From the NCBI RefSeq assembly GCF_014297595.2, contig NZ_CP060414.2, positions 1,364,001 to 1,428,000 on the forward strand: DNA of 64,000 bases, in the 5' to 3' direction. The notes beneath the pieces are model-generated. The model searched no databases. It was not told where the DNA came from and saw nothing but the letters and a program-made list of their open reading frames with translations. Both the position numbers and the translations under genes were made by a program. Positions 1 to 64,000 of this stretch are shown here, piece by piece (positions within the stretch are counted from its first letter, which is position 1; the number at the start of each line of letters is the position of its first letter). The stretch comes from Neisseria musculi (GTDB lineage: Bacteria; Pseudomonadota; Gammaproteobacteria; Burkholderiales; Neisseriaceae).

Positions 1-39
1 TAAATCATTTGATTTATTTGATATTTTTAATTAACTTTT

Positions 40-752
40 GGGGCTGAAGTAGATTAGCCCTAAATACCACACCAATCCCGCAAGATTTTCAACTGCTCAC
101 TTGGTATGCCAAAGTTAAAACGAAACCCGCATTCTTTCAAGAATAGGGGAAAAGACTTTCGGTCGATTCCGTTGTATTTGCGCAGCACACGCTTGGCTTG
201 ATTCCAAAAATTCCCAATACCGTTGATGTGGTTTTGCCTCTGGGCAAATGTCTTGCCGTGGTTAATCCTATGGTGGTGAAAACCGCCGACATCCGGGACA
301 TCATCGCTGCTTAAACTTTCGGTATACACCACACTGCCCGGCATGATTTTCTTCGCAATAACAGGCAACAAACTCTCTTTTTTGGCGTTATCCACGACCA
401 CGGTATAAACCTTGCCGCCATGTTTGAGGATACCGAAAACCACCACTTTGCCTGCGGCTCCTGTGCCGCATTTTCCTTTGCGCTTACCGCCGGAGCAGCT
501 CTCATCTGACTTTACGGAACCTTCAAAAACCTGATCGGCCTCCAAGGCCGAATGATGGCTGATGACGAGGCGGATTTTGCAGTAAAAGAGTATGGCGGTG
601 TTGGGCCGGATACCCAAGACATCGGCAGCCGAACGGGCGGTAACTTCCGGCACAAAATATCCGAGTAGTGTCTTCTGTGATTTTTTGCTTAATTTACAGT
701 TTGTTATCTTCGTTTTAGCAACCTATCATGACTGCTAATCTACGTCAGCCCC
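40..752 (-). mobile_element. IS1016-like element (IS1595 family), copy 1, 713 bp with target duplication
   Basis: The ends are imperfect inverted repeats: GGGGCTGAAGTAGATTAG at 40 and, on the other strand, GGGGCTGACGTAGATTAG ending at 752. The 8-bp direct repeat TAACTTTT flanks it exactly (32-39 and 753-760), the duplication size expected for the IS1595 family, so this is a clean transposition event. It landed near the 3' end of a small lipoprotein gene on the minus strand. A shorter, decayed relative (710 bp) lies at 8449-9158. Confidence 0.93.
60..713 (-). pseudogene. IS1016-type transposase, start codon lost
   Basis: The transposase has an ISXO2-like DDE domain: motifs FEGSVKSDES, GKVVVFGILK, VVYTESLS and the terminal block HINGIGNFWNQAKRVLRKYNG typical of IS1016/IS1595 proteins. 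The frame is open from 713 to the stop at 60-62. The position that is ATG in the 8.4-9.1 kb copy (9117-9119) is ACG here (711-713), and the first usable start in frame is a GTG at 653, which would remove about 20 N-terminal residues. The Asp of the usual DES motif is kept. It is probably inactive or poorly expressed. Confidence 0.8.
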
Positions 753-996
753 TAACTTTTTTAGAAAATTCAGTTTGATTTTCTAAACGAATACCCTTTT
801 CAAGATCGTATTCAAAGTAGCCTTGGTTTAAATCTCCCAAACTTTCATTACAAAATTTATTTTTATTATCTTTGACAAAGAAAAATACTGCACTTTGGAT
901 GTCAATTTTGTATGCTGTTTCAACTTTGAAATTCCCATCTTTACCATCGGTAAGAGGGCTAATTTTCCAAATTGATGGCTGCGCAAATATTCTTAA

Positions 997-1647
997 GGGG
1001 CTTAGGAAGCAAAATTAGCCCAAGGGTCGATTTCTCAGTATTTTAAGCAAGACTAATACAGATCATCATGCCTGTGATTGAAGCGAAATTAGGTTTCCTT
1101 TAAATGTAAATAAAAAGTCTGTTTCGGTACACCGTTAAATTTAACCAAGCGGTTTTTGGCATAACCCCAAAACAATTCGATGCCGTTAATGTGTTGCGCA
1201 CCCCGGGCGAACTCGTCTACACCATGATGTACCCTGAAGTGCTTTTCACAGCCCATATCAACCAAGCCGTGATAGCCGCTTCGGTATAGACTTTGTCGTC
1301 CCGTTTTAAGATGCCGAAAACAATGGTTTTGCCTCCCTCTCCCCCGCCCGCCCTCGGATGCGTTTGGAGCCGAAGTAGGATTCGTCCAGTTCGACCACAC
1401 CGGCAGAGGGAGTTTGCCGTTCACATTCAGCAGCCATACGGCAACGCAGTTTGAGAAACAGATATTGGCACTTTGGGTACTGATGCCGGTGAGTCTGGCG
1501 GTATCGGAAACGGTCAAATCAAGTGTGAAAAGGCGCAGGATTTGACGGAATTTTGATTCGGTAATTTTACTGAACTTTTGGTATTTGTTTTTAATAGGTA
1601 TATCAGAAGCTTAACATCATTTTTGCTGATTTTGCTTCGTAAGCCCC
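997..1647 (-). mobile_element. IS1595-family element, 651 bp, decayed
   Basis: The termini are GGGGCTTAGGAAGCAAAATT (997) and, reversed, GGGGCTTACGAAGCAAAATC (ending 1647). The flanks share a 7-bp direct repeat, TTCTTAA (990-996, 1648-1654). These ends differ from those of the IS1016 copies, so it is a separate IS type of the same family. It interrupts the lipoprotein gene. Confidence 0.8.
1089..1560 (-). pseudogene. IS1595-family transposase remnant, frameshifted
   Basis: The C-terminal part is in frame and diagnostic (DEFARGAQHINGIELFWGYAKNRLVKFNG). The middle and N-terminal parts (DES region, TIVFGILK region) are recovered only by switching frames around 1300-1500, so at least two frameshifts are present. 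It lies inside the 997-1647 element and cannot give a working transposase. Confidence 0.7.
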
Positions 1648-1762
1648 TTCTTAAAATTCGTTCTTCCTCAAATTTATAAGTTTCGCTTGGGTTTGGTATA
1701 GATTCAGAACAAGCCGCCAAACCGGAACACGAAGCTAATACGGTTAATGTTGTCGTTCTCAC

Positions 1763-2300
1763 TATTTAGTCCTTTCGTAAATAACTGTTCCGGTTTCGGA
1801 ACCATTTTCGTCTTTCAACTAAAAATAGGCTTTTCTGCTGTCCTGAAGCATACATAGCAGTCCTTTTTCATCTTCATACTGCATTTTGGTAAATACACCT
1901 TTAGCTAATACTGAAATGCTGTAACGGTTATCTGTTTGAGCTCTATCAAAATCCGATCACTCAATAACGAAATCATTTTGTTTTTTTGGACTCGCAGATT
2001 GGAGTTAACCAAAATACCGATAAATTTTGTGCCGCTCCTACTGTTGAAATGGGATTCCTGATGATAGCCATTTTCCAAGCACTCAAAAAGAATGCTGATA
2101 AGAGTGACGGACGAAAGTAGCCTGTGCATTATGCAGCCTCCTGATTCACAGGAACAACATTACAGGCACACAGAGATTTTGGTTGGTTGCTGTTTGATCA
2201 GACAGTTACTATCAATACCAATAAAATTACATAAGCAATTTTCACCCAAATCTCCTTTGTTGCCGCGTCTAGACGATTTTAAACTTTTCAATTATTCTAT
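1763..2300 (-). other. decayed coding sequence upstream of the lipoprotein gene
   Basis: There is no intact gene. On the minus strand about 40 codons (about 1767-1886) can be read as MQYEDEKGLLCMLQDS... with an internal stop and an ending ATVIYERTK-like tail just before the lipoprotein start. The 1905-2129 stretch is also open but looks random. The base composition is A+T rich compared with the core genes, which suggests acquired DNA. I do not recognise the original gene. Confidence 0.35.
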
Positions 2301-3012
2301 GGCTCTAGACTAGCAGCTTTATATAAATTTACTTTAAAAGCCCCCAAAGTTGGTAACTCAGTTCATCAGAGTTTCGGTTCCATCGCCATTCGCATTCCTT
2401 CAGGTGCAAATCAAAGTTTTTGGTTACGCCGTTGAATTTGGCGGGCCTTAGTTTGGTAAAACTCCGGAAGCTTTCAATACCATTGATGCGCCCGGTACCA
2501 TCTGCAAACTCATTTTGTCCGTGATTAACGCACAAATGTAGAGTAGCCGGCTTATCGACCAGGCCGCTGTAACCGCGCCGGCTATCAGAATAAAAACACT
2601 CTCCAGAGAGACCTTTCCCAATATAACAGCTTGAAGTGTTTGCTTTTTACAATCAGGAACGATTTCGGTATAAACCCTGCCGTCTCTTTCGAAAATACCA
2701 AAGACGGTTGTTTAAGCGTTCCTCTGCCACGCTTTGACTTGCCATGGAAACCGCGCTACAAATAGCTTTCATCAACCTTTATGCTGCCGTATAACAGGTC
2801 TTTTTGCCCGCTTTGGCAGCGGTATGTTTCGTGCCTGAAAATGCGATACCGGTGGTTGATGGTATTGCGGTTGAAGCCTGTCGGCAAAGCGGTTTTTGAG
2901 GCTTCTATACCGACGCAAAAATGCTTGATAATTTTTTGAGCTGATAGTAACTTAACTTGGTGTTATATTTCATTTTTCTAGGCTAACAGAGCTATTCTGC
3001 TAGTCTAGAGCC
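2301..3012 (-). mobile_element. IS1595-family element with GGCTCTAGACTAGCAG ends, 712 bp, decayed
   Basis: Inverted ends GGCTCTAGACTAGCAG lie at 2301 and, reversed, at 3012. The flanking 8-mers (TATTCTAT and TAAAAAAT) do not match, so no target duplication remains. On the minus strand the end of a transposase is readable at 2329-2535 (NGIESFRSFTKLRPAKFNGV, then HLKECEWRWN). Farther upstream the frame is broken many times. A 177-bp piece identical in layout to its 2836-3012 end recurs at 9159-9335. Confidence 0.75.
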
Positions 3013-3274
3013 TAAAAAATATTTTCGGTCACCTCCATTGTATTTTATGTAAGACACGTTTTTTCTGATTCCCCCCCCCAATGCTGTTGATGTAGTTTTG
3101 TCTATTTACAAATTACAAACTTTTTGCCATGAGTAATCCTGTAATATAATAGCGAAAACCAATGGTATCTCATTCAAATACATCGTCAATACTCAAACTA
3201 TCCGCACAAACTCGACTATCAGACATGACTTTCCTTGTAATAGCTTCCCTTTTCTTTCTCGCCAACTACAAGCA
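3013..3274 (-). mobile_element. internal fragment of another IS1016-like transposase, heavily decayed
   Basis: On the minus strand, frames have to be switched to read a match to IS1016 transposase: residues like SDSRVCADSLSIDDV, then NRQNYINSIGG, then KKRVLHKIQW correspond to PDSVVYTDSLSSDDV, ERQNHINGI and AKRVLRKYNG. No terminal repeats are seen. A run of nine C (3071-3079) sits where the sequence has lost its frame. Confidence 0.5.
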
Positions 3275-4402
<1,128 letters not shown>

Positions 4403-5303
4403 TTAACCCTACAAATGTTGGCGGACTGTTTGAATATAAACAGTATTGACAGCCAATACTGACGTAACAATGCTACACCATTCGAAGCCGAATATTAAGA
4501 TGCAAAAAGGCTATTGGTGAAAAATGATGGCTGTCAGATAACGGACGAGCCGTTATCATAGATGAAGGCAAACCAGTCTATTTTGTGAGTATTAAAGACA
4601 GCAGAGCCATAATCTCCTATATTGATGTGGAATTTCCTACCAATACTTACGAATTTGTGCAGGAGGGCGAATTTGTACGGGAGAGCAAATGAAAAGAGCA
4701 GTAAAAGCAGTATTGTTTTTTAGTTGTTACACTTGTCCAGACGGCATCTACCTTACCTAGATAAGTTTAAGTAACGTCATACAGAGCTTTTCCAAAAACA
4801 AAGGCATAGTCTATCTAGGTTTGAGTCAGGCGGGGATGACAATGGATTCAATAAAAATGTATAGACGTATTCGTTTGTTCCCCCTCCATCTGCGTAAAAA
4901 ACTGTGAAACTATGATTATCACATTTGAGTACATTAAACCCAGCAGAGTACGCGTGCCTGATACAGGTCTACTTAGCAATTTACCTTTAAATATCAATAG
5001 CTAGAATACCCTGTTCTCCAGTTTCACATTGAGTGCTCCAAACAGTTTAGGCTGGGATGTCATATATGTGGGTGATGGTCATAGAGATGCTATAAGGTTA
5101 GTTACGGATTCAAAGGCAATAAATTTAATGATGTAGTCGACTTAATGAGACTTCTGATGGGGAATAACCGATGCAAAAAAGTGGATCGCTGTAGTTTCGG
5201 TAATTATTATTCCGTTTGTTTATGCTATCATTAAATCAGCAGCAAGGGCCGGTGAACACAAATCAGCCGGCATCCTATAGCCAAGTTTTTTTCCGGGTGG
5301 CAG
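4403..5303 (+). other. decayed accessory DNA with short gene remnants
   Basis: No full gene is present. Three readable remnants lie in one direction: (i) about 4528-4692, a hydrophilic C-terminus ending EFVQEGEFVRESK; (ii) a start overlapping it by ATGA at 4689 (MKRAVKAVLFFSCYTC) that stops after 23 codons, with later pieces such as KNKGIVYLGLSQAGMTMD; (iii) about 5160-5279, a peptide with one membrane segment (KKWIAVVSVIIIPFVYAII) and a charged tail. The spacing and ATGA overlap suggest a former small operon. I do not recognise the family. Confidence 0.35.
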
Positions 5304-5319
5304 TTGAGCTCCCTATGCC

Positions 5320-6090
5320 TCCTTAATCTATCTACCCGCTTTGCTGAAATCCGTTCCTTTCGGAAAGTATCGGCGTATCAGCCTGTTGGTGTTCTCCTCC
5401 AACCCTTTTCCCAAAAGGGTACCGGCAGCAGAGGCTTCGTCTCCGATGCCTGGGCGAGACCGGGTGCCGGTAAAATGCTTTGCCGTTGTCCGGTGTGAAG
5501 CATGTTGTCGAACGGTTTCGGCACGCGGATAGCCGTATCTTTTGCTTTGAAATCGGCGGCTTTGCGGATGACGGTGAATTTGGTTTTTCTCCCGGCTGCG
5601 GCAGCCTGCTTTTCCGGCTCCTGCCGATGATGTGCCCGTTTTCAAACCGCCGCTGCGCGCTTTGCCGCCGACAATGGCCGGGTAACCTCCAATGCCCTTC
5701 CGCCTTAATCCCCGCGCGACTGCCTTCCTGCACTATGGTTTGGAAACGGTGCGCGGACGGGGCTGCCGCCATTTTGCGATCTTTGGCGGGATAACGGTAA
5801 ACGGTACCGTTTGATGCCTTTGTGTCGGCTAACGGCGGACGCAGAGCTGTGCTTCCGGATAATCGGCTCTGCAACGGTCTGTTGGACGGAATCCGTTATT
5901 TATCCGCGCGGTTTGTTTTGCTTTTGGGCATTACTGTGTTGCAGCGCTTGACGAGAACGGTATGTTGCTCTGACGGAATGCCCTATTTGGCGGCCGGCAT
6001 GGAAGGGGACAGCCGATGGTTTGTGCGGTTTGGCCGTGTGTCCGGTTGCAGCTGCAATTCTTCTTGCCGAAAAAGGCCGGTATGCTGTCG
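5320..6090 (-). pseudogene. IS30-family transposase remnant, multiple frameshifts
   Basis: The end of the gene is recognisable: ENTNRLIRRYFPKGTDFS is the IS30 C-terminal signature. Upstream, in other frames, are a TPDNGKAF-type stretch matching the family's LDNGKEF and a KSRLPQP-like stretch matching ERKSRLL. Near 6050-6090 lie pieces such as NCSCNRTH from the N-terminal DNA-binding region. Several frameshifts separate them. No terminal inverted repeats were found. Confidence 0.6.
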
Positions 6091-6358
6091 AATACCGGCC
6101 TTTTCTGTTGGTGGAAGGTTGCACTCGAAGCTTTATTCCTCCACAGCGTTACTACGCTCCATCGTATTACTTATACAGCCTGGGGCTTGCTGCCTTACGG
6201 CAAAAAAGTTTCGTCATCACTCCATAAGCTTACACTGCTTATTTTCGTGTAAATGCAGATTGCGGAGATTAGATGTTTTCAGATGACCTAAACTGATCTT
6301 GCAAATGGTTCAGGCTTTCAGACGGCCGGCCTTTGTTTTATTACCCCATCTATATGGC

Positions 6359-7807
6359 TTACAGCGTGATTTCTCTGCTCTCGCCGTTCACGGTTTCAAG
6401 GATGGCGAAAGTTTTGTTGCCGGTATTAACTGTCAGTTTGGCCGATACGCCTGCGGCGGCATTGTTCCACACGATTTCCAGCTCTTTTTCGCCCAATGCT
6501 TTCACAGAGAACTCACCATCGAAGGCTTGGGAAGTGTTGCGGAACTTCAGCAGATTGAAGAGTTGTTGTACTACTGGGCGTTTCACGGCTTCATCGATTT
6601 CTGCCAAAGAATAGTAGTGGCGGTTGATGTTGCGGCCTTCTTTGGTTTTTTCCAAAAGTTCAATGTCGTTTTCACCGGCGAGCAGGCCTACATAGTAGAT
6701 TTGCGGAATACCGGGGGCGAAGCATTGCAACACGCGTGCCAAGATATAGGCCTGGTCATTGTTGCCCAACGCCGAATAGTAAGTGCAGTTGATTTGATAG
6801 ATATCCAAATTATTGTATTCGGCGCTGGAATATTTTTTCTTCACGTTGGCGCCTTGGGCATAGAGAGCTTCGCGGGTGGCTTCGCACTCTTCATCGGTCA
6901 TTAAATCTTTTACGTCCACCACACCGATGCCGTCATGGGTGTCGAGGGTGGTAAACTGTTTGCGCGGGCAGATTTCCAACCAATGCACGAGTCGGTCAAC
7001 GCAGCCGCTGAACAGGGTGTGCAACACCAGCATCGGCAGGGCGAAATCGTAAACGTAATAATCGTGTCCGGCGATTTTGAGCTGGATGGTGTAGTGCTCG
7101 TGAATTTCGGGCAGCACGGTAACATTGTGCGCATCAAGCACATCGGTGCATTCTTTCAGGGTTTCCCAGATTTCCGGTTCCACAAAGAAGCAGTTGGTGC
7201 CGATTTTTTTGTTGGCATAGGCAAACGCATCAAGGCGGATAATCGATGCACCCTGTTTGCTCAGAAATTCAAGGTTGTCTTTAATGAATTTTTTGGTTAC
7301 CGGGTGGGTAACGTCTAAATCGACCTGCTGCTCGTCAAAAGTACACCACACTTTTTCGCTGGTGCCGTCTGCAAATTCGGCCATGCGGTAAGGTGCACGC
7401 GGCTTACGTTTGTAGATTAAATCCACCTGCTCTTCGGTCGGCTCGCCGCCCGGCCAAAACTCTTTATAGCGGATAAACAAATTCCGCCATTCGGAACCAT
7501 CTTTTTTCTGTTGAAAATCCTGGAAATAAGGCGATTGTGCAGAAATATGGTTCACCATAAAGTCAAACATCAAGTAATAATCTTTCGCCAGCGCATTTAC
7601 GTCTTCCCAGCCGCCGAATGCAGAATCGACTTTGGTATAGTCCATCGGTGCAAACCCCCGGTCACCGGAAGACGGGAAGAACGGCAGGATATGCACGCCG
7701 CCGATCACGCCCTTCATGTGCTTTTCCAACACGTTTTTCAAATCTTTCAGATTGCTGCCCAAACTGTCGGCATAGGTAATCAACATGGCTTCATTTTTCA
7801 CTTGCAT
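6359..7807 (-). CDS. gtfA: sucrose phosphorylase (GH13 subfamily 18)
   Basis: This predicted cytoplasmic enzyme splits sucrose with phosphate into alpha-glucose 1-phosphate and fructose, saving one ATP per sucrose. The 482-residue length is normal for the family. The (beta/alpha)8 barrel starts at once ([17 protein letters not shown], 36-52). The catalytic residues fit the family positions: nucleophile D193 in IRLDAFAY, acid/base E234 in LPEIHEHY, transition-state stabiliser D292 in TLDTHDGIG. The start at 7807 has AGGAAG eight bases upstream. No sucrose transporter, fructokinase or regulator lies beside it; the neighbours are IS relics. Its A+T-richer, plainer coding style and its isolation fit acquisition by transfer, which is inference. 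The alternatives are other GH13_18 phosphorylases such as sucrose-6-phosphate or glucosylglycerate phosphorylase. Confidence 0.9.
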
Positions 7808-8448
7808 GATTTTCTTCCTGTCGTTAAATGTCGTTGGATTACACCTTCAGCGCATCATGCCCGGCAAGCATGACACCGATGTCAGTTTGCACAGTATCAT
7901 ATCAAACTCCCTGCAAAAATCAATTAGTTTAGTGTAATGAAAATGTTAGCAAGCAATACTAATTGATATAAAACAATTGATATAAAACAAATTCCGCTTT
8001 ATCCGCGCAACGAGACGCAGGCTTGCCCATAATTTCATTTATCGACATAAAGCTTGAGTGTTTGAAATATTCTTTCAAACGGCCTGATTTTATACGCAAC
8101 CAATATCCTATTAATCTATCTCCCTACCCCAAAATAATGACGGCATTGGTACACTCTATCGCTTGGATCTCTGAAACATACAGCAAGCCGTCTGAAAACC
8201 GAAATACCGTTATTCCCATTTCACAGGCAGACGTATGAAAATATTGAAATACATTAAACAACACTCATAAATATCGAACGCTCAGCTTTCTCTCCGTACA
8301 GGAATGACACAACTGTTATGCAAAGAAGATAACATCAGATAAACTTCTGATCATATTTTCGGAAAGAGTTGGCTGTTTACATTTTTTATGCCCATCAGCT
8401 TTGGTTTTCTGCCGAAACAATGGTATTCTAACATTCAACAAATATTTT
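7808..8448. other. A+T-rich intergenic region upstream of gtfA
   Basis: No convincing gene was found. A 14-bp unit AATTGATATAAAAC is tandemly repeated at 7961-7974 and 7975-7988, about 155 bp upstream of gtfA, and might be an operator. A DUS lies near 8189. An open frame at 8023-8238 has no ribosome-binding site and unremarkable composition. The region ends at the decayed IS1016 copy. Confidence 0.4.
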
Positions 8449-9158
8449 GGGGTTGAAGTAGCTTAGCCCTAAATACCACACCAATCCCGCAAGATTTTCA
8501 ACTGCTCACTTGGTGTGCCAAAGTTAAAACGAAACCCGCATTCTTTCAAGAATAGGGGAAAAGACTTTCGGTCGATTCCGTTGTATTTGCGCAGCACACG
8601 CTTGGCCTGATTCCAAGAATTCCCGATGCCGCTGATGTGGTTTTGCCTCTAGGCAAATGTCTTGCCGTGGTTAATCCTATGGTGGTGAAAACCGCCGACA
8701 TCCAGAACATCATCGCTGCTTAAACTGTCGGTATACACCACACTGTCCGGCATGATTTTCTTCGTAATAACAGGCAACAAACTCTCTTTTTTGGCGTTAT
8801 CCACGACCACGGTATAAACCTTGCCGCCACGTTTGGGAATACCGAAAACCACCACTTTGCCTGCGGCTCCTGTGCCGCGTTTTCCTTTGCGCTTACCGCC
8901 GGAGCAGTGCTCATCTGACTCTACGGAACCTTCAAAAACCTGATGCCTCCAAGGCCGAATGATGGCTGATGACGAGGCGGATTTTGCAGTAAAAGAGTAT
9001 GGCGGTGTTGGGCCGGATACCCAAGACATCGGCAGCCGAACGGCGGTAACTTCCGGCACAAAATATCTGAGTAGTGTCCTCTGTGCTTTTTTGCTTAATT
9101 TACAGTTTGTTATCTTCATTTTAGCAGCCTATCATGACTGCTAATCTACGTTAGCCCC
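8449..9158 (-). mobile_element. IS1016-like element copy 2, 710 bp, no target duplication
   Basis: The ends are GGGGTTGAAGTAGCTTAGCC (8449) and, reversed, GGGGCTAACGTAGATTAG (ending 9158). It is 3 bp shorter than copy 1 because of one 1-bp and one 2-bp deletion. The flanking 8-mers AATATTTT and TGAAAATG do not match. Its right side abuts a fragment of a different IS1595-family element (9159-9335), so recombination or deletion has removed one original flank. Confidence 0.88.
8649..9119 (-). pseudogene. IS1016-type transposase, frameshifted and prematurely stopped
   Basis: The ATG start is kept (9117-9119; MKITNCKLSKKAQRT). A 1-bp deletion near 9045 and a 2-bp deletion near 8943 cancel, so about 31 residues (VRLPMSWVSG...IIRPWR) are read out of frame before the frame returns at HQVFEGSVESDE. 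A CAG-to-TAG change at about 8650 then stops translation after HGKTFA, removing the C-terminal HINGI...KRVLRKYNG block that remains readable downstream to about 8479. It is inactive. Confidence 0.85.
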
Positions 9159-9335
9159 TGAAAATGCTATACCAGTGGCTGATGGTATTACGGTTGAAGC
9201 CTGTCAGCAAAGCGGTTTTTGAGGCTTCTATATCGACACAAAAATGCTTGATAATTTTTTGAGCTGATAGCCACTTAACTTGGTGTTATATTTCATTTTT
9301 CTAGTCTAACAGAGCTATTCTGCTAGTCTAGAGCC
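9159..9335 (-). mobile_element. 177-bp end fragment of the 2301-3012 type IS
   Basis: It is nearly identical to 2836-3012 and ends at the same terminal repeat (reverse of GGCTCTAGACTAGCAG). It contains only the start of the transposase region and no complete frame. Confidence 0.85.
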
Positions 9336-9878
9336 TAAATTATATTGAAACGATAACGAAAGTTATTGTGAAGATGGGAATCGGCATTTTTCCCGCCATA
9401 CCTGTGCGAGCGTAACAGGTACTTGAACAAGCAGCGTTTATCGCCCCACCAAAACCAGTGGAAGACGGTGGACTAAAGGCGGCGCAGACAATATATATAT
9501 AAAGAAAGGCCGCTTCAAACAAACCGGCTGCCATTGTTTTGCCGTGATGCCTTTAAAGCCCAACAGCCATACAGAGCCAAAACGGCTTCGATAATGAATC
9601 CACTTTATTTTCTGTTGCCGCGTTGCTGCATCTGGCACAAAGAAAGCGGTTTTGGCGGCCGCCGTGGCAGAGGCGGCTCCGCAATGCTTGCGCCGCCTGC
9701 GGCTTGCTACCTTATGCCGCAAGCGTGCAAACCCACCGTAAAAAAGCAGGCTTGCCCCGGCCTTAAAATATAATACAGACCCGAAATGAAACCGAACTGG
9801 AGCCGTCTGAAATTTCAGACGGCCGGGCATCGCCCCGCTTTTGGTTTCCAAACTCCCCCGTCTGCCTATACGCGGTTC
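9336..9878. other. intergenic region with a degenerate neisserial repeat
   Basis: No supported gene is present. The stretch at about 9600-9740 has the pattern of a dispersed intergenic repeat (GTTGCCGCGTTGCTGCATC ... GCGGCTTGCTACCTTATGCC), variants of which recur at about 6150-6200, 32.74, 35.36, 38.7 and 40.2 kb. DUS copies at about 9808 and 9818 form an inverted pair just downstream of nsrR and may act as its terminator. Confidence 0.4.
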
Positions 9879-10307
9879 TCAAATTTTCGGCACATACAGC
9901 AAATCACGAGTGGTTTTATTGATCAGGTCGGCCAATGTGAAGCCGTCCAGATAGTTCAGAAAGGCTTTTACCGCCCCGCCGAGTATGCCCGCCATGCGGC
10001 AACCCGGGCTAATCAGGCAGCGGTTGTTGCTGCCCATACACTCAACCAGCTGCATCGGCTCTAAATGGCGCACCACCGCGCCGATGCTGATATACTCGGG
10101 CGCGCAGGCAAGTTTCAGGCCGCCGCCGGTGCCGCGCACGCTGTCGAGAAAGCCGCCTTTCACCAGCGCAGCAACCACTTTCATCAGATGACTTCTCGAG
10201 ATACTGTAGGTATCCGCAATCGTGCCGATATTGACCAAAGCACCATCGTTTACAGCGGTATACATCAACACGCGCAAGCCGTAATCGGTATGTTGGGTTA
10301 AATACAT
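9879..10307 (-). CDS. nsrR: NsrR, nitric-oxide-sensing Rrf2-family repressor
   Basis: This cytoplasmic Fe-S transcription factor represses nitric oxide detoxification and denitrification genes until NO attacks its cluster. The 142 residues match the family length. The N-terminal winged helix (MYLTQHTDYGLRVLMY, with SISRSHLMKVV as recognition region) is followed by the three cluster cysteines C90, C97 and C103 (VECMGSNNRC...GC). The sequence closely follows the neisserial NsrR pattern. It is divergent from the hemerythrin-like gene, with a 23-bp palindrome between them, and nnrS follows on the other strand, consistent with local and self regulation. Confidence 0.95.
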   Translation of the reverse strand: MYLTQHTDYGLRVLMYTAVNDGALVNIGTIADTYSISRSHLMKVVAALVKGGFLDSVRGTGGGLKLACAPEYISIGAVVRHLEPMQLVECMGSNNRCLISPGCRMAGILGGAVKAFLNYLDGFTLADLINKTTRDLLYVPKI

Positions 10308-10357
10308 AATCGTAATGGGTTTGACTGAGTTTGACTGATTTGACTTATAGGTGAGGA

Positions 10358-10380
10358 AAGTTTCATAATATATGAAACTT
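10358..10380. promoter_or_regulatory. candidate NsrR operator palindrome
   Basis: The inverted repeat AAGTTTCAT-AATAT-ATGAAACTT has 9-bp perfect arms. It sits in the 95-bp gap between the divergent nsrR and hemerythrin-like genes. Its size and the AAG...CTT ends match the form of known NsrR sites. Assignment to NsrR is inference from position and symmetry. Confidence 0.7.
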
Positions 10381-10402
10381 ATAAAATTATCCAGCCGCCG
10401 CT

Positions 10403-10765
10403 ATGAAACCGCTCAAACGCCACCCTGATTTAATCGAACGCTCGCGCGAACATCATCACTCGCTGGCATTGTGCCTGCGCATTCTGCACCATCCCGCCGG
10501 CTGCCACCGGGCCGATATAGAAGCCCACCTGCCCGACCTGCTGGCGCATTTTGCTGCCGAAGAACATCAGTTTGCCCCGCATTGGCACAACATAGCCCCC
10601 TCCCTGCGCGCCCGCTTCGAATCCGACCACCGGCAACTGCGTGAGATGGCGGCCGCCCCGCAATACGGCAGTGAAGCTTGGAACACCGGGTTTGCCCTCA
10701 CCCTGCGCAATCACGCCCGTTTTGAAGAGCGCGAGCTCTTTCCTGCCCTGGAGCCGTTTTTATAA
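10403..10765 (+). CDS. hemerythrin HHE-domain protein, probably NsrR-regulated
   Basis: The protein is small (120 residues), soluble and all-helical, with histidine and carboxylate ligands in hemerythrin spacing: RSREHHHSLAL, HFAAEEHQFAPHW, FESDHRQL and NHARFEERELFP. Such proteins bind a di-iron centre and O2 or NO, or help repair iron centres. It lies directly downstream of the palindromic candidate NsrR site and next to nnrS, so a role in coping with nitric oxide is likely. It is shorter than the 220-residue YtfE/DnrN repair proteins and lacks their N-terminal ScdA domain, so it is not called as one. Confidence 0.85.
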   Translation: MKPLKRHPDLIERSREHHHSLALCLRILHHPAGCHRADIEAHLPDLLAHFAAEEHQFAPHWHNIAPSLRARFESDHRQLREMAAAPQYGSEAWNTGFALTLRNHARFEERELFPALEPFL

Positions 10766-10799
10766 TGGGCGCGCTTATCATGAAAAAGCGCGCCGCAAC

Positions 10800-10841
10800 T
10801 TTTTCAGACGGCCCTGGTGCAGCCGCAGGCCGTCTGAAAAG
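10800..10841 (+). terminator. paired-DUS hairpin
   Basis: Inverted DUS copies (TTTTCAGACGGCC ... GGCCGTCTGAAAA) form a strong stem flanked by T and A runs, 35 bp after the hemerythrin-like gene. Confidence 0.75.
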
Positions 10842-11046
10842 TTTCTGATGCTGCCCGCCGCAACACAAATTTGCCGCATCTTTTAAAGCATGAAACCGCC
10901 AACCATAGCCGCCCCGCGCAGCAAGCCCAAGCGGCAGGCCGCAGATTATGCCGTTTCCAACAGATTAACGCCCTCATTACTTTAAAGAAAGCGGGGCGGC
11001 ATAATATCGAAATACCTTTTACCCGCTATCTTTCACAGGAACCGCC

Positions 11047-12201
11047 ATGAATGCTTTTTTCAACCGCCCCGTGTGGGCGATGGCCTTTCGGCCTTTTTAT
11101 CCGCTGGCCGCACTTTTCGGTGCGTTATCGGCGCTGCTGTGGGGCTTGGGCTATCAAGGCACGGCAGAACTGCCTTCACTTTACTGGCACGCCCACGAAA
11201 TGATTTGGGGCTATGCCGGCGCGGTAGTGGTGGGCTTCCTGCTCACCGCCGTTGCCACTTGGACGGGGCAGCCGCCCACGCGCGGCGCGGCTTTGGCAGG
11301 TTTGGCCGCCTGCTGGCTGGTGGCGCGGATTGCACTGTATTTTCCAAACGGCGCGGCGCTGGGCGGCATTGCCGGCACGGTGTTTTTCGGCTATGCGGCG
11401 GTGTGCCTGGCTTTGCCGGTTATCCGCAGCCGCAATTCGCGCAACTATATTGCGGTGGCCGCTCTGTTGGTGTTCGGGCTGACCCATGCGCTGTTCCACC
11501 TCTATCTGCAGCCGTTTCACGCTGCCGCCCTGCTCAACGGCCTGATGGCGGGCTTGATGATGGTGGCAGGCTTTATCGGCCTGGTGGGTATGCGGATTAT
11601 GCCGTTTTTCACTGCCAAACGTTTGAATATTCCGCAGGTTGCCTCGCCTGCCTGGGTGGCATGGTCGGCCTTGCTGCTGCCCATGCTTGCCGCCGTGCTG
11701 ATGATGCTGCAAACCGCCCTGCCCCTGGCCGCCGCCGCCATGCTGGCGGCCGGTGCGGTTAATTTGGTGCAGGTGTGGCGGTGGTGGAACGGCAAAGTGT
11801 TGCGCGAGCCTATGTTGTGGGTGTTGTTTGCAGGTTATCTGTTTACGGCGCTCGGCCTGATTGCCACCGGCGCGGCGCAATGGCAGCCGGCCTATCTGAG
11901 TTTGGGCGTACACCTCACCGGAGTGGGCGGCATCGGCCTGCTTACCGTGGGCATGATGGCGCGTACCGCGCTGGGGCACACCGGCAGACCCATCTATCCC
12001 TCGCCGGCATCGGTAACGGCAGCCTTTTGGCTGATGGCTGCTGCCGCCGTGGTGCGCGCTGCCGCTGCGCTTTCAAGCGGCACGGCCTACACTCACGGCA
12101 TCCGTTTCTCAGCCGTTTTATTTGCCCTTTCTCTGCTGCTGTATGCTTGGCGCTATATCCCGTGGCTGCTCTCGCCCCGTGCAGACGGCAAGGCCGGATA
12201 A
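11047..12201 (+). CDS. nnrS: NnrS-family membrane protein
   Basis: This is an inner-membrane protein with about twelve hydrophobic segments over 384 residues. NnrS proteins are haem- and copper-containing and protect cells from nitrosative stress by limiting formation of iron-NO complexes. Family features are the start RPVWAMAFRPFYPLAALFG, the histidine pair in YWHAHEMIWGY, HALFHL, the RIMPFFTAKR loop and HLTGVGGIGLLTVGMMART. The ATG at 11047 follows ACAGGAACC. It is the third member of the local NO-response group. A preceding 280-bp gap contains a DUS hairpin but no obvious second NsrR site. Confidence 0.93.
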   Translation: MNAFFNRPVWAMAFRPFYPLAALFGALSALLWGLGYQGTAELPSLYWHAHEMIWGYAGAVVVGFLLTAVATWTGQPPTRGAALAGLAACWLVARIALYFPNGAALGGIAGTVFFGYAAVCLALPVIRSRNSRNYIAVAALLVFGLTHALFHLYLQPFHAAALLNGLMAGLMMVAGFIGLVGMRIMPFFTAKRLNIPQVASPAWVAWSALLLPMLAAVLMMLQTALPLAAAAMLAAGAVNLVQVWRWWNGKVLREPMLWVLFAGYLFTALGLIATGAAQWQPAYLSLGVHLTGVGGIGLLTVGMMARTALGHTGRPIYPSPASVTAAFWLMAAAAVVRAAAALSSGTAYTHGIRFSAVLFALSLLLYAWRYIPWLLSPRADGKAG

Positions 12202-12390
12202 TCGGTGTTTACGGGTGAAATCCAACAGAAACGGCAGGCCGCATCACCCCGGCTCTGTTGCCGGTCGGTGGCCGGCACAATCATTTCTTACAATGCCGGC
12301 CTGTTCCGTATCGATTCCAACCGAATCCGCCCTTCAAGAACCAACCCCATACCATCAGATTTGCACCAAACTGTGTCGGACACAAGCCGC

Positions 12391-12425
12391 AAAGGCCGTC
12401 TGAACAATCTGCCCTTCAGACGGCC
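12391..12425. terminator. paired-DUS hairpin
   Basis: AAAGGCCGTCTGAAC and TTCAGACGGCCTG pair across about ten bases between nnrS and the argC relic. Confidence 0.65.
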
Positions 12426-12477
12426 TGCCCGGTTTTAAACCAACCCCTTTCCGGCCGCTTTCAGCGAGGATTCCACC

Positions 12478-12900
12478 ATCTCCCACCGCATCAAAGCCGG
12501 CATTGTCGGCGCCACCGGCTACACCGGCGTAGAACTGTTGCGCCGGCTTGCCGCCCACCCCGGCGTTGAAATTTGCGCCGTAACCAGCCGCAGCAACTCC
12601 GGCACAGCCGTAGCCGATTATTTTCCCAGCCTGCGCGGCGTGTATGATTTAAAGTTTCAAACGCCCGATGAAGCCGGTTTGGCGCAATGCAACGTGGTGT
12701 TTTTCGCCACCCCCAACGGCGTGGCCATGAAAGAAGCGCCCCTGCGCTGCTGGCACAAGGCGTGCGCGTGGTGGATTTGTCGGCCGACTACCGAAAGCAA
12801 TGCGTGGGTTGTGTTGTCGGTTATCGACAATCTGGTGAAAGGTGCGGCCGGGCAGGCCGTGCAGAATATGAACATTATGTTCGGCTTCAACAAAACGGCC
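12478..12900 (+). pseudogene. argC: N-acetyl-gamma-glutamyl-phosphate reductase, start lost and internally deleted
   Basis: The N-terminus is clear: after GCGAGGA and 8 bp the first codon is ATC instead of ATG (12478-12480), then [20 protein letters not shown] with the NADP-binding GATGYTG. The frame runs through [11 protein letters not shown], slips near 12745 (the correct continuation [16 protein letters not shown] is in another frame), then jumps to the extreme C-terminus [20 protein letters not shown]. About 180 residues of the middle, including the active-site cysteine, are missing. Arginine synthesis would need another argC copy. Confidence 0.85.
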
Positions 12901-13058
12901 TGCGCAACAAAACGGCCTGCGCGACGCGCCGCTGCTGCCCTAGCTCGGCACAACGCACGCCGCCGCGCCCATACTGCCGCGTGCGGCCGTGTATCGGAAA
13001 CCGCCCGAATCCACTATAATCGCCCTGTTTTTACACTCATCACTTTCAGGAACCGGAT

Positions 13059-13367
13059 ATGAGCATCCAAGAACAAATCAAAGAAGTGGTTACCACCCAC
13101 CGCGTGGTATTGTTTATGAAAGGCACCAAGCAGTTTCCGCAATGCGGTTTCTCTTCGCGCGCCGTGCAGCTTCTGCAGGCTGCGGGCTGCGAAGATTTCG
13201 TTACCGTTAACGTGCTGGAAAACGAAGCCGTGCGCCAGGGCATCAAAGAATACAGCAGCTGGCCGACCATTCCGCAACTGTATGTCGATGGCGAATTTCT
13301 GGGCGGCTCCGACATCATGATGGAAATGTTTGAAGCCGGCGAACTGCAGGAAGCCTTAAAAGCATAA
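13059..13367 (+). CDS. grxD: monothiol glutaredoxin (Grx4/GrxD type)
   Basis: This cytoplasmic 102-residue protein has the CGFS active site (C29) that holds a [2Fe-2S] cluster with glutathione and passes it to target proteins, often with BolA. Other family marks are [18 protein letters not shown], the [18 protein letters not shown] glutathione-binding part and a C-terminal GELQEAL helix. The ATG follows CAGGAACCGGAT. It is monocistronic, between the argC relic and a DUS terminator. Confidence 0.96.
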
Positions 13368-13399
13368 CCGCCGCGCCATGCCGCCCGATGAAACGCTTT

Positions 13400-13432
13400 C
13401 AGGCCGTCTGAAACATGCTTTCAGACGGCCTT
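13400..13432 (+). terminator. paired-DUS hairpin after grxD
   Basis: CAGGCCGTCTGAAAC and GCTTTCAGACGGCC form the stem. Confidence 0.75.
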
Positions 13433-13590
13433 GGCAGCTTATAGCGGTTCTCCTTTATTTCCGGCACAAGGCAGGGTGCGGCCGCGCCGCAACGGCAGTG
13501 AAAGGATTTCACCCTAATCCGCCATTATCCCGCCTCTTTCGTTTACGCGGTTCGCAATCCATCCCGCGACAACAAAACTAGGAACCCGTC

Positions 13591-14247
13591 ATGACCCCTC
13601 AAAAAGCCGTGGTCGTCTTTTCAGGCGGCCAGGATTCCACCACCTGCCTGATTCAGGCCGTGCGCCGATACGGCAGCGAAAACGTAGAAGCCGTTACCTT
13701 CCAATACGGCCAACGCCACGCCCGCGAGCTGGAATGCGCCCGCTTTATTGCCCGAGATTTGGGCGTGCGCCAAACCCTGCTCGATTTGAGCCCGATGCAG
13801 CACATCACCCATAACACGCTGATGGACGAAACCGCCGAAATCCAAGCCCCCGCAGGCGGCGTGCCCAACACCTTCGTAGACGGCCGCAACGCGCTGTTTC
13901 TGCTTTATGCCGCCGTTTACGCCAAAAGCCGCAACGCCCGCCATATCATCACCGGCGTGTGCGAAACCGATTTTTCGGGCTACCCCGACTGCCGCGATAT
14001 TTTCATCAAATCGATGAACGTTACCCTCAATCTGGCGATGGACTACACCTTCCAAATCCACACCCCGCTGATGCACCTCACCAAAGCGCAAACCTGGGCG
14101 CTGGCCGATGAAATGGGCTGTTTGGACTATATCCGCCGCCACACCCACACCTGCTATCAGGGCACCGCAGGCGGCTGCGGAACCTGCCCCGCCTGCGTGC
14201 TGCGCGAACGCGGGCTGACCGAATACCTGACAGGCAGGGCATCATGA
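13591..14247 (+). CDS. queC: 7-cyano-7-deazaguanine synthase
   Basis: This ATP-dependent enzyme turns 7-carboxy-7-deazaguanine plus ammonia into preQ0 in the queuosine tRNA-modification pathway. It has the PP-loop [10 protein letters not shown] near residue 10, [10 protein letters not shown] and [13 protein letters not shown] in the middle, and a C-terminal zinc site ([15 protein letters not shown]). The length of 218 residues is typical. TAGGAACCC precedes the start. The stop overlaps the queD start by ATGA (14244-14247), so the two are translationally coupled. Confidence 0.97.
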
Positions 14248-14669
14248 AAATCACCAAAATCTTCACCTTCGATTCTTCCCACATGCTAAACGGCCACGAC
14301 GGCAAATGCCGAAACCTGCACGGCCACACCTATTCGCTCGAAATCACCGTTTCAGACGGCCTGATTGAAGCAGGCGCGAAAGCCGGCATGGTGATGGATT
14401 TTGCCGACTTGAAAACCCTGGTCGAACAACACATTATCGAGCCGTTCGACCATGCTTTCCTTTATCACGGCGCCAACGCGCGCGAAAGCCAAATCGCCGC
14501 CCTGCTGGAAGGCTGGCAGATGAAAACCCTGCGCTTACCCCGCCGCACCACCGCCGAAAACCTGAGTGTAGAAATCTACGGCCGTCTGAAAGCCGCCGGC
14601 CTGCCCGTGTGCAGCGTCAAACTGTGGGAAACGCCCGCCTCGTGCGCCGAATACAGCGAACCACCATAA
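14244..14669 (+). CDS. queD: 6-carboxy-5,6,7,8-tetrahydropterin synthase
   Basis: This enzyme converts dihydroneopterin triphosphate to 6-carboxytetrahydropterin, the first committed step to queuosine. The zinc-binding histidines lie in FDSSHML and HGHTYSLEI, and the catalytic cysteine in [18 protein letters not shown] and the late [11 protein letters not shown] are family motifs. At 141 residues it matches the larger QueD subgroup. It overlaps queC; queE lies 0.7 kb downstream after a DUF1304 gene, so the pathway genes are clustered. Confidence 0.96.
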
Positions 14670-14916
14670 CCCGCACGGCAAACCGGCAGCCTGCCTTATC
14701 GCGGATGCCCGCTTTTTTCCACCCACTCAGCAGGCCGCAAACAGGCGGGCAACTCGGCACCGCCGCCGCCACGCGGCTTACACCATCATTGTCTTTGAAC
14801 CGCCGCACGGCAGCACTGTAACGGAGTCAAGAACAAGCGGACGCACAACACCCACCGCACTACCGGCAGCACTGCATTGTTCTTTATGTTGATACACCCT
14901 GTGAGAAAACCCAACC

Positions 14917-15288
14917 ATGCAAACCTTGGCAACCCTGGCGGCCTTAATCGTGGCCGCCGAACATTTTTATATTATGTATCTCGAAATATGCAGAATTCCC
15001 GGCCCGCAGGCCGCCCGCATTTTCGGCCTGCCCGAAGAATTTATGCGGCAAAAGCGCGTGCAGGTGATGTTTGCCAACCAGGGGCTGTATAACGGCTTTC
15101 TGGCCGCCGGCATCATTTGGGCGCAGTTTTTCGCGCCGCAAAACGCAAGCTCCCAAGCCACGCTGCTGTTTCTCGGCTTTGTGATCACCGCCGCCGTGTG
15201 GGGCGCGGCCACTTCAAACAAGGGCATTCTGCTCAAACAGGGCCTGCCCGCGCTATTGGCATTTCTGGCCGTTGCGGTATATGCTTAG
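14917..15288 (+). CDS. DUF1304 small membrane protein
   Basis: The 123-residue protein has four predicted membrane helices. Recognisable family features are the first helix with AALIVAAEHFYIMYLE, the ANQGLYNGFLAAG motif at the second helix and KQGLPALLAFLAV at the end. The role of the family is unknown. It sits in the same direction between queD and queE. The 247-bp upstream gap holds no other gene. Confidence 0.85.
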   Translation: MQTLATLAALIVAAEHFYIMYLEICRIPGPQAARIFGLPEEFMRQKRVQVMFANQGLYNGFLAAGIIWAQFFAPQNASSQATLLFLGFVITAAVWGAATSNKGILLKQGLPALLAFLAVAVYA

Positions 15289-15367
15289 GCCGTCTGAAAT
15301 AGGATAACCATAAGATTGCGCCCCACCCGAAACCTGTTCGTACGGCCGAAGCGGAGCAACTGAAAAC

Positions 15368-16000
15368 ATGACAGAAATCCGCCCCGAAAACCCCGCCTAC
15401 CGCATTGTCGAAATATTCGAGAGCCTGCAGGGCGAAGGCAGCAACACCGGTATGCCCGCCGTGTTTATCCGCCTGGGCAAATGCAACCTCGCCTGCGCCT
15501 GGTGCGACACCGACTACCTCACCTTTAAAACAGTAAGCCTGCAGGATATTTTAGGCCGTCTGAAACACTATTCCGCCCGAAACGTCATCATCACCGGCGG
15601 CGAGCCGACCATACAGCCGCATTTGGGCATATTGCTCGATGCTTTGAAATCGGCGGGTTACCGGCTCTTTATCGAAACCAACGGCCTAAACCCGGTGCCG
15701 CCGCAGATCGACTACACCGCCGCCAGCCCGAAAGCCTGCTACGCGGCCAAATATGAACAGCAGTGCATTGAAAAAGCAGATGAAGTGCGCATCGTGGCCG
15801 ATGGCGACGTATTGGCATTTTGCACGGCAATGGAGCAGAAAATCCGCGCCAAGCATTATTATCTTTCTCCCTGCGAACAAAACGGCCGCATGAATATCTA
15901 CGACACCATCCGCCAAATCGGCCTGTTAAACAACCGCCCCGATGCCCCCGTGCACTGGCAGTTGAGCGTGCAGGCGCACAAATGGGCGGGCATCGAATAG
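15368..16000 (+). CDS. queE: 7-carboxy-7-deazaguanine synthase (radical SAM)
   Basis: A radical SAM enzyme that contracts the pterin ring of 6-carboxytetrahydropterin to 7-carboxy-7-deazaguanine, between QueD and QueC in the queuosine route. It has EIFESLQGEGSNTG at the N-terminus, the [4Fe-4S] ligands in CNLACAWCDT (CX3CX2C), ITGGEP for SAM binding, and SPK near residue 120. 210 residues is normal. An in-gene DUS (about 15554) is tolerated in frame. Confidence 0.96.
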   Translation: MTEIRPENPAYRIVEIFESLQGEGSNTGMPAVFIRLGKCNLACAWCDTDYLTFKTVSLQDILGRLKHYSARNVIITGGEPTIQPHLGILLDALKSAGYRLFIETNGLNPVPPQIDYTAASPKACYAAKYEQQCIEKADEVRIVADGDVLAFCTAMEQKIRAKHYYLSPCEQNGRMNIYDTIRQIGLLNNRPDAPVHWQLSVQAHKWAGIE

Positions 16001-16420
16001 CGCGGCGGCAAGGGTTGGGTTGCCAAAGCGGGCGGGCAAAGCCTTTTCAGACGGCCGAAGCGCACCCCGCAACGCGCTTTCTTCGCCCTTGCGCCCCCCC
16101 TATACTGCCGATTCCCCAAACCAATATAAAGTATAATGCGGCGGGCAGGCACAGCACGCCGTATCGGGCAGGGCAATACCGTCATCGCTTGAAAGCAGGC
16201 GGCTGTCGTGAGCCTGCTCCGGTTTTGCCGCAAGGCAGGCCGCCAACACACAACACAACCGGCTCTGCTGCCGCCCGATGCGGCCGGCAAAACTGCTCTC
16301 CTTAACCTGCCGAATCAAAGTGCCGCAGCGTCCCAACGGAAACCAAGCAGGTTCGCGATACCGGAAACCAACCGATTCACTATATAATGCGCCATCTTGC
16401 GCACTCCGAAAGCAACGCCG
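16001..16420. other. intergenic region with degenerate repeat ending GATTCACTATA
   Basis: No gene is supported. A DUS half-site lies at about 16047. From about 16260 the sequence resembles the dispersed repeat seen at 40.15 kb (GCTCTGCTGCCGCC..., CTCTCCTTAACCTGCCG..., GCCGCAGCG) and ends GATTCACTATA at 16374-16384, the inverted form of the TATAGTGAATC end there. Confidence 0.4.
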
Positions 16421-17512
16421 ATGCCGATTCTGCCCGACCCCCGCCCCTATCCTGCCGAGCCCGTCAAAAACAGCCTGCTCACCTATGCCTCGCAAATCGC
16501 GCACGGCACTTCTACCGCACAGCGCACACTCTGCGCCCAATCGCTGCAGGCCGAAATCTACACAATGTTGCAGCAAAATCATTATCTCGGCCTTTCCGTA
16601 GCCATGAGCATGGCACCCGATGCCGGCAGCTACCGCGCGCTGTTCGACAGCCTGAACGACACCCTGCTGGCCAAAACCGACTCCGAAATCCAATGGTTTG
16701 CCCTGCCCGTGGTGCTGGTGGCCGGCTGCAACCAGCCGCACACGCTGCCGTTAAACGCGCCAACGATAGAGCTGTGCGCCTGCCTGGCCGATTATCCGCA
16801 CCTGCGCGAACTGGCGCAGGCAGCCTGGCTGCCCAAGCTGATGCGCTCGGCCGATTTGGCCGCCATCGATGCCGGCCTATGGTTTGCCGCCAAACAAAAC
16901 GAAGCCGCCGCCCAAGCATTTGCCGCCAAGCTGCCGCAGGCAGATTTGGCCGTTCCGCAAGGGCAGTCGGTTCATGTGGTGTTTGCCTTGGGCTACGGCA
17001 AAAAAAGCATTCAGACGGCCTTAAACCCCAATCTGCGCGAAGCCGCGCTGCCGCTGATGCAGGTGTGGCAAACCGCCTTCACGCAACCCGGCCTCACCCT
17101 GTTTGCCAACCCGCTCGCCCCCGCCGCGCCGCCGGCAGCCCTCGCCGAAGGCAGCCGTATGCGGCTGCGCATGGCACTGGATGTGTTTGCCGCCAACGCT
17201 ATCCGCGCCGTGCGCCTGCAAAGCCCGCGCGCCGGCGTGGTGGTGGCCGCGCAGCAGGGCGGCAGAATCCTGTTCGGCTTCAACGCCACCGACAGCGCCT
17301 TCGAGCTGGCCGACCAAGTGTTTGCCTGGCCGCTTTCCCCTGCCGAGAGCATTGCCGTCCTCCAGCAGGATTTTCTAGACCTGATGGCCGAATGCCGGGT
17401 TGAAAACATCCGCCTGCTGCACGATGTGCTGCCCGAAGAAGCCGAGTTGCCCACCTATGCCCGCGCGCTCAAACTGCCCGGCCACAACCCTTTGTTTGCA
17501 GAACCATCATGA
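16421..17512 (+). CDS. conserved neisserial-type hypothetical protein
   Basis: The 363-residue soluble protein starts MPILPDPRPYPAEPVKNSLL. It is rich in alanine and leucine, mostly helical, and has no signal peptide or membrane span. A TTG 24 bp upstream would add eight residues, but the ATG at 16421 starts a more natural protein. It overlaps the following phosphatase by ATGA (17509-17512), so the two are co-translated. I recognise no catalytic motif or family and assign no function. Confidence 0.75.
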   Translation: MPILPDPRPYPAEPVKNSLLTYASQIAHGTSTAQRTLCAQSLQAEIYTMLQQNHYLGLSVAMSMAPDAGSYRALFDSLNDTLLAKTDSEIQWFALPVVLVAGCNQPHTLPLNAPTIELCACLADYPHLRELAQAAWLPKLMRSADLAAIDAGLWFAAKQNEAAAQAFAAKLPQADLAVPQGQSVHVVFALGYGKKSIQTALNPNLREAALPLMQVWQTAFTQPGLTLFANPLAPAAPPAALAEGSRMRLRMALDVFAANAIRAVRLQSPRAGVVVAAQQGGRILFGFNATDSAFELADQVFAWPLSPAESIAVLQQDFLDLMAECRVENIRLLHDVLPEEAELPTYARALKLPGHNPLFAEPS

Positions 17513-17994
17513 AAACCTACCGCATTTTGTTTGTATGCCTGGGCAACATCTGCCGTTCGCCGATGGCCGAATACGTTTTCCGCCGCCTGGCCGCCGATGC
17601 CGGCGCAGCACACCGCGTGCAGGCTGCCAGCGCCGGCACATCAGGCTGGCACAACGGCGAAAATATGCACAGCGGCACCCTGAAAAAACTCAGGCAGCAC
17701 GGCATCGACCCTTCGGGCTTTGCCAGCAGCCAGGTCAAGCCCGGCGACTGCGGCCGTTATGATTTTCTCATCGCCATGGACGACAACAATCTTGCCGAGC
17801 TCGAACGCCTGTTCGGCCGCCGCCCCGGGCAGATTTTCAAACTCACCGACCTGATACCCGAAAGCGGCTGCAACCATGTGCCCGACCCGTGGCACACCGG
17901 CGATTTCGATGAAACCTTCCGCCTGGTGTCGGCAGGCAGCAGGGCACTGCTGGACAAACTGAGCTTAACCGCCAACTGCAGCGGGCGCAGTTGA
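17509..17994 (+). CDS. low-molecular-weight protein-tyrosine phosphatase
   Basis: A cytoplasmic phosphatase of 161 residues. The P-loop VCLGNICRSP gives nucleophile C10 and R16. The general-acid loop is in VPDPWHTGD near residue 127, with a following aspartate-rich turn. It overlaps the preceding hypothetical gene by four bases. No tyrosine kinase or capsule gene lies near, so it is more likely housekeeping than capsule-linked, though its substrate is unknown. Confidence 0.93.
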   Translation: MKTYRILFVCLGNICRSPMAEYVFRRLAADAGAAHRVQAASAGTSGWHNGENMHSGTLKKLRQHGIDPSGFASSQVKPGDCGRYDFLIAMDDNNLAELERLFGRRPGQIFKLTDLIPESGCNHVPDPWHTGDFDETFRLVSAGSRALLDKLSLTANCSGRS

Positions 17995-18371
17995 TACCGC
18001 ACACAAACCGCGCATACGGCAGGCAAAGTTTGCACCCCATCCACACCGTTTGAGCCGCCGGGTGCCCGGCAAACCAACACGCCGCCAAGCCAAACAGTAT
18101 TTGCCGCCGCCGGCGCGGGCAGGAATCCGACCGGGCGCAAACCCGCGCGTTTGACACCCCTGCATCGGCTTAGACCATACTTTACTGCCCGCAAACAGCA
18201 GCATCGAAACCTTTCAGACGGCCTGAAAATATTTGGCAAAAGCTTCAGCCGTCTGAACACCCTGCCTTTACCGTTTTAAACATCAGGCAGATCAAACCCT
18301 CCCGCCGCACCTGCAGCGGCAACACCGTTTTACCCACCAGGCCCAACCGGCCGATTAAAAAAGGAAACACC
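17995..18371. other. intergenic region
   Basis: No gene is supported. A pair of DUS elements in inverted order lies at about 18211-18257 with a longer loop. AAGGAAACACC before 18372 is the ribosome-binding site of the next gene. Confidence 0.4.
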
Positions 18372-18842
18372 ATGAAACTGCTGAAAACCCTCCCCCTGCT
18401 CTGCATTGCCTCCCTTGCCGCCGCCTGCGCCCACACGCCGCCCAAACCGGAGCGTACCGCCAAGCCGACCCACACCGTTGCCAGCCGCTACGGTTTCAAC
18501 GAAACCGTGCAACGCATCGAGGCCGCCGTTAAAGCCAAAGGCATGACGGTGTTCGGCGTGATCGATCATCAAAAGGCCGCCCGGCAGCACGGGCTGACCA
18601 TGCAGCCGGCCAAAGTCATCATATTCGGCAACCCCAAAGCCGGCACGCCGCTGATGGTGAAAGACCCCGAATTCGCCCTCCGCCTCCCCCTGCGCGTGCT
18701 GGTTACCGAAAACGGCGGCAGCGTATCTGTGGTGTTTCAAGACACCCGCGCGCTGATAGAAAACAGCCGCCTGGATTTTTCCGATGTGGAAAACGGCTTG
18801 GCTAAAGCCGAAACCCTGCTGCAAAAAACCGTTGCCGAATAA
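18372..18842 (+). CDS. DUF302 lipoprotein
   Basis: A predicted lipoprotein of 156 residues: signal MKLLKTLPLLCIASLAAAC with lipobox at residue 19. The mature part is one DUF302 domain (SRYGFNETVQRIEAAVKAKG, FGVIDHQKAA, KVIIFGNPKAGTPLM, PLRVLV), an alpha/beta fold of unknown role in the periplasm. The ATG has AAGGAAAC in front. It is monocistronic and precedes ftsK. Confidence 0.88.
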   Translation: MKLLKTLPLLCIASLAAACAHTPPKPERTAKPTHTVASRYGFNETVQRIEAAVKAKGMTVFGVIDHQKAARQHGLTMQPAKVIIFGNPKAGTPLMVKDPEFALRLPLRVLVTENGGSVSVVFQDTRALIENSRLDFSDVENGLAKAETLLQKTVAE

Positions 18843-19034
18843 TCGGCAGATTCGCACCCCGGCGGCACGCGGTGGTTTTCAGACGGCCTCAAAACGCGGC
18901 AGACCCGTTGCCGGCCGTCTGAAAGCCTGCCGCGCCCTGCAAGGCATAATATTGTATAATTGCGCCTTTTCTCGCCCCCGACACGATTTTGCCGCCTGAT
19001 GGCTTTCAGACGGCCGAACCCCCGCTATACCGCC

Positions 19035-21422
19035 ATGGCTGACCAATCCCCGAAAAAATACGAAAAAACCGCCGCCAAGCCGCGTGCGCAAACCGCTGCC
19101 GCGCCGTCTGAAACCAAAGCGCGCCGCGCCAAAGGCGTAACGCCCGGCAAGGCCAAGCGCAACCGCCCGCCGCACGTTGCCAATCTGATTAACGATACCT
19201 TATGGCTGTTTGCCCTGCTGCTTACCGTTTATGCCGCGCTCTCGCTGGCAAGCTTCACCATGCAGGATCCCGCCTGGTCGCGCAGCGTGCCCGCAGCCGG
19301 TGAAGTGCGCAACCTGGGCGGCCTGTTCGGCGCTTACCTGGCCGATGTCGGCTATTATTTGTCGGGCTTGTCGTTTTGGTGGCTGGTGGCGGCAGGCTGC
19401 GTGTGGCTGTATAAAAACTTCCGCCCCCTCAAAACGCCCGACAGCAAGCCCTACAACCACAAAATCGCATTTGCCGCACTGGGCATACTGCTGCTCTCCA
19501 GCCCGATTTTGGAAGTGTTCGCCTTCAAAGCGCAATTGGCCGATGCCCTGCCGGTCGGCGCGGGCGGCTTAACCGGTTCGTTTGCCGCACCGGGGCTCAG
19601 CCTTCTGCTGGGTACTTCGGGCAGCCTGCTGGTTATGCTGGTGGTGGTGTTGCTCGCCCTCTCGCTGCTGGTGCAGGTGTCGTGGCTCGACATACTCGAA
19701 AAAACCGGTGCCAAACTCGAGTGGATGTGGCTGAAACTGGTGCGCAAAGAAGACAAATACATCCGCGACCTGCCCGATGCCAAAACCACCCGCCGCATGG
19801 TGCGCGATGCCAAAAACATCACCGCCGAGCCTGTAGAGCCCATCGAAGGCTCCAGCAGCAACCGCAAAGTGGCCATTGCCCCGCCGCCCGCTCCCGTTCA
19901 GACGGCCTTGTTCGACAGCAAAGGCGAAGCCGCCGAGCCGCCCCCTGCAGGCGAATACACCCTCCCCTCACTGCACCTGCTGCGCCTGCCGCAGGGTGAA
20001 CCGCCCGCCATCAACCCCGACAAACTGCAACAAACCGCCGAGCGCATCGAAGCCAAGCTGGCCGAATTCGGCATCGGCGCGCAAGTGGTTTCGGCCACTT
20101 CGGGGCCGGTTATCACCCGCTTTGAAATCGAACCCGCGCAGGGCGTGAAAGGCAGCCAGATTGTCAATCTTTCCAAAGACCTGGCGCGCTCGATGTCGCT
20201 GCAGGCCGTGCGCATCGTTGAAACCATCGCCGGCAAAAACACCATGGGCATCGAGCTGCCCAACGAACGCCGCCAAGACGTGATGCTGAGCGAAATCCTT
20301 TCCTCGCCCGTGTTTACCGATGCCAAATCCAAACTCACCGTTGCGCTGGGCAAAGACATTGCCGGCATCCCCGTGGTGGGCGATCTGGCCAAAATGCCCC
20401 ACCTGTTGGTGGGCGGCATGACCGGCTCGGGCAAATCGGTGGGCGTAAACGCCATGATTCTGTCGGTACTTTTCAAAGCCGCGCCCGATGAAGTGCGCTT
20501 TATCATGATCGACCCCAAAATGCTCGAACTGAGCATTTATGAAGGCATTCCCCACCTGCTCTGCCCGGTGGTAACCGATATGCGCGAGGCCGGCCAGGCT
20601 CTCAACTGGTGTGTGGCCGAAATGGAAAAACGCTACCGCCTGCTCTCCCACGCCGGCGTGCGCAACATCGATGGGTTCAACAAAAAGCTGGCCGAAGCCG
20701 CAGAAGCGGGCAAGCCGCTGCTCAACCCCTTCAGCCTCAACCCCGACCACCCCGAGCCGCTCGAAAAACTGCCGATGATTGTGGTGGTGATTGACGAATT
20801 GGCCGACCTGATGATGACCGAGCGCAAATCGGTAGAGCAGCAGATTGCCCGCCTTGCCCAAAAAGCCCGCGCCGCCGGCATCCACATGATTGTCGCCACC
20901 CAACGCCCCAGCGTGGATGTGGTAACCGGCCTGATTAAAGCCAACATCCCCACCCGCATGGCCTTTACCGTGCAAAGCAGAATCGACAGCCGCACCATTC
21001 TCGACCAAATGGGCGCAGACGAGCTGCTCAAATACGGCGATTCGCTGTTTCTGCAGCCGGGCAACGCCGAGCCCACCCGTCTGCAAGGCGCATTTGTGTC
21101 GGACGATGAAGTGCACCAAATCGTCAACCACGTCAAACGCCAGGCACCCGCCAACTATGTCGAAGGGCTGCTCAGCGGCGAAGCCGCGCTGGAAACCACC
21201 AACATCGTCAACCCCAACGCCAACAGCGACGAACTCTTCGACCAGGCTGCCGCCTTTGTGCTGGAAAGCCGCAAAACCTCGATCTCATCGCTGCAACGGC
21301 AGCTGCGCGTGGGCTACAACCGCGCCGCCAACCTGATGCAGGCTCTGGAAGATGCCGGCATCGTTTCCCCCGCCGATGTGGGCGGCAGCCGTAAGATTTT
21401 GACTCAGAAGGATAATCTTTAA
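19035..21422 (+). CDS. ftsK: DNA translocase FtsK
   Basis: A septal ATP-driven DNA pump that clears and aligns chromosomes at division and activates XerCD. From the ATG at 19035 ([11 protein letters not shown]) it has about 795 residues: a basic cytoplasmic start, four membrane helices (about 50-200), a short linker, then the motor with Walker [12 protein letters not shown] and Walker [13 protein letters not shown], and the DNA-reading gamma winged helix at the end ([20 protein letters not shown]). The open frame extends 75 bp further upstream to a TTG, but that part contains a DUS and no natural start. The linker is short compared with E. coli FtsK. Confidence 0.96.
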
Positions 21423-21476
21423 ATAATCTTTAGGGCAAATAATCTTTAAGAATTGCTTCGCCGGTTTAAATATGGA

Positions 21477-21510
21477 AAGGCCGTCTGAAAAACAGTTTTC
21501 AGACGGCCTC
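21477..21510 (+). terminator. paired-DUS hairpin after ftsK
   Basis: AAGGCCGTCTGAAAA and TTTTCAGACGGCCT form a long stem between the convergent ftsK and ispD genes. Confidence 0.8.
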
Positions 21511-21549
21511 AAACTTTATGCAATCGATACCGCCTTCACTATCCACCAC

Positions 21550-21586
21550 ATCCGTCATACTCGGGCTTGACCCGAGTATGACGGAT
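21550..21586. repeat. dRS3-like palindromic repeat
   Basis: ATCCGTCATACTCGGG and CCCGAGTATGACGGAT are perfect 16-bp arms around CTTGA. The same core occurs twice, inverted, at 33.54-33.61 kb. Size and layout recall the small dispersed dRS3 repeats of meningococci, although the core differs (ATACTCGGG...CCCGAGTAT rather than ATTCCC...GGGAAT). Confidence 0.75.
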
Positions 21587-21633
21587 ATGTTCAGATGGCG
21601 TGAGTGTTTTAAGATGCCGCTGCTGCGGCAAGC

Positions 21634-22332
21634 TCACTTTTGTGCCAGCAGCAGGCGCACGATATATTCGTCTTGCGGCAGCGTCAGCTTTAAATTGCGG
21701 CTGTCGCCCGGCACCAGCAGCGGGCGGATACCCAGCCTTTCCACCGCCGAGGCTTCATCGGTTATGGCACCGAGGTCGGCCGCAGCCAGCGCACGCTGCA
21801 GCAGGGCAGCGGAGAAAAGCTGCGGGGTTTGCGCCTGCCACAAACCGCTGCGGGGCACGGTGGTTTCGATTCGGCCGTCTGAACCGCCGCTTTTGAGGGT
21901 GTCGGCCACGGGTACGGCGAGAATGCCGCCATCGGGGTGGCTGCCGGCTTGGTCTATCAGGCGGCTGAGTGCGGCTTCGGGCAGGCAGCAGCGGGCGGCA
22001 TCGTGCACGAGAATATTGTCGCCGGGGGCGGCCAAGCCGAGCCCGAGCAGGGCGTTTACGCCGTTTCTCACCGTTTCGGCGCGGCTTGCACCGCCGCAAC
22101 GCAGCAACACGGTTTCGGCGGCCGTCTGAAAAGCTGCCGCTTCGGGCGCAAACACAGAGTCGTCTGCCGCCAGCACCACGGCGGTCAAACTGATTTGCGG
22201 GTGGGCGGCAAAGATGTCGAGCGTGTGCTGCAACACGGTTTTGCCGTGGATTTCCACATATTGCTTGGGTTTGCCTGCGCCGAAACGCTCGCCCGTGCCG
22301 GCAGCGGGAATGAGGGCAATGTTGCGTTTCAC
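21634..22332 (-). CDS. ispD: 2-C-methyl-D-erythritol 4-phosphate cytidylyltransferase
   Basis: This enzyme transfers CMP from CTP to methylerythritol phosphate, the third step of the MEP isoprenoid route (ispH is also in this window). It has the glycine-rich loop LIPAAGTGERFG with the following KQY, VHDAARC, and the late ITDEASAVE. I chose the GTG at 22332 because it overlaps the dnaQ stop as GTGA and gives VKRNIALIPAAG; in-frame ATGs at 22353 and 22359 lie inside dnaQ. About 232 residues. Confidence 0.94.
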   Translation of the reverse strand: MKRNIALIPAAGTGERFGAGKPKQYVEIHGKTVLQHTLDIFAAHPQISLTAVVLAADDSVFAPEAAAFQTAAETVLLRCGGASRAETVRNGVNALLGLGLAAPGDNILVHDAARCCLPEAALSRLIDQAGSHPDGGILAVPVADTLKSGGSDGRIETTVPRSGLWQAQTPQLFSAALLQRALAAADLGAITDEASAVERLGIRPLLVPGDSRNLKLTLPQDEYIVRLLLAQK

Positions 22333-23045
22333 GCGCCGGCCTCCGTGCGCCATAAGCATTTGCCTGCGGTGATTTTATCGAGCGTGTCGAGATAGGCTTC
22401 ATGCTCGGCCAGCTCGGCTTCGCCGGCGCTTAAAACTTTAAGGCTTGGCGGGCGTTGGATTTTGGCGGCAGCATCATCTTCACTGCCGTAACCGCCATAC
22501 TCGTCCATCAAGTCATACTGGCCGCGCGTCATGGCCAGATACACTTCGCCGAGCAGTTCGCAGTCGATAAGCGCGCCGTGGAAAACACGTTTGCTGCGGT
22601 CGATATCAAAGCGTGTGCACAAAGCATCCAGGCTGGCTTTCTGGCCGGGAAACATTTTCCGCGCCATGCCGAGGGTATCGGTTACCGTGCAGCCCAGCCC
22701 TTCTACGGTGGGCAGCCCCATGCGGCCGAATTCCATATCGAGAAAGCCCACATCAAACTTGGCATTGTGGATAATAAGCTCGGCGCCGCGCAGAAAATCG
22801 GCGATTTGCTGCCCGACCTGCTCGAATGTGGGCGCGTTTTTGGCTTCCAAATCGGCCAGGGTGATGCCGTGTACGGCAGCGGCATCTTCGGGAATGTCGC
22901 GCCCGGGGTGGATATAAAGATGCAGGGCGCGGTGGGTAAGCCGGCGGTTGGTCATCTCCAGCCCGGCAAATTCGACCATGCGGTCGCCGCTGTTGGGATA
23001 AAGGCCGGTGGTTTCGGTGTCGAGAATAATCTGGCGGGTGTTCAT
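22329..23045 (-). CDS. dnaQ: DNA polymerase III epsilon subunit (3'-5' proofreading exonuclease)
   Basis: A 238-residue DEDDh exonuclease: Exo I LDTETTGLYP (D9, E11), Exo II in IIHNAKFDVGFLD, Exo III H...D in FHGALIDCELLGEVY. It proofreads for the replicative polymerase through its C-terminal tail. It precedes ispD with a four-base overlap, an arrangement that couples their translation. The DUS hairpin at 23135 separates it from truA. Confidence 0.96.
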   Translation of the reverse strand: MNTRQIILDTETTGLYPNSGDRMVEFAGLEMTNRRLTHRALHLYIHPGRDIPEDAAAVHGITLADLEAKNAPTFEQVGQQIADFLRGAELIIHNAKFDVGFLDMEFGRMGLPTVEGLGCTVTDTLGMARKMFPGQKASLDALCTRFDIDRSKRVFHGALIDCELLGEVYLAMTRGQYDLMDEYGGYGSEDDAAAKIQRPPSLKVLSAGEAELAEHEAYLDTLDKITAGKCLWRTEAGA

Positions 23046-23134
23046 AGCAGTTGCTGTTGAAAAAAGGTTGCCGCATGATACTGAAAGCGGCAGAGAAAGT
23101 AAAAACGGTTCGGCAGCGGTTGTGCCAAACCCAT

Positions 23135-23172
23135 CAAGGCCGTCTGAAAACCATGCCCGCTTTCAGACGGCC
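23135..23172 (-). terminator. paired-DUS hairpin after truA
   Basis: AAGGCCGTCTGAAAA and CTTTCAGACGGCCT form the stem, 23 bp past the truA stop. Confidence 0.75.
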
Positions 23173-23194
23173 TAACGCAATAAGCCGTTGCGGC

Positions 23195-24025
23195 CTACCA
23201 CAGCCATTCGGGGGCGGACGGTGCGGCCACCCCCCATTCGGGCGGATAATCCACGCCCGTCAGATAAAGGCCGTCCGGCATCAGCGTGGGCGGGGCGTGT
23301 TTTCGGCTGCGCGCTTCCATCAGGTCGGCAAAGCCCTGCACGCTCAAACGGCCGTCTCCCACATACACCAGCGCACCCATAATGTTGCGCACCATATGGT
23401 GCAGAAAGGCGTTGCCGTGCAAATCGAGCTTCATCAATTCGGGCGTGCCGCTCAAGGTGGCGGCATACAGGGTTTTTACGGGGGATTTGGCCTGGCACTC
23501 TGCCGCACGGAAGCTGGAAAAATCATGTTCGCCCACCAACAGGGCGGCGGCCTGCCGCATTTTTTCCATATCCAGCGGCCGGCACACCCACCCCACCCTG
23601 CCTGCCAGCAGGGGGTTGCGCACGGAAGCCGAAAGCAACACATAACGGTAGCGGCGGCCGAACGCATCGAAGCGGGCATGAAAGCGCGGGTCGGCGGGCT
23701 GCGCATGCCAAACGGCCACTTCTTTGGGCAGGTGTGTGTTCACGCCCTTCACCCACGCCTGCGCAGGGCGCCGGGCTGTGGTGTCGAAATGCACCACTTG
23801 CGAAACCGCGTGCACGCCGGCATCGGTGCGCCCCGCCGCTACGGTGTGGATACGTTCGCCCGCAATCTGTTCCAATGCATGTTCCAAAACCTGCTGCACC
23901 GTTATCAAACCTCCGGCCTGTTTCTGCCAGCCGTGGAAACCTCTGCCGTTATAAGCGAGCATCAGTACCCAGCGCTGCGTTTGTGCCGCAGGCGGTGCGG
24001 CGGGAAATTCGTTATCGGCAGGCAT
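23195..24025 (-). CDS. truA: tRNA pseudouridine(38-40) synthase TruA
   Basis: This enzyme isomerises uridines 38-40 in the anticodon arm of many tRNAs. The catalytic Asp (D68) is in [11 protein letters not shown]. Other family blocks are [12 protein letters not shown] at the start, [17 protein letters not shown] and [17 protein letters not shown]. The 276-residue length is normal, with a short extra N-terminal tail before [12 protein letters not shown]. It is read towards dnaQ and ends before a DUS hairpin. Confidence 0.95.
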
Positions 24026-24388
24026 GGCGGCTCCGGGTCGGCAAGTAACAATGCGTTAAGAAAAAACATTCAATTATAAACCGATTTATACCGGCAACTT
24101 ATCCCGAACGGTAAAACAGCCATAAAAAACTTTACAGAATGTGAAAATGCCTGCCGCAACCTGCCCAACGGGTTGGCAGCACTGCCGCCGCAAACGGGCG
24201 TTTCAGACGGCCGTGCAGGTTTTTCAAAGTTTCAATGTGTTGAAAAGATAAATAAAACCAAACAAAATCCACCGTTACTGCCTTTGACAAACCTTAACCC
24301 TTCGCCTAATATCTGTTTCCACACAGGGCAGCCGCCCGCTCGTTTGAAATACTATGTTTGAAATACTAACCGAAAGAAGAATAGATTT
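24026..24388. other. intergenic region between divergent truA and gltS
   Basis: No gene is supported. The region is A+T rich near 24240-24390, consistent with promoters for both flanking genes. One DUS lies at 24203. GAAAGAAGAAT ahead of 24389 is the gltS ribosome-binding site. Confidence 0.4.
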
Positions 24389-25642
24389 ATGGAATGGATT
24401 TTTAACAGTTATTACACCTTGATTGCCGCCACCGTTGTGCTGCTGGTCGGCAGGCTGATGGTGGCGAAAATCAAATTTTTGCAGGATTTCAACATCCCCG
24501 AGCCCGTGGCCGGCGGTTTGGTGGCGGCGGTGCTGCTGTATGCGCTGCACGCTGCCTATGGCGTGAGCTTCAAATTCGAAAAACCGCTGCAAGATGCGTT
24601 TATGCTGATTTTCTTCACCTCCATCGGCCTGAGCGCCGACTTTTCGCGTTTGAAAGCAGGCGGCCTCCCATTGGTTACGTTCACTGCTGTTGTCGGCTTT
24701 TTTATTTTGGTTCAAAACGCAGTGGGCGTGGGCTTGGCCGGCCTGTTCGGCCTCGACCCGCTGATCGGCCTGATCACCGGCTCGATTACCTTAACGGGCG
24801 GTCACGGCACCGCAGGTGCATGGGGGCCCGATTTCGAGAAAAACTTCGGCTTAACCGGCGCCACCGCTTTGGGCATGGCTTCGGCCACATTCGGCCTGGT
24901 GGCCGGCGGCCTGATCGGCGGCCCGGTTGCCCGCCGCCTGATCAACAAAATGGGACGCAAACCTTTAGACGAAGCCGCCATGAAAGCCCAGGCCGCCGTT
25001 TACGATGACGACAACCCCGCCGAGCGCGCCGACAACGTGTTCGAACACCCCGAACAAACCCGCCTGATTACTGCCAATTCGGCGGTGGAAACGCTGGCCA
25101 TGTTTGCCGCCTGTCTGGCATTTGCCGAAATCATGGACAACATCGACAGCGTGTATCTCAAACCCTATTTTCTCGACCTGCCCAAATTCGTGTGGGCACT
25201 GTTCGGCGGCGTGATGCTGCGCAACATTCTCACCAGCGTGTTCAAATTCAATATGTTTGACCGCGCCATCGATGTGTTCGGCAACGCTTCGCTGTCGCTG
25301 TTTCTGGCCATGGCGCTGCTCAACCTGAAACTGTGGGAGCTCACCGGCCTGGCCGGCCCCGTAACCGTTATCCTGCTGGTGCAGACTGTGGTGATGATGC
25401 TTTATGCCACCTTCGTTACCTATGTTTTGATGGGGCGAGATTACGATGCGGCCGTGCTGGCTGCCGGCCACTGCGGCTTCGGCCTCGGCGCCACCCCCAC
25501 CGCCGTTGCCAACATGCAGTCGATCACCGAGCGTTTCGGCCCCTCGCACAAAGCCTTTCTGATTGTGCCGATGGTGGGCGCGTTTTTCGTTGATTTCATC
25601 AATGTTTTCATCCTCACCGGTTTTGTAAACTTCCTCAAATAA
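24389..25642 (+). CDS. gltS: sodium/glutamate symporter GltS
   Basis: An inner-membrane Na+-coupled glutamate carrier of 417 residues with about ten helices in two inverted halves. Family marks are NIPEPVAGGLVAA near residue 40, FFTSIGLSADFSRLKAGG, the first reentrant loop TGSITLTGGHGTAGAWGPDF and, in the second half, GHCGFGLGATPTAVANMQSI. It is monocistronic with a good rho-independent terminator right after it. Confidence 0.95.
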   Translation: MEWIFNSYYTLIAATVVLLVGRLMVAKIKFLQDFNIPEPVAGGLVAAVLLYALHAAYGVSFKFEKPLQDAFMLIFFTSIGLSADFSRLKAGGLPLVTFTAVVGFFILVQNAVGVGLAGLFGLDPLIGLITGSITLTGGHGTAGAWGPDFEKNFGLTGATALGMASATFGLVAGGLIGGPVARRLINKMGRKPLDEAAMKAQAAVYDDDNPAERADNVFEHPEQTRLITANSAVETLAMFAACLAFAEIMDNIDSVYLKPYFLDLPKFVWALFGGVMLRNILTSVFKFNMFDRAIDVFGNASLSLFLAMALLNLKLWELTGLAGPVTVILLVQTVVMMLYATFVTYVLMGRDYDAAVLAAGHCGFGLGATPTAVANMQSITERFGPSHKAFLIVPMVGAFFVDFINVFILTGFVNFLK

Positions 25643-25655
25643 ACCGCAAGCAAAC

Positions 25656-25696
25656 TAAAAAGCACCTGCAACACCTTACCCGTTGCGGGTGCTTTT
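25656..25696 (+). terminator. rho-independent terminator of gltS
   Basis: AAAAAGCACCTGCAAC pairs with GTTGCGGGTGCTTTT around a nine-base loop and is followed by T residues. Confidence 0.85.
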
Positions 25697-25737
25697 GCTA
25701 TGATGCCGTCTGAAACCCACCTTGCAAAGGCCGTATT

Positions 25738-26760
25738 ATGTATAAAAAACTGCTCGCTTTTTCCCTGACTGCCGCCTTGTCCGCCTGCGGCGAGAGCGGC
25801 TCCAAACAGCCCCCCGCACCACTGGCCTGCGGCAACCCTGCCGTGGTGCAAAACGTACGCACCAATATTCAAGAAATCATCAAACAGGAAGCACAGCGTT
25901 TCGCCCGCAACGACACCCGCCAGTTTATCGATGCCGATAAAATCATCGCTGCCGCCACCCAGCTCAACGTGCAGCTTGACGGCCCTGCCGAAGAAAACCA
26001 AAACGGCCGCCCCATATGCAGAGCCAATCTGAGCATACAGATTCCCGCCGACATTCTGAACACCGCCCAAACCAACAGCCCGCTGGTTTACGGCACCAAC
26101 AGCAGCATCACCCGAGTGGTTCAAGAGCGCATCACCGGCAGCCCGCTCACCTACGACAAAGGCCTGTTTGCCCGCCCGCTCCACTACACCACTGCCGAAG
26201 CAGACGGCCAAACCACCGTAAACTATGAAGACAACGCCATCACCGTAACCGCCCAAAACATTGCCGGCGCGCTGCTGCCCTACGGCGTAAAAAGCATTCT
26301 GATGATTAACGGCCAACCCGTCCGGCGCGAAGATGCACTGAACACAGCCCCGCAGGCCTTTCCCGACCCGCCGCCGGCCGACCCGCAGGACATACTCGAC
26401 AATAATGCCGCCGCCAATACGTTCGGCGGAGAAACCACCGCTACAGACGCGCCCGAAACCCTTACCCCCGAGCCGCCCCGCAGCGAAACCGCCTTCTCTG
26501 CAGGCGAATTGGAGCAGGCAAAAAACAACAACCAAGCGGCCGACCGCGAAATCAATATGGTGTGGAACAGCATCGATCAGAATATCCAGAAAGAGCTGAT
26601 TAACGAGCAACGCAGTTGGATTCAAAGCAAAAACACCCACTGCCGCCAAGCCGCCGCCCAAGCCGAAAGCAGCCTGCAGGCCGAATACCTGCACCTGCAA
26701 TGCGACACCCGCATGACCCGCGAACGCAGCCAATACCTGCGCGGCTATACGATTAACTAA
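25738..26760 (+). CDS. lipoprotein with C-terminal lysozyme-inhibitor-like (DUF1311) region
   Basis: The signal MYKKLLAFSLTAALSAC ends in a lipobox, so the 340-residue protein is probably anchored in the envelope. The N-terminal half (to about 190) is uncharacterised and repeatedly polar. A proline-rich linker follows (about 205-255). The last 75 residues carry the LprI/DUF1311 pattern: AADREINMVWNSIDQNIQKE, a WI.SKNTHC stretch and a late C in YLHLQCDTRMTRERSQYL. The two cysteines could form a disulphide. The precise role is unknown. Confidence 0.75.
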   Translation: MYKKLLAFSLTAALSACGESGSKQPPAPLACGNPAVVQNVRTNIQEIIKQEAQRFARNDTRQFIDADKIIAAATQLNVQLDGPAEENQNGRPICRANLSIQIPADILNTAQTNSPLVYGTNSSITRVVQERITGSPLTYDKGLFARPLHYTTAEADGQTTVNYEDNAITVTAQNIAGALLPYGVKSILMINGQPVRREDALNTAPQAFPDPPPADPQDILDNNAAANTFGGETTATDAPETLTPEPPRSETAFSAGELEQAKNNNQAADREINMVWNSIDQNIQKELINEQRSWIQSKNTHCRQAAAQAESSLQAEYLHLQCDTRMTRERSQYLRGYTIN

Positions 26761-26787
26761 ACTGCCGAACTTGGCCTTAAAACGTCA

Positions 26788-26820
26788 CAGGCCGTCTGAA
26801 AGCATTTTCAGACGGCCTTG
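26788..26820 (+). terminator. paired-DUS hairpin
   Basis: CAGGCCGTCTGAAAG and TTTTCAGACGGCC form the stem 28 bp after the lipoprotein gene. Confidence 0.75.
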
Positions 26821-26915
26821 TTATACCACCGCATTGCCTTGCAGAAAATCCTGTGCAAAGCGCGGCAAACCAAAGTTCTCCGCAGCAGCCGCCCCGAAAC
26901 CTTGCCGTGGGAAGC

Positions 26916-26946
26916 GAAGGCCGTCTGAAAGCTTTTCAGACGGCCG
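26916..26946 (-). terminator. paired-DUS hairpin downstream of the DASS carrier gene
   Basis: AAGGCCGTCTGAAAGC and TTTTCAGACGGCC pair with almost no loop, about 70 bp past the end of the minus-strand carrier gene. A third, mutated DUS (TTCAAACGGCC) follows at about 26969. Confidence 0.6.
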
Positions 26947-27016
26947 GTATTTCCAAATTGCCGGTATTTTCAAACGGCCTAATGTTGTTTGATTTTATCG
27001 GCAGAAACCTACGGGT

Positions 27017-28486
27017 TTACCAATAGCCCAACACTTTCCACCAAACACCGCCGATAAACACGAAAATCAGCAGGTTTACCACACTCATCACGAAACCGGC
27101 TTTCCACCATTCGGCCAGCGTGGTGTAACCCGAGCCGAAAATCACCGGAGAAGTACCCGTGGCATAGTGGGTGAGCGTCATCATGATGCTGGAGGCGGCA
27201 GCCATAATCAGCGCAAACAGCATCGGCGGCGCGCCCAGCGACAAACCCGCAGCATAAAAAGCACCGAGCATGGCAGTGATGTGGGCGGTGGTGCTGGCAA
27301 ACATATAGTGGGCATACATATAGGCCAGCACCAGCAACGCCGATGCGCCCGCCCAGCCCAAGCCCAAGCCGGCAATATTGCGCTCAAGCACCACCGAAAA
27401 CCAGGACACCAGCCCCAGCTTGTTTAAAAACGTTGCCATCATCACCAGCGCGGCAAACCAGGTTATCGTGTCCCACGCGCTTTTTTCTTTCAGCACATCG
27501 TCCCAAGTGAGCACGCCCGAGAGCAGCAGCAGGCTTAAGCCGATAAAGGCGGTGGTGGTGGCATCAACGGCAAAAGCCTTGCCGAACAGCATCGCCGGAA
27601 CGCCCGCCCACAAAACCAGCAGCACGGCGAAAATGGCCAGCATGATTTTTTCGCCGCCGCTCATCGGCCCCAAACCGGCCAATTTTTCTTTGGCAAACTG
27701 CGCCGCATCGGGTGTTTCTTTAATCTCTGGCGGATAAATGAAATACAGCACCAGCGGCATCAGCACCATTGCAGCCAGCCCCGGCAGCAGCATCGCCAGC
27801 GCCCAAGTGCCCCAGCTTAAATGAATATCGGAGCCGGTAGCCTTGGCGATAATGTCCACCACCAGCGGATTGGGCGCGGTGGCCGTGATAAACATCGCCG
27901 AAGTAATCGGATTGCTGTGATAGTTTACCAAAGCCAGATATTTGCCGATGCGCCCCTGCGTGCCTTTTTCCGGGTCGGAATCATAGCTGGCGGCAATCGC
28001 CTTCATCACCGGGTGGATGATGCCGCCGCCGCGCGCAGTGTTGCTCGGCGTAACCGGTGCCAGCAGCAGCTCGGAAAGCGCCAGGCTGTAGCCGATGCCG
28101 ATGGTTTTTTTGCCGAACAGCGAAATAAAATAATAGCCGATGCGCGCGCCCAAACCCGTTTTCAAAATGCCGCGCGAAATCATAATCGCCACACCGATCA
28201 ACCAAATCAGCGGGCTGGCAAAGCTGCTGAGCGCATCTTTCACGGCATCGGCAGGCTTATCGGCGGTCACACCCGTGAGTGCCACCAGCATGATGGCGAT
28301 AACCGACACCGCACCGATCGGCATGGCTTTGCCGATAATCGCCGCAATCACCCCCACAAACATCGCCAGCAGGTGCCAAGCCTGCGCCGTTACCCCTTCA
28401 GGCGCCGGCACCACAAACCAAATCACCAGGGCCAAGCCTACAGCAACCGCCGCCGGCAGCGGTTTGAAGCCGAATTTATCGCTCAT
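27017..28486 (-). CDS. DASS-family anion/dicarboxylate carrier
   Basis: A 489-residue inner-membrane protein with about twelve helices, belonging to the divalent anion:sodium symporter (SLC13/CitT-like) family. The two SNT/NT-type signature hairpins are visible: LLAPVTPSNTARGGGIIHPVM and THYATGTSPVIFGSGYTTLAEWW. Members move citrate, succinate, malate or 2-oxoglutarate, and the substrate cannot be set from sequence. The ATG at 28486 follows GAGGAAACAA; the open frame extends upstream to 28531 without a ribosome-binding site. Confidence 0.9.
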   Translation of the reverse strand: MSDKFGFKPLPAAVAVGLALVIWFVVPAPEGVTAQAWHLLAMFVGVIAAIIGKAMPIGAVSVIAIMLVALTGVTADKPADAVKDALSSFASPLIWLIGVAIMISRGILKTGLGARIGYYFISLFGKKTIGIGYSLALSELLLAPVTPSNTARGGGIIHPVMKAIAASYDSDPEKGTQGRIGKYLALVNYHSNPITSAMFITATAPNPLVVDIIAKATGSDIHLSWGTWALAMLLPGLAAMVLMPLVLYFIYPPEIKETPDAAQFAKEKLAGLGPMSGGEKIMLAIFAVLLVLWAGVPAMLFGKAFAVDATTTAFIGLSLLLLSGVLTWDDVLKEKSAWDTITWFAALVMMATFLNKLGLVSWFSVVLERNIAGLGLGWAGASALLVLAYMYAHYMFASTTAHITAMLGAFYAAGLSLGAPPMLFALIMAAASSIMMTLTHYATGTSPVIFGSGYTTLAEWWKAGFVMSVVNLLIFVFIGGVWWKVLGYW

Positions 28487-29079
28487 TTGTTTCCTCACAG
28501 ATTCAACACAGATAAAAATAATGCACTGCAACTATTTTAATCCAAGCCGCCGCCCGCAGATAGTGCAGACCGAAACCTTTTATCACGCCCCGGCCGTCTG
28601 AACGTTGCCTCTCCCGCGCCTTATCTGCGCATGCCATATAGTGTACCGCTTCATTTCTGTTACAGCACTGTCGTGCCCGCTCGAAAATAACGGCTCTGCA
28701 AACGCCGAAGCGGCAATCGAACGCGATACTCTGCTCAAACAGAATCTCTGCACCGTCCGAATTCTGCCGCCTTACCCGAAACAGAAGGGATTCACTGAAG
28801 CCGCAGCACGGCCGCAACAGAAATCCGCCCGGTCGGATTCCCCGCCCAAAGCATCATCAGGCAGGCGTTTCAGCGGCACCATGCCGGCCACCGAAAACTC
28901 ATCAGGCCGTCTGAAAACCCGATGAACCCTTTTCAGACGGCCGCTGCGCAGGCAGTTTGCAAGACCAACCAAAGGGATTGATACCCCGCATTGAAAACCA
29001 TTCAGGCCGTCTGAAACCGCCTGCGCATTTAGCGTGTTCAGACGGCCTTTGCCGGAGGGCTTTCCATGCGGCGCGGGGT
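28487..29079. other. intergenic region with several DUS hairpins
   Basis: No gene is supported. Two inverted DUS pairs (28903-28942 and 29006-29048) and a single DUS (28592) are present. The latter pair follows mtnN and probably terminates it. The stretch at about 28650-28710 (TTTCTGTTACAGCACTGTCGTGCCC) is another copy of the degenerate intergenic repeat. The open frame at 28605-28925 has no ribosome-binding site and crosses these repeats. Confidence 0.45.
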
Positions 29080-29793
29080 CTAGAGAAGGCCGATAAGGTT
29101 CATCACCATGCGGGCAGAATTGGCCGAGGCCGTTTTCAAAAACTCATCGAAACTGACACCGGCCTGTTCGTCTGCCGCATCCGACACCGCGCGCACCACC
29201 ACAAACGGCACCTTCAATTGGAAACAGGTTTGCGCAATGGCCGCCGCCTCCATCTCCACCGCCTGCACCCCGGCAAAATGGCGGCGGATAAATGCCGCTT
29301 TTTCTCCGCCGTGCACAAACTGGTCGCCGCTCACAATCAAGCCCCGGTGCACCGCCGCGCCCTCAAATGCCGCAGCCGCCGCTACGGCCGCTGCCGCCAG
29401 CGCCGCATCGCTCTCAAACACGGCAGGCAGTTGCGGCACCTGCCCTAAGGCATAACCGAAAGCGGTAACGTCCACATCATGATGCGCCACCTGCGTGCCG
29501 ACCACCACATCGCCCACTTTCAGGCCCGCACCGATGCCTCCCGCGCTGCCGGTGTTGATAACGCAGTCGGGAGCAAAACGCCCCGCCACCCATGCCGTAA
29601 CCGCCGCCGCATTGGCTTTGCCGATTCCGCTCAAAGCCAACACCGTTTTTTTGCCGCCCAGTGTGCCGCAGTAAACCGTAAACCTGCCGAACGTTTCGGT
29701 AACGGCATTTTCCATGCTGTTTTTCAACAGCTCGATTTCCTGCTCCATTGCGCCGACAACCGCCACGGTGCCGCCTGTTTGTTTTACGGTCAT
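29080..29793 (-). CDS. mtnN: 5'-methylthioadenosine/S-adenosylhomocysteine nucleosidase
   Basis: This enzyme hydrolyses MTA and SAH to adenine and the ribosyl thioether (feeding methionine salvage and LuxS). It has VAVVGAMEQEIELL at the N-terminus with the catalytic-acid Glu, GSAGGIGAGLKVGDVVVG, the Q-VEMEAAAIAQ active-site block and RAVSDAAD with the catalytic Asp. The ATG at 29793 has AGAGAAGAAA in front; the open frame reaches 29844 but without a good start. 237 residues. Confidence 0.95.
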   Translation of the reverse strand: MTVKQTGGTVAVVGAMEQEIELLKNSMENAVTETFGRFTVYCGTLGGKKTVLALSGIGKANAAAVTAWVAGRFAPDCVINTGSAGGIGAGLKVGDVVVGTQVAHHDVDVTAFGYALGQVPQLPAVFESDAALAAAAVAAAAAFEGAAVHRGLIVSGDQFVHGGEKAAFIRRHFAGVQAVEMEAAAIAQTCFQLKVPFVVVRAVSDAADEQAGVSFDEFLKTASANSARMVMNLIGLL

Positions 29794-29938
29794 TTTCTTC
29801 TCTTTCAAAGGGATAAGGCGGAGCATTATACCGCTGAAGCCCACACGGCACTACTGCGCCGGCAACCCGCTCCATGCCGTCTGAAATTTGCTATAATTAC
29901 TCAAATTAACCAAAACTCACACAACAAAAGGGATAAAA

Positions 29939-31066
29939 ATGAACGAAAGTCCGCTGCCGGCCAAAGAAGAAATCTATTCGCTGCTGAAAACGCTCAATAA
30001 ATATAAAGGTTCCGACCTTTTTATCACCGCCAACTTCCCGCCCGCCATGAAACTGGACGGTAAAATTACGCGCATCACCGAAACCCCGCTCACACCCGAA
30101 CGCTGCATGGAAATGGCCTTTTCCGTGATGTCTTCCAAGCAGATAGACGAATTTACCAACACCAACGAGTGCAATTTTGCCATCAGCCTGCCCGACACCA
30201 GCCGTTTCCGCGTCAATGCCATGGTGCAGCGCGGTGCCACCGCGATGGTGTTCCGCACCATCACCAGCAATATCCCCAAATTCGAAACGCTCAACCTACC
30301 GCCGATATTGCAGAAAATCGCCATGCAAAAGCGCGGCCTGGTGATTTTTGTGGGCGGCACCGGCTCGGGCAAATCCACTTCGCTGGCCTCGATGATCGAC
30401 TACCGCAACGAAAACAGCCACGACCACATCATCACCATCGAAGACCCCATCGAGTTTGTGCACCAACACAAAAACTGCATCATCACCCAGCGCGAAGTGG
30501 GCGTGGACACCGAAAACTGGTTTGCCGCCCTTAAAAACACCCTGCGCCAAGCGCCCGATGTGATTCTTATCGGCGAAATCCGCGACCGCGAAACCATGGA
30601 TTACGCCATCGCCTTTGCCGAAACCGGCCACCTGTGTATGGCCACCCTGCACGCCAACAGCACCAACCAGGCACTCGACCGCATTATCAACTTTTTCCCC
30701 GAAGAGCGCCGCGTGCAGCTGCTCACCGACCTTTCACTCAACCTGCAGGCTTTCATCTCGCAACGCCTGATTCCGCGCGAAGGCGGCAAAGGGCGCGTAG
30801 CCGCCGTGGAAGTGCTGCTCAACTCACCGCTGATTGCCGAGTTGGTGCACAACGGCGATGTACATTCGATTAAAGAAGTCATGAAAAAATCGCAAAGCAT
30901 GGGTATGCAAACCTTCGACCAGGCTCTATACGATCTCTATGAAAACGGCCACATCAGCTTTCAAGACGCCATCAAAAATGCCGATTCCGCCCACGATCTG
31001 CGTCTCGACATCCAATTGCGCAGCCGCCGCGCCCAAAATGCCGGGCCGGATTTGGAACTGATTTAA
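29939..31066 (+). CDS. pilU: type IV pilus retraction ATPase PilU
   Basis: A hexameric AAA+ motor at the inner face of the pilus machine, partner of PilT in pilus retraction. It has 375 residues, with an N-terminal PAS-like domain (to about 110), then Walker A FVGGTGSGKST, Asp box IITIEDPIEFVH, Walker B ILIGEIRDRETMDYA and the His box MATLHANSTNQALDR. The PilU-type long C-terminus (RRAQNAGPDLELI) separates it from PilT. It starts 8 bp after AAAAGGGATAAA. pilT is not beside it in this window. Confidence 0.92.
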   Translation: MNESPLPAKEEIYSLLKTLNKYKGSDLFITANFPPAMKLDGKITRITETPLTPERCMEMAFSVMSSKQIDEFTNTNECNFAISLPDTSRFRVNAMVQRGATAMVFRTITSNIPKFETLNLPPILQKIAMQKRGLVIFVGGTGSGKSTSLASMIDYRNENSHDHIITIEDPIEFVHQHKNCIITQREVGVDTENWFAALKNTLRQAPDVILIGEIRDRETMDYAIAFAETGHLCMATLHANSTNQALDRIINFFPEERRVQLLTDLSLNLQAFISQRLIPREGGKGRVAAVEVLLNSPLIAELVHNGDVHSIKEVMKKSQSMGMQTFDQALYDLYENGHISFQDAIKNADSAHDLRLDIQLRSRRAQNAGPDLELI

Positions 31067-31116
31067 CCCGCAAACCATCTGCCCTTTGCCGCATCTTCAA
31101 ACAGGCAGACACGGCA

Positions 31117-31159
31117 GAGGCCGTCTGAAAAAACCGCTTTGTTCTTTTCAGACGGCCTC
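31117..31159 (+). terminator. paired-DUS hairpin after pilU
   Basis: GAGGCCGTCTGAAAA and TTTTCAGACGGCCTC form a stem with an 11-base loop. Confidence 0.8.
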
Positions 31160-31319
31160 AAAACATCTGCCGCCACAAATCCGCCGCCCCTCTATTTTAA
31201 CCCCCGCCGTGTGTGATATACTTCCATGCTGAATTTTCATTTCCGATTTCCCAACATCAAACGGGCCCCTGCCCGTTTTGTTGATAAACAAACAAACCTA
31301 TATTCAATAAGGGCTTACG

Positions 31320-32630
31320 ATGAGCGTAACTGTAGAAACTTTAGAAAATCTGGAACGCAGAGCAGTATTGTCGCTGCCGTGGAGCGAAATCAACGCAGAA
31401 ACCGACAAACGCCTGCGGCAAACCCAACGCCGCGTAAAAATCGACGGCTTCCGCCCGGGCAAAGCGCCGCTGAAAATGGTGGCTTCCATGTATGGCGCAA
31501 GCGTGCAGAACGATGTACTCAACGAGCTGGTGCAAAAAGCATTCTACGATGCCGCCGTTGCCCAAAACCTGAAGGTGGCCGGCCGCCCCCGCTTTGAAGG
31601 CATCGAGGAGCAAAACGATGAAAACAGCTTCAAAATTGCCGCTTTATTTGAAGTGTTTCCCGAAATTACCGTAGGCGATCTGTCTGCCCAGGAAGTAGAA
31701 AAAGCAACCGCCGAAGTGGGCAGCGAAGAAGTGGAAAAAACCGTTGAGATCCTGCGCAAACAACGCGCCCGCTTTGACCATGTCGAGCGCGAAGCCCAAA
31801 ACGGCGACCGCGTGATTATCGATTTCGAAGGCAAAATAGACGGCACCCCGTTTGACGGCGGCAGTGCGCAAAACTACCCGTTCGTTTTAGGCAACGGCCA
31901 AATGCTGCCCGAATTCGAAGCCGGCATATTGGGGCTGAAAGAAGGCGGAAGCAAAGATGTCGAAGTAACTTTCCCCGAGGATTACCACGGCAAAGATGTG
32001 GCCGGTAAAACCGCCGTTTTCGCCATCAGCCTGAAAAACGTGTCTGCCCCCGTGCTGCCCGAAGTGGACGAACAGTTTGCCAAAGCCTTGGGCATCGCTG
32101 ACGGCGATGTTGCCAAAATGCGCGAAGAAGTGCGCAAAAACGTGGCCCGCGAAGTTGCCCGCCGCACCGAAAACCAAACCAAAAACTCGGTGATGGAAGC
32201 CCTGCTGAAGGCCGCCGAAGTGCAGTTGCCCAAAGTGTTGGTTGATGAAGAAGCCGCCCGCTTGGCCGGCGAAATGAAGCAAAACTTCGTGAATCAAGGC
32301 ATGGCCGATGCCGACAGTCTGAACCTGCCTGCCGATATGTTCAAAGAACAGGCCGAACGCCGCGTGGCTTTGGGTTTGATTTTGGCCAAGCTGGTTGAAG
32401 ACAACCAACTGGAGCCCACCGAAGAGCAGATCAGAGCCGTAGTGAGTGATTTTGCCGAAAGCTACGAAGATCCGCAGGAAGTGATCGACTGGTATTTTGC
32501 CGACAAACAACGTCTGCAGGGCCCCACTTCCCTGGCTGTTGAAGCCAATGTGGTAGCATTCGTGCTGGGCAAGGCCAAAGTAAACGAAAAAGTATTGTCA
32601 TTTGACGAAGTGATGGGCGCGCAGGCCTGA
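31320..32630 (+). CDS. tig: trigger factor, ribosome-associated chaperone
   Basis: A 436-residue chaperone and peptidyl-prolyl isomerase that meets nascent chains at the ribosome exit tunnel. It has the ribosome-binding loop GFRPGKAPLKMV (about 42-53), an FKBP-type isomerase domain (NGDRVIIDFEGKIDGTPFDG, about 160-240) and a long helical substrate-binding part to the end. It has a terminator of its own, with clpP 0.2 kb downstream in the same direction, the usual tig-clpP neighbourhood. Confidence 0.97.
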   Translation: MSVTVETLENLERRAVLSLPWSEINAETDKRLRQTQRRVKIDGFRPGKAPLKMVASMYGASVQNDVLNELVQKAFYDAAVAQNLKVAGRPRFEGIEEQNDENSFKIAALFEVFPEITVGDLSAQEVEKATAEVGSEEVEKTVEILRKQRARFDHVEREAQNGDRVIIDFEGKIDGTPFDGGSAQNYPFVLGNGQMLPEFEAGILGLKEGGSKDVEVTFPEDYHGKDVAGKTAVFAISLKNVSAPVLPEVDEQFAKALGIADGDVAKMREEVRKNVAREVARRTENQTKNSVMEALLKAAEVQLPKVLVDEEAARLAGEMKQNFVNQGMADADSLNLPADMFKEQAERRVALGLILAKLVEDNQLEPTEEQIRAVVSDFAESYEDPQEVIDWYFADKQRLQGPTSLAVEANVVAFVLGKAKVNEKVLSFDEVMGAQA

Positions 32631-32659
32631 CACAGCGGTTGAGGCCGTCTGAAACCCTC

Positions 32660-32697
32660 AAAGCACCGAAGCAGCCTTCCGCGCTTTGGTGCTTTTT
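32660..32697 (+). terminator. rho-independent terminator of tig
   Basis: AAAGCACCGAAGC pairs with GCTTTGGTGCTTT, followed by TT. Confidence 0.8.
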
Positions 32698-32826
32698 ACA
32701 GCGGATTCCATTTAAAACAGCACAGCATTACCCCGCCTTGCCATGCTGCCTGTATTGCCTACGGCTTGCTGCCTGCCGTGTTAAATAATATCCGCCATGC
32801 TGAAATATTCTGATAAGGAGAACAAG

Positions 32827-33450
32827 ATGATTCCCGACATCCGCAACGGCTACCTGGTGCCCACCGTTATCGAGCAAAGCGGCCGCGGTGAGCGCGCTTT
32901 CGATATTTATTCGCGCCTGCTCAAAGAGCGCATCGTGTTTCTGGTGGGGCCCGTAAATGATGACAGTGCCAATCTGGTGGTGGCGCAGTTGCTGTTTTTA
33001 GAGAGTGAAAACCCTGATAAAGATATTTTTCTGTATATCAACTCGCCCGGCGGCTCGGTAACGGCGGGCATGTCGATTTACGACACCATGAATTTTATCA
33101 AGCCCGATGTTTCTACCCTATGCTTGGGGCAGGCAGCCAGCATGGGCGCGTTTCTGCTTTCTGCCGGTGCCAAAGGCAAACGTTTCGCCCTGCCCAACAG
33201 CCGTGTGATGATACACCAGCCGCTGATCAGCGGCGGCTTGGGCGGCCAGGCCTCCGATATCGAAATCCACGCCCGCGAGTTGCTGAAGCTGAAAGACAAA
33301 CTCAACCGCCTGCTGGCACAACACAGCGGCCGGGATTTGGCCGAAGTAGAGCGCGACACTGACCGCGATAACTATATGTCGGCGCAAGAAGCGCAAGAAT
33401 ACGGCTTGATCGACCAAGTATTAACCGACCGAGCCGGCATCAAACCGTAA
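32827..33450 (+). CDS. clpP: ATP-dependent Clp protease proteolytic subunit
   Basis: A 207-residue serine protease forming the double-heptamer core used by ClpX and ClpA. The catalytic triad is S105 ([11 protein letters not shown]), H130 (RVMIHQP) and D179. IDSPGG-type motif [18 protein letters not shown] is present. The ATG at 32827 follows AAGGAGAACAAG; the open frame extends 30 bp further upstream but lacks a ribosome-binding site there. No clpX follows; murJ is next. Confidence 0.97.
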
Positions 33451-33453
33451 AGC

Positions 33454-33492
33454 TTTTTTCAGACGGCCGCTATCCAAGCAGGCCGTCTGAAA
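33454..33492 (+). terminator. paired-DUS hairpin after clpP
   Basis: TTTTTTCAGACGGCC and GGCCGTCTGAAA form the stem. Confidence 0.75.
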
Positions 33493-33538
33493 CCGAAAAC
33501 ATGCAGTAATAGCCAACCAACTTAATAAAAAGCACACT

Positions 33539-33614
33539 CGTCATACTCGGGCTTGACCCGAGTATCTTAAATTTCACTAAATATGAGAGGCTCGGGTCAA
33601 GCCCGAGTATGACA
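33539..33614. repeat. inverted pair of dRS3-like repeats
   Basis: CGTCATACTCGGGCTTGACC and its reverse complement (33591-33614) flank 25-30 bp of A+T-rich DNA. Each copy is itself a palindrome around CTCGGG..CCCGAG. It matches the single copy at 21550-21586. Confidence 0.75.
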
Positions 33615-33709
33615 GAACGGTTATCAAGTAAGTGGTTTAACTATACTGACTCCCCGGCGGATACTTTTCAGACGACCGCAACTCTTTTTATCCCACTCAA
33701 GAAACCACC

Positions 33710-35254
33710 ATGAACCTACTCGGCGCACTGGCAAAAGTCGGCAGTTTAACCATGGTATCGCGCATACTCGGCTTCGTGCGCGACACGATTATCGCGCGCA
33801 TATTCGGCGCGGGCATGGCCACAGACGCATTTTTCGTGGCATTCAAACTGCCCAACCTGCTGCGGCGGATATTTGCCGAAGGCGCTTTCGCGCAGGCATT
33901 TGTGCCGATTTTGGCCGAGTACCGGCAAACCCGCTCCGAAGCGGCCGCGCGGGAGTTTATCCGCCATGTAGCGGGTATGTTGTCGTTTATTTTGATGATA
34001 GTAACCGCTTTGGGCATTCTGGCCGCGCCGTGGATTATTTATGTTTCCGCACCGGGCTTTACCCAAGATGCCGGCAAATTTCAGCTTTCCGTTGAACTGC
34101 TGCGCATCACCTTTCCCTATATCTTGTTGATTTCACTTTCTTCTTTTGTCGGATCGATACTCAACACCTACCATAAATTCAGCATTCCCGCCATCACGCC
34201 CACGCTGCTGAATGTGTCGTTTATCGTATGCGCGCTGTTTTTCGCCCCCTATTTCAACCCGCCGGTAATGGCACTGGCGTGGGCGGTGTTTGCGGGCGGC
34301 CTGCTGCAATTGGGCTTCCAACTGCCGTGGCTGGCAAAGCTGGGTTTTCTGAAACTGCCGAAACTGAATATGAAAGACGCGGCAGTAAACCGCGTGATCA
34401 AACAGATGATTCCGGCCGTTATCGGGGTGAGCGTGACACAGATTTCACTGGTGATCAACACCATTTTTGCCTCGCTGCTGCAATCGGGCAGCGTATCGTG
34501 GCTGTATTATGCCGACCGCCTGATGGAGCTGCCCACCGGCGTACTCGGCGCAGCACTGGGCACGATTCTGCTGCCTACCCTGTCGAAACACGCCGCAGAC
34601 AAAGATACACAGGCATTTTCCGGCCTGCTGGATTGGGGCTTGCGCCTGTGTATGCTGCTTGCCCTGCCGGCAGCGGTGGGGCTGGCCGTGCTGTCGTTTC
34701 CGCTGGTGGCCACGCTGTTTCTGTATAAAGAATTTACACTCAACGATGCACTGATGACGCAAAGCGCGCTGGTTGCCTATTCGTTCGGCCTCATCGGCCT
34801 GATCATGATTAAAGTGTTGGCGCCCGGTTTTTATGCACGCCAAAACATCAAAACACCGGTGAAAATCGCCGTATTCACACTCGTCTGCACCCAATTGATG
34901 AATTTGGTGTTTATCGGCCCGCTGAAGCACACCGGCCTGGCACTCGCCATCGGCTTGGGGGCGTGCCTAAACGCGGGGCTGCTGTATTTTCTGCTGCGCA
35001 AACATAAAATCTACCAACCCGGCGCGGGCTGGGCAGTGTTTCTCGCCAAACTCGCCATTGCGCTGGCGGTAATGGGCGGCGGCTTGTGGCTGGCGCAAGC
35101 GCAAACTTATCTGCCGCTGCAATGGATTGATGTGCCCGGCTGGCAGAAAGCAGTGCAGCTTTCCGGCCTGGTGGCTCTGGGCGGAGGGCTGTATTTCTTG
35201 TCGATGGGGCTGATGGGATTGCGTCCGCACCATTTCAAACGCGCTGAAAAATAA
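33710..35254 (+). CDS. murJ: lipid II flippase MurJ
   Basis: An inner-membrane MOP-superfamily protein of 514 residues with about fourteen helices that flips lipid II for peptidoglycan synthesis. It has the first-helix region [19 protein letters not shown] (with the essential arginines), [20 protein letters not shown], and the helix 8 block [20 protein letters not shown]. It is monocistronic, with a simple terminator right after the stop. Confidence 0.96.
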
Positions 35255-35258
35255 CAAA

Positions 35259-35291
35259 ACAAAAGGGGGAGATAAAAATGCCCCTTTTTTT
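35259..35291 (+). terminator. rho-independent terminator of murJ
   Basis: AAAAGGGG pairs with CCCCTTTT across a 12-base loop, followed by more T. A DUS hairpin follows at 35310. Confidence 0.8.
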
Positions 35292-35309
35292 CATGGGTTG
35301 CAATATATG

Positions 35310-35339
35310 AAGGCCGTCTGAAACGTTTCAGACGGCCTG
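35310..35339. terminator. paired-DUS hairpin
   Basis: AAGGCCGTCTGAAAC and GTTTCAGACGGCCT pair with almost no loop. Confidence 0.7.
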
Positions 35340-35503
35340 TAAGCAATCCCTTTCACTTCCGTTACGGCGTTGCTGCGCCCCGATAAGTATGCACAGCTCC
35401 ACTCTGAAGCCCTGCTTCAAAGTGTTGTACCGTTTGAGGTATTATCTAACTCAAACGAAGGAATACAGCCCATACCAACCCAACTATTCACAAGGAGTTT
35501 TAT

Positions 35504-35734
35504 ATACCGCATATCAACATCAAATGCTACCCAAAAGGCTTAAGCAAACAGGAACTGCAAACCTTCGCCGATGATCTGACCGCTTTTGCTAGCGAACGTT
35601 TGAACACGCCCGCCAGATACATCACCATCGCCTACACCGAAATCCCCGCCGATGAGTGGAAAGAAAAAGTATGGGACACGGAAATCAAACCGAACGCAGA
35701 CACGCCGTTGCGCAAGCCCGAATATGAAATGTAA
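35504..35734 (+). CDS. 4-oxalocrotonate tautomerase-family (PptA-like) protein with ATA first codon
   Basis: Reading from an ATA at 35504 gives 76 residues: P-H-I-N-I-K then YPKGLSKQELQTFADDL, ITIAYTEIPADEW and a C-terminal KPEYEM. The residue after the first codon is the proline that is the catalytic base of this superfamily once Met is removed, and AAGGAG lies 8 bp upstream, so the ATA replaces the natural ATG. No ATG, GTG or TTG exists in frame before the conserved start. It is either a rare ATA start or a gene silenced by one base change. Confidence 0.7.
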   Translation: MPHINIKCYPKGLSKQELQTFADDLTAFASERLNTPARYITIAYTEIPADEWKEKVWDTEIKPNADTPLRKPEYEM

Positions 35735-36082
35735 CGGTTGAAGGCCGTCTGAAAACGAACAGGGCAGGTCTCGCCAAAACGCCATTTCCGAAAAGGAAGC
35801 CTGCCTGCTGCGGAGCTAACACAGTTTCTGACAAGCAAACCGGCCTTCTGTGGTGCTGGAGCGCCGTTCCGGCAAGGCAAAACGCTGGCGAAACGGTTCC
35901 TTTTGCCGTGCTGGAACTTTCAAGCGACCTCAATCTTATCAGGGGCAGGGTTTTACACCCGTCCCATACTACCCGACTGTATCCGGCATCTTCGTGTATT
36001 GCAGATTCGGGCAGGCATCACTCCCTGCCCGCATTAATCATACCGCATCGGAAACAACATTAATCAAAATGAGGTAACAGCC
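35735..36082. other. intergenic region
   Basis: No gene is supported. One DUS follows the tautomerase gene (35741-35754). The stretch 35930-36060 is A+T richer and precedes the hydrolase relic; GAGGTAACAGCC is a ribosome-binding site for the ATG at 36083. Confidence 0.4.
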
Positions 36083-36977
36083 ATGAAACCGATCAAAATC
36101 CTCTTTCTCGCCGCGTTTACTCTCACCGCCGCCTGCGCCACCGCAAATGCGCCGCTGCGCTGACGGAAACGAGTTACCAAAGCCAAATCCCTTACGGCAA
36201 CAACGAAAAAACAGGGCAATACGCCACCTCATCAGACGGCGCAAAAATCTATTTTGAACGCTACGGCAAAGGCTCGCCGCCTATTGCAGTACTGCACCGC
36301 AGCCCGATAGGTTCGCCCGCTGAAATGGGCGAATTTATCGACAATCTTGCCAAAAATCATGAGGTAATCGCCGTCAGCACGCGCGGGCACGGCAAATCTG
36401 CAATGGGCAATGTTGCGCCGGCCTGCGCGCAAAAAGCCGCCGATGTGGCGGGGCAGTGCTGAAAGCGGCGGGGATTGCGGGCAAAACGGATTTACTCGGC
36501 TTTAGCGATGGTGCCTACACCGTGCCCGCTTTCGGCGCGGCCTATCCCGCGCAAACAGCGAAAATCGTTGCCATCGGCGCAGGCAAGTGGAAACGCGGCT
36601 TCATTCAGGGCAGCGGTAAACAGCACACCCCGTTCGCCGACATCGAACAAGCCGACCCTGCCTACCGGCTGGCGCAGCAAACCGTCCGCCCCGACCCGCA
36701 GCGAACCGCCCAATGGTTCGCCGATACGCTGAAAACCTATGACAACGCCGCCATCGGCAAGGAAACCTTCGCCAACATCGCCGCGCCGGTGCTGTATATC
36801 GTTGGCGAAGACGATGCCAACGCTCCGCCGGATACCGTCATCGCCGCCTACCGCACCACTCCGCACGCCGATTTGTCCGTCATTGCCAACGCCCAGCACC
36901 CGGCCTTTATCGCCAACTTTCCGGCAGTATGGGCGGTGGTGGAGCTTTTTTTGAACGGCGGAAAAGGCGGTAAATAG
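36083..36977 (+). pseudogene. alpha/beta-hydrolase lipoprotein gene with two frameshifts
   Basis: It starts with a lipoprotein signal (MKPIKILFLAAFTLTAAC) that hits a stop after 26 codons. In the next frame come YFERYGKGSPPIAVLHRSPI and VIAVSTRGHGKSAMG, then near 36458 a second slip leads to VLKAAGIAGKTDLLGFSDGA (nucleophile elbow G-F-S-D-G), VLYIVGEDDANAP with the acid and NAQHPAF with the histidine. The intact protein would have had about 298 residues and all three catalytic residues. Inactive as it stands. Confidence 0.8.
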
Positions 36978-37198
36978 GCCGTCTGAAAAAACAACGGGAA
37001 ACAGCACCCCATTTTTCAGACGGCTTGGGCAGGCCGCATTTTGCTGCGCCCAACCAAGATTTCACAGCATGAAAGGCTGACACCGGCGCCGGGTTTCATT
37101 TACAATTTGCCAAACCATTATTAAGCCTTTGATTTCGGCCGCGCGCAGCCGGGCATAAACCCGCCGCGCATTCCGCCCCACTGCCAGAAGGAAATACA

Positions 37199-38617
37199 AT
37201 GCGTTCGCCAACCCTACTGCTGCCCCTGCTGCTCGCACCGCTGCCCGCCGCCGCCTCTTCTCTCAACGGCGCCAACCTGAGCCTGCTGTGGGGCATACCG
37301 TTTGTTTTGATACTGCTTTCCATCGCCACCGGCCCGTTGTTGTTCAGCACCATATGGCACCACCATTTCGGCAAAATCACCGCCTTGCTGACGGTTTTGT
37401 TTCTGATTCCGTTTACTGCTGCATTCGGCCCGACCGAAACCTCCCGCACCGTTGCCCATGCGCTGGTGGCCGAGTATATTCCGTTTATCATTCTGCTGTT
37501 TGCACTCTACACCATTTCGGGCGGCATTCTAGTGTGGGGCAACCTTCACGGCAGCCCGCGCCTGAACACCGCCATCTTGGCCATCGGCACAGTATTGGCT
37601 TCGATTATGGGCACCACCGGCGCCGCCATGCTGCTGATCCGCCCGCTTTTAAAAGCCAACGACAACCGCAAACACCGCGTGCATGTGGTAGTGTTCTTTA
37701 TTTTTCTGGTGGCCAATATCGGCGGCGGCCTCACGCCGCTGGGCGACCCGCCGCTGTTTTTAGGTTTTTTGAAAGGCGTGGATTTCGGCTGGACACTCCG
37801 GCATATGATGGTGCCCGTGGTGTTGAGTTCCGCTGTTTTGCTGACACTGTTTTATTTTCTCGACCGCTATTATTTCACTCGTGAAAACGAAGTACTGCCG
37901 CAAGACCCCTCCCCCGACAGCCCCTTGAAACTGTTCGGCAAATGGAATTTTCTGCTGCTGGGCGGTGTGGTATGCGCCGTGTTGGTATCGGGTTTGTGGA
38001 AGCCGCAACACCCCGGTATCGATATTTTAGGCACGCACTATCTGCTGCCCAACCTGCTGCGCGATGCGGTGCTGTTGGTTTTGGCGGCGGTTTCCCTTGC
38101 CATCACGCCCAAACAGGTGCGCGCGGGCAACGAGTTCAACTGGGAGCCGATACTCGAAGTGGGCAAACTCTTTCTAGGCATTTTCATCACCATCGCGCCG
38201 GTTATCGCCATGTTGCAGGCCGGTGAAAAAGGCGCGTTTGCAGGCCTGATTTCACTGGTGCACGACAGCAGCGGCCAACCCGTCAATGCCATGTATTTTT
38301 GGATAACCGGCCTCTTGTCGGCCTTTTTAGACAACGCCCCCACCTATTTGGTGTTTTTCAATATGGCCGGCGGCGATGCCCAAGCCCTGATGAGCGGCCA
38401 TCTGTTCTATACGCTGCTGGCGGTATCGATGGGATCGGTGTTTATGGGTGCGCTCAGCTATATCGGCAATGCACCCAACTTTATGGTGAAAGCGATTGCA
38501 GAACAGCGCAAAGTGCCGATGCCCGGCTTTTTCGGCTATATGGCTTGGTCGCTCGCTATTTTGGTGCCGCTGTTCGTACTGCATACCTTTATTTTTTTCG
38601 TATGGCAGTTGTTTTAA
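37199..38617 (+). CDS. sodium:proton antiporter (NhaD/ion-transporter superfamily)
   Basis: A 472-residue inner-membrane protein with a cleavable-looking first segment and about twelve helices. It has family blocks PFVLILLSIATGPL, the paired loops NIGGGLTPLGDPPLFLGFLKG and FLDNAPTYLVFFNMAGGD with the conserved acidic-proline signatures, and SYIGNAPNFMVKAIAE. It belongs to the ArsB/NhaD/CitM ion transporter superfamily and is usually annotated as a sodium:proton antiporter in neisseriae. The substrate is inferred. The ATG follows AGAAGGAAATACA. Confidence 0.88.
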   Translation: MRSPTLLLPLLLAPLPAAASSLNGANLSLLWGIPFVLILLSIATGPLLFSTIWHHHFGKITALLTVLFLIPFTAAFGPTETSRTVAHALVAEYIPFIILLFALYTISGGILVWGNLHGSPRLNTAILAIGTVLASIMGTTGAAMLLIRPLLKANDNRKHRVHVVVFFIFLVANIGGGLTPLGDPPLFLGFLKGVDFGWTLRHMMVPVVLSSAVLLTLFYFLDRYYFTRENEVLPQDPSPDSPLKLFGKWNFLLLGGVVCAVLVSGLWKPQHPGIDILGTHYLLPNLLRDAVLLVLAAVSLAITPKQVRAGNEFNWEPILEVGKLFLGIFITIAPVIAMLQAGEKGAFAGLISLVHDSSGQPVNAMYFWITGLLSAFLDNAPTYLVFFNMAGGDAQALMSGHLFYTLLAVSMGSVFMGALSYIGNAPNFMVKAIAEQRKVPMPGFFGYMAWSLAILVPLFVLHTFIFFVWQLF

Positions 38618-38637
38618 CCTGCCCGCTTCCGCACAAC

Positions 38638-38673
38638 AAAGGCCGTCTGAACGATATTTTTCAGACGGCCTTT
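38638..38673 (+). terminator. paired-DUS hairpin after the antiporter gene
   Basis: AAAGGCCGTCTGAAC and TTTTCAGACGGCCTTT form the stem. Confidence 0.8.
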
Positions 38674-38689
38674 GATTGATATGGCGTAC

Positions 38690-38830
38690 TCTCTTTTATT
38701 TCCGCCACGGCATTGCCGTACCTTGATTCGACTGTCGCAAAAAACGATTGTGCCTGCCCGTGAAGCGGTAACAGAATCGGCTCTGTATTATTGTCTGCGG
38801 TTTGCTGCCTACACCCAAATAAAGTAGACA
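38690..38830. repeat. degenerate neisserial intergenic repeat
   Basis: The pattern TTTATTTCCGCCACGGCATTGCCGTACCT..., ACAGAATCGGCTCTG..., TCTGCGGTTTGCTGCCTAC, AATAAAGTAGAC resembles, in the same order or reversed, stretches at 35.35, 32.74, 28.65 and 40.15 kb. It is non-coding. The rest of the gap to 39040 is very A+T rich and holds the promoter of the next gene. Confidence 0.5.
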
Positions 38831-38950
38831 TACCCTAACCACAGTGTTGTTTTATCCACTTTTAACCTATTTAGCGTTTTTACTCAATTTTTTCATCATA
38901 ACTGGAAAATTAATTTCATTTAAAAACATATATTTATTAAATTAATAATT

Positions 38951-38996
38951 AATAATAACAATTATCATTTGAAAATATCTCTATTTTGCGTATAAT
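38951..38996 (+). promoter_or_regulatory. promoter with overlapping Fur box
   Basis: A -35 TTGAAA (38969-38974) and -10 TATAAT (38991-38996) are separated by 16 bp. AATAATAACAATTATCATTT (38951-38970) upstream and overlapping the -35 resembles the Fur operator GATAATGATAATCATTATC. The downstream gene looks haem-related, which fits iron control. Confidence 0.7.
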
Positions 38997-39040
38997 GCAG
39001 TCCAACGGTTAGGCAAACAACGCAACGAAAGGAGAACGAA

Positions 39041-39517
39041 ATGCCCGAAAACATTTTCAAGCAAGTTTCTCTGGATATTCTGCGCCTGCACCAAAAAGCC
39101 GTACACACGCTTTTAGCCACCCAGTGCAGCGGCTGCCCGGAAATCCATGATGCAGTGTTTGTTACCTTAAACGGCAGATATTATGTTTGGTTGGCTGAAA
39201 GCCCGCAAAGCGACCCGAAAACCGGCATTCTGCTGATTGAGGCAGAAGGCACCCCCACCCGCCTGAGCTGGGTTGCCCGCGCCCGCAGGCTCAAGAAAAA
39301 AGACCGCTTATACTGCCGTGCCGCCGCCGCGCTGCAACGCCGCATCAATCCCGACCAAGCGGCATCCTGCCTCGCCGATTGCCCCTGTTTGTTGGAGCTT
39401 ATCCCGCAGCAAGGCCGCTTAACAGTTAATGACAATAGAGATTTTACGCTTTTGCCTTCCGATTTGATGAAGGCTCTGTATCCGGCAAAGCAAACAATAG
39501 AAGCATTTGCCTCATAA
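39041..39517 (+). CDS. HugZ/PNPOx-like split-barrel protein, probably iron-regulated
   Basis: The 158-residue soluble protein has the layout of the FMN-binding split-barrel family that includes haem-degrading HugZ/HutZ: an opening helix (DILRLHQKAVHTLLAT), strands IHDAVFVTLNGRYYVWLAES, then GILLIEAEGTPTRLSWVARARRLKKKDR. This matches the HugZ order of LATL, FYV-IS, ED and FARxRL motifs. It lacks the longer C-terminal haem-binding arm of HugZ. AAAGGAGAACGAA precedes the ATG and a Fur-type promoter controls it. A function in haem iron use is inferred; the cysteine pair C31/C34 is unexplained. Confidence 0.6.
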   Translation: MPENIFKQVSLDILRLHQKAVHTLLATQCSGCPEIHDAVFVTLNGRYYVWLAESPQSDPKTGILLIEAEGTPTRLSWVARARRLKKKDRLYCRAAAALQRRINPDQAASCLADCPCLLELIPQQGRLTVNDNRDFTLLPSDLMKALYPAKQTIEAFAS

Positions 39518-39547
39518 CAGTTTTGGTAGTGGTTTGTGTTCCTTTTG

Positions 39548-39572
39548 CGCCCCCTCGTGGGGCGGTTTTTTT
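39548..39572 (+). terminator. rho-independent terminator
   Basis: CGCCCC-CTCG-TGGGGCG followed by seven T, 30 bp after the HugZ-like gene. Confidence 0.85.
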
Positions 39573-39617
39573 GCATGGAAAAACGCGTTGCAGGCTCCCA
39601 AACAACTTGCCGGCCGC

Positions 39618-39665
39618 TTTTTCAGACGGCCTTTCGTTAACGATAACTGTCAGGCCGTCTGAAAA
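39618..39665. terminator. paired-DUS hairpin between convergent genes
   Basis: TTTTTCAGACGGCC and GGCCGTCTGAAAA pair around GTTAACGATAAC, itself a small inverted repeat. Confidence 0.75.
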
Positions 39666-39688
39666 CCACGGGCATTGAGTTCTGCCTG

Positions 39689-40144
39689 TCAGACATCTCC
39701 TGCACCACCGGCAAATTGTGCCGCACCTCGGTTGGCCAGCTTGTCGGCACGCTCGTTTTCCTCGTGGCCGGCATGGCCTTTTACCCATGCCCATTTAATG
39801 TCGTGCAAACCGGCCAAACGCTCAAGTTCACGCCACAAATCTTCGTTTTTCACCGGCTGTTTGGCAGCGGTTTTCCAGCCGTTTCGCTTCCAACCGTGTA
39901 TCCATTTTTCCATACCGTTTTTCACATATTGCGAGTCGGTGCAGATTTCCACGCTGCTTCGGCGCTTCAACGCCCTCAGCCCTTCGATAACGGCCGTCAG
40001 CTCCATACGGTTGTTGGTAGTTGCAGACTCCCCGCCGAACAGCTCTTTTTCTTGTGTGCCGTAGCGCAACAGCACGCCCCAGCCGCCCGCACCCGGGTTG
40101 CCTTTGCAGGCACCATCGGTATAGAGATAAACGGTTTTGCTCAT
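39689..40144 (-). CDS. rnhA: ribonuclease HI
   Basis: This enzyme cuts RNA in RNA-DNA hybrids (R-loops, Okazaki primers). 151 residues; the active-site carboxylates fall at the E. coli positions: D10 ([13 protein letters not shown]), E48 (NRMELTAV), D70 ([12 protein letters not shown]) and the late Asp in NERADKLAN. The basic handle is present ([20 protein letters not shown]). The last residues are glycine rich. Monocistronic. Confidence 0.97.
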
Positions 40145-40524
40145 ATGGTTAACCCACTATAGTGAATCCGCCTTATTCTTGCTGCAGGGCAGTACAACGA
40201 TACAGAACCAATTCTGTTGCCGCCTCACCTGCAGGCAGAATTATTCTCCTTGCGCCAGGGCGCAGCAACACCCCAATGGAAATAAAACAGACTTACCATA
40301 AAATAAAATTCAAAGTATCAAGCAACAAGCAGCATGGCAGGCAGCAGGACAGCACCGTCATAACCTTGAAAGTGAATCGGCTGTATCAGTGCAGCTTAAA
40401 AACAAGGTGCATCATAACACAGGCAGTGTATCGAAGTATCAATGCCATTTAATCAGCATTTACACTTTAGTACACTGTCTGTCTTAATTCAAATTTTAGC
40501 AACCCAAATAAACCGTTTGTGCTG
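40145..40524. other. intergenic region with MITE-like repeat
   Basis: From about 40155 the sequence reads TATAGTGAATCCGCCTTATT..., then ACAGAACCAATTCTGTTGCC..., AGAATTATTCTCCTTGCGCC..., GGGCGCAGCAACACCCC..., in the same order as a common neisserial repeat bounded by TATAGTGGAT inverted ends. A clean second end is not visible; it fades near 40.30 kb. No gene is supported. Confidence 0.45.
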
Positions 40525-41463
40525 TTATTCTTTGCGCAAGGCTTTGGGCAATACAAACACGATGCTTTCTTCTATGCCGCTGCCTTCGCGTATGGTTTCG
40601 TGGCCCCAGCTTCGGATGGCGGCAACCACTTCTTCCACCAGCACCTCGGGAGCGGATGCGCCGGCGGTTATGCCCACGCTGTGTTTGCCTGCAAACCATT
40701 CGCGTTTCAGATGGCCGGCGTTGTCGACCATATAGGCATCCACGCCGCGCAGCGCTGCCACTTCACGCAGGCGGTTGCTGTTGGAAGAGTTGGGCGATCC
40801 GACCACAATCACGATATCGCATTGCGCCGCCAGCGCTTTCACGGCTTCCTGGCGGTTGGTGGTGGCGTAGCAGATGTCTTCTTTATGCGGGCTGCGGATA
40901 TTCGGAAAACGTTTCTGCAGGGCTTCGATGATGTCGCGCGTTTCGTCCACCGATAATGTGGTTTGGCTCACATGGGCGAGCTTTTCGGCGTTGCGCACTT
41001 CCAACCCGGCCACATCTTCCACGGTTTCCACCAGCAGCATACTGCCTTCGGCAAGCTGACCCATCGTGCCTTCCACTTCAGGGTGGCCGGAGTGGCCGAT
41101 CATGATGATTTGGTAGCCCTGGGCATCGAGGCGGGTAACTTCTTTATGCACTTTTGTTACCAGCGGGCAGGTTGCGTCAAACACTTGAAAGCCGCGTTGC
41201 GCCGCTTCTTGCTGCACGGCTTTGGATACGCCGTGGGCAGAATAGATCAGTGTGGCGCCCTCGGGTATATCAGCCAAATCTTCGATAAAAACCGCGCCTT
41301 TTTCGCGCAGGTTGTCCACCACGAATTTGTTGTGTACCACTTCGTGGCGCACATAAACCGGCGCGCCGAATTCTTCGAGCGCGCGCTCGACAATGCTGAT
41401 GGCGCGGTCCACGCCGGCGCAGAAACCGCGCGGGTTGGCTAAGACTATGGTTTTTTGGGTCAT
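40525..41463 (-). CDS. ispH: 4-hydroxy-3-methylbut-2-enyl diphosphate reductase
   Basis: A [4Fe-4S] enzyme for the last step of the MEP route, making IPP and DMAPP. The three cluster cysteines are in [19 protein letters not shown] and [11 protein letters not shown]. The substrate-binding motifs [34 protein letters not shown] and [10 protein letters not shown] are present. I chose the ATG at 41463 (MTQKTIVL); the open frame goes to 41493. It follows lspA in the same direction, the usual lspA-ispH pair, 69 bp apart. Confidence 0.97.
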
Positions 41464-41532
41464 GATGTGCTTTCTTTGTGCGGCGGCCGGCAACGGTGGT
41501 GCGGCCGTTATTGTTGGCAGAAATCTGGCGGT

Positions 41533-42039
41533 TTATCGGTTTTCAGACGGCCTGCTGTTTTCTTTTTTGTGTTTGAAACCGTCTATCACCAGCAGCGCGG
41601 CACCAACGCAGATAAAGCTGTCGGCCACATTAAAGGCGGGGTAATACCAGCTTTGCCAGTAAAATAGCAAAAAATCAACCACATGGCCATAAATCAGGCG
41701 GTCGGCCACATTGCCGGCCGCGCCGCCGATAATCATGGCCGCGCCGTATTTGCCCCAAGTGCCGAAGTTGTCTTTCACGATGGCGCGCGCCAGATAAAAG
41801 CTGATAACCGCCGCCAAAGCGAGAAAGAAATATTTCTGCCAGCCGCCCGCACCGGCCAGAAAGCTGAATGCCGCGCCGGTGTTGAACACCAGTGTCAAAT
41901 CGAAAAAGCCGGGGAGGATATTGAGCCGTTCGGCAAACTCAAAATTTTTCAGCACGGCGGTTTTGGTGATTTGGTCGAGCACAAGGGCGGCGGCAATCAG
42001 AAGCCAATATTTGATTTTGGAGGGTTTTCGGGCTGTCAT
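41533..42039 (-). CDS. lspA: lipoprotein signal peptidase (signal peptidase II)
   Basis: An inner-membrane aspartic protease that cuts prolipoprotein signal peptides before the lipobox cysteine. It has four helices and about 168 residues from the ATG at 42039. Motifs: LDQITKTAV, FNTGAAFSFLAG, and the two catalytic aspartates in GGAAGNVADRL and AFNVADSFI. The start has no clear ribosome-binding site; a TTG at 42054 would add five residues. Several lipoproteins in this window would be its substrates. Confidence 0.95.
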   Translation of the reverse strand: MTARKPSKIKYWLLIAAALVLDQITKTAVLKNFEFAERLNILPGFFDLTLVFNTGAAFSFLAGAGGWQKYFFLALAAVISFYLARAIVKDNFGTWGKYGAAMIIGGAAGNVADRLIYGHVVDFLLFYWQSWYYPAFNVADSFICVGAALLVIDGFKHKKENSRPSENR

Positions 42040-42220
42040 GTGCAAAATCGGCAAAAAACAAAGGCTGCATTTTACCTGAATCGCACTTTGTCGGGTTTAA
42101 TTTGCATAAGGAAACAATGCGCATGGTGTGATATCACAGGGCAGTTATCTTTCAGACGGCCTTTCGGTATAATCGGCAACCTGTCTGAAAGGCCGTCTGA
42201 AACACATGCCAGGAACTGCA

Positions 42221-42997
42221 ATGAGCGCTGCACCCGAAGCCAAATACACTGAAGAAACCGTTTTATGGATTAAACACCACACGCCCAAGCTGATTACGTT
42301 TGCCATCACCCGCCCCGAAAGCTACCGCTTCTCGGCGGGGCAGTTTTCGCGGCTGGGTTTGCGCGAGGGCAACGGCTTCATTTGGCGCGCCTATTCGGTG
42401 ATGTCTGCCGAATATGCCGACACGCTCGAATATTTCGCCGTGTTGGTCGAAAACGGCCCGATGTCGGCCAGACTCGCCGCGCTGCAAAGCGGAGATACTG
42501 TGCTGCTCGACAAAAACGCCACCGGTTTTTTGCTGCCCGGGCGTTTTCCCGATGGCAAAGATTTGGTGATGCTCTGCACCGGCTCGGGCATCGCGCCGTT
42601 TTTATCGATATTGGAGCAGCCCGAAATCTGGCAGCGTTTCGACAGCCTGGTGTTGGCGCATTCTGTTTCTTATGCTGATGAATTGATTTTCACCCGCCGC
42701 ATCGCCGCTTTGCAGACTCACCCTCTGGTGGGCGGATATTTCGGCAAGCTCACCTTCCTGCCCGTGCTCACCCGCGAACGGACGGCAGGCGCGCTGAACC
42801 AACGCCTGCCCGAATTGCTGGCAAGCGGAGCGTTGGCCGCCGCCGCAGGCAGGCCGTTTACCCCGCAAAACACGCGCTTTATGATCTGCGGCAATCCGGC
42901 AATGGTGAAAGACACTTTCCAAACTCTGTTCGATATGGGCTTTTCTATGCACCGCAACCGCATTCCGGGGCAGATTATGATGGAAAACGGCTTCTAA
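42221..42997 (+). CDS. fpr: ferredoxin/flavodoxin--NADP+ reductase
   Basis: A cytoplasmic FAD enzyme of 258 residues that moves electrons between NADPH and ferredoxin or flavodoxin. FAD is held by WRAYSVMSAEY (RxYS motif). The NADP half has LVMLCTGSGIAPFLSIL, and FMICGNPAMVKDTFQTL near the end. The bacterial subclass II tail ends near the aromatic ENGF. The ATG at 42221 sits 5 bp after AGGAACTGCA; an upstream ATG at 42206 has no ribosome-binding site. The upstream 20 bp contain a DUS. Confidence 0.92.
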   Translation: MSAAPEAKYTEETVLWIKHHTPKLITFAITRPESYRFSAGQFSRLGLREGNGFIWRAYSVMSAEYADTLEYFAVLVENGPMSARLAALQSGDTVLLDKNATGFLLPGRFPDGKDLVMLCTGSGIAPFLSILEQPEIWQRFDSLVLAHSVSYADELIFTRRIAALQTHPLVGGYFGKLTFLPVLTRERTAGALNQRLPELLASGALAAAAGRPFTPQNTRFMICGNPAMVKDTFQTLFDMGFSMHRNRIPGQIMMENGF

Positions 42998-43034
42998 CCC
43001 TGTTTTGCCGCATACACCCAATGCAAACAGGGAT

Positions 43035-43440
43035 AAAGGCCGTCTGAAAAAACCAATGCTTTCAGACGGCCTGAGTGCATATTATCAGGGCTTTCATTAA
43101 CCCTCCGCCTGCTGCTGCCGTTTTACCGCGCACCGGCGCAAACAATAATAAAGGCCGTCTGAAAAAAACCAATGCTTTCAGACGGCCTGAGCGCATATTA
43201 TCAGGGCTTTCATTACCCCCCTCCCGCTGCGGCCGTTTTACCGCGCAACGGCGCAAACAATAATAAAGGCCGTCTGAAAAAAACCAATGCTTTCAGACGG
43301 CCTGAGCGCATATTATCAGGGCTTTCATTAACCCCCTCCCGCTGCGGCCGTTTTACCGCGCAACGGCGCAAACGATAATAAAGGCCGTCTGAAAAAACCA
43401 AACGCTTTCAGACGGCCTGAGTGCATATTTTAAGCACTTC
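43035..43440. repeat. 115-bp tandem repeat, about 3.5 units, each with a paired-DUS hairpin
   Basis: Units begin at 43035, 43150, 43265 and 43380, exactly 115 bp apart; the fourth is cut off after about 60 bp at the end of fetA. Each unit opens with AAAGGCCGTCTGAAAA, a short loop CCAATGCT and TTTCAGACGGCCTGAG, then CATATTATCAGGGCTTTCA, a C-rich tract and GCAAACAATAATA. Units differ by a few substitutions. The hairpins lie between the convergent fpr and fetA genes and would act as terminators for both. Confidence 0.9.
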
Positions 43441-43442
43441 AA

Positions 43443-45545
43443 TTAAAACTTATAGTTCACTGCCAGGCGGAAATCACGGCCTATGCCGGGGAGGGTTTCG
43501 CCCCGTTGGCTGTGCGGATAATAGTATTTGTTAAATACGTTGTTTACCGAGAAATTCACATTCAAAGTATCTTTGCCCAGCGGTTTCCAGTTGGCAAAAA
43601 TATCATTGACATTGTAGCTCTTGCGCTCGACTTGGGCGGCATTGCCGTTGCGGTCGCGCACCAAAACCGAACCTTTGGCTTTCTCTACGGTGCGGTTTTG
43701 CCAGCCGATTTCGAGATTGGGTTGGTTGAAGCGGTAGGCCAGCGAGGCTGTCCATGTGCGCCCTGCCTGCACGGCAAATTCGGGGTTGGCACTGAGCAGG
43801 TTGCCGGGGTGGGTGTCGTAAAGGCGAGGCTTGCTGTGCGCCACTCCTGCTTTGGCAATCAGCCCGCCGGTGCGGTAAGACGCGCCAAGCTCGTAACCGC
43901 GGTTTTTGATGTAGCCGGCGTTGGCGGCTTCGCGCACGCCCCCGATAATGTTGCCGGCGGCATCATGGCGGTTTTGCGGGTTGGCAATGGCGTCTTTAAT
44001 GGTTTGCCAGAAATAGCTGCCGCTGGCGGCAAAGGTGCCGTTGTTGTAGTTGAAGCCGATTTCGGTGTTGCGCGCGCGTTCGGCTTTGGTGCCGTCTGCA
44101 ATGGAAACAATGCCGCGCCGGCCGTGGGTGAGCAGCGCATCATAAAGCCTGGGGCTGCGGGTGGCATAGTTGTGTACGGCGCTGAAGCTGAGCGTTTCGA
44201 GCGGCTGCCAGATCAGGCCGAAGCTCGGGTTGAGCCGGCCGTCTGAAACCGATTTGCCGTCATGGGTTTTGATGTCGAAATGGTCGTAGCGCAGGCCTGC
44301 TGTGAGCGTGAAATCGCCGATATCGTTAATCGCTTCCACATACGCGCCGGAATCGGTTTTTTTCGGATTGGTTAGATTGTAGCTTCTCACCAATGCTTGG
44401 CCGGCGGGATTCGTTCGATTGGTGTATTGGTGGTTAAGGAATGCATGCGGCTCGATTTCTTGATGACGGTAATTTACGCCGTATTTCAAGGTGGTGTATT
44501 GGCCGATGCGGCTGTCCAAACCCACATTGGCACCTTTGGTGTCAATCATGGTGGTGGTCGGCCCGGGAACATTGCCGGCATAGCCGTTGTTGGTGTCATC
44601 GGCAGAATAGCGTTTGTTTTTCATCAGATAGGCATTGGCTTCAAGCTTATCGATGAAACCGAGATTCTTCGCGGTATATTCAAGGTTGGTATTGGAGAGG
44701 GTGGTTTCGCGGTAGGCCGGGGCGTTTGATGCCAGGCTGCCGTCCGTGCGCGGGGTGGTTTCCCAGCCGAATTCTTCACGCACAAAACGCTCGCCGCGGT
44801 GTTGGTCCTGCATGTGGCTCAACACAATGCGGTGGTTGTCGAATGTGGCGCCGATTTTGGCCAAATAACTGCGTTTGTCCAACCCGCTTTTCAGCACGGT
44901 GTTGCCGCCGTATTGGTTGGCGTAGCCCTTGCCGGCTTTATAGTCGCTTTCATCGTTTCTGCTGTAGGAAAACAAACCGTCAAAATTGCCGGCACGGCCG
45001 AATACGCTGGTGCCGTAATTGTGGCCGTTGTTGCTGGCATAGCCGGCATTCACGCGCACGCCCCAGTCTTTATCCAAACCTTTGAGCAAATCTGCCGCAT
45101 CAAGGGTTTTGGCAACAATAGCACCGTTGGTTGCGCCGATACCGGAACTGGCCGAACCCGCGCCTTTTTGCACCGACACGATTTTCACCAGCGAAGGGTC
45201 AATAATAAAGCGGCCTTGGTGATAAAGAATCTGGCTGTCGGAATAGGCGTTGTCTATTTTGATATCGACCGAGTTCTGCCCCATGCCGCGAATGGTCAGA
45301 AACTGTGAAGTACCGTTACCGCCGCCGAAATCAACGGCCGGCTCTTCTTCCAGCAGTCCGCGCAAATCAGTAGCCGTGCTTTCATCTTTCTTTTGCAGTG
45401 TTACCACGTTGGTTTTGATTTTTGCACCCTGGCGGTCGCCTTTCACCACTACTTCTTCCAGCGCAGCGTTGACCGCTTCGGTGTCTGCCCACGCAGGCAC
45501 CATGAATACATTACCGACCAACACGGCCAATATCGTTTTCTTCAT
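43443..45545 (-). CDS. fetA: FetA-type TonB-dependent siderophore receptor
   Basis: An outer-membrane 22-strand beta-barrel that imports ferric catecholate siderophores with TonB energy. The signal peptide MKKTILAVLVGNVFMVPAWA is cut before DTEAV. A TonB box-like EEVVVKGD follows, then the plug (STATDLRGLLEEEPAVDFGG, FLTIRGMGQNSVDIKIDNAY) and barrel to a C-terminal VNYKF. It follows meningococcal FetA closely along its length but has shorter surface loops, notably the L3 region (ALVRSYNLTNPKKTDSGAY). ATG at 45545. No poly-C tract lies in the upstream region, unlike the phase-variable meningococcal promoter. No fetB operon follows. Confidence 0.92.
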   Translation of the reverse strand: MKKTILAVLVGNVFMVPAWADTEAVNAALEEVVVKGDRQGAKIKTNVVTLQKKDESTATDLRGLLEEEPAVDFGGGNGTSQFLTIRGMGQNSVDIKIDNAYSDSQILYHQGRFIIDPSLVKIVSVQKGAGSASSGIGATNGAIVAKTLDAADLLKGLDKDWGVRVNAGYASNNGHNYGTSVFGRAGNFDGLFSYSRNDESDYKAGKGYANQYGGNTVLKSGLDKRSYLAKIGATFDNHRIVLSHMQDQHRGERFVREEFGWETTPRTDGSLASNAPAYRETTLSNTNLEYTAKNLGFIDKLEANAYLMKNKRYSADDTNNGYAGNVPGPTTTMIDTKGANVGLDSRIGQYTTLKYGVNYRHQEIEPHAFLNHQYTNRTNPAGQALVRSYNLTNPKKTDSGAYVEAINDIGDFTLTAGLRYDHFDIKTHDGKSVSDGRLNPSFGLIWQPLETLSFSAVHNYATRSPRLYDALLTHGRRGIVSIADGTKAERARNTEIGFNYNNGTFAASGSYFWQTIKDAIANPQNRHDAAGNIIGGVREAANAGYIKNRGYELGASYRTGGLIAKAGVAHSKPRLYDTHPGNLLSANPEFAVQAGRTWTASLAYRFNQPNLEIGWQNRTVEKAKGSVLVRDRNGNAAQVERKSYNVNDIFANWKPLGKDTLNVNFSVNNVFNKYYYPHSQRGETLPGIGRDFRLAVNYKF

Positions 45546-45574
45546 CTCGAACCTCATTTGCACATAAACAAGTT

Positions 45575-45594
45575 AATCAATAATTACTACTATT
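45575..45594 (-). promoter_or_regulatory. candidate Fur box upstream of fetA
   Basis: On the minus strand AATAGTAGTAATTATTGATT resembles the Fur operator hexamer array, 30 bp before the fetA start. The match is partial. Confidence 0.45.
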
Positions 45595-45687
45595 TGCAAA
45601 TAAATTCTAATATGAAGATTTTTCTAAGTCAATGTTAATTCAAAGTCATGAAAATAAGAATAATCAGATTTTTATGTTTGGGCAAAA

Positions 45688-45719
45688 TAAATTACCGATT
45701 GAATATCCAATCGGTAATT
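45688..45719 (-). terminator. terminator at the end of the hvf-sigma operon
   Basis: AAATTACCGATTG and CAATCGGTAATTT are perfect 13-bp arms around AATATC, flanked by A/T runs both ways, 130 bp past the anti-sigma stop. Just beyond it GGGAAGACAGCCTGCTTAAA occurs twice in tandem (45724 and 45747). Confidence 0.8.
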
Positions 45720-45848
45720 TTCGGGAAGACAGCCTGCTTAAAGGCGGGAAGACAGCCTGCTTAAAGGCAGAATGCTACGGCAATCATCAGGGAGGAATGA
45801 TTCAAACACCTTTGCGCCCGGCTGAAAATCCAGCCGGGATTTCCCGAT

Positions 45849-46028
45849 TCAATGCCCGTGTTGCTGCCACTCTTTGATATTGCGGCGTATAAATGCCAGT
45901 TGGCTGCGGTAGCAGCGGCAGCTCGGGCACACTGCCAAATGCATCACCACCGAAAGGCGTTCCCTCATAGAAAGCCGGCGGTCTTGGCTCTCTGAAAGCA
46001 GTATGCAAGCTTCTTTACATTTCAACAT
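45849..46028 (-). CDS. zinc-finger (zf-HC2) anti-sigma factor, 59 residues
   Basis: Reading from the ATG at 46028, which overlaps the sigma-factor end by 14 bp, gives MLKCKEACILLSESQDRR, then RERLSVVMHLAVCPSCRCY and a basic tail ending QQHGH. The HX3CX2C group plus the N-terminal cysteines is the zinc-binding pattern of ZAS/zf-HC2 anti-sigma factors. It is only the zinc domain, without a membrane helix, so it is likely a soluble sensor holding the ECF sigma factor inactive. AAGGAAAG precedes the start. It is the last gene of the operon. Confidence 0.85.
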   Translation of the reverse strand: MLKCKEACILLSESQDRRLSMRERLSVVMHLAVCPSCRCYRSQLAFIRRNIKEWQQHGH

Positions 46029-46629
46029 AGCTCTTTCCTTGCTCCCCTATTTCGGTATCTGCCAAATCAAACCAACGTTGCTGCAGGCATTGCCGCAGTC
46101 CGTTGCGGGCACGGTGCAGGATAACGTAGCAGTTTTCTTTGCTGATGCTGAATTCTCGGCATATTTCAACTACTTCCCAGCCCATGATCTCGCGCAGATA
46201 AAAAATACGTGCGGTATCGTGCGGAAGCCCCTGCATACAGTTTTCCAACGCCCGGAAAAAATCCTGCCTGCACAGCGCGTCTTCCGGCGCAGGTTGCCAA
46301 TATTGCGGAGCGGCAGCAGGTTGCCAGTGACCGCTTTCATCGAAACAACCGTTATAGCCCCGCTCGATGGCATCATTTTCTTCCTGCATACCTTCAAGGC
46401 TTATCATGTGCCTGCTGCTGCGGAAATAATCGGCAATTTTATTTTTGAGTATGCTCAGCACCCAGGTTTTCAACCCGGCTTCCCCCCGGAACTGGCTGTG
46501 TTTGGCTATGGCTGCCGCCAGGGTGTCCTGCACGATGTCTTCGGCCAGAAATTCATCACGCAACTGGATTTTGGCAAAGCGTAAAATATCGCAATGCAGC
46601 TCGGCAAGTTTATGTTTGAATTGTTCCAT
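46015..46629 (-). CDS. ECF-type RNA polymerase sigma factor of the hvf operon
   Basis: About 204 residues from the ATG at 46629 ([11 protein letters not shown]). Region 2: RFAKIQLRDEFLAEDIVQDTLAAA, then FRGEAGLKTWVLSILKNKIADYFR. Region 4: LPHDTARIFYLREIMGWEVVEICREFSI and NCYVILHRARNGLRQCL. There is no region 3, so it is a group 4 (extracytoplasmic-function) factor, with a longer linker (about 95-130) than usual. It starts inside hvfC (20-bp overlap) and overlaps the anti-sigma gene by 14 bp, so it is made together with the peptide-modifying enzymes. This suggests positive autoregulation of the whole cluster. Confidence 0.92.
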   Translation of the reverse strand: MEQFKHKLAELHCDILRFAKIQLRDEFLAEDIVQDTLAAAIAKHSQFRGEAGLKTWVLSILKNKIADYFRSSRHMISLEGMQEENDAIERGYNGCFDESGHWQPAAAPQYWQPAPEDALCRQDFFRALENCMQGLPHDTARIFYLREIMGWEVVEICREFSISKENCYVILHRARNGLRQCLQQRWFDLADTEIGEQGKSYVEM

Positions 46630-47356
46630 CGGTTGATTTTGTTGTGAGTAAAACGCCCGCATCCACCCAGTCATTAACTGCCGGTTTCAAAAGCTCCGCC
46701 ACATCCTGCTCGGGCAGCAGCTCCTGCAGGCCTGCCAAAAGATTGGTAAATGTGTCGCTTTGGCGTTGGAAATGCTGCAGCAAAAACAGGTCGGTGCCTT
46801 CTATCGTGCGGTAATAAACCTCGTTGCTGCGGTTGCGCCAAGTTAAAACATGGCAGGGTGAGTCTTCTATCTGCTCCGGCCCGATGCTGACAAAATCACA
46901 GGGGTAATATTGCAGCCGGGCCGCAGGCGCCCAGGATAACACACTATGCTCATGCCAGCGGCCGTCTGAATCAGGCTGTATGGCTGTTTCGGCATGCAGC
47001 AAGGCGGTTTCAAAATCCATTACGGCCAGCATATTTTCAGACGGCCGCTCATGTTGCGGCAGGCTGTTGAGATAGGCGAGAAATTGCGGGGGAATATCAT
47101 TAAAAAACGGAGATTCCGGGTGTGCCTCGATTAAAAAACGGTTTTGCCAGCCCTGCCATTGTTCGGAATCGGCCAGCAGACTGCTGTCGCTGAAGCAGAG
47201 ATCGAGAAAACTTTTTATATTGTTGCGCACCAAGCGGGTATAAACAGCCAAGCGCTCAGGCGCGATACCGGGGGGGGCAGGCAGCGCGGGGTTGCGGATA
47301 TGATCGGCAAGCTGCGCCTGCGCCTGCGCTGAAGAAATAGGGTTATGCGGCTGCAT
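46610..47356 (-). CDS. hvfC: HvfC/BufC, DUF2063 partner protein of the MNIO enzyme
   Basis: A 248-residue soluble protein with the DUF2063 domain at the N-terminus ([64 protein letters not shown]) and a second C-terminal domain after about 150. In characterised systems this protein binds the precursor leader and the DUF692 enzyme. It starts at the ATG at 47356, overlapping hvfB by 14 bp. Codons 27-29 (GCC CCC CCC) make an eight-base C tract at 47270-47277, a length at which neisserial genes can slip in and out of frame. It is in frame here. Confidence 0.88.
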
Positions 47357-48194
47357 GTTTGGCTCTCTCCGCCTGCTGCTGAATCGCGGCAATGCGTGCC
47401 ACTTCGGCCTCCAATTCGGCAAACGGCGGCAAGTTGCTGTCGCGCTCCAGCAGTGTGGGTACATTTTGCGGCAGGCTGCGGCAAGTGTAGGCAAACAAAT
47501 CCCACACATCATCGCATACAGCCTGCCCGTGGGTGTCAATCAACAGTTCGGCAGTTTCTTCATCGTGCCCAGCCATATGAATATAGCTTACCCTTGCCAA
47601 ATCGGTGCGGTTGATATAATCGGTTGGTGCAACAATGCCGTGGTTTACGGCGTTCACGTAAATATTGTTGATATCCAAATGAATATCGCAATCTGCTTCT
47701 TGCACCACTGCATTGAGAAATTCGGCTTCATCCATTTCTGCAATCGGGTTGTGGGCATAATATGAAGTGTTTTCCACCGCAATGCGCATTTCGAGCACAT
47801 CCTGCACCGCGCGGATACGGGCGGCGGTGTGGCGCACCGACTCCCAGGTAAACGGCAGCGGCAGCAAATCATAAATATGCCCGTGGTGGCTGCAATAGCT
47901 CAAATGCTCCGAAAAAAAGTCGATGCGGTATTGCCGCAAAAACGCTTTGATCTGCTTGAGAAAATCAATCTGCAACGGATCTTGACCGCCTAATGAAAGC
48001 GACAACCCGTGGCAGGCAATGGGAAAACGCTCGGCCACTTCGTCAAACTGCCTGCGTGCCGCGCCGCCCATACGCAACCAGTTTTCAGGGGCGATTTCGA
48101 TAAAGCGGATCGGGCTGCTTTGACGGTCGAGCCGCAAAAAGTCGGCGGCCATACTGCGCTTGTAACCCAAACCCGCACCGCGCAAGATATTCAT
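47343..48194 (-). CDS. hvfB: HvfB/BufB, DUF692 (MNIO) peptide-modifying iron oxygenase
   Basis: A TIM-barrel protein of 283 residues in the multinuclear non-haem iron-dependent oxidative enzyme family. These enzymes rework cysteines in small precursor peptides; in HvfA/bufferin systems the product is a sulphur-containing heterocycle that binds copper(I). Ligand-bearing motifs are visible: [63 protein letters not shown] and [10 protein letters not shown]. It starts [15 protein letters not shown] like the family. A 304-bp gap with a DUS hairpin separates it from the precursor genes; hvfC overlaps its end. Confidence 0.93.
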
Positions 48195-48498
48195 TTCGTG
48201 TCCTTTATTATAGTATTGGAAAAAACCGGCTGTTTACACCTTTACAATGGCAAAGAGCTTTGCTTTTCCGCTGAAATAACCGTTTCTTGATTTTTGCCTA
48301 TGCTCGAAACCATAGCTCGCTGTGCTTTCCGGCGTTATCGGCAACCTTTAAAAATTTCCCAAAAGGTTTTCGATGCAGAAACAAGAAAAGCAACAATGCC
48401 GGAATTTTCTATATATCGTGCTGTTTCAAGCATACCGTTCGAAGAGGCCGTCTGAACGCCGTAACGGCAAAATCCCGCATTCAGACGGCCAAACTCGC
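48195..48498 (-). other. gap between precursor and enzyme genes, with DUS hairpin at 48444-48490
   Basis: GAGGCCGTCTGAACGCC and CATTCAGACGGCC form a stem just past the hvfA1 stop. No gene is supported in the gap. The hairpin could stop most transcripts after the precursors so that substrate is made in excess over the enzymes, which is inference. The 48200-48330 part is A+T richer and could hold a second promoter. Confidence 0.5.
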
Positions 48499-48843
48499 TT
48501 ATTTACTGCCGCATTTGCCTTCGCCGCACTTACCCTCGGCAGCTTTGGCAGGTTTCTTTTTCGCCGAAGCGCCGCACTTGCCCTCACCGCACTTGCCTTC
48601 GCCCGCTTTGGAAGCCTTCTTGCCGGCCGCACCGCACTTGCCCTCACCGCACTTGCCTTCGCCCGCTTTGGAAGCCTTCTTGCCGGCCGCACCGCACTTG
48701 CCCTCGCCACACGCGCCTTCCTGCGCTTTTTTGGTAACGGTTTTCACAGTTTTGGCAGCGGGCTGTTTGGTTTCAGCCATGGCCTGCCCGCCCAACAAAG
48801 CCAGCGAACCGGCCAATGCAATCAGAGAAGAAGTTTTTTTCAT
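48499..48843 (-). CDS. hvfA: HvfA/bufferin-type precursor 1, secreted, eight EG(K/A)CG motifs
   Basis: 114 residues. A cleavable signal peptide (MKKTSSLIALAGSLALLGGQ, with an AMA cut site before ETKQ) is followed by a lysine-rich spacer and a core with one EGACG and seven EGKCG motifs, arranged as pairs (EGKCGEGKCG) separated by AAGKKASKAG or similar. Cysteine is otherwise absent from the mature part. EGKCG is the motif that MNIO enzymes convert to copper-binding heterocycles in HvfA/bufferins. A 60-bp unit (20 residues) is exactly duplicated at 48572-48691, so the number of metal sites can change by recombination. Confidence 0.92.
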   Translation of the reverse strand: MKKTSSLIALAGSLALLGGQAMAETKQPAAKTVKTVTKKAQEGACGEGKCGAAGKKASKAGEGKCGEGKCGAAGKKASKAGEGKCGEGKCGASAKKKPAKAAEGKCGEGKCGSK

Positions 48844-48934
48844 GATGTTTCCTTTTTAAAAAGTATTGAAAAACAGAGAGTACAGTGATAAAGCCGTCTG
48901 AAAGCCCGTGTAGTTCTTTCAAACAGGCATCACA

Positions 48935-49195
48935 TCATTTACTGCCGCATTTACCTTCGGCAGACTTACCGCTGTGCGATGCTGCGCCGCATTTGCCTTC
49001 GGCAGCCTTGCCATTGTGCGATGTTGCGCCGCATTTACCTTCGGCAGCTTTGCCGCTTGCGCCGCATTTTCCCTCGCCCACTTTATGCTGCCCAGAGGCT
49101 GCAATCGGAGCAGAGGGGGCAGAACCGGCCTGACAACCCGCCAGTGCCAGCGCACCGGCCAATGCGGCCAAAGCAGTAGAAGTTGTGGTTTTCAT
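48935..49195 (-). CDS. HvfA/bufferin-type precursor 2, lipoprotein form, four EGKCG motifs
   Basis: 86 residues from the ATG at 49195. The signal has a lipobox (ALALAGC at about residue 20), so unlike precursor 1 the product should be lipid-anchored. The mature part has four EGKCG motifs spaced by ASGKAA, ATSHNGKAA and AASHSGKSA, and histidines that precursor 1 lacks. It ends EGKCGSK, the same as precursor 1, so the two are paralogues with different cell locations. AAAGGAATAATA precedes the start. Confidence 0.9.
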   Translation of the reverse strand: MKTTTSTALAALAGALALAGCQAGSAPSAPIAASGQHKVGEGKCGASGKAAEGKCGATSHNGKAAEGKCGAASHSGKSAEGKCGSK

Positions 49196-49265
49196 CTTTA
49201 TTATTCCTTTCAAATAAATTAAGAGGGACAAACTTTTCTTGCGTGAAAAAACCTATTTGGGCTTT

Positions 49266-49721
49266 TCAGACGGCCTTGCCCGGCCGGCCGAACAGCAGAT
49301 GGTCAAGCGAAAAACGACCCATGCCCTGAAGTAGCAGCGGCAGCAGCACCACCAGATAAATCAGCGCCATTTTGTAGCCGTTGTCACATACATTATAACC
49401 ATTGCCGCCGTGCACCGCCGCCCACGCTACTGTCGTCAGCACCATCAGCATCAATGCACCGGCGCGTCCGAACAAGCCCGACAACAGCAACAGCGGCGCG
49501 ACCAGCTCGATACCCGTTGCCGCAGCCCAGTTGAAGCCGGCAGGAAACAAGCTGAACGGAAACGGAAATGCGCCTTGAATATCGGCAAACCAGTTTTGAC
49601 CGTTCCATTTTTCGATACCTGCTTCCCAAAATTCATAAGCGGCAAACAGGCGCAAACCCAAAAGCGCAATATCTTTGCCCCAAGTGTTGGAAAAACGGCT
49701 CAAACAAGCGGTGCGGTTCAT
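49266..49721 (-). CDS. hvfX: HvfX, DoxX-family membrane protein
   Basis: 151 residues with four membrane helices of the DoxX type (LLGLRLFAAYEFWEAGIEKW, FNWAAATGIELVAPLLLLSG, ALMLMVLTTVAWAAVHGG, MALIYLVVLLPLLLQG). HvfX proteins accompany HvfABC clusters; the activity is unknown but may be redox related. It is the first gene of the operon. I chose the ATG at 49721 (MNRTACLSRF) after TAGGAATTATT. The stop lies inside a DUS. Confidence 0.88.
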   Translation of the reverse strand: MNRTACLSRFSNTWGKDIALLGLRLFAAYEFWEAGIEKWNGQNWFADIQGAFPFPFSLFPAGFNWAAATGIELVAPLLLLSGLFGRAGALMLMVLTTVAWAAVHGGNGYNVCDNGYKMALIYLVVLLPLLLQGMGRFSLDHLLFGRPGKAV

Positions 49722-49751
49722 AATAATTCCTAACAAATGTTTATGCCTGAA

Positions 49752-49779
49752 TAGACGGCATATACGGCAATTTCTTACA
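49752..49779 (-). promoter_or_regulatory. candidate ECF-sigma promoter of the hvf operon
   Basis: On the minus strand TGTAAG (49774-49779), a 16-bp spacer and CGTCTA (49752-49757) lie 30-58 bp before hvfX. ECF promoters commonly have GTAA-like -35 and CGTC-like -10 elements. An overlapping alternative, TGTAAT-N17-CGTATA, shares the region. Assignment to the cluster's own sigma factor is a guess from position. Confidence 0.4.
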
Positions 49780-50006
49780 CTTCATTACAGATTTTTTAAG
49801 CTTTATTTTTAAATAATTGAAAATTATAATTTATTTTTTAAAATAACATGAGCAGAATGCCGGGTAAGGAAAACAGCAGCAATGTTGAAAATGCCCTTTG
49901 ATTATACCATAACGGGGAAAGTATAAAAACAGCCTTTCAGACGGCCCAAACATTTTTTGCCGAAAAAGGTTATATGATATACTCGCCACAAAATAAGGAA
50001 AACAAG

Positions 50007-50513
50007 ATGGATTTTTTCAACACCCGCAGCATAACGTTTGATAATCCCATAGAAATGCTCTATGCCTGCCACAGCAAAGTGCGCCGTTTTTGCAGCCAAG
50101 TGCAGATGCTGCCCGGCTACATCGTCGCCAACGGGCGAAATGATGCGGCATTGCAGGCGGTGAAACAGATCAGCCAATATTTCAACACCGCCGCTCCGCT
50201 GCACCACCAAGATGAAGAAGAAGATTTGTTCCCCCTACTGCTGTATCACTTTCCCCACACGCGCAGCAATATCGAAGAACTGCAACGCCAGCACGAAAGC
50301 CTGCACGCCGGCTGGGCAGCGGTAGAACACGAATTTGCCGGCCTGCTGGCCGACCCCGCCTACCGCCTGCAAACCGATGTACTCCAACGCTTCAGCACAG
50401 GCTACGATGCTCATCTGGCACTGGAAGAACCTTTGTTTGAAACCGGCAGAAACCTGCCTGCGCAAGCGTTGGTCGAAGCAGGAAGAAAGATGGCCGAACG
50501 TAGAAAAACTTAG
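50007..50513 (+). CDS. hemerythrin HHE-domain protein
   Basis: 168 residues from the ATG at 50007 (MDFFNTRSITF; AAGGAAAACAAG in front). It is a four-helix di-iron fold with ligands in MLYACHSKVRRF, APLHHQDEEEDLFPLL, QRQHESLHAGW and YDAHLALEEPLFE. It is a different subtype from the hemerythrin at 10.4 kb. It is divergent from hvfX across an A+T-rich 285-bp gap, so shared stress control is possible but not shown. Confidence 0.85.
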   Translation: MDFFNTRSITFDNPIEMLYACHSKVRRFCSQVQMLPGYIVANGRNDAALQAVKQISQYFNTAAPLHHQDEEEDLFPLLLYHFPHTRSNIEELQRQHESLHAGWAAVEHEFAGLLADPAYRLQTDVLQRFSTGYDAHLALEEPLFETGRNLPAQALVEAGRKMAERRKT

Positions 50514-50869
50514 GAATTGATGCCTTGTTGAAAACCATCGGAAAACCTTTTCAAACAGTCTCAACAGATTTTTTCAGCGGCCTCATTACCTACACCGAAG
50601 TATGGCGCAAGTGTTTGATAGTAAATAAACTTCATTTTCGGCAAGACGACAAACTGTAGAGTACAGCAAAGCGCAACAATACCGCAATGAAATGTTAAGG
50701 TCGCACGCGTTTTGTCATGATTTAACATTTTTTGTCATAGCAACTAATCACCTGTATAGATAACAAGCCAGCACAAATTTATTTAAAAATTTAATCAATA
50801 TATTATCCTCATACTTAACACAGTTTCCTGCTGTCTTGCCTTTGGGAAATTTGGAATCCAATAAATCGT
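50514..50869 (-). other. A+T-rich junction between core genome and prophage remnant
   Basis: No full gene is present. On the minus strand a 41-codon frame (50873-50748, MNDLLDSKFPKGK...) starts as ATGA at the end of the reconstructed tail gene and is probably the truncated start of the next phage gene. No attachment-site repeat was found. Confidence 0.4.
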
Positions 50870-51209
50870 TCATCCCTTCCTCTGTAGTTCATATCTGCTT
50901 AGGTGGTTGAAGTAATCGAAGTAATCTAAAATTTCGCCTTTTACTTCGGTTTTTACCGCAGCAATCAGCTGCTCAGTTTTTTTGGCTGGAATACACTGTA
51001 GCCGCCGATACGGGCGAATAGTCGTCAATCGCCGCATTACCGCCTGCGCCGATACTGTCGATACGGCCTTTCAGCTCGTTTACCGCACCAACCACACTCT
51101 CTTTATCGTGGGTTTGCAGCGCGGATTTATGGCCGATGTCGGCCTTGATGCCTTTCAGAATCTCACCGATTTTGTCGGCAAGCAGGTTGATTCTCTCGGT
51201 CAGTTTCAT
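50870..51209 (-). pseudogene. phage tail-fibre-like gene with frameshift in an A7 run
   Basis: It starts MKLTERINLLADKIGEI at 51209. The frame reads to AATVYSSQKN and stops at 50973. Dropping one base of the seven-A run (T7 on the plus strand, 50977-50983) instead gives YSSQKTEQLIAAVKTEVKGE and continues to a stop at 50870-50872. VYSSQKI-type repeats of this sort occur in Mu-like tail proteins. Either a real mutation, a slippage site or a sequencing error. Confidence 0.6.
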
Positions 51210-51224
51210 ATTTTGATTCACTTT

Positions 51225-51428
51225 TTACGAAATGGATAAAATCAGGCGGGCTACAAAATCGGGAGCATCGTCTTCGGACGGCCTGAAACCGTGCAGCCAC
51301 GCCTCAAAATCTTCAAAGGATCTGCCCATATTCTCTGGCTGCCGAAGCCAGACCCTGTACAAATCATCGTCAAACCACCTCTCGGCATGGGCGATATTGC
51401 CGCGGTAAGCACGAAAATTAACCAGCAT
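51225..51428 (-). CDS. hypothetical phage protein
   Basis: 67 residues from the ATG at 51428 (MLVNFRAYRGNIAHAERWF), which overlaps the preceding gene by 11 bp. It is acidic, with several tryptophans (WLRQPENMGRSFEDFEAWL). I do not recognise the family. Position and overlap place it in the tail module. Confidence 0.6.
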   Translation of the reverse strand: MLVNFRAYRGNIAHAERWFDDDLYRVWLRQPENMGRSFEDFEAWLHGFRPSEDDAPDFVARLILSIS

Positions 51429-51640
51429 TACTCGTTCCCCTGATGATTTCCACCGCAATATCGCCGCTCATCTGCACAAGGCCGTCTGAAAGGCGGGTAA
51501 ATTCAACATCGGCGGTGTAAAAGCCCTCTTTCAGGGCAACACACTGCCCGGCGGAAAGCGTGAGCAGCAGGCGGTTTTGGTCGGGATAAACACCAACCGC
51601 AAACTCGGCTGCCGCACCGCCGGCATAAAGTCGCTCAGAG
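51418..51640 (-). pseudogene. C-terminal fragment of a phage tail-region protein, fused out of frame to the tape-measure gene
   Basis: In a different frame from the tape-measure gene, an open stretch reads LYAGGAAAEFAVGVYPDQNR, LLLTLSAGQCVALKEG and DGLVQMSGDIAVEIIRGTS to a stop at 51418. It has no start of its own. The joint with the tape-measure frame lies near 51630-51640 and marks a deletion. Confidence 0.6.
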
Positions 51641-53030
51641 CCTGTTGCGGATTGGCGGCGATATTGGCCGCCATCTGGTCGGCAGTAATCCCGATACCCT
51701 CAAGCGCCGCCTGAAAATCATTGCCTTGCGATTGCGCGGTTTGCAGTTTTTGCAACAGCGCATTAACCGCCGTAGCCGCCACCTCGGGCGGCTTACCCAA
51801 GGCGATAAACGCACCGGCAAGCGCGGACGCCTGTTCGGCGGCCAAACCAAACTGATTAGCGGTACCGCCGATACGTGCCATCGCGTTTACGATGTCTTTT
51901 TCGCGGGCGGCGGTGTTGTTTCCCAATACGTTAATGGCATCGCCAAGCCGCCCCACCTCTCCAATCGGAAGCTGAAAAACGTTGGCAATAGTAGCCGCCG
52001 CATCGCCCGCCTCTTCGGCGGTCATGCCAAAGGCCACCGACATTTTGGCGGCCATTTCGGTAAATTCCGGCAATCGGTCTAATGACACGCCAAGCTGCCC
52101 ACCCTGCGCGGCAATTTCGGCCAGTTTGTCGGGCATAATTCCCAACTCGCCCGACATGCGCTTGATTTCATCTGATAGGCCCGCGATTTCCTCGGGTGTG
52201 CCGTCCACCACCTTTTTCACGCCTGCCATCGCGGTTTCAAACTTCATGGCTTCCCTAGCGGCATAAGCCAAGCCGCCCGCTTTGGTTACCACGCCTTGCA
52301 ATTCGTCGGCAACATCAGTCAGGCTCGGGCGCAAATCGCTTAAGCTGCGCTCCAGCCGATAAACCTTGTCGCGCTGCAAATCGGCGGCGCGCGCCAATTC
52401 GTCATGGCTTAATGTTCCGCTGTTTTTCAGCGTTTCATAAGCCTGTTTGGTTTTTTCAATTTCCTGCCGCGCTTTGTCGTCGGTATCCAAACCAAGCTGG
52501 ATACGCGCATCCGCCAACGCCTTAAGCTCTTGCGCCTCTGATGCCAGCGCATCAAGCTTTTGCGTAACCGACGCCGATTCCGCAGCCAGCTTTTTTTGGT
52601 ATTCGGCCAATTTTTTAACCGGCACGCCTGTTGCCGCCATCTCGTTGCGCGCATCGCGTACTGCGGCAGACAGATCGGTTTCCTTTTGGGCAAGCTTTTC
52701 CATTTCTGCGCGCAGCTTTGCCACCGCCTCTTTTTGTTCGGCGGCCGCGTCGTTTTTCATGCTTTCGTGCAGGCCGTCCAGCAAGGTATCGGCGGCCTGC
52801 ATTGCCTGCGCCGTTTTCTCAAGCTCGTTTGACAATGCTTTATATTTTTCGATGGCGGCCTGTTGTGCCGATACCTGTTCAAACTGACCGCGCAGTTTCC
52901 CCGCCTGCTCGGCAAGGTGGGCGGCCGGCAAACCGGCTGCTTCTATTTCGTCCGCCAGTTTTTTAATCTCTTCGGCGCCTTCCACACTGGCCAAAATCCG
53001 CAAACCCGCCTGAATATTTGCATTAGACAT
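51531..53030 (-). pseudogene. phage tail tape-measure protein, truncated by deletion
   Basis: The first about 475 residues are a natural tape-measure N-terminus: long helical coiled coil (about 30-230, rich in A, E, K, L), then the TP901-type core (MKFETAMAGVKKVVDGTPEE, LGVSLDRLPEFTEMAAKMSV, ANVFQLPIGEVGRLGDAINV, AAQEQASALAGAFIAL-like, ALSDFM). After DFM the frame runs into foreign sequence and stops. The hydrophobic membrane part and C-terminus are missing, so the prophage cannot build tails. Confidence 0.85.
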
Positions 53031-53128
53031 ATTGACAACCTATAATAAATAACGTTACATCAAATCAACATTATTTATTACAATCCGCCCGCCGTTCTTT
53101 GACCGGCTTCATTCACACGGGGGTAATC

Positions 53129-53221
53129 ATGATATATTTTTTACTGATACTGTTTTTCGCGGGGATGCTTACCAATCCCGCCCGCAGCAGGCCATACCGG
53201 CACACCTACCGCCGAAAATGA
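53129..53221 (+). CDS. 30-residue putative membrane peptide on the strand opposite the phage genes
   Basis: ATG at 53129 gives MIYFLLILFFAGMLTNPARS followed by a basic tail (RPYRHTYRRK). It has one hydrophobic helix and a strongly positive end, with a GGGGGTAA ribosome-binding-like sequence in front. It lies in the only plus-strand gap of the tail module. Unrecognised; it could be a small membrane-active phage peptide. Confidence 0.4.
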   Translation: MIYFLLILFFAGMLTNPARSRPYRHTYRRK

Positions 53222-53252
53222 CAAAAAGAACGCAAATAAAAGGAAAAAAACG

Positions 53253-53348
53253 GTGATTAAATATGGAAAAGAGGGCTGGGACGGCAACGATGTTGTCCGT
53301 AAAGGCCGCCGCAACTGTATAAACAGTCGCGAAGGTTGGGATGTTTAA
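53253..53348 (+). CDS. 31-residue hypothetical protein on the strand opposite the phage genes
   Basis: GTG at 53253 after AAAAGGAAAAAAAC gives IKYGKEGWDGNDVVRKGRR, then NCINSREGWDV. The two EGW-D repeats at start and end are notable. It is read in the same direction as the preceding 30-residue peptide, with a DUS terminator just after it. No family recognised. Confidence 0.4.
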   Translation: MIKYGKEGWDGNDVVRKGRRNCINSREGWDV

Positions 53349-53364
53349 TTAAAAAACATCAAAC

Positions 53365-53399
53365 AAAGGCCGTCTGAATAATATTTCAGACGGCCTTTT
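53365..53399. terminator. paired-DUS hairpin inside the prophage
   Basis: AAAGGCCGTCTGAAT and ATTTCAGACGGCCTTTT form the stem between the small plus-strand genes and the minus-strand tail-tube gene. Confidence 0.75.
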
Positions 53400-53445
53400 G
53401 CATTAATGGCCAGCGCATAACTTGCGTCAGCGGCGCGGGCATTTG

Positions 53446-54201
53446 CTAGGCAAACACTTTCACGCTGTAGGCCGATTTGTAGCCCGCCACCAGCACGGGG
53501 TTGCCGGTAAAGCCGGCGGAATTGAAGTCTTCGTTGAACCAGTCGATTTCGGAATCGGCAGCCACCACGGCGGAAGGCACGTGCAGTTTGATGCGCTCGC
53601 CCGTTACCCGGTTGATGCCGTCCAGCATGATTTCCAAATCGTAGTCGCCCACGGTGTCGGCATCGATGGCGTAGCCGCCGGTATCTTTGGTGCCGGCGGT
53701 TACTTTGACGGTTTCGCCGTTTTGCACGTTGGCGCAGTCGGGCTTAATCATAATCAGGCCGAGCGTTTCGTTTACTTCGAAATCGCCGGCTTCCACTTTG
53801 GCATCGGTAGCGTTTTTAACCGACACCTTGGCGGCATCGAGATTGTCCAGCGATACCTTATACCATTGGCCTTTGGTGCCGATGGCGATTTCCTCGTCCG
53901 TTACCTTGGCGGCTTTGGCTTCAATCAGGGCGGATTCGCCCATCAGCGCCATCGCCAGATTGGTGCGGTCGAAGGTGTCGAAACCCCATTTGATTTCGGA
54001 CGGGTTTTTGATGGATATACTGTCGAGCGACTGGCCGATGCTGTCTTTGCGCTTGCTGATGCGCTGTTTTTTCTCGGCGCTTGTTTGGATAGACAGGTTG
54101 GTGGTGTTGCCCACATCGTAAAAGCCGCTGCCTTCGATGCGGCGGTTGCGTACAATCACGGTACCGGCAAACAGCAAACCGTCGTCTTGTTGTCGTTGCA
54201 T
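53446..54201 (-). CDS. phage major tail tube protein
   Basis: 251 residues. The start has a GTVIVRNRRIEGSGFYDVGN block, followed by SAEKKQRISKRKDSIGQSLD and TFDRTNLAMALMGESA, the pattern of siphovirus-type tail tube proteins in Mu-like transposable phages, with a later beta-rich part (GDYDLEIMLDGINRVTGERI). It lies between the tail terminator and tape-measure genes, as expected. Confidence 0.75.
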   Translation of the reverse strand: MQRQQDDGLLFAGTVIVRNRRIEGSGFYDVGNTTNLSIQTSAEKKQRISKRKDSIGQSLDSISIKNPSEIKWGFDTFDRTNLAMALMGESALIEAKAAKVTDEEIAIGTKGQWYKVSLDNLDAAKVSVKNATDAKVEAGDFEVNETLGLIMIKPDCANVQNGETVKVTAGTKDTGGYAIDADTVGDYDLEIMLDGINRVTGERIKLHVPSAVVAADSEIDWFNEDFNSAGFTGNPVLVAGYKSAYSVKVFA

Positions 54202-54204
54202 GGG

Positions 54205-54684
54205 TTACTCCTTGGTTAATTTGATGGTTACGGCGGTTTCAAACCGCATCGGAAAAAATGCAAAGCCTTCGTGGTAGGCTATCGGCAGCGCGGCGCGGGC
54301 GGTAAACGGCGCGGCGGTCAGCGGCCGGCCGTTGTCGTCTTTCGGGTCGAAGCCCTGAAACGCTGCTTTAATGGCGGTGAGGGTTTCGCCGACACCGTCT
54401 TGGCTGTATTGCAGCCGGTTGGGGCTGTATTGCCGTTTGGCCAAAATAAAACTGAAGCTCAGCCGCTCGCGCAATATGGTTTTGCCGCCGGCGGTATCGT
54501 CCGGCGTGAAGCCGTCAAACACCACATACACTGCGCCGTCCTGCGGCTTGAGCCTGCGCTCGGAGGTAACCGCCTCCAAGTCGGCCGCCTCCAGCACCGC
54601 GCTCACACCCGGCACTTGGGCCATTCTCGCCATCACGGCGGGGTAGCAGGCCAAGATGTTTTGATACATGGGCAGATTTGCCAT
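54205..54684 (-). CDS. phage tail terminator-like protein (Mu gp37-type)
   Basis: 159 residues (MANLPMYQNILACYPAVMAR). It has an N-terminal helix and mixed fold with YVVFDGFTPDD, the layout of gp37-like head-tail connector or terminator proteins. It starts where the morphogenesis gene ends (one-base overlap) and is followed by the tail tube gene 3 bp later. Family assignment rests mainly on order and size. Confidence 0.6.
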   Translation of the reverse strand: MANLPMYQNILACYPAVMARMAQVPGVSAVLEAADLEAVTSERRLKPQDGAVYVVFDGFTPDDTAGGKTILRERLSFSFILAKRQYSPNRLQYSQDGVGETLTAIKAAFQGFDPKDDNGRPLTAAPFTARAALPIAYHEGFAFFPMRFETAVTIKLTKE

Positions 54685-55133
54685 TATTTACCGCTCCAAA
54701 TGGTTTGCAGCCAGTCGTGCAACTCGTCGCGGATGTCGGCGCGGTCTTGGTCGCTTAAACCGAAAATCTCGCGGGCGGGCATCTTGGCCGTGCCGGTTTG
54801 CAGGTAGCGGGCATATACGCGGTCGGTGCCGACTTCGGCCATGCTTTCGGTGGCGTGGCTGGTGATGCTCCGCAGCAGGTCGCCACGGTCAACCAATATC
54901 GAGCCGCGCGTTTTGCCGTTTTTGCCGGTTTTGGCGTAGAGCGTCCACAGCGACAATTGCGCCCACTTGCTGCCGTCCGGCGCGGTTTTGGTTTCAAACC
55001 GCTTGCGGGTGCTGTTTTCCAGCAGGCCGGCCACCGCGTTTAAAGGCTCGCTTAAATCGCCGTTAAGCCTTGCATACAGCGTGTTTAAGTGCGCCTGTAA
55101 CTCGGGCAGTGTGCTGTTAACGGTTAACCTCAT
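54684..55133 (-). CDS. phage virion morphogenesis protein (Mu gpG family)
   Basis: 149 residues from the ATG at 55133 (MRLTVNSTLPELQAHL). Family marks: STRKRFETKTAPDGSKWAQL near residue 45, RGSILVDRGDLLRSITSHA, and VYARYLQTGTAKMPAREIFGLS. Mu gpG acts in head-tail assembly. It overlaps the gp36-type gene by 17 bp. Confidence 0.88.
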   Translation of the reverse strand: MRLTVNSTLPELQAHLNTLYARLNGDLSEPLNAVAGLLENSTRKRFETKTAPDGSKWAQLSLWTLYAKTGKNGKTRGSILVDRGDLLRSITSHATESMAEVGTDRVYARYLQTGTAKMPAREIFGLSDQDRADIRDELHDWLQTIWSGK

Positions 55134-55542
55134 GCCACTCCTCAACCTTGTTCGGCCTTACCGCATACAGGCCGTCTGAAGCCTTGGCAGCGGGCTGCAC
55201 GGCATCCAAACCGAGTAAACGCGGCTCTTTGACAACGGACTTAAGCCATTCGATGGCAGCCTTATACCGCTTTTCTACGATTTCGATGTCGCCGTCTTCG
55301 TGGAGGTAGTAGCGGGCGATGTCGCACACCTTGATTACCAGCACGCGCGGCACCGCGTCGCCGTTAAGGTTTTTGTAACCGGCGGCGGCCAGATAGCTGC
55401 CCGCCTCGGCCTCGGCCTCGGCGTCTGCGATAGCCCGCTCCAATACTTCGACTTTTACAGTTTTTCCGTAATCATGGTCGGTAAGTGCGGCGATTTCCCG
55501 TTCCGAAAACCGCAAAATCATATCTTCGGGGCCGATCAGCAT
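55117..55542 (-). CDS. DUF1320 protein (Mu gp36 family, head-tail connector)
   Basis: 141 residues. It begins MLIGPEDMILRFSEREIAAL, followed by a helical part with AIADAEAEAEAGSYLAAAGY and CDIARYYLHED, the gp36/DUF1320 pattern. The function is probably a head-completion or connector protein. It lies 15 bp after the capsid gene. Confidence 0.85.
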   Translation of the reverse strand: MLIGPEDMILRFSEREIAALTDHDYGKTVKVEVLERAIADAEAEAEAGSYLAAAGYKNLNGDAVPRVLVIKVCDIARYYLHEDGDIEIVEKRYKAAIEWLKSVVKEPRLLGLDAVQPAAKASDGLYAVRPNKVEEWHEVNR

Positions 55543-55557
55543 TTCATGCCGCCTTTC

Positions 55558-56547
55558 TTAAGACGCGCTCAGCGTGACTACCAGCTCGGGGCGCAGCGCA
55601 ATCGGCAGCGGGTTGGACTGCATGTGCAGGCTCCAGCCTTTGTCGTGGTCGAGCTTCTCGCGGCTGGCGTAATACGGCAGCGCGCGGGTGTTAACGGTTG
55701 CATTCATGTCGGCGGGCGCAAATGCCTCGGTGTACAGCTTGCGGCCTACCGGCAGCAAAATCGCTTGGTCGGCAGCGATTTTTGCGCCTTTTGCGCCGAA
55801 GTCGCCGGTATATTGGATAAACTTGATGCCGTTGTGTTCAAACTCAATCGGGTTCAACGAGCCTTCGCGGTAGGCAGCGCCGTCGCGGTAACGCTCGTAC
55901 AGCGGCTTGATTTTGTCGTGGTATTTCAGCGCGGTTAAAAAGTCCAAACCGCACAAGGCCACCCAACCCGTTACCATCGCGCCTTTCTGTTTGGCGCGCA
56001 GGCTGGCAATGGTTTTATCCATTAACTGGCCCACTTCGGTGGTTTTGGTATCGAGTTTCCAATCCACGGTTTCGCGGGTCAGCTCGAACTCTTTATACAG
56101 GTCGTACAGCATGGTGCCGTCGGCATCTAAAATCTTGCCCTGCAACGCACCCAGCATCAGGTGTTCGCGGGTAAATTCAAGATTGAGCTTGCCGGCAGCC
56201 ATCTTGTCATTAACTACGTTTTCCACGGTTTCGGCTTTGTCGGTGCCGAATGCGCGCAGATTCTGTACATCATCCGCGCGGACTACGTCGTCTTCGGGAA
56301 GATGTGGAATCCTGAATGTTTTAATCGCGCGGCCTTTAGGGGGCACGGCTTGGCCGGATTCGCCGCGCTCTTTGCTTTGCACCAAATTCAGACGGCCTTC
56401 CTGATATTCCACGTTTACATAAGTGGTAGTCAGGTATTGCGGCTCGAAAATACCCAAGTCGCGGATTTGCGTAGGAGTGGCCGGGATTTTGTTTACTGCG
56501 GTTGTCAGCGCACGAACGCCGAATTTGCTATCGCTTGATAAAGGCAT
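55558..56547 (-). CDS. phage major capsid protein (lambda gpE-like)
   Basis: 329 residues. The lambda E-type fold is suggested by NVEYQEGRLNLVQSKERGES, PHLPEDDVVRADDVQNLRAF, EFTREHLMLGALQGKILDAD, WVALCGLDFLTALKYHD and the late YYASREKLDHDKGWSLHMQS. It follows a gpD-like decoration gene, as in lambda and some Mu-like phages. Confidence 0.9.
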   Translation of the reverse strand: MPLSSDSKFGVRALTTAVNKIPATPTQIRDLGIFEPQYLTTTYVNVEYQEGRLNLVQSKERGESGQAVPPKGRAIKTFRIPHLPEDDVVRADDVQNLRAFGTDKAETVENVVNDKMAAGKLNLEFTREHLMLGALQGKILDADGTMLYDLYKEFELTRETVDWKLDTKTTEVGQLMDKTIASLRAKQKGAMVTGWVALCGLDFLTALKYHDKIKPLYERYRDGAAYREGSLNPIEFEHNGIKFIQYTGDFGAKGAKIAADQAILLPVGRKLYTEAFAPADMNATVNTRALPYYASREKLDHDKGWSLHMQSNPLPIALRPELVVTLSAS

Positions 56548-56615
56548 ATTGTTGACCTCAACAAAATGGTTATTAGGGTGGCCGCCGTTTCAGACGGCCT
56601 GATTGTTTTAAGAGC

Positions 56616-56969
56616 TTAATGGCTCTGTGCGGCAGCAACGGGCGTGCCGATATAAACGATGCCGTAGGGGTCGCCGTCTGCCTGCAAGCCAGCCAGATTG
56701 CCGCCGGATGACGCGGCATTAACAGCAGCATCAGAAACCAGCGATAAATCGATGATGCAGTTGTGCGGCTGCACCAGCACTTTGCCGTCCTGCTCGTCGG
56801 TCAATGCCAGCAGTTTTTTGCCGCTGCGGGCGGGGTAGTCGACAAACGTACCGGCTTTGGTTCCCGTATCGGCAGCAACGGCCACGCGGGTTAAATGGGT
56901 GGCTTCCCATTTAAGGTAATCGCCGGCAAGAGGGGGCAGTGTTTGCGGATTGGTTTTTTGCTCAGACAT
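56616..56969 (-). CDS. phage head decoration protein (lambda gpD-like)
   Basis: 117 residues: WEATHLTRVAVAADTGTKAG, LLALTDEQDGKVLVQPHNCI and a glycine-rich end. It would trimerise on the capsid surface to strengthen it. Its start overlaps the protease gene by 8 bp. Confidence 0.85.
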   Translation of the reverse strand: MSEQKTNPQTLPPLAGDYLKWEATHLTRVAVAADTGTKAGTFVDYPARSGKKLLALTDEQDGKVLVQPHNCIIDLSLVSDAAVNAASSGGNLAGLQADGDPYGIVYIGTPVAAAQSH

Positions 56970-57933
56970 ACATACCTCCGTTTAGTGAGCTTTTGCCGGT
57001 GGCAATCGAGAGTTTCGCGCCTTGCGCCGGCGGTTCGCCCGCCGCCTGATTGTCGGCCAGCAGCGCTTCCGGCACGGGCGGCTTGGCAGCCGCAGGGGCG
57101 GAAAGTGCGGCCTCGGCGGGTTTCAGGTCGCCAATTAAGGCGGCCGCCTGATCCGCATCCACAGACAACAGCAGGTTATAGGTTGATTCGGTCAGGCCGC
57201 CGAACTTACCGTCGGCGCCTTGGGTAAAACCGGCTGCCGACAGCTTGGCGTCGACATCGGATTTTTTCTTGGCTTTTTTCAGCTCGGCATTTTCCTTTTC
57301 CAAGGCCTCAACTTCGGCCTTGAGGTCGTCAAACGCCTTTTGCTCGTCAGCAGTCATGCTTGATTGCTCCTGTTTTTTGGGTTGGTAATCAAACGGCAGC
57401 GGTGCGCCGCCTGCGGATAAAGCCGTGGCATGGGTGTTGCCGTCCGCGCCGACGGCGGTAAACGACACTTCGCGGATAACGCAGTTGCGCATAATCAGTA
57501 CCGGCCCGGCAACTTCATTGCCGTTTACGGTTTCCTTAACGCCCGCCGCCAACTCTTCCACGCTGCCCGATTGCACATAAACCGACATCTCCCACGGAAA
57601 GCCCTGGTCGGATTCTTCCGCCACGGCACGCCCGTGTTCGTTGTCAAGTAAGGTACCTTCGGCATACAGCCCGTCTGCGGTCACCGACAAACTGCCCACG
57701 CCCGCCCGCCTGCTGCCGGCGTGGTCGATTAAAAAGGCGGTTTTGTCTTTGAGCCTGATGCCGGAAAAGTCGATAACCGCCTGCCATTCGCCCAGGGCGA
57801 ACGGCTGGCCGCTGTTGGCGATGCCGGAGAATCTGCGCGGCGCACCGCCCGCAGCGGCGGCCACAGCCACCGCGCCGGTTGACGACAGACGCAGGTTTAG
57901 GGTTTTGGGAGTTTGGGGGGTGTTGGTATTCAT
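56962..57933 (-). CDS. phage prohead protease with C-terminal scaffold part
   Basis: 323 residues from the ATG at 57933 (MNTNTPQTPKTLNLR). The N-terminal half is the Mu gpI-like serine protease (FSGIANSGQPFALGEWQAVI, KDKTAFLIDHAG with a probable catalytic His, then GFPWEMSVYVQSGSVEE with a probable Ser). From about 205 a coiled coil (FDDLKAEVEALEKENAELKK) acts as scaffold. The open frame reaches 58017 but the earlier part looks non-coding. Confidence 0.85.
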   Translation of the reverse strand: MNTNTPQTPKTLNLRLSSTGAVAVAAAAGGAPRRFSGIANSGQPFALGEWQAVIDFSGIRLKDKTAFLIDHAGSRRAGVGSLSVTADGLYAEGTLLDNEHGRAVAEESDQGFPWEMSVYVQSGSVEELAAGVKETVNGNEVAGPVLIMRNCVIREVSFTAVGADGNTHATALSAGGAPLPFDYQPKKQEQSSMTADEQKAFDDLKAEVEALEKENAELKKAKKKSDVDAKLSAAGFTQGADGKFGGLTESTYNLLLSVDADQAAALIGDLKPAEAALSAPAAAKPPVPEALLADNQAAGEPPAQGAKLSIATGKSSLNGGMYV

Positions 57934-58101
57934 GCCGGCATTATGCGGCGGCGGAACGGAAAAACGGCTTTGAGGCGCTTCATCAACCTGACGGCGGTGT
58001 GCCGCTTGTGCGGGCAAGGAGGAAATGGCGTTTGCGGCGTTTTTAAACGGGGGTTAAACGGGGGGTGCGGGCGCGGGTAAGGGGTAAGCCTGCCCGAAAG
58101 G

Positions 58102-58128
58102 AAAAACGCGCCGAAAAGCGCGTTTTTT
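58102..58128 (-). terminator. rho-independent terminator
   Basis: AAAACGCGC-CGAAAA-GCGCGTTTT with extra T on the plus strand and A/T runs on both sides, just past the 58129-58369 gene. Confidence 0.75.
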
Positions 58129-58369
58129 TCAATCTGCGGATTCTTGGGCTTCCAGTGTCATGATTCCTTGTGCGGTAATCATATATGCGTGGCCGTTTAC
58201 TTTTTTAATCTGCCCGAGCTCTGTCAGCACCGACAGGGGCGTAACCTGCATTCTGCGCTAAAGGCATCAATTCGCCCACGGGCAGCGGCTTGGGATGCAG
58301 GCCGTGTTTGCGGCGCGCTTCGCGCAGGTGCGAGAGAATAAGCAGGCGCCCGGCTTGGTCGGGGTTCAT
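58129..58369 (-). pseudogene. small phage gene with one frameshift (winged-helix-like)
   Basis: From the ATG at 58369, the first part (MNPDQAGRLLILSHLREARRKHG...PLPVGELMPLAQ) loses frame near 58255. The natural continuation is in the next frame, TPLSVLTELGQIKKVNGHAYMITAQGIMTLE, ending at 58129. Together they give about 80 residues that look like a winged helix, perhaps a regulator. It overlaps the end of the putative immunity gene region by position only. Confidence 0.55.
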
Positions 58370-58370
58370 T

Positions 58371-58712
58371 TCAACCATCCTTATAACGGGGGTCGGCTCT
58401 TAGTGCCGCCATCAAATCATCTTTATAAGGGTGCAGCGACGGCAGTTTTTCTACCGCTTCGGACACCCAACCGCAGGCGGTGCGGTATTCGGCGGCGGGC
58501 AGGTGGTCGAAGGTCATGGCTCCGCCGATAAACGAACCGACAAAGCAGCCTGCATAGTCTTTATCACGGTCGGGATTGTGCGGCCAAGCCTTTTCAAAGC
58601 GCGACTCCAAGTAGTCGTACAAATCTATAACGGCGGCACGGCTCAAGTCGACCTCGGTAAATGTCTTGGTTTCCGCATCGTAGCTTACGGTTAATCCGAA
58701 AGGCACACTCAT
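58371..58712 (-). CDS. putative immunity protein of a MuF-linked toxin
   Basis: 113 residues, acidic, no signal or membrane helix (MSVPFGLTVSYDAETKTFTE, LYDYLESRFEKAW, YAGCFVGSFIGGAMTFDHLP). It starts inside the end of the MuF-toxin gene with an ATGA-type four-base overlap. A small acidic gene directly after a polymorphic toxin domain is the usual place for its immunity protein. This is inference from context; the family is not recognised. Confidence 0.5.
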   Translation of the reverse strand: MSVPFGLTVSYDAETKTFTEVDLSRAAVIDLYDYLESRFEKAWPHNPDRDKDYAGCFVGSFIGGAMTFDHLPAAEYRTACGWVSEAVEKLPSLHPYKDDLMAALRADPRYKDG

Positions 58713-59450
58713 TTTTTATCCCCTAATATCAAAGTGATTTTATTGCGTTGTTCTTCCGGCAATGATACCACATAGGCAATAACCTTAGCCCTGTTGAAGG
58801 CGTTTAACTGCCTTAAATCCAAAGGCACGATGTCGGCTTTTTTCAAATGTTTTTGGATATTATTGATTTTTTCCTGCCACCGCGCTTCAGGTATGGCAAA
58901 AAAATGGTTTAACTTCTCTATCTTTTCGGGGCGGGCTTCGTCTTCCGTAAACATAAAATCCAAAGTCGGCCACGTTTCCGGTGCGCCGTCGGAAATCACC
59001 ATAAAGTCGGGCGGGTTTTTATTGGGCAGATTGTAACGCTCCAACTTAACACCGTAGGCTTCCTGCCACAGGGCAGCCGCTTCGGCTTCGTGCAGGCTCT
59101 GCTTTTTCTGCGCCTTGTCTTCGAGCAGACGGGCGACTTCGGCCTTGTCGGCTTTCAATCCCGCGAAGCTCGTTACCGCCACGCCCGTGGGGCGGAACTT
59201 GGTATTTAAATAGGCTTCCCGCGCCTCAATCATTTTATCCAGCGCATCGTCTCCGTGGCGTTCGCCGAACAGTTTTTCCAACGCACCCAGCCTGTCGCCG
59301 TGGTTGTGCGCAAAGCCCGGGGTGATGTCGGCGGGAATCTCCACCGTCTGCCCGGTGCGCGGGTTGGTAAAGACTGTGGTTTTAATGTCGGGGTTGTCGT
59401 CGATGCGCCCCTGTTTGTGGGCTGCTTTCTGCGCATCGGTAAAGGCGGTG
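58709..59450 (-). CDS. C-terminal part of a MuF phage head protein with toxin-like extension, 5' end lost
   Basis: The frame is open from the IS3 junction (59450). Residues such as VFTNPRTGQTVEIPADITPGFAHNHGD are the end of Mu gpF-like head morphogenesis proteins, where the core protein normally stops. Here about 190 more residues follow, including EAAALWQEAYGVKLERYNLP, PDFMVISDG, TLDFMFTEDEA and IVPLDLRQLNAFNRAKVI, a layout like nuclease-type polymorphic toxin tips. The first possible internal start is a GTG at 59344. The N-terminal gpF domain has been removed, so toxin delivery by virions is lost. Confidence 0.6.
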
Positions 59451-60770
59451 AACTACCCCCTAAAAAACCGAACAGCTTAACCAATCGACTCCCAAAGCCT
59501 GAATCCTGTATGGCACAGAACTCAATCCTTTTCATTCCAATTAATCCCATTATGGTTGCAGTAACGGATAGATTCGCGCAAAGCCGCTTCCGGTTCGGCA
59601 GCGGAAGCGTATTTGCGCGTATGGAAACATTCCGACTTTAATGTGCCGAAGAAGCTTTCCACGGCCGCATTGCCCAAACAGTTTCCTTGCGCGACATGTT
59701 TTGCACCGGTTTGCATTTGCCCGATTCAATTTGGTAATCCCGCGCCCATACCGATCCGAACACAGTATCGGCTTTTCAGACGGCCTTGACTTCTCCAATG
59801 CCTCTTTCAACATCTTGCCGGCCAAATTGAAAGCAGGCCGGGTGGGGGTGCGGCAACCGATGATTTCTCCGTTAAACCAGTCCGTCAGCGGCAACAGTTG
59901 CGCTTTTTCCCACCGGCATCGAGTCCGGCAACCGATGATTGCCTTGTTGAACCAATCCATCAGCGAAGAAAGATACAACTTTTCTCCCGCATTATTGAGC
60001 TCCGTGGCAGCCCTTACCCGTTTCCCATTTGGCTTTTCCGCCTTGAAACGGCGTTGCAGGATAGCGGCACAACGTTGCCGGCCTCTTTCGAACGGGCGAT
60101 GGACGGCATTGGCACCGCCGTACCGCCGCCCCGGCCCGACACCGCCTTCAGACGGCTGATTGTCTTGTGGTTGGCCAACATCCCTGCATAGCGGATTGCC
60201 GCCGTTATCCTGCGGCAGCCGCAGCGTCCTTTGTGTTGCCGGCAAGCCGCACGGATATGCCGTTTCAAACCGGCATATTGGTCTTCCGCCGAATGCGCTG
60301 CCGGTTGGCAGCAGAAGGCAGTAGCATGTACCGCGCCCCGAATCTTCCCCGGCGCCGTCTGAGCAGCCGTGGCTGCGGAAGATACTATGCGGCTGCCCCA
60401 TCATCTCCAAAGCCGTTTCAAAGGATAGTCCTGCCTTAATCCTGAGACGACTCGGCATCTTTCTGCCGCGCTTCGTTCTTCCCGGATTCAGACATCGGGC
60501 TGTTTTCAGACGGCCTTTGCCCGCGGTATCGGGCGGTTGTCGGGCCGGTATGGAATCCGCCGGCCGGGGCGCGTCCCTTTGGGGATACCCCTTCATTTCT
60601 GACCATGACATGGCGTTCATCTTGAGATTCAAAGGGTTGCAATCCAAAGGGCAGTCGGAGATGCCTGGCTTTTTTAACGGTTTGAGCTTTTTCACAGGTT
60701 TCCCGCCTTTCGGGCCGGGCTTCAAACACTGTGAGATACGGCCTTTGGCTGCCCGCAGCATTCGGCTGAA
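59449..60770 (-). mobile_element. IS3-family element, decayed, with internal tandem duplication
   Basis: The left end reads TGAACTACCCCCTAAAAAACC, a typical IS3-group terminus, and sits exactly where the MuF gene is cut. The transposase end is readable on the minus strand at 59522-59716 (GNCLGNAAVESFFGTLKSEC, SIRYCNHNGINWNEKD). The frame upstream is broken several times. A segment of about 80 bp (YLSSLMDWFNKAIIGCRT and LLPLTDWFNGEIIGCRT) is repeated in tandem at about 59855-60000. The right end was not located; it lies before the istB relic. Confidence 0.65.
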
Positions 60771-60779
60771 AAAAGCCCG

Positions 60780-61440
60780 TATGCCGACTTTATCGAACAG
60801 CTGCCGGATGCAGGGTTCAAAGCCAAAAACAGCAGAACGCAGGCAGCTTTGTTGAAACCGGCAGGACGGCCCTCCGTCAAAACGATGACGGAATATGGCT
60901 TTAACTTTGCAACGGGTGCGCCCTAAGCCCGATTGACGGAGTTGTCGGACTTAAGTTTTATCGAAAAGCACGAAAATGCGGTGCTGCCGGGCCCCGGCCG
61001 GGCAGGTGAAACCCATTTGGCTGTTTCTTTGGCTTATCCGGCAGTAATGGCGGGTATCAGTAACGGCAGCCGATTTGATGCTGCAACCGGCGGCGCATAA
61101 TCGAGGAAAGCGGAAATCTTATCTGCAAGGTTCGGTTATGGGTCCGAGGCTGCCGGTGATTGATGAAACCGGCTGTTTACCGTTTGGAAGGGAAGACGCC
61201 AACCTGTTCTTCAATGTTGCGGCCAAACGGTATGGGCGGGGCAGCATGATTCTGACGGCCGATTTGCCGTTCAGCCGGCGGGCCGGGGCTTTTGCCAACG
61301 ATACGGCTTTGACTGCCGCCATGTCGGACAGATTACTCCGCCATTGTCATGTTGTTCGGATAAGTGGAGAGAGTTACCGTTTGAAGGACAAAAAGAAGAT
61401 AGGCATTGCGCCTGTGATAAAGGAGATTTACCCCCCGTGA
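60780..61440 (+). pseudogene. istB remnant (IS21-family ATPase) with frameshifts
   Basis: Plus-strand pieces in order: GRPSVKTMTEYGFNFATGAP, then a stop, LTELSDLSFIEKHENAVLPG (degraded Walker A region), THLAVSLAYPAVMAGIS, then, after frame changes, VIDETGCLPFGREDANLFFN (Walker B region) and the intact C-terminus [20 protein letters not shown]...SYRLKDKKK. It ends at 61440 with the IS end about 70 bp later (TGACGGCCGTGGACA at 61493-61507). istA of this copy is missing; the sequence to its left is the IS3 element. Confidence 0.7.
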
Positions 61441-61507
61441 GATGGTTACAACCAAACTGCCGATTTCGGCTTTCTTTAAAGTGGTCAGTTTCTGACGGCC
61501 GTGGACA

Positions 61508-62239
61508 ACTAAAAATTCCTGCTCTCGGATTAAACGGATGTTGGGAATTTCCCCTGTTGTCCCGTGCACCGGTGCATCGGCTGTTTGAGAAAGCCGTTTG
61601 CCGATACAGCCATCGGCCGTCTGAACATCCGAAAGCAAACCTGAAGAACGCAATGTCGCCTGCAAAGGCATGATGAAACCGGATTTCAGGTAACGCTTGA
61701 AAAGCTCCACTCTGCTTTTAGTCCCAGCCCTATATGGGCGGCAGATTTTGGAAAGGAAACCGTAGCCGTTGGCTGCTGCCGGCAACACCGGATTCAGACG
61801 GCGCCCGTCTTCTGCACAGGCATCACGTTGAATCATGACGGTTTTGGCATTATCAACAACACTTTGTGCGCCATGCCGCAGAAGAGTTCAAAACTGTTGC
61901 ACAAACCGTCTGTCCGTGCTTCGGTACGCCCGTTGTCATAGAAGCGGACACAGCTTGCTCGGGAGTAACCCAATGTGGCGGTAAAGGCCTTCGGAGGGTT
62001 GCCGCCTCTGCGGATAATGGTGAAATCCGCCGACCGAAAATCCTTTCCACTGTTCTTGAAAGAATGTGAATTTCGGTTTAACTTCGGTACACCGTCTGAG
62101 CAGCTTAAAATCCTGCAAGATTGGTGTGGAATTTAAGGCTAATCTAGTACAGCCCCTTGTTTTAAAGCTGCGGGTTTAAGTCAAGGTGGTCAATTTCTGA
62201 CTGCCGTCAGGTGGCCATTTTTACACTGCCGGTAACAAT
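61508..62239 (-). mobile_element. second IS21-family remnant (istA part), head to head with the first
   Basis: Its outer end at 62239 matches the TGTTACCGGCAGTG terminus of the 3.3-4.4 kb copy. On the minus strand istA pieces read [14 protein letters not shown] and [51 protein letters not shown], then QTADAPVHGTTGEIPNIRLI, the IstA C-terminal HGTTGE motif that is missing in the other copy. It is interrupted by an IS1016 end (62040-62157) and cut at 61508 by the end of the plus-oriented copy. Confidence 0.65.
62040..62157 (+). mobile_element. 3' end fragment of an IS1016-like element inside istA
   Basis: Plus strand reads SFPLFLKECEFRFNFGTPSEQL and KILQDWCGI then stop, as at the C-terminus of the 60-713 transposase, followed by the terminal repeat (reverse GGGGCTGTACTAGATTAGCC) ending at 62157. 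Confidence 0.8.
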
Positions 62240-62981
62240 AGCGAGCAGGCTCCAAGCCTTTCGGATATCTGTCGTCACCACCAATCGGCATTCCAACAAT
62301 CTGCCTGTCGTCAAGACCGACATCACGCATGAAGCGCATTAAGGCACCAACGGAATTTTTCCGTGTCTGACCTTATAGCCGAAAGTCAAATTAAGCGTTT
62401 TTTCCCTCACCGATATGCGCCGTTCGTGGATCATGTTTTTAAAAGTTTGGCAAATCGGAAAAGCCCCCGAAAAATAGCCGTCCGAGTGTTTCAATATATC
62501 CGGCGGGATTTCTATATCGCCGTGATTGAACTGAATTTCAAAGCGGCACCGGTTCGATTCCTTATCATCCAACTGCCTGCCTTTTTCGCACATGCAGACA
62601 AACTTTGCGTTTTTCTTCCTGCCGACATAAAACATTTTTGCCCGTTCCATCTTCCCGGTCATTTCCGACTTAGGCCGTATATTGTGATGGTCGAAACAGC
62701 CGTTATCGCGGTCTGGCAAAGCTTGTTCGGGGCTTATCCGCCATCTAAAAAATCGAGAGCCAAACCACAGCGGGTGATGCGCGGCATTATGGCATTTTGC
62801 AGAAAGTCGAAAAGGCGGTTTTCCCGGCGATAGGAAGCCAAATTACAGCCTAAACCTTTCCATTCGATTAAGACGGTATCCCGCTTTCCACCGTAATGCA
62901 CTTCCCCATAATCGGCCGATTCGGAACCGAGTCTGATAAAAAATGGGTGTAGTGTTCGGTTTGGTTTTGCTCCCCACTCAT
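62240..62981 (-). pseudogene. filamentous prophage replication initiation protein (Rep), multiply broken
   Basis: From an ATG at 62981 the pieces are MSGEQNQTEHYTHFLSDSV, a frameshift, ESADYGEVHYGGKRDTVLIE, NLASYRRENRLFDFLQNAIM, PRITRCGLALDFLDGG and a stop; then QALPDRDNGCFDHHNIRPKS, FYVGRKKNAKFVCMCEKGRQ, CRFEIQFNHGDIEIPPDIL and a second slip near 62370 before DDRYPKGLEPARY, where the IS21 end (62239) interrupts it. This is the order of the rolling-circle Rep of Neisseria filamentous (Nf/MDA-type) phages. Non-functional. Confidence 0.75.
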
Positions 62982-63105
62982 GGGGTTGGTTTTTTTGTTG
63001 CTCCCCCTGTTAGTCTAGGCGGGGAGGCGGCCTTCGGCGGGTTCCGCCTTGTCTGCCGCCGCGCAGGGCGCGCCGTCTGCCACGCCATTCCCCGCCACAG
63101 CCTTA

Positions 63106-63339
63106 TTACTCCCCGCCATCATTGCAAAACAACCTTGTCCATGATTTCGCACACAGCCAAACGCCCAAATTCTTCGACTTCTGACAAGGTTTTATTCGGC
63201 AAATCAGGATTTCGGATAGGGAAATTAACGGTTTTAATACAGCATACATCGGCGTTTTTATCTTCCTTGAAAAGCGAACGATGTAGGATTTGGGGAAACT
63301 GTAAGAATCAAGATTTACGGTGCAGTAAACAATGCACAT
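63106..63339 (-). pseudogene. small filamentous-prophage-type gene, frameshifted
   Basis: It starts MCIVYCTVNLDSYSFPKSYI at 63339. Skipping a base near 63272 continues as KEDKNADVCCIKTVNFPIRN and LSEVEEFGRLAVCEIMDKVV to a stop at 63117-63119, about 74 residues, a more protein-like reading than the unshifted frame. It precedes rep in the same direction. Linkage to the filamentous phage is inferred from position; the 63000-63105 stretch is spacer. Confidence 0.45.
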
Positions 63340-63427
63340 GATAAAACCCCTTCACTTGGCGTTTGAGTTAGCGGGGCTTTAGGTTTGTAAGATATGATCC
63401 CCTTACGTGGGACGCAATTTAGATTTA

Positions 63428-64000
63428 GGGGCTGTCCTAGATAACTAGAACAAATCCTGCTTTACTAATTGTTTTAAAATAGAAATTTGAAATTTTATCT
63501 CACTGTTGTTAAAACGCCATTCACACTCTTTCAAATACAGTTCAAAATGCTCTTTGGGAATGCCGTTAAACTTGCGTAAATGGCGTTTTGCTTGGTTCCA
63601 AAAGTTCTCAATTCCGTTAATGTGATTTTGTCGCTCAGCAAAATGTGTGCTGTGATTGATCCGAAAATGTGAAAATTCGCTCACATCAAGAACGTCATAA
63701 CTTTTGTAACAATCGGTATAAACAATGCTGTCAGGCTTCACTTGCTCGCGGATAATTGGCAATAAAGTCGCAGTTTGTGTATTGGGTACGGCAACGGTGT
63801 AAACCTTACCATTACGCTTCAAAAGCCCGAATACAGCCACTTTGCCAGCCGCACCGCGACCACGTTTGCCTTTGCGTTGTCCGCCAAAATAGCTTTCATC
63901 AACTTCTACTTCACCATCAAGCATTTCCAGATGCGGGCTGTTGTGATAGATAAGTAAGCGCAAACGGTGGAAGTAATAGGCAGCGGTATTTTTATTGACG
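63428..64000 (-). mobile_element. IS1595/IS1016-family element, continues past the window end
   Basis: The terminal repeat GGGGCTGTCCTAGATAACTA starts at 63428. The flank ATTTAGATTTA precedes it; a target duplication cannot be tested because the other end is outside the window. It is A+T richer than the other IS copies and has no lesions so far. Confidence 0.85.
63445..64000 (-). CDS. IS1595-family transposase, partial at window end, apparently intact
   Basis: The frame is open from the window edge to the stop at 63445-63447. It has the ISXO2-like DDE domain with LDGEVEVDESYFGGQRKGKR (first catalytic Asp, DES), GKVAVFGLLKRNGKVYT, DSIVYTDCYKSYDVLD (second Asp), HINGIENFWNQAKRHLRKFN (catalytic Glu/Asn region) and LYLKECEWRFN. 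About 35-45 N-terminal residues lie outside the window. Unlike every other transposase here it has no frameshift, so it could be active and a source of transposase in trans. Confidence 0.85.
   Translation of the reverse strand, partial: VNKNTAAYYFHRLRLLIYHNSPHLEMLDGEVEVDESYFGGQRKGKRGRGAAGKVAVFGLLKRNGKVYTVAVPNTQTATLLPIIREQVKPDSIVYTDCYKSYDVLDVSEFSHFRINHSTHFAERQNHINGIENFWNQAKRHLRKFNGIPKEHFELYLKECEWRFNNSEIKFQISILKQLVKQDLF

Follow-up and report, generated by a model that had tools for sequence, protein, structure and literature searches.

A locus of seven minus-strand genes in Neisseria musculi raises the question of which known system it represents, and of what it means that one set of putative peptide-modifying enzymes is accompanied by two precursors. 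The genes span positions 45849-49721, according to ORF calls, of the window, the whole 64-kb stretch of N. musculi DNA that was analysed. A sequence-only reading had described them as a complete HvfABCX/bufferin-type RiPP operon that carries its own sigma factor and zinc anti-sigma factor.

Identity of the locus

Family assignments were made with NCBIfam models against their curated cut-offs, and with Pfam. All features given below lie on the minus strand. The gene hvfX (49266-49721) encodes a DoxX-family membrane protein of 151 aa (NF050144, 133.6 bits, cut-off 80). It is followed by precursor 1, the lipoprotein form, of 86 aa (48935-49195), and by precursor 2, the Sec form or HvfA, of 114 aa (48499-48843; NF050188, 117.3 bits, cut-off 95). 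The adjacent hvfB and hvfC, whose products each exceed their cut-off, encode an MNIO (DUF692) peptide maturase of 283 aa (47343-48194; NF003818, 379.8, cut-off 360; PDB 3bww, E 6.9e-104) and its DUF2063/RRE partner of 248 aa (46610-47356; NF050145, 171.5, cut-off 142; PDB 3dee, E 3.8e-33). Last come an ECF sigma factor, the counterpart of neisserial sigma-E/Ecf (46015-46629; TIGR02943, 201.8, cut-off 162.2), and an MseR-like zinc anti-sigma factor of 59 aa (45849-46028; zf-HC2; antisigmaE NF052368, 72.2, cut-off 50). An alternative, longer sigma ORF is open from an ATG at 46674; the sigma family searches started at 46626, one codon downstream of the ATG at 46629. Overlaps of 14 bp (hvfB/hvfC), 20 bp (hvfC/sigma) and 14 bp (sigma/anti-sigma) agree exactly with those read initially. 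The seven-gene set is borne out by ORF calls and NCBIfam models, and the models support an EGKCG-type MNIO RiPP operon; the proposed HMM check confirmed HvfB, HvfC and the zf-HC2 anti-sigma factor.

The term "bufferin-type" proved loose. Neither precursor has a Pfam match, the MNIO_BufB score of 271.2 is below the cut-off of 310, and neither a DUF2282 or 6/12-Cys precursor nor a BufB-type MNIO was found with Pfam and NCBIfam. Bufferin 1 and 2 operons share MNIO, DUF2063 and DoxX proteins with the locus, and Buf1 has sigma genes nearby, but their precursors belong to other families and their anti-sigma factor is of the NrsF type, whereas that of N. musculi is of the zf-HC2 type. The four-gene core, recognized by NCBIfam models, is that of the H. 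influenzae oxazolin operon HvfABCX; there, however, RpoE2 is encoded in the msrAB region, away from the doxX cluster, and not in the operon as in N. musculi. The gene order of the neisserial sigma-E operon, with the sigma and anti-sigma genes last, is present in the window. NMB2140-NMB2145 of N. meningitidis, published in 2010 as one autoregulated transcript (PMC2893595, in the part of that report available), and NGO1948-NGO1943 have the same order of doxX, hypothetical proteins, sigma and anti-sigma, the same promoter motif and anti-sigma cysteine positions, and msrAB as a second target. They differ in having six genes instead of seven, the extra gene of N. musculi being the second precursor. 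The sigma/anti-sigma control that had been proposed is supported.

Among 34 Neisseria hvfB loci, surveyed as the sequence-only reading had suggested, the arrangement recurs, and it is this repeated order that takes it beyond chance. Sigma and anti-sigma genes lie downstream of hvfC in 32 loci, so that, with the 2010 publication, the embedded sigma pair is not unusual as had been claimed; the claim stands better for the two-form precursor pair, the less ordinary part of the locus, found in nine of the 34 and always with the lipoprotein precursor before the Sec precursor. A downstream TonB receptor was considered as an operon member and rejected: in the flanks that were fetched, it adjoins the operon in only three of the 34. 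The receptor gene is preceded by a sigma-70-like site, but the region contains about as many of these as chance predicts (6 found, 4.7 expected). We consider it very likely that the neisserial sigma-E (Ecf) operon and a copper-peptide RiPP operon of the EGKCG type (oxazolin/captophorin, HvfABCX) are one and the same here, in the two-precursor version of a single Neisseria clade.

Sigma-E promoters, anti-sigma factor and inducer

A sigma-E type promoter, GTAAGAAAT - 12 nt - CGTCTATT, lies before hvfX at 49750-49778 and agrees at 14 of 17 positions with the meningococcal consensus GTMAGBWTT-N12/13-CGTCTAAH (PMC2893595, available part). Taken alone, its shuffle p is 0.035, and p exceeds 0.05 in 6/34 loci. 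New here is the presence of the core [GA]T[AC]AG-N16/17-CGTCT before both hvfX and msrAB: it is exact before hvfX in 33 of the 34 loci, with one mismatch in G004, and it occurs on the gene strand before msrAB in 18 of the 20 genomes fetched (of 46), the opposite strand of the same 20 stretches giving none. The N. musculi msrAB promoter also scores 14/17, with an exact core. A first msrAB scan had left G008 unscored and had given no convincing site for either G001 or G003, and the core pattern was then run over the whole stretches; the two genomes missing the promoter are G003, with no anti-sigma match, and G001, with the weakest anti-sigma match and no hvfB.

A wide sigma-E regulon in N. musculi was rejected. 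The pattern GTAAG-N16/17-CGTCTA has only two matches in the genome, against four for the reversed control: the hvfX promoter and a site upstream of a gene of the PEBP family (16/17 by hand count). In 20 relatives, the pattern ending in CGTCTAA gives 27 matches against 17 for the control, none of them at a homologue of the PEBP-family gene, and this site is therefore a lead only.

The N. musculi anti-sigma factor carries Cys4, His30, Cys34 and Cys37 (His30-x3-Cys34-x2-Cys37), an exact match to MseR, the meningococcal anti-sigma factor whose cysteines were tested by mutation (PMC2893595, available part); Cys4 and HxxxCxxC are present in 32/32 loci. The earlier proposal that metal or thiol stress releases the sigma factor is unsupported as stated; according to the abstract of the same report, sigma-E expression in the meningococcus was unchanged by oxidative stimuli. 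That result also bears on a different reading, in which the operon serves mainly in envelope defence against oxidants such as hypochlorite, with the peptides as sacrificial sulphur targets or thiol buffers and copper as a secondary matter. This would fit with msrAB as the partner gene of the regulon, with the RpoE2-dependent induction of the homologous H. influenzae doxX cluster by hypochlorite, with the rise of the gonococcal operon in the presence of neutrophils, and with a sigma-E type promoter before sodC in the G011/G012 pair (2/7 sodC loci). Against it stand the meningococcal result and the copper binding of gonophorin produced in E. coli in the presence of copper (PMC13097082, available part), and we regard it as unlikely. 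Deleting ecf in the gonococcus caused no loss of survival in the presence of neutrophils, which, like the unchanged meningococcal sigma-E expression, counts against our main reading. For the supposed SodC, a Pfam search with 60 of its residues gave no match.

Inverted repeat and the two precursors

Paired DNA-uptake-like sequences form an inverted repeat at 48446-48490, in the gap between precursor 2 and hvfB (-31.7 kcal/mol, z -2.7; 4/200 shuffles equally low in energy). Stems of at least 9 occupy this gap in 22/34 loci, compared with a shuffled mean of 0.70 and a maximum of 3 (40 sets). The repeat is possibly a partial terminator or an mRNA end, and such repeats may favour precursor over enzyme. 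In the meningococcus, published read counts drop over the length of the operon (PMC3240639 Table 2, in the part available), corresponding to ∼416, 202, 75, 58 and 17 reads/base in the anti-sigma deletion and ∼12, 17, 6, 5 and 3 in the wild type, values that use approximate gene lengths from relatives rather than those of strain H44/76. Counting against the hairpin as an expression trimmer are the absence of a T-run at 48446-48490, the 12/34 loci with no stem of 9, and the meningococcal read-through seen by RT-PCR (PMC2893595) and RNA-seq (PMC3240639), in the available parts of both. The repeats could also be mere DNA-uptake sequences that form hairpins by accident and leave expression unaffected. 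DNA-uptake sequences are common in Neisseria, and the stem is a DNA-uptake-like pair in the window and in several relatives. However, unrelated stems occupy the same gap in other lineages, and stems are rare in other gaps of at least 30 bases (hvfX-precursor 2/33, hvfC-sigma 2/21, a threshold excluding one hvfX-precursor locus and 11/32 hvfC-sigma loci). We regard repeats without effect on expression as unlikely, at about the standing of oxidant defence.

One precursor is predicted to be free in the envelope and the other fat-anchored to a membrane, a two-form claim supported by sequence and by published homologues for each. By motif, precursor 1 has a lipobox, LAGC, at residues 18-21; the codon of its cysteine, Cys21, lies at 49133-49135 and is invariant in 11/11 rows of the alignment. 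Both precursors exceed the repeat-domain model NF050137 (41.3 for precursor 1, cut-off 19.5), and only precursor 2 the full HvfA model, for which precursor 1 scores 28.9 against 95. Precursor 1 has four isolated EGKCG motifs, and precursor 2 has seven plus one EGACG. No further EGKCG precursor was found in the genome outside the locus, save a match of E 0.13 with internal stops. For the lipoprotein form, NedA of N. dentiae, made in E. coli, is tri-acylated and loses 12 Da at three EGKCG motifs (PMC12636315). It shares the lipoprotein signal and EGKCG motifs, but has three motifs rather than four separated ones and is treated alone in the available part of that report, whereas N. musculi has a precursor pair. 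In the comparison with NedABC, HvfB is 90-91% identical in G011/G012, and the N. dentiae lipoprotein P0004, with three motifs, is identical to the lipid-anchored member of the precursor pair in G011. Gonophorin of N. gonorrhoeae (ngoABC, captophorin class) has an EGKCG precursor, an MNIO and a DUF2063 partner, carries 5-thiooxazoles (-4 Da per Cys) and binds copper (PMC13097082, available part); one precursor was studied there. FonB-like enzymes are reported in that source to retain Phe at a substrate contact where N. musculi HvfB has Ser, and Ser, Asn or Thr replaces Phe in 16 loci, the tandem clade among them. In the same source, FonBC acted in vitro on a substrate with two repeats but left one with a single repeat unmodified. 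That result, the isolated motifs of precursor 1 and its score below the full HvfA model count against our main reading.

On the HvfB+HvfC tree, tandem loci are clustered (3 changes, shuffled mean 8.2), in a 12-row clade with the single-precursor loci G013, G032 and G041. The tree has long branches (G004, G032, G041, G013), the fork holding this clade is drawn open, and tandem loci form a single group in no bootstrap tree. The minimum of three changes is explained as well by a single gain after G013 followed by two losses as by three separate gains; from the shared order and lipobox, our own reading is that the pair was probably gained once. Precursor 1 might also be a redundant duplicate without a role of its own, EGKCG copy number being what counts and the lipid anchor incidental. 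The three single-precursor members of the clade would fit with this, and so would the motif number, which varies from 3 to 10 among the nine lipoprotein forms, with none in G029. In G008, the two precursor genes share a 56-bp identical stretch, and repeats are therefore exchangeable; the other eight pairs share 16 to 29 bases, and exchange as a general process was rejected, being clear in G008 only. While repeats turn over, however, LAGC, the following Gln and the first place in the pair are kept in 9/9 tandem loci, and the first EG[AT]CG motif is kept in all nine Sec forms and absent from the lipoprotein form. A redundant duplicate seems rather improbable to us, somewhat more so than the two alternatives above.

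Proposed working and meaning

From the genes, their order and motifs and the conserved promoter and hairpin, together with what is established in homologues (operon, autoregulation, anti-sigma cysteines, thiooxazoles, copper binding and lipidation), we infer the function of the locus in N. musculi, its inducer and the division of labour between the two peptide forms. Stress at the Cys4/His30/Cys34/Cys37 zinc site would cause the anti-sigma factor to release sigma-E, which would initiate transcription at 49750-49778 and at msrAB. By analogy, HvfB and HvfC would act in the cytoplasm, where they would oxidize the EGKCG cysteines of each precursor and so form 5-thiooxazoles. That HvfC (DUF2063) is instead a DNA-binding regulator, as proposed with the 3dee structure (PMC2954202, available part), is highly improbable, already contradicted by published homologue work in which the ngo genes, NgoC being the 3dee protein, yield a 5-thiooxazole peptide (PMC13097082, available part), and by the family models, which name HvfB and HvfC as maturation proteins. 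Precursor 2 would then be exported via Sec as a soluble envelope peptide, and precursor 1, lipidated at Cys21, would remain membrane-bound, probably at the outer membrane. Both peptides, again by analogy, would bind copper(I) and shield thiols and iron-sulphur sites, while MsrAB would repair oxidized methionines. The repeat 3' of the precursors would trim read-through, so that precursors would outnumber enzymes, with sigma last and least. As a whole, this picture of one clade, within the half of the surveyed loci that have Ser, Asn or Thr at the MNIO substrate contact, in which a single MNIO pair serves two precursors at two addresses, a soluble buffer and an anchored shield, from one sigma-E transcript with a large repeat-set precursor excess and, with MsrAB, a dual-location defence against copper and oxidants, is tentative, and we place it a little short of even.

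The operon, its switch and its chemistry are known from close relatives, and the N. musculi locus is a two-precursor version of a genus-typical set; since every part has a close relative that has been studied before, it is a good further example rather than a separate kind. In 2010 the first genes of the Neisseria sigma-E (Ecf) operon had no assigned function (PMC2893595, available part); this operon is the captophorin operon, which joins two literatures. The tandem loci provide a natural pair in which enzyme and switch are shared and the cell address differs, and which could show what a copper-binding peptide gains from membrane anchoring.

Identity of the operon and its distribution

The seven minus-strand genes at 45849-49721, together with the overlaps described in the sequence-only reading, are present in the sequence, and the HMM check bore out the protein families for six of the seven products, which exceed curated NCBIfam cut-offs (HvfX, HvfB, HvfC, TIGR02943, antisigmaE and HvfA, the latter by precursor 2). 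Precursor 1 passes the EGKCG repeat-domain model only. HvfB, the MNIO, resembles PDB 3bww (E 6.9e-104) and its partner HvfC resembles 3dee (E 3.8e-33). A genome-wide search of N. musculi detected a single MNIO gene and no further EGKCG precursor, except for a match at E 0.13 with internal stops. The operon is real and complete, and its identity is well established.

This operon is the neisserial sigma-E operon. In N. meningitidis, NMB2140-NMB2145 are expressed as a single autoregulated transcript with msrAB as second target, and Cys4, Cys34 and Cys37 of the anti-sigma factor MseR matter, whereas His30 does not (PMC2893595, in excerpt). The 59-residue protein of the window carries Cys4, His30, Cys34 and Cys37 at positions identical to those of MseR, and Cys4 plus a HxxxCxxC motif starting at residue 30 or 31 is conserved in 32 of 32 loci.

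Among 46 Neisseria genomes, HvfB was found in 34 (33 above cut-off), an EGKCG match in 33 and an anti-sigma match in 36, including all those with HvfB. In 32 of the 34 hvfB loci, the sigma and anti-sigma genes lie 3' of hvfC and share its strand; genome G039 has a gap of ~900 bases before the pair, G007 and G008 have it away from the hvf operon, and G021 and G001 possess it without an HvfB match. A more distant pair (47-49% sigma identity), preceded by a small secreted-looking protein, was observed in G008 (locus L116) and G001 (L115); in G008 it is the sole anti-sigma match of the genome, and the hvf operon there retains a sigma-E type promoter. Among 29 named loci, the complete Neisseria gene order was present in Pelistega (L069), and five Acinetobacter records (L077, L078, L079, L081 and L082) have consecutive hvfB, hvfC, sigma and anti-sigma genes with an HvfX match on the opposite strand; a pattern search detected an EGKCG precursor in three of these five.

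The operon is followed on the same strand by a TonB-dependent receptor gene (43443-45563, TIGR01783 above cut-off), which, within the fetched flanks, adjoins it only in G000 (the window's own genome), G011 and G012. A divergent gene for a hemerythrin-domain protein (49974-50513) adjoins hvfX and is absent from the flanks fetched for the other 33 loci.

Promoter, inducer and transcript

We scored the 34 regions upstream of hvfX against the published consensus, permitting spacers of 12-13 bases only. The exact core [GA]T[AC]AG-N16/17-CGTCT precedes hvfX in 33 loci, with a single mismatch in G004; judged in isolation, the site of the window is weak (14/17, p 0.035). Upstream of msrAB, the core occurs in single copy on the gene strand in 18 of 20 genomes (20 fetched of 46), was not found in G003 and G001, and is absent from the opposite strand of these 20 stretches. 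Genome-wide in N. musculi, GTAAG-N16/17-CGTCTA gave two matches, one ending 30 bases upstream of hvfX, versus four for the reversed control. In 20 relatives, a longer pattern gave 27 matches versus 17 for the control, and 13 of the 27 sit at hvfX or msrAB, as assigned by the next gene start.

A sigma-E type site (16/17 by hand count) was also seen at G000:C1:1573941-1573968 (L124) before a PEBP-family gene, where none of the relatives' pattern matches lies. This gene has a Tat-like start, and its neighbour begins like enolase. The core additionally precedes sodC (Cu/Zn superoxide dismutase) in two N. dentiae-like genomes (G011:C1:2463515-2463542 and G012:C16:42783-42810); it is absent at the remaining five of seven sodC loci, and the window's genome has no sodC match.

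Concerning the inducer, the available excerpts report that meningococcal sigma-E expression is unchanged by oxidative stimuli (PMC2893595), that hypochlorite induces with RpoE2 in H. influenzae, and that neutrophils raise expression of the operon in the gonococcus, where ecf deletion has no survival phenotype. As this evidence is mixed, the metal or thiol trigger proposed by the sequence-only reading counts as a hypothesis.

In 22 of 34 loci, the gap separating hvfB from the last precursor holds a perfect inverted repeat of at least nine pairs, whereas 40 sets of dinucleotide shuffles averaged 0.70 such loci and never exceeded 3; the 22 loci are not 22 events, because related genomes are counted more than once. 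Such stems occur in other gaps in 2/33 (hvfX-precursor), 2/21 (hvfC-sigma) and 3/9 loci (between lipoprotein-form and Sec-form precursors), and stem sequences vary between lineages. The window's stem (-31.7 kcal/mol, z -2.7) has no T-run. In a meningococcal anti-sigma deletion, reads were 187,292 (doxX, the hvfX counterpart), 60,516 (precursor), 63,164, 40,218 and 9,997 (sigma) (PMC3240639 Table 2, in excerpt), that is, using approximate lengths, a density declining along the operon from ~416 to 202, 75, 58 and 17 per base. Either partial termination or protection of an mRNA end at the repeat would fit; density falls at several points, of which the drop following the precursor is only one.

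Paired precursors and their enzyme

Two precursors are present in nine of 34 loci (G000, G002, G008, G011, G012, G027, G029, G044 and G045), always arranged as hvfX, then the lipoprotein form, then the Sec form, then hvfB. All nine lipoprotein forms have a signal ending in LAGC followed by Gln, and all nine Sec forms have repeats starting with EG[AT]CG. Precursor 1 matched 16 proteins of the collection, with LAGC in the window's own, P0002, P0004, P0005 and P0007. Lipobox-like signals also occur in two single-precursor loci, those of G041 and G043. On the HvfB+HvfC tree, which carries long-branch warnings, the tandem loci fall inside one 12-member group (99/96, drawn open), and the tandem label requires three changes (8.2 on average when shuffled). 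Three gains and one gain with losses have equal cost on this tree; the single gain is favoured because gene order and lipobox are common to the tandem loci.

The published N. dentiae peptide NedA, made in E. coli, is tri-acylated and shows -12 Da, interpreted as modification at three EGKCG motifs (PMC12636315); the text available of that paper contained no mention of a sister precursor. The 64-residue N. dentiae lipoprotein P0004 has three motifs and is identical to the first precursor of G011, so NedA probably derives from a tandem locus. Tandem precursors and lipoprotein signals have been noted in a treatment of bufferins (PMC12452194, in excerpt), and the literature searched, partly as excerpts, yielded no publication on a lipoprotein/Sec EGKCG pair under one sigma factor. 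In G029, the lipoprotein precursor (L038 3590-3937) has six EANCG and zero EGKCG motifs next to a Sec neighbour with EGKCG, a naturally occurring variation in the substrate of a single MNIO. In G022 (L057, near 4080-4460), the sole precursor gene appears to carry a frameshift within the repeats, caused by a mutation or an error of assembly.

Gonophorin, the gonococcal EGKCG peptide, contains 5-thiooxazoles and binds one or two copper atoms; in the MNIO relative FonB, Asp249 is the base and Arg15, Arg16 and Phe250 contact the substrate, product still being formed when these contacts are changed to Ala (PMC13097082, in excerpt). Mapped by motif, the equivalents in the window's HvfB (47343-48194) would be Lys12-Arg13 and Asp252-Ser253; 3bww has Phe at the position matching Ser253. 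The supposed base is Asp in 34 of 34 HvfB proteins, and the putative contacts at the first Arg site and the Phe site are Arg and Phe in 18 and Lys with Ser, Asn or Thr in 16, the latter group including all tandem loci. The operon has one clade-specific elaboration, each part of which is already known.
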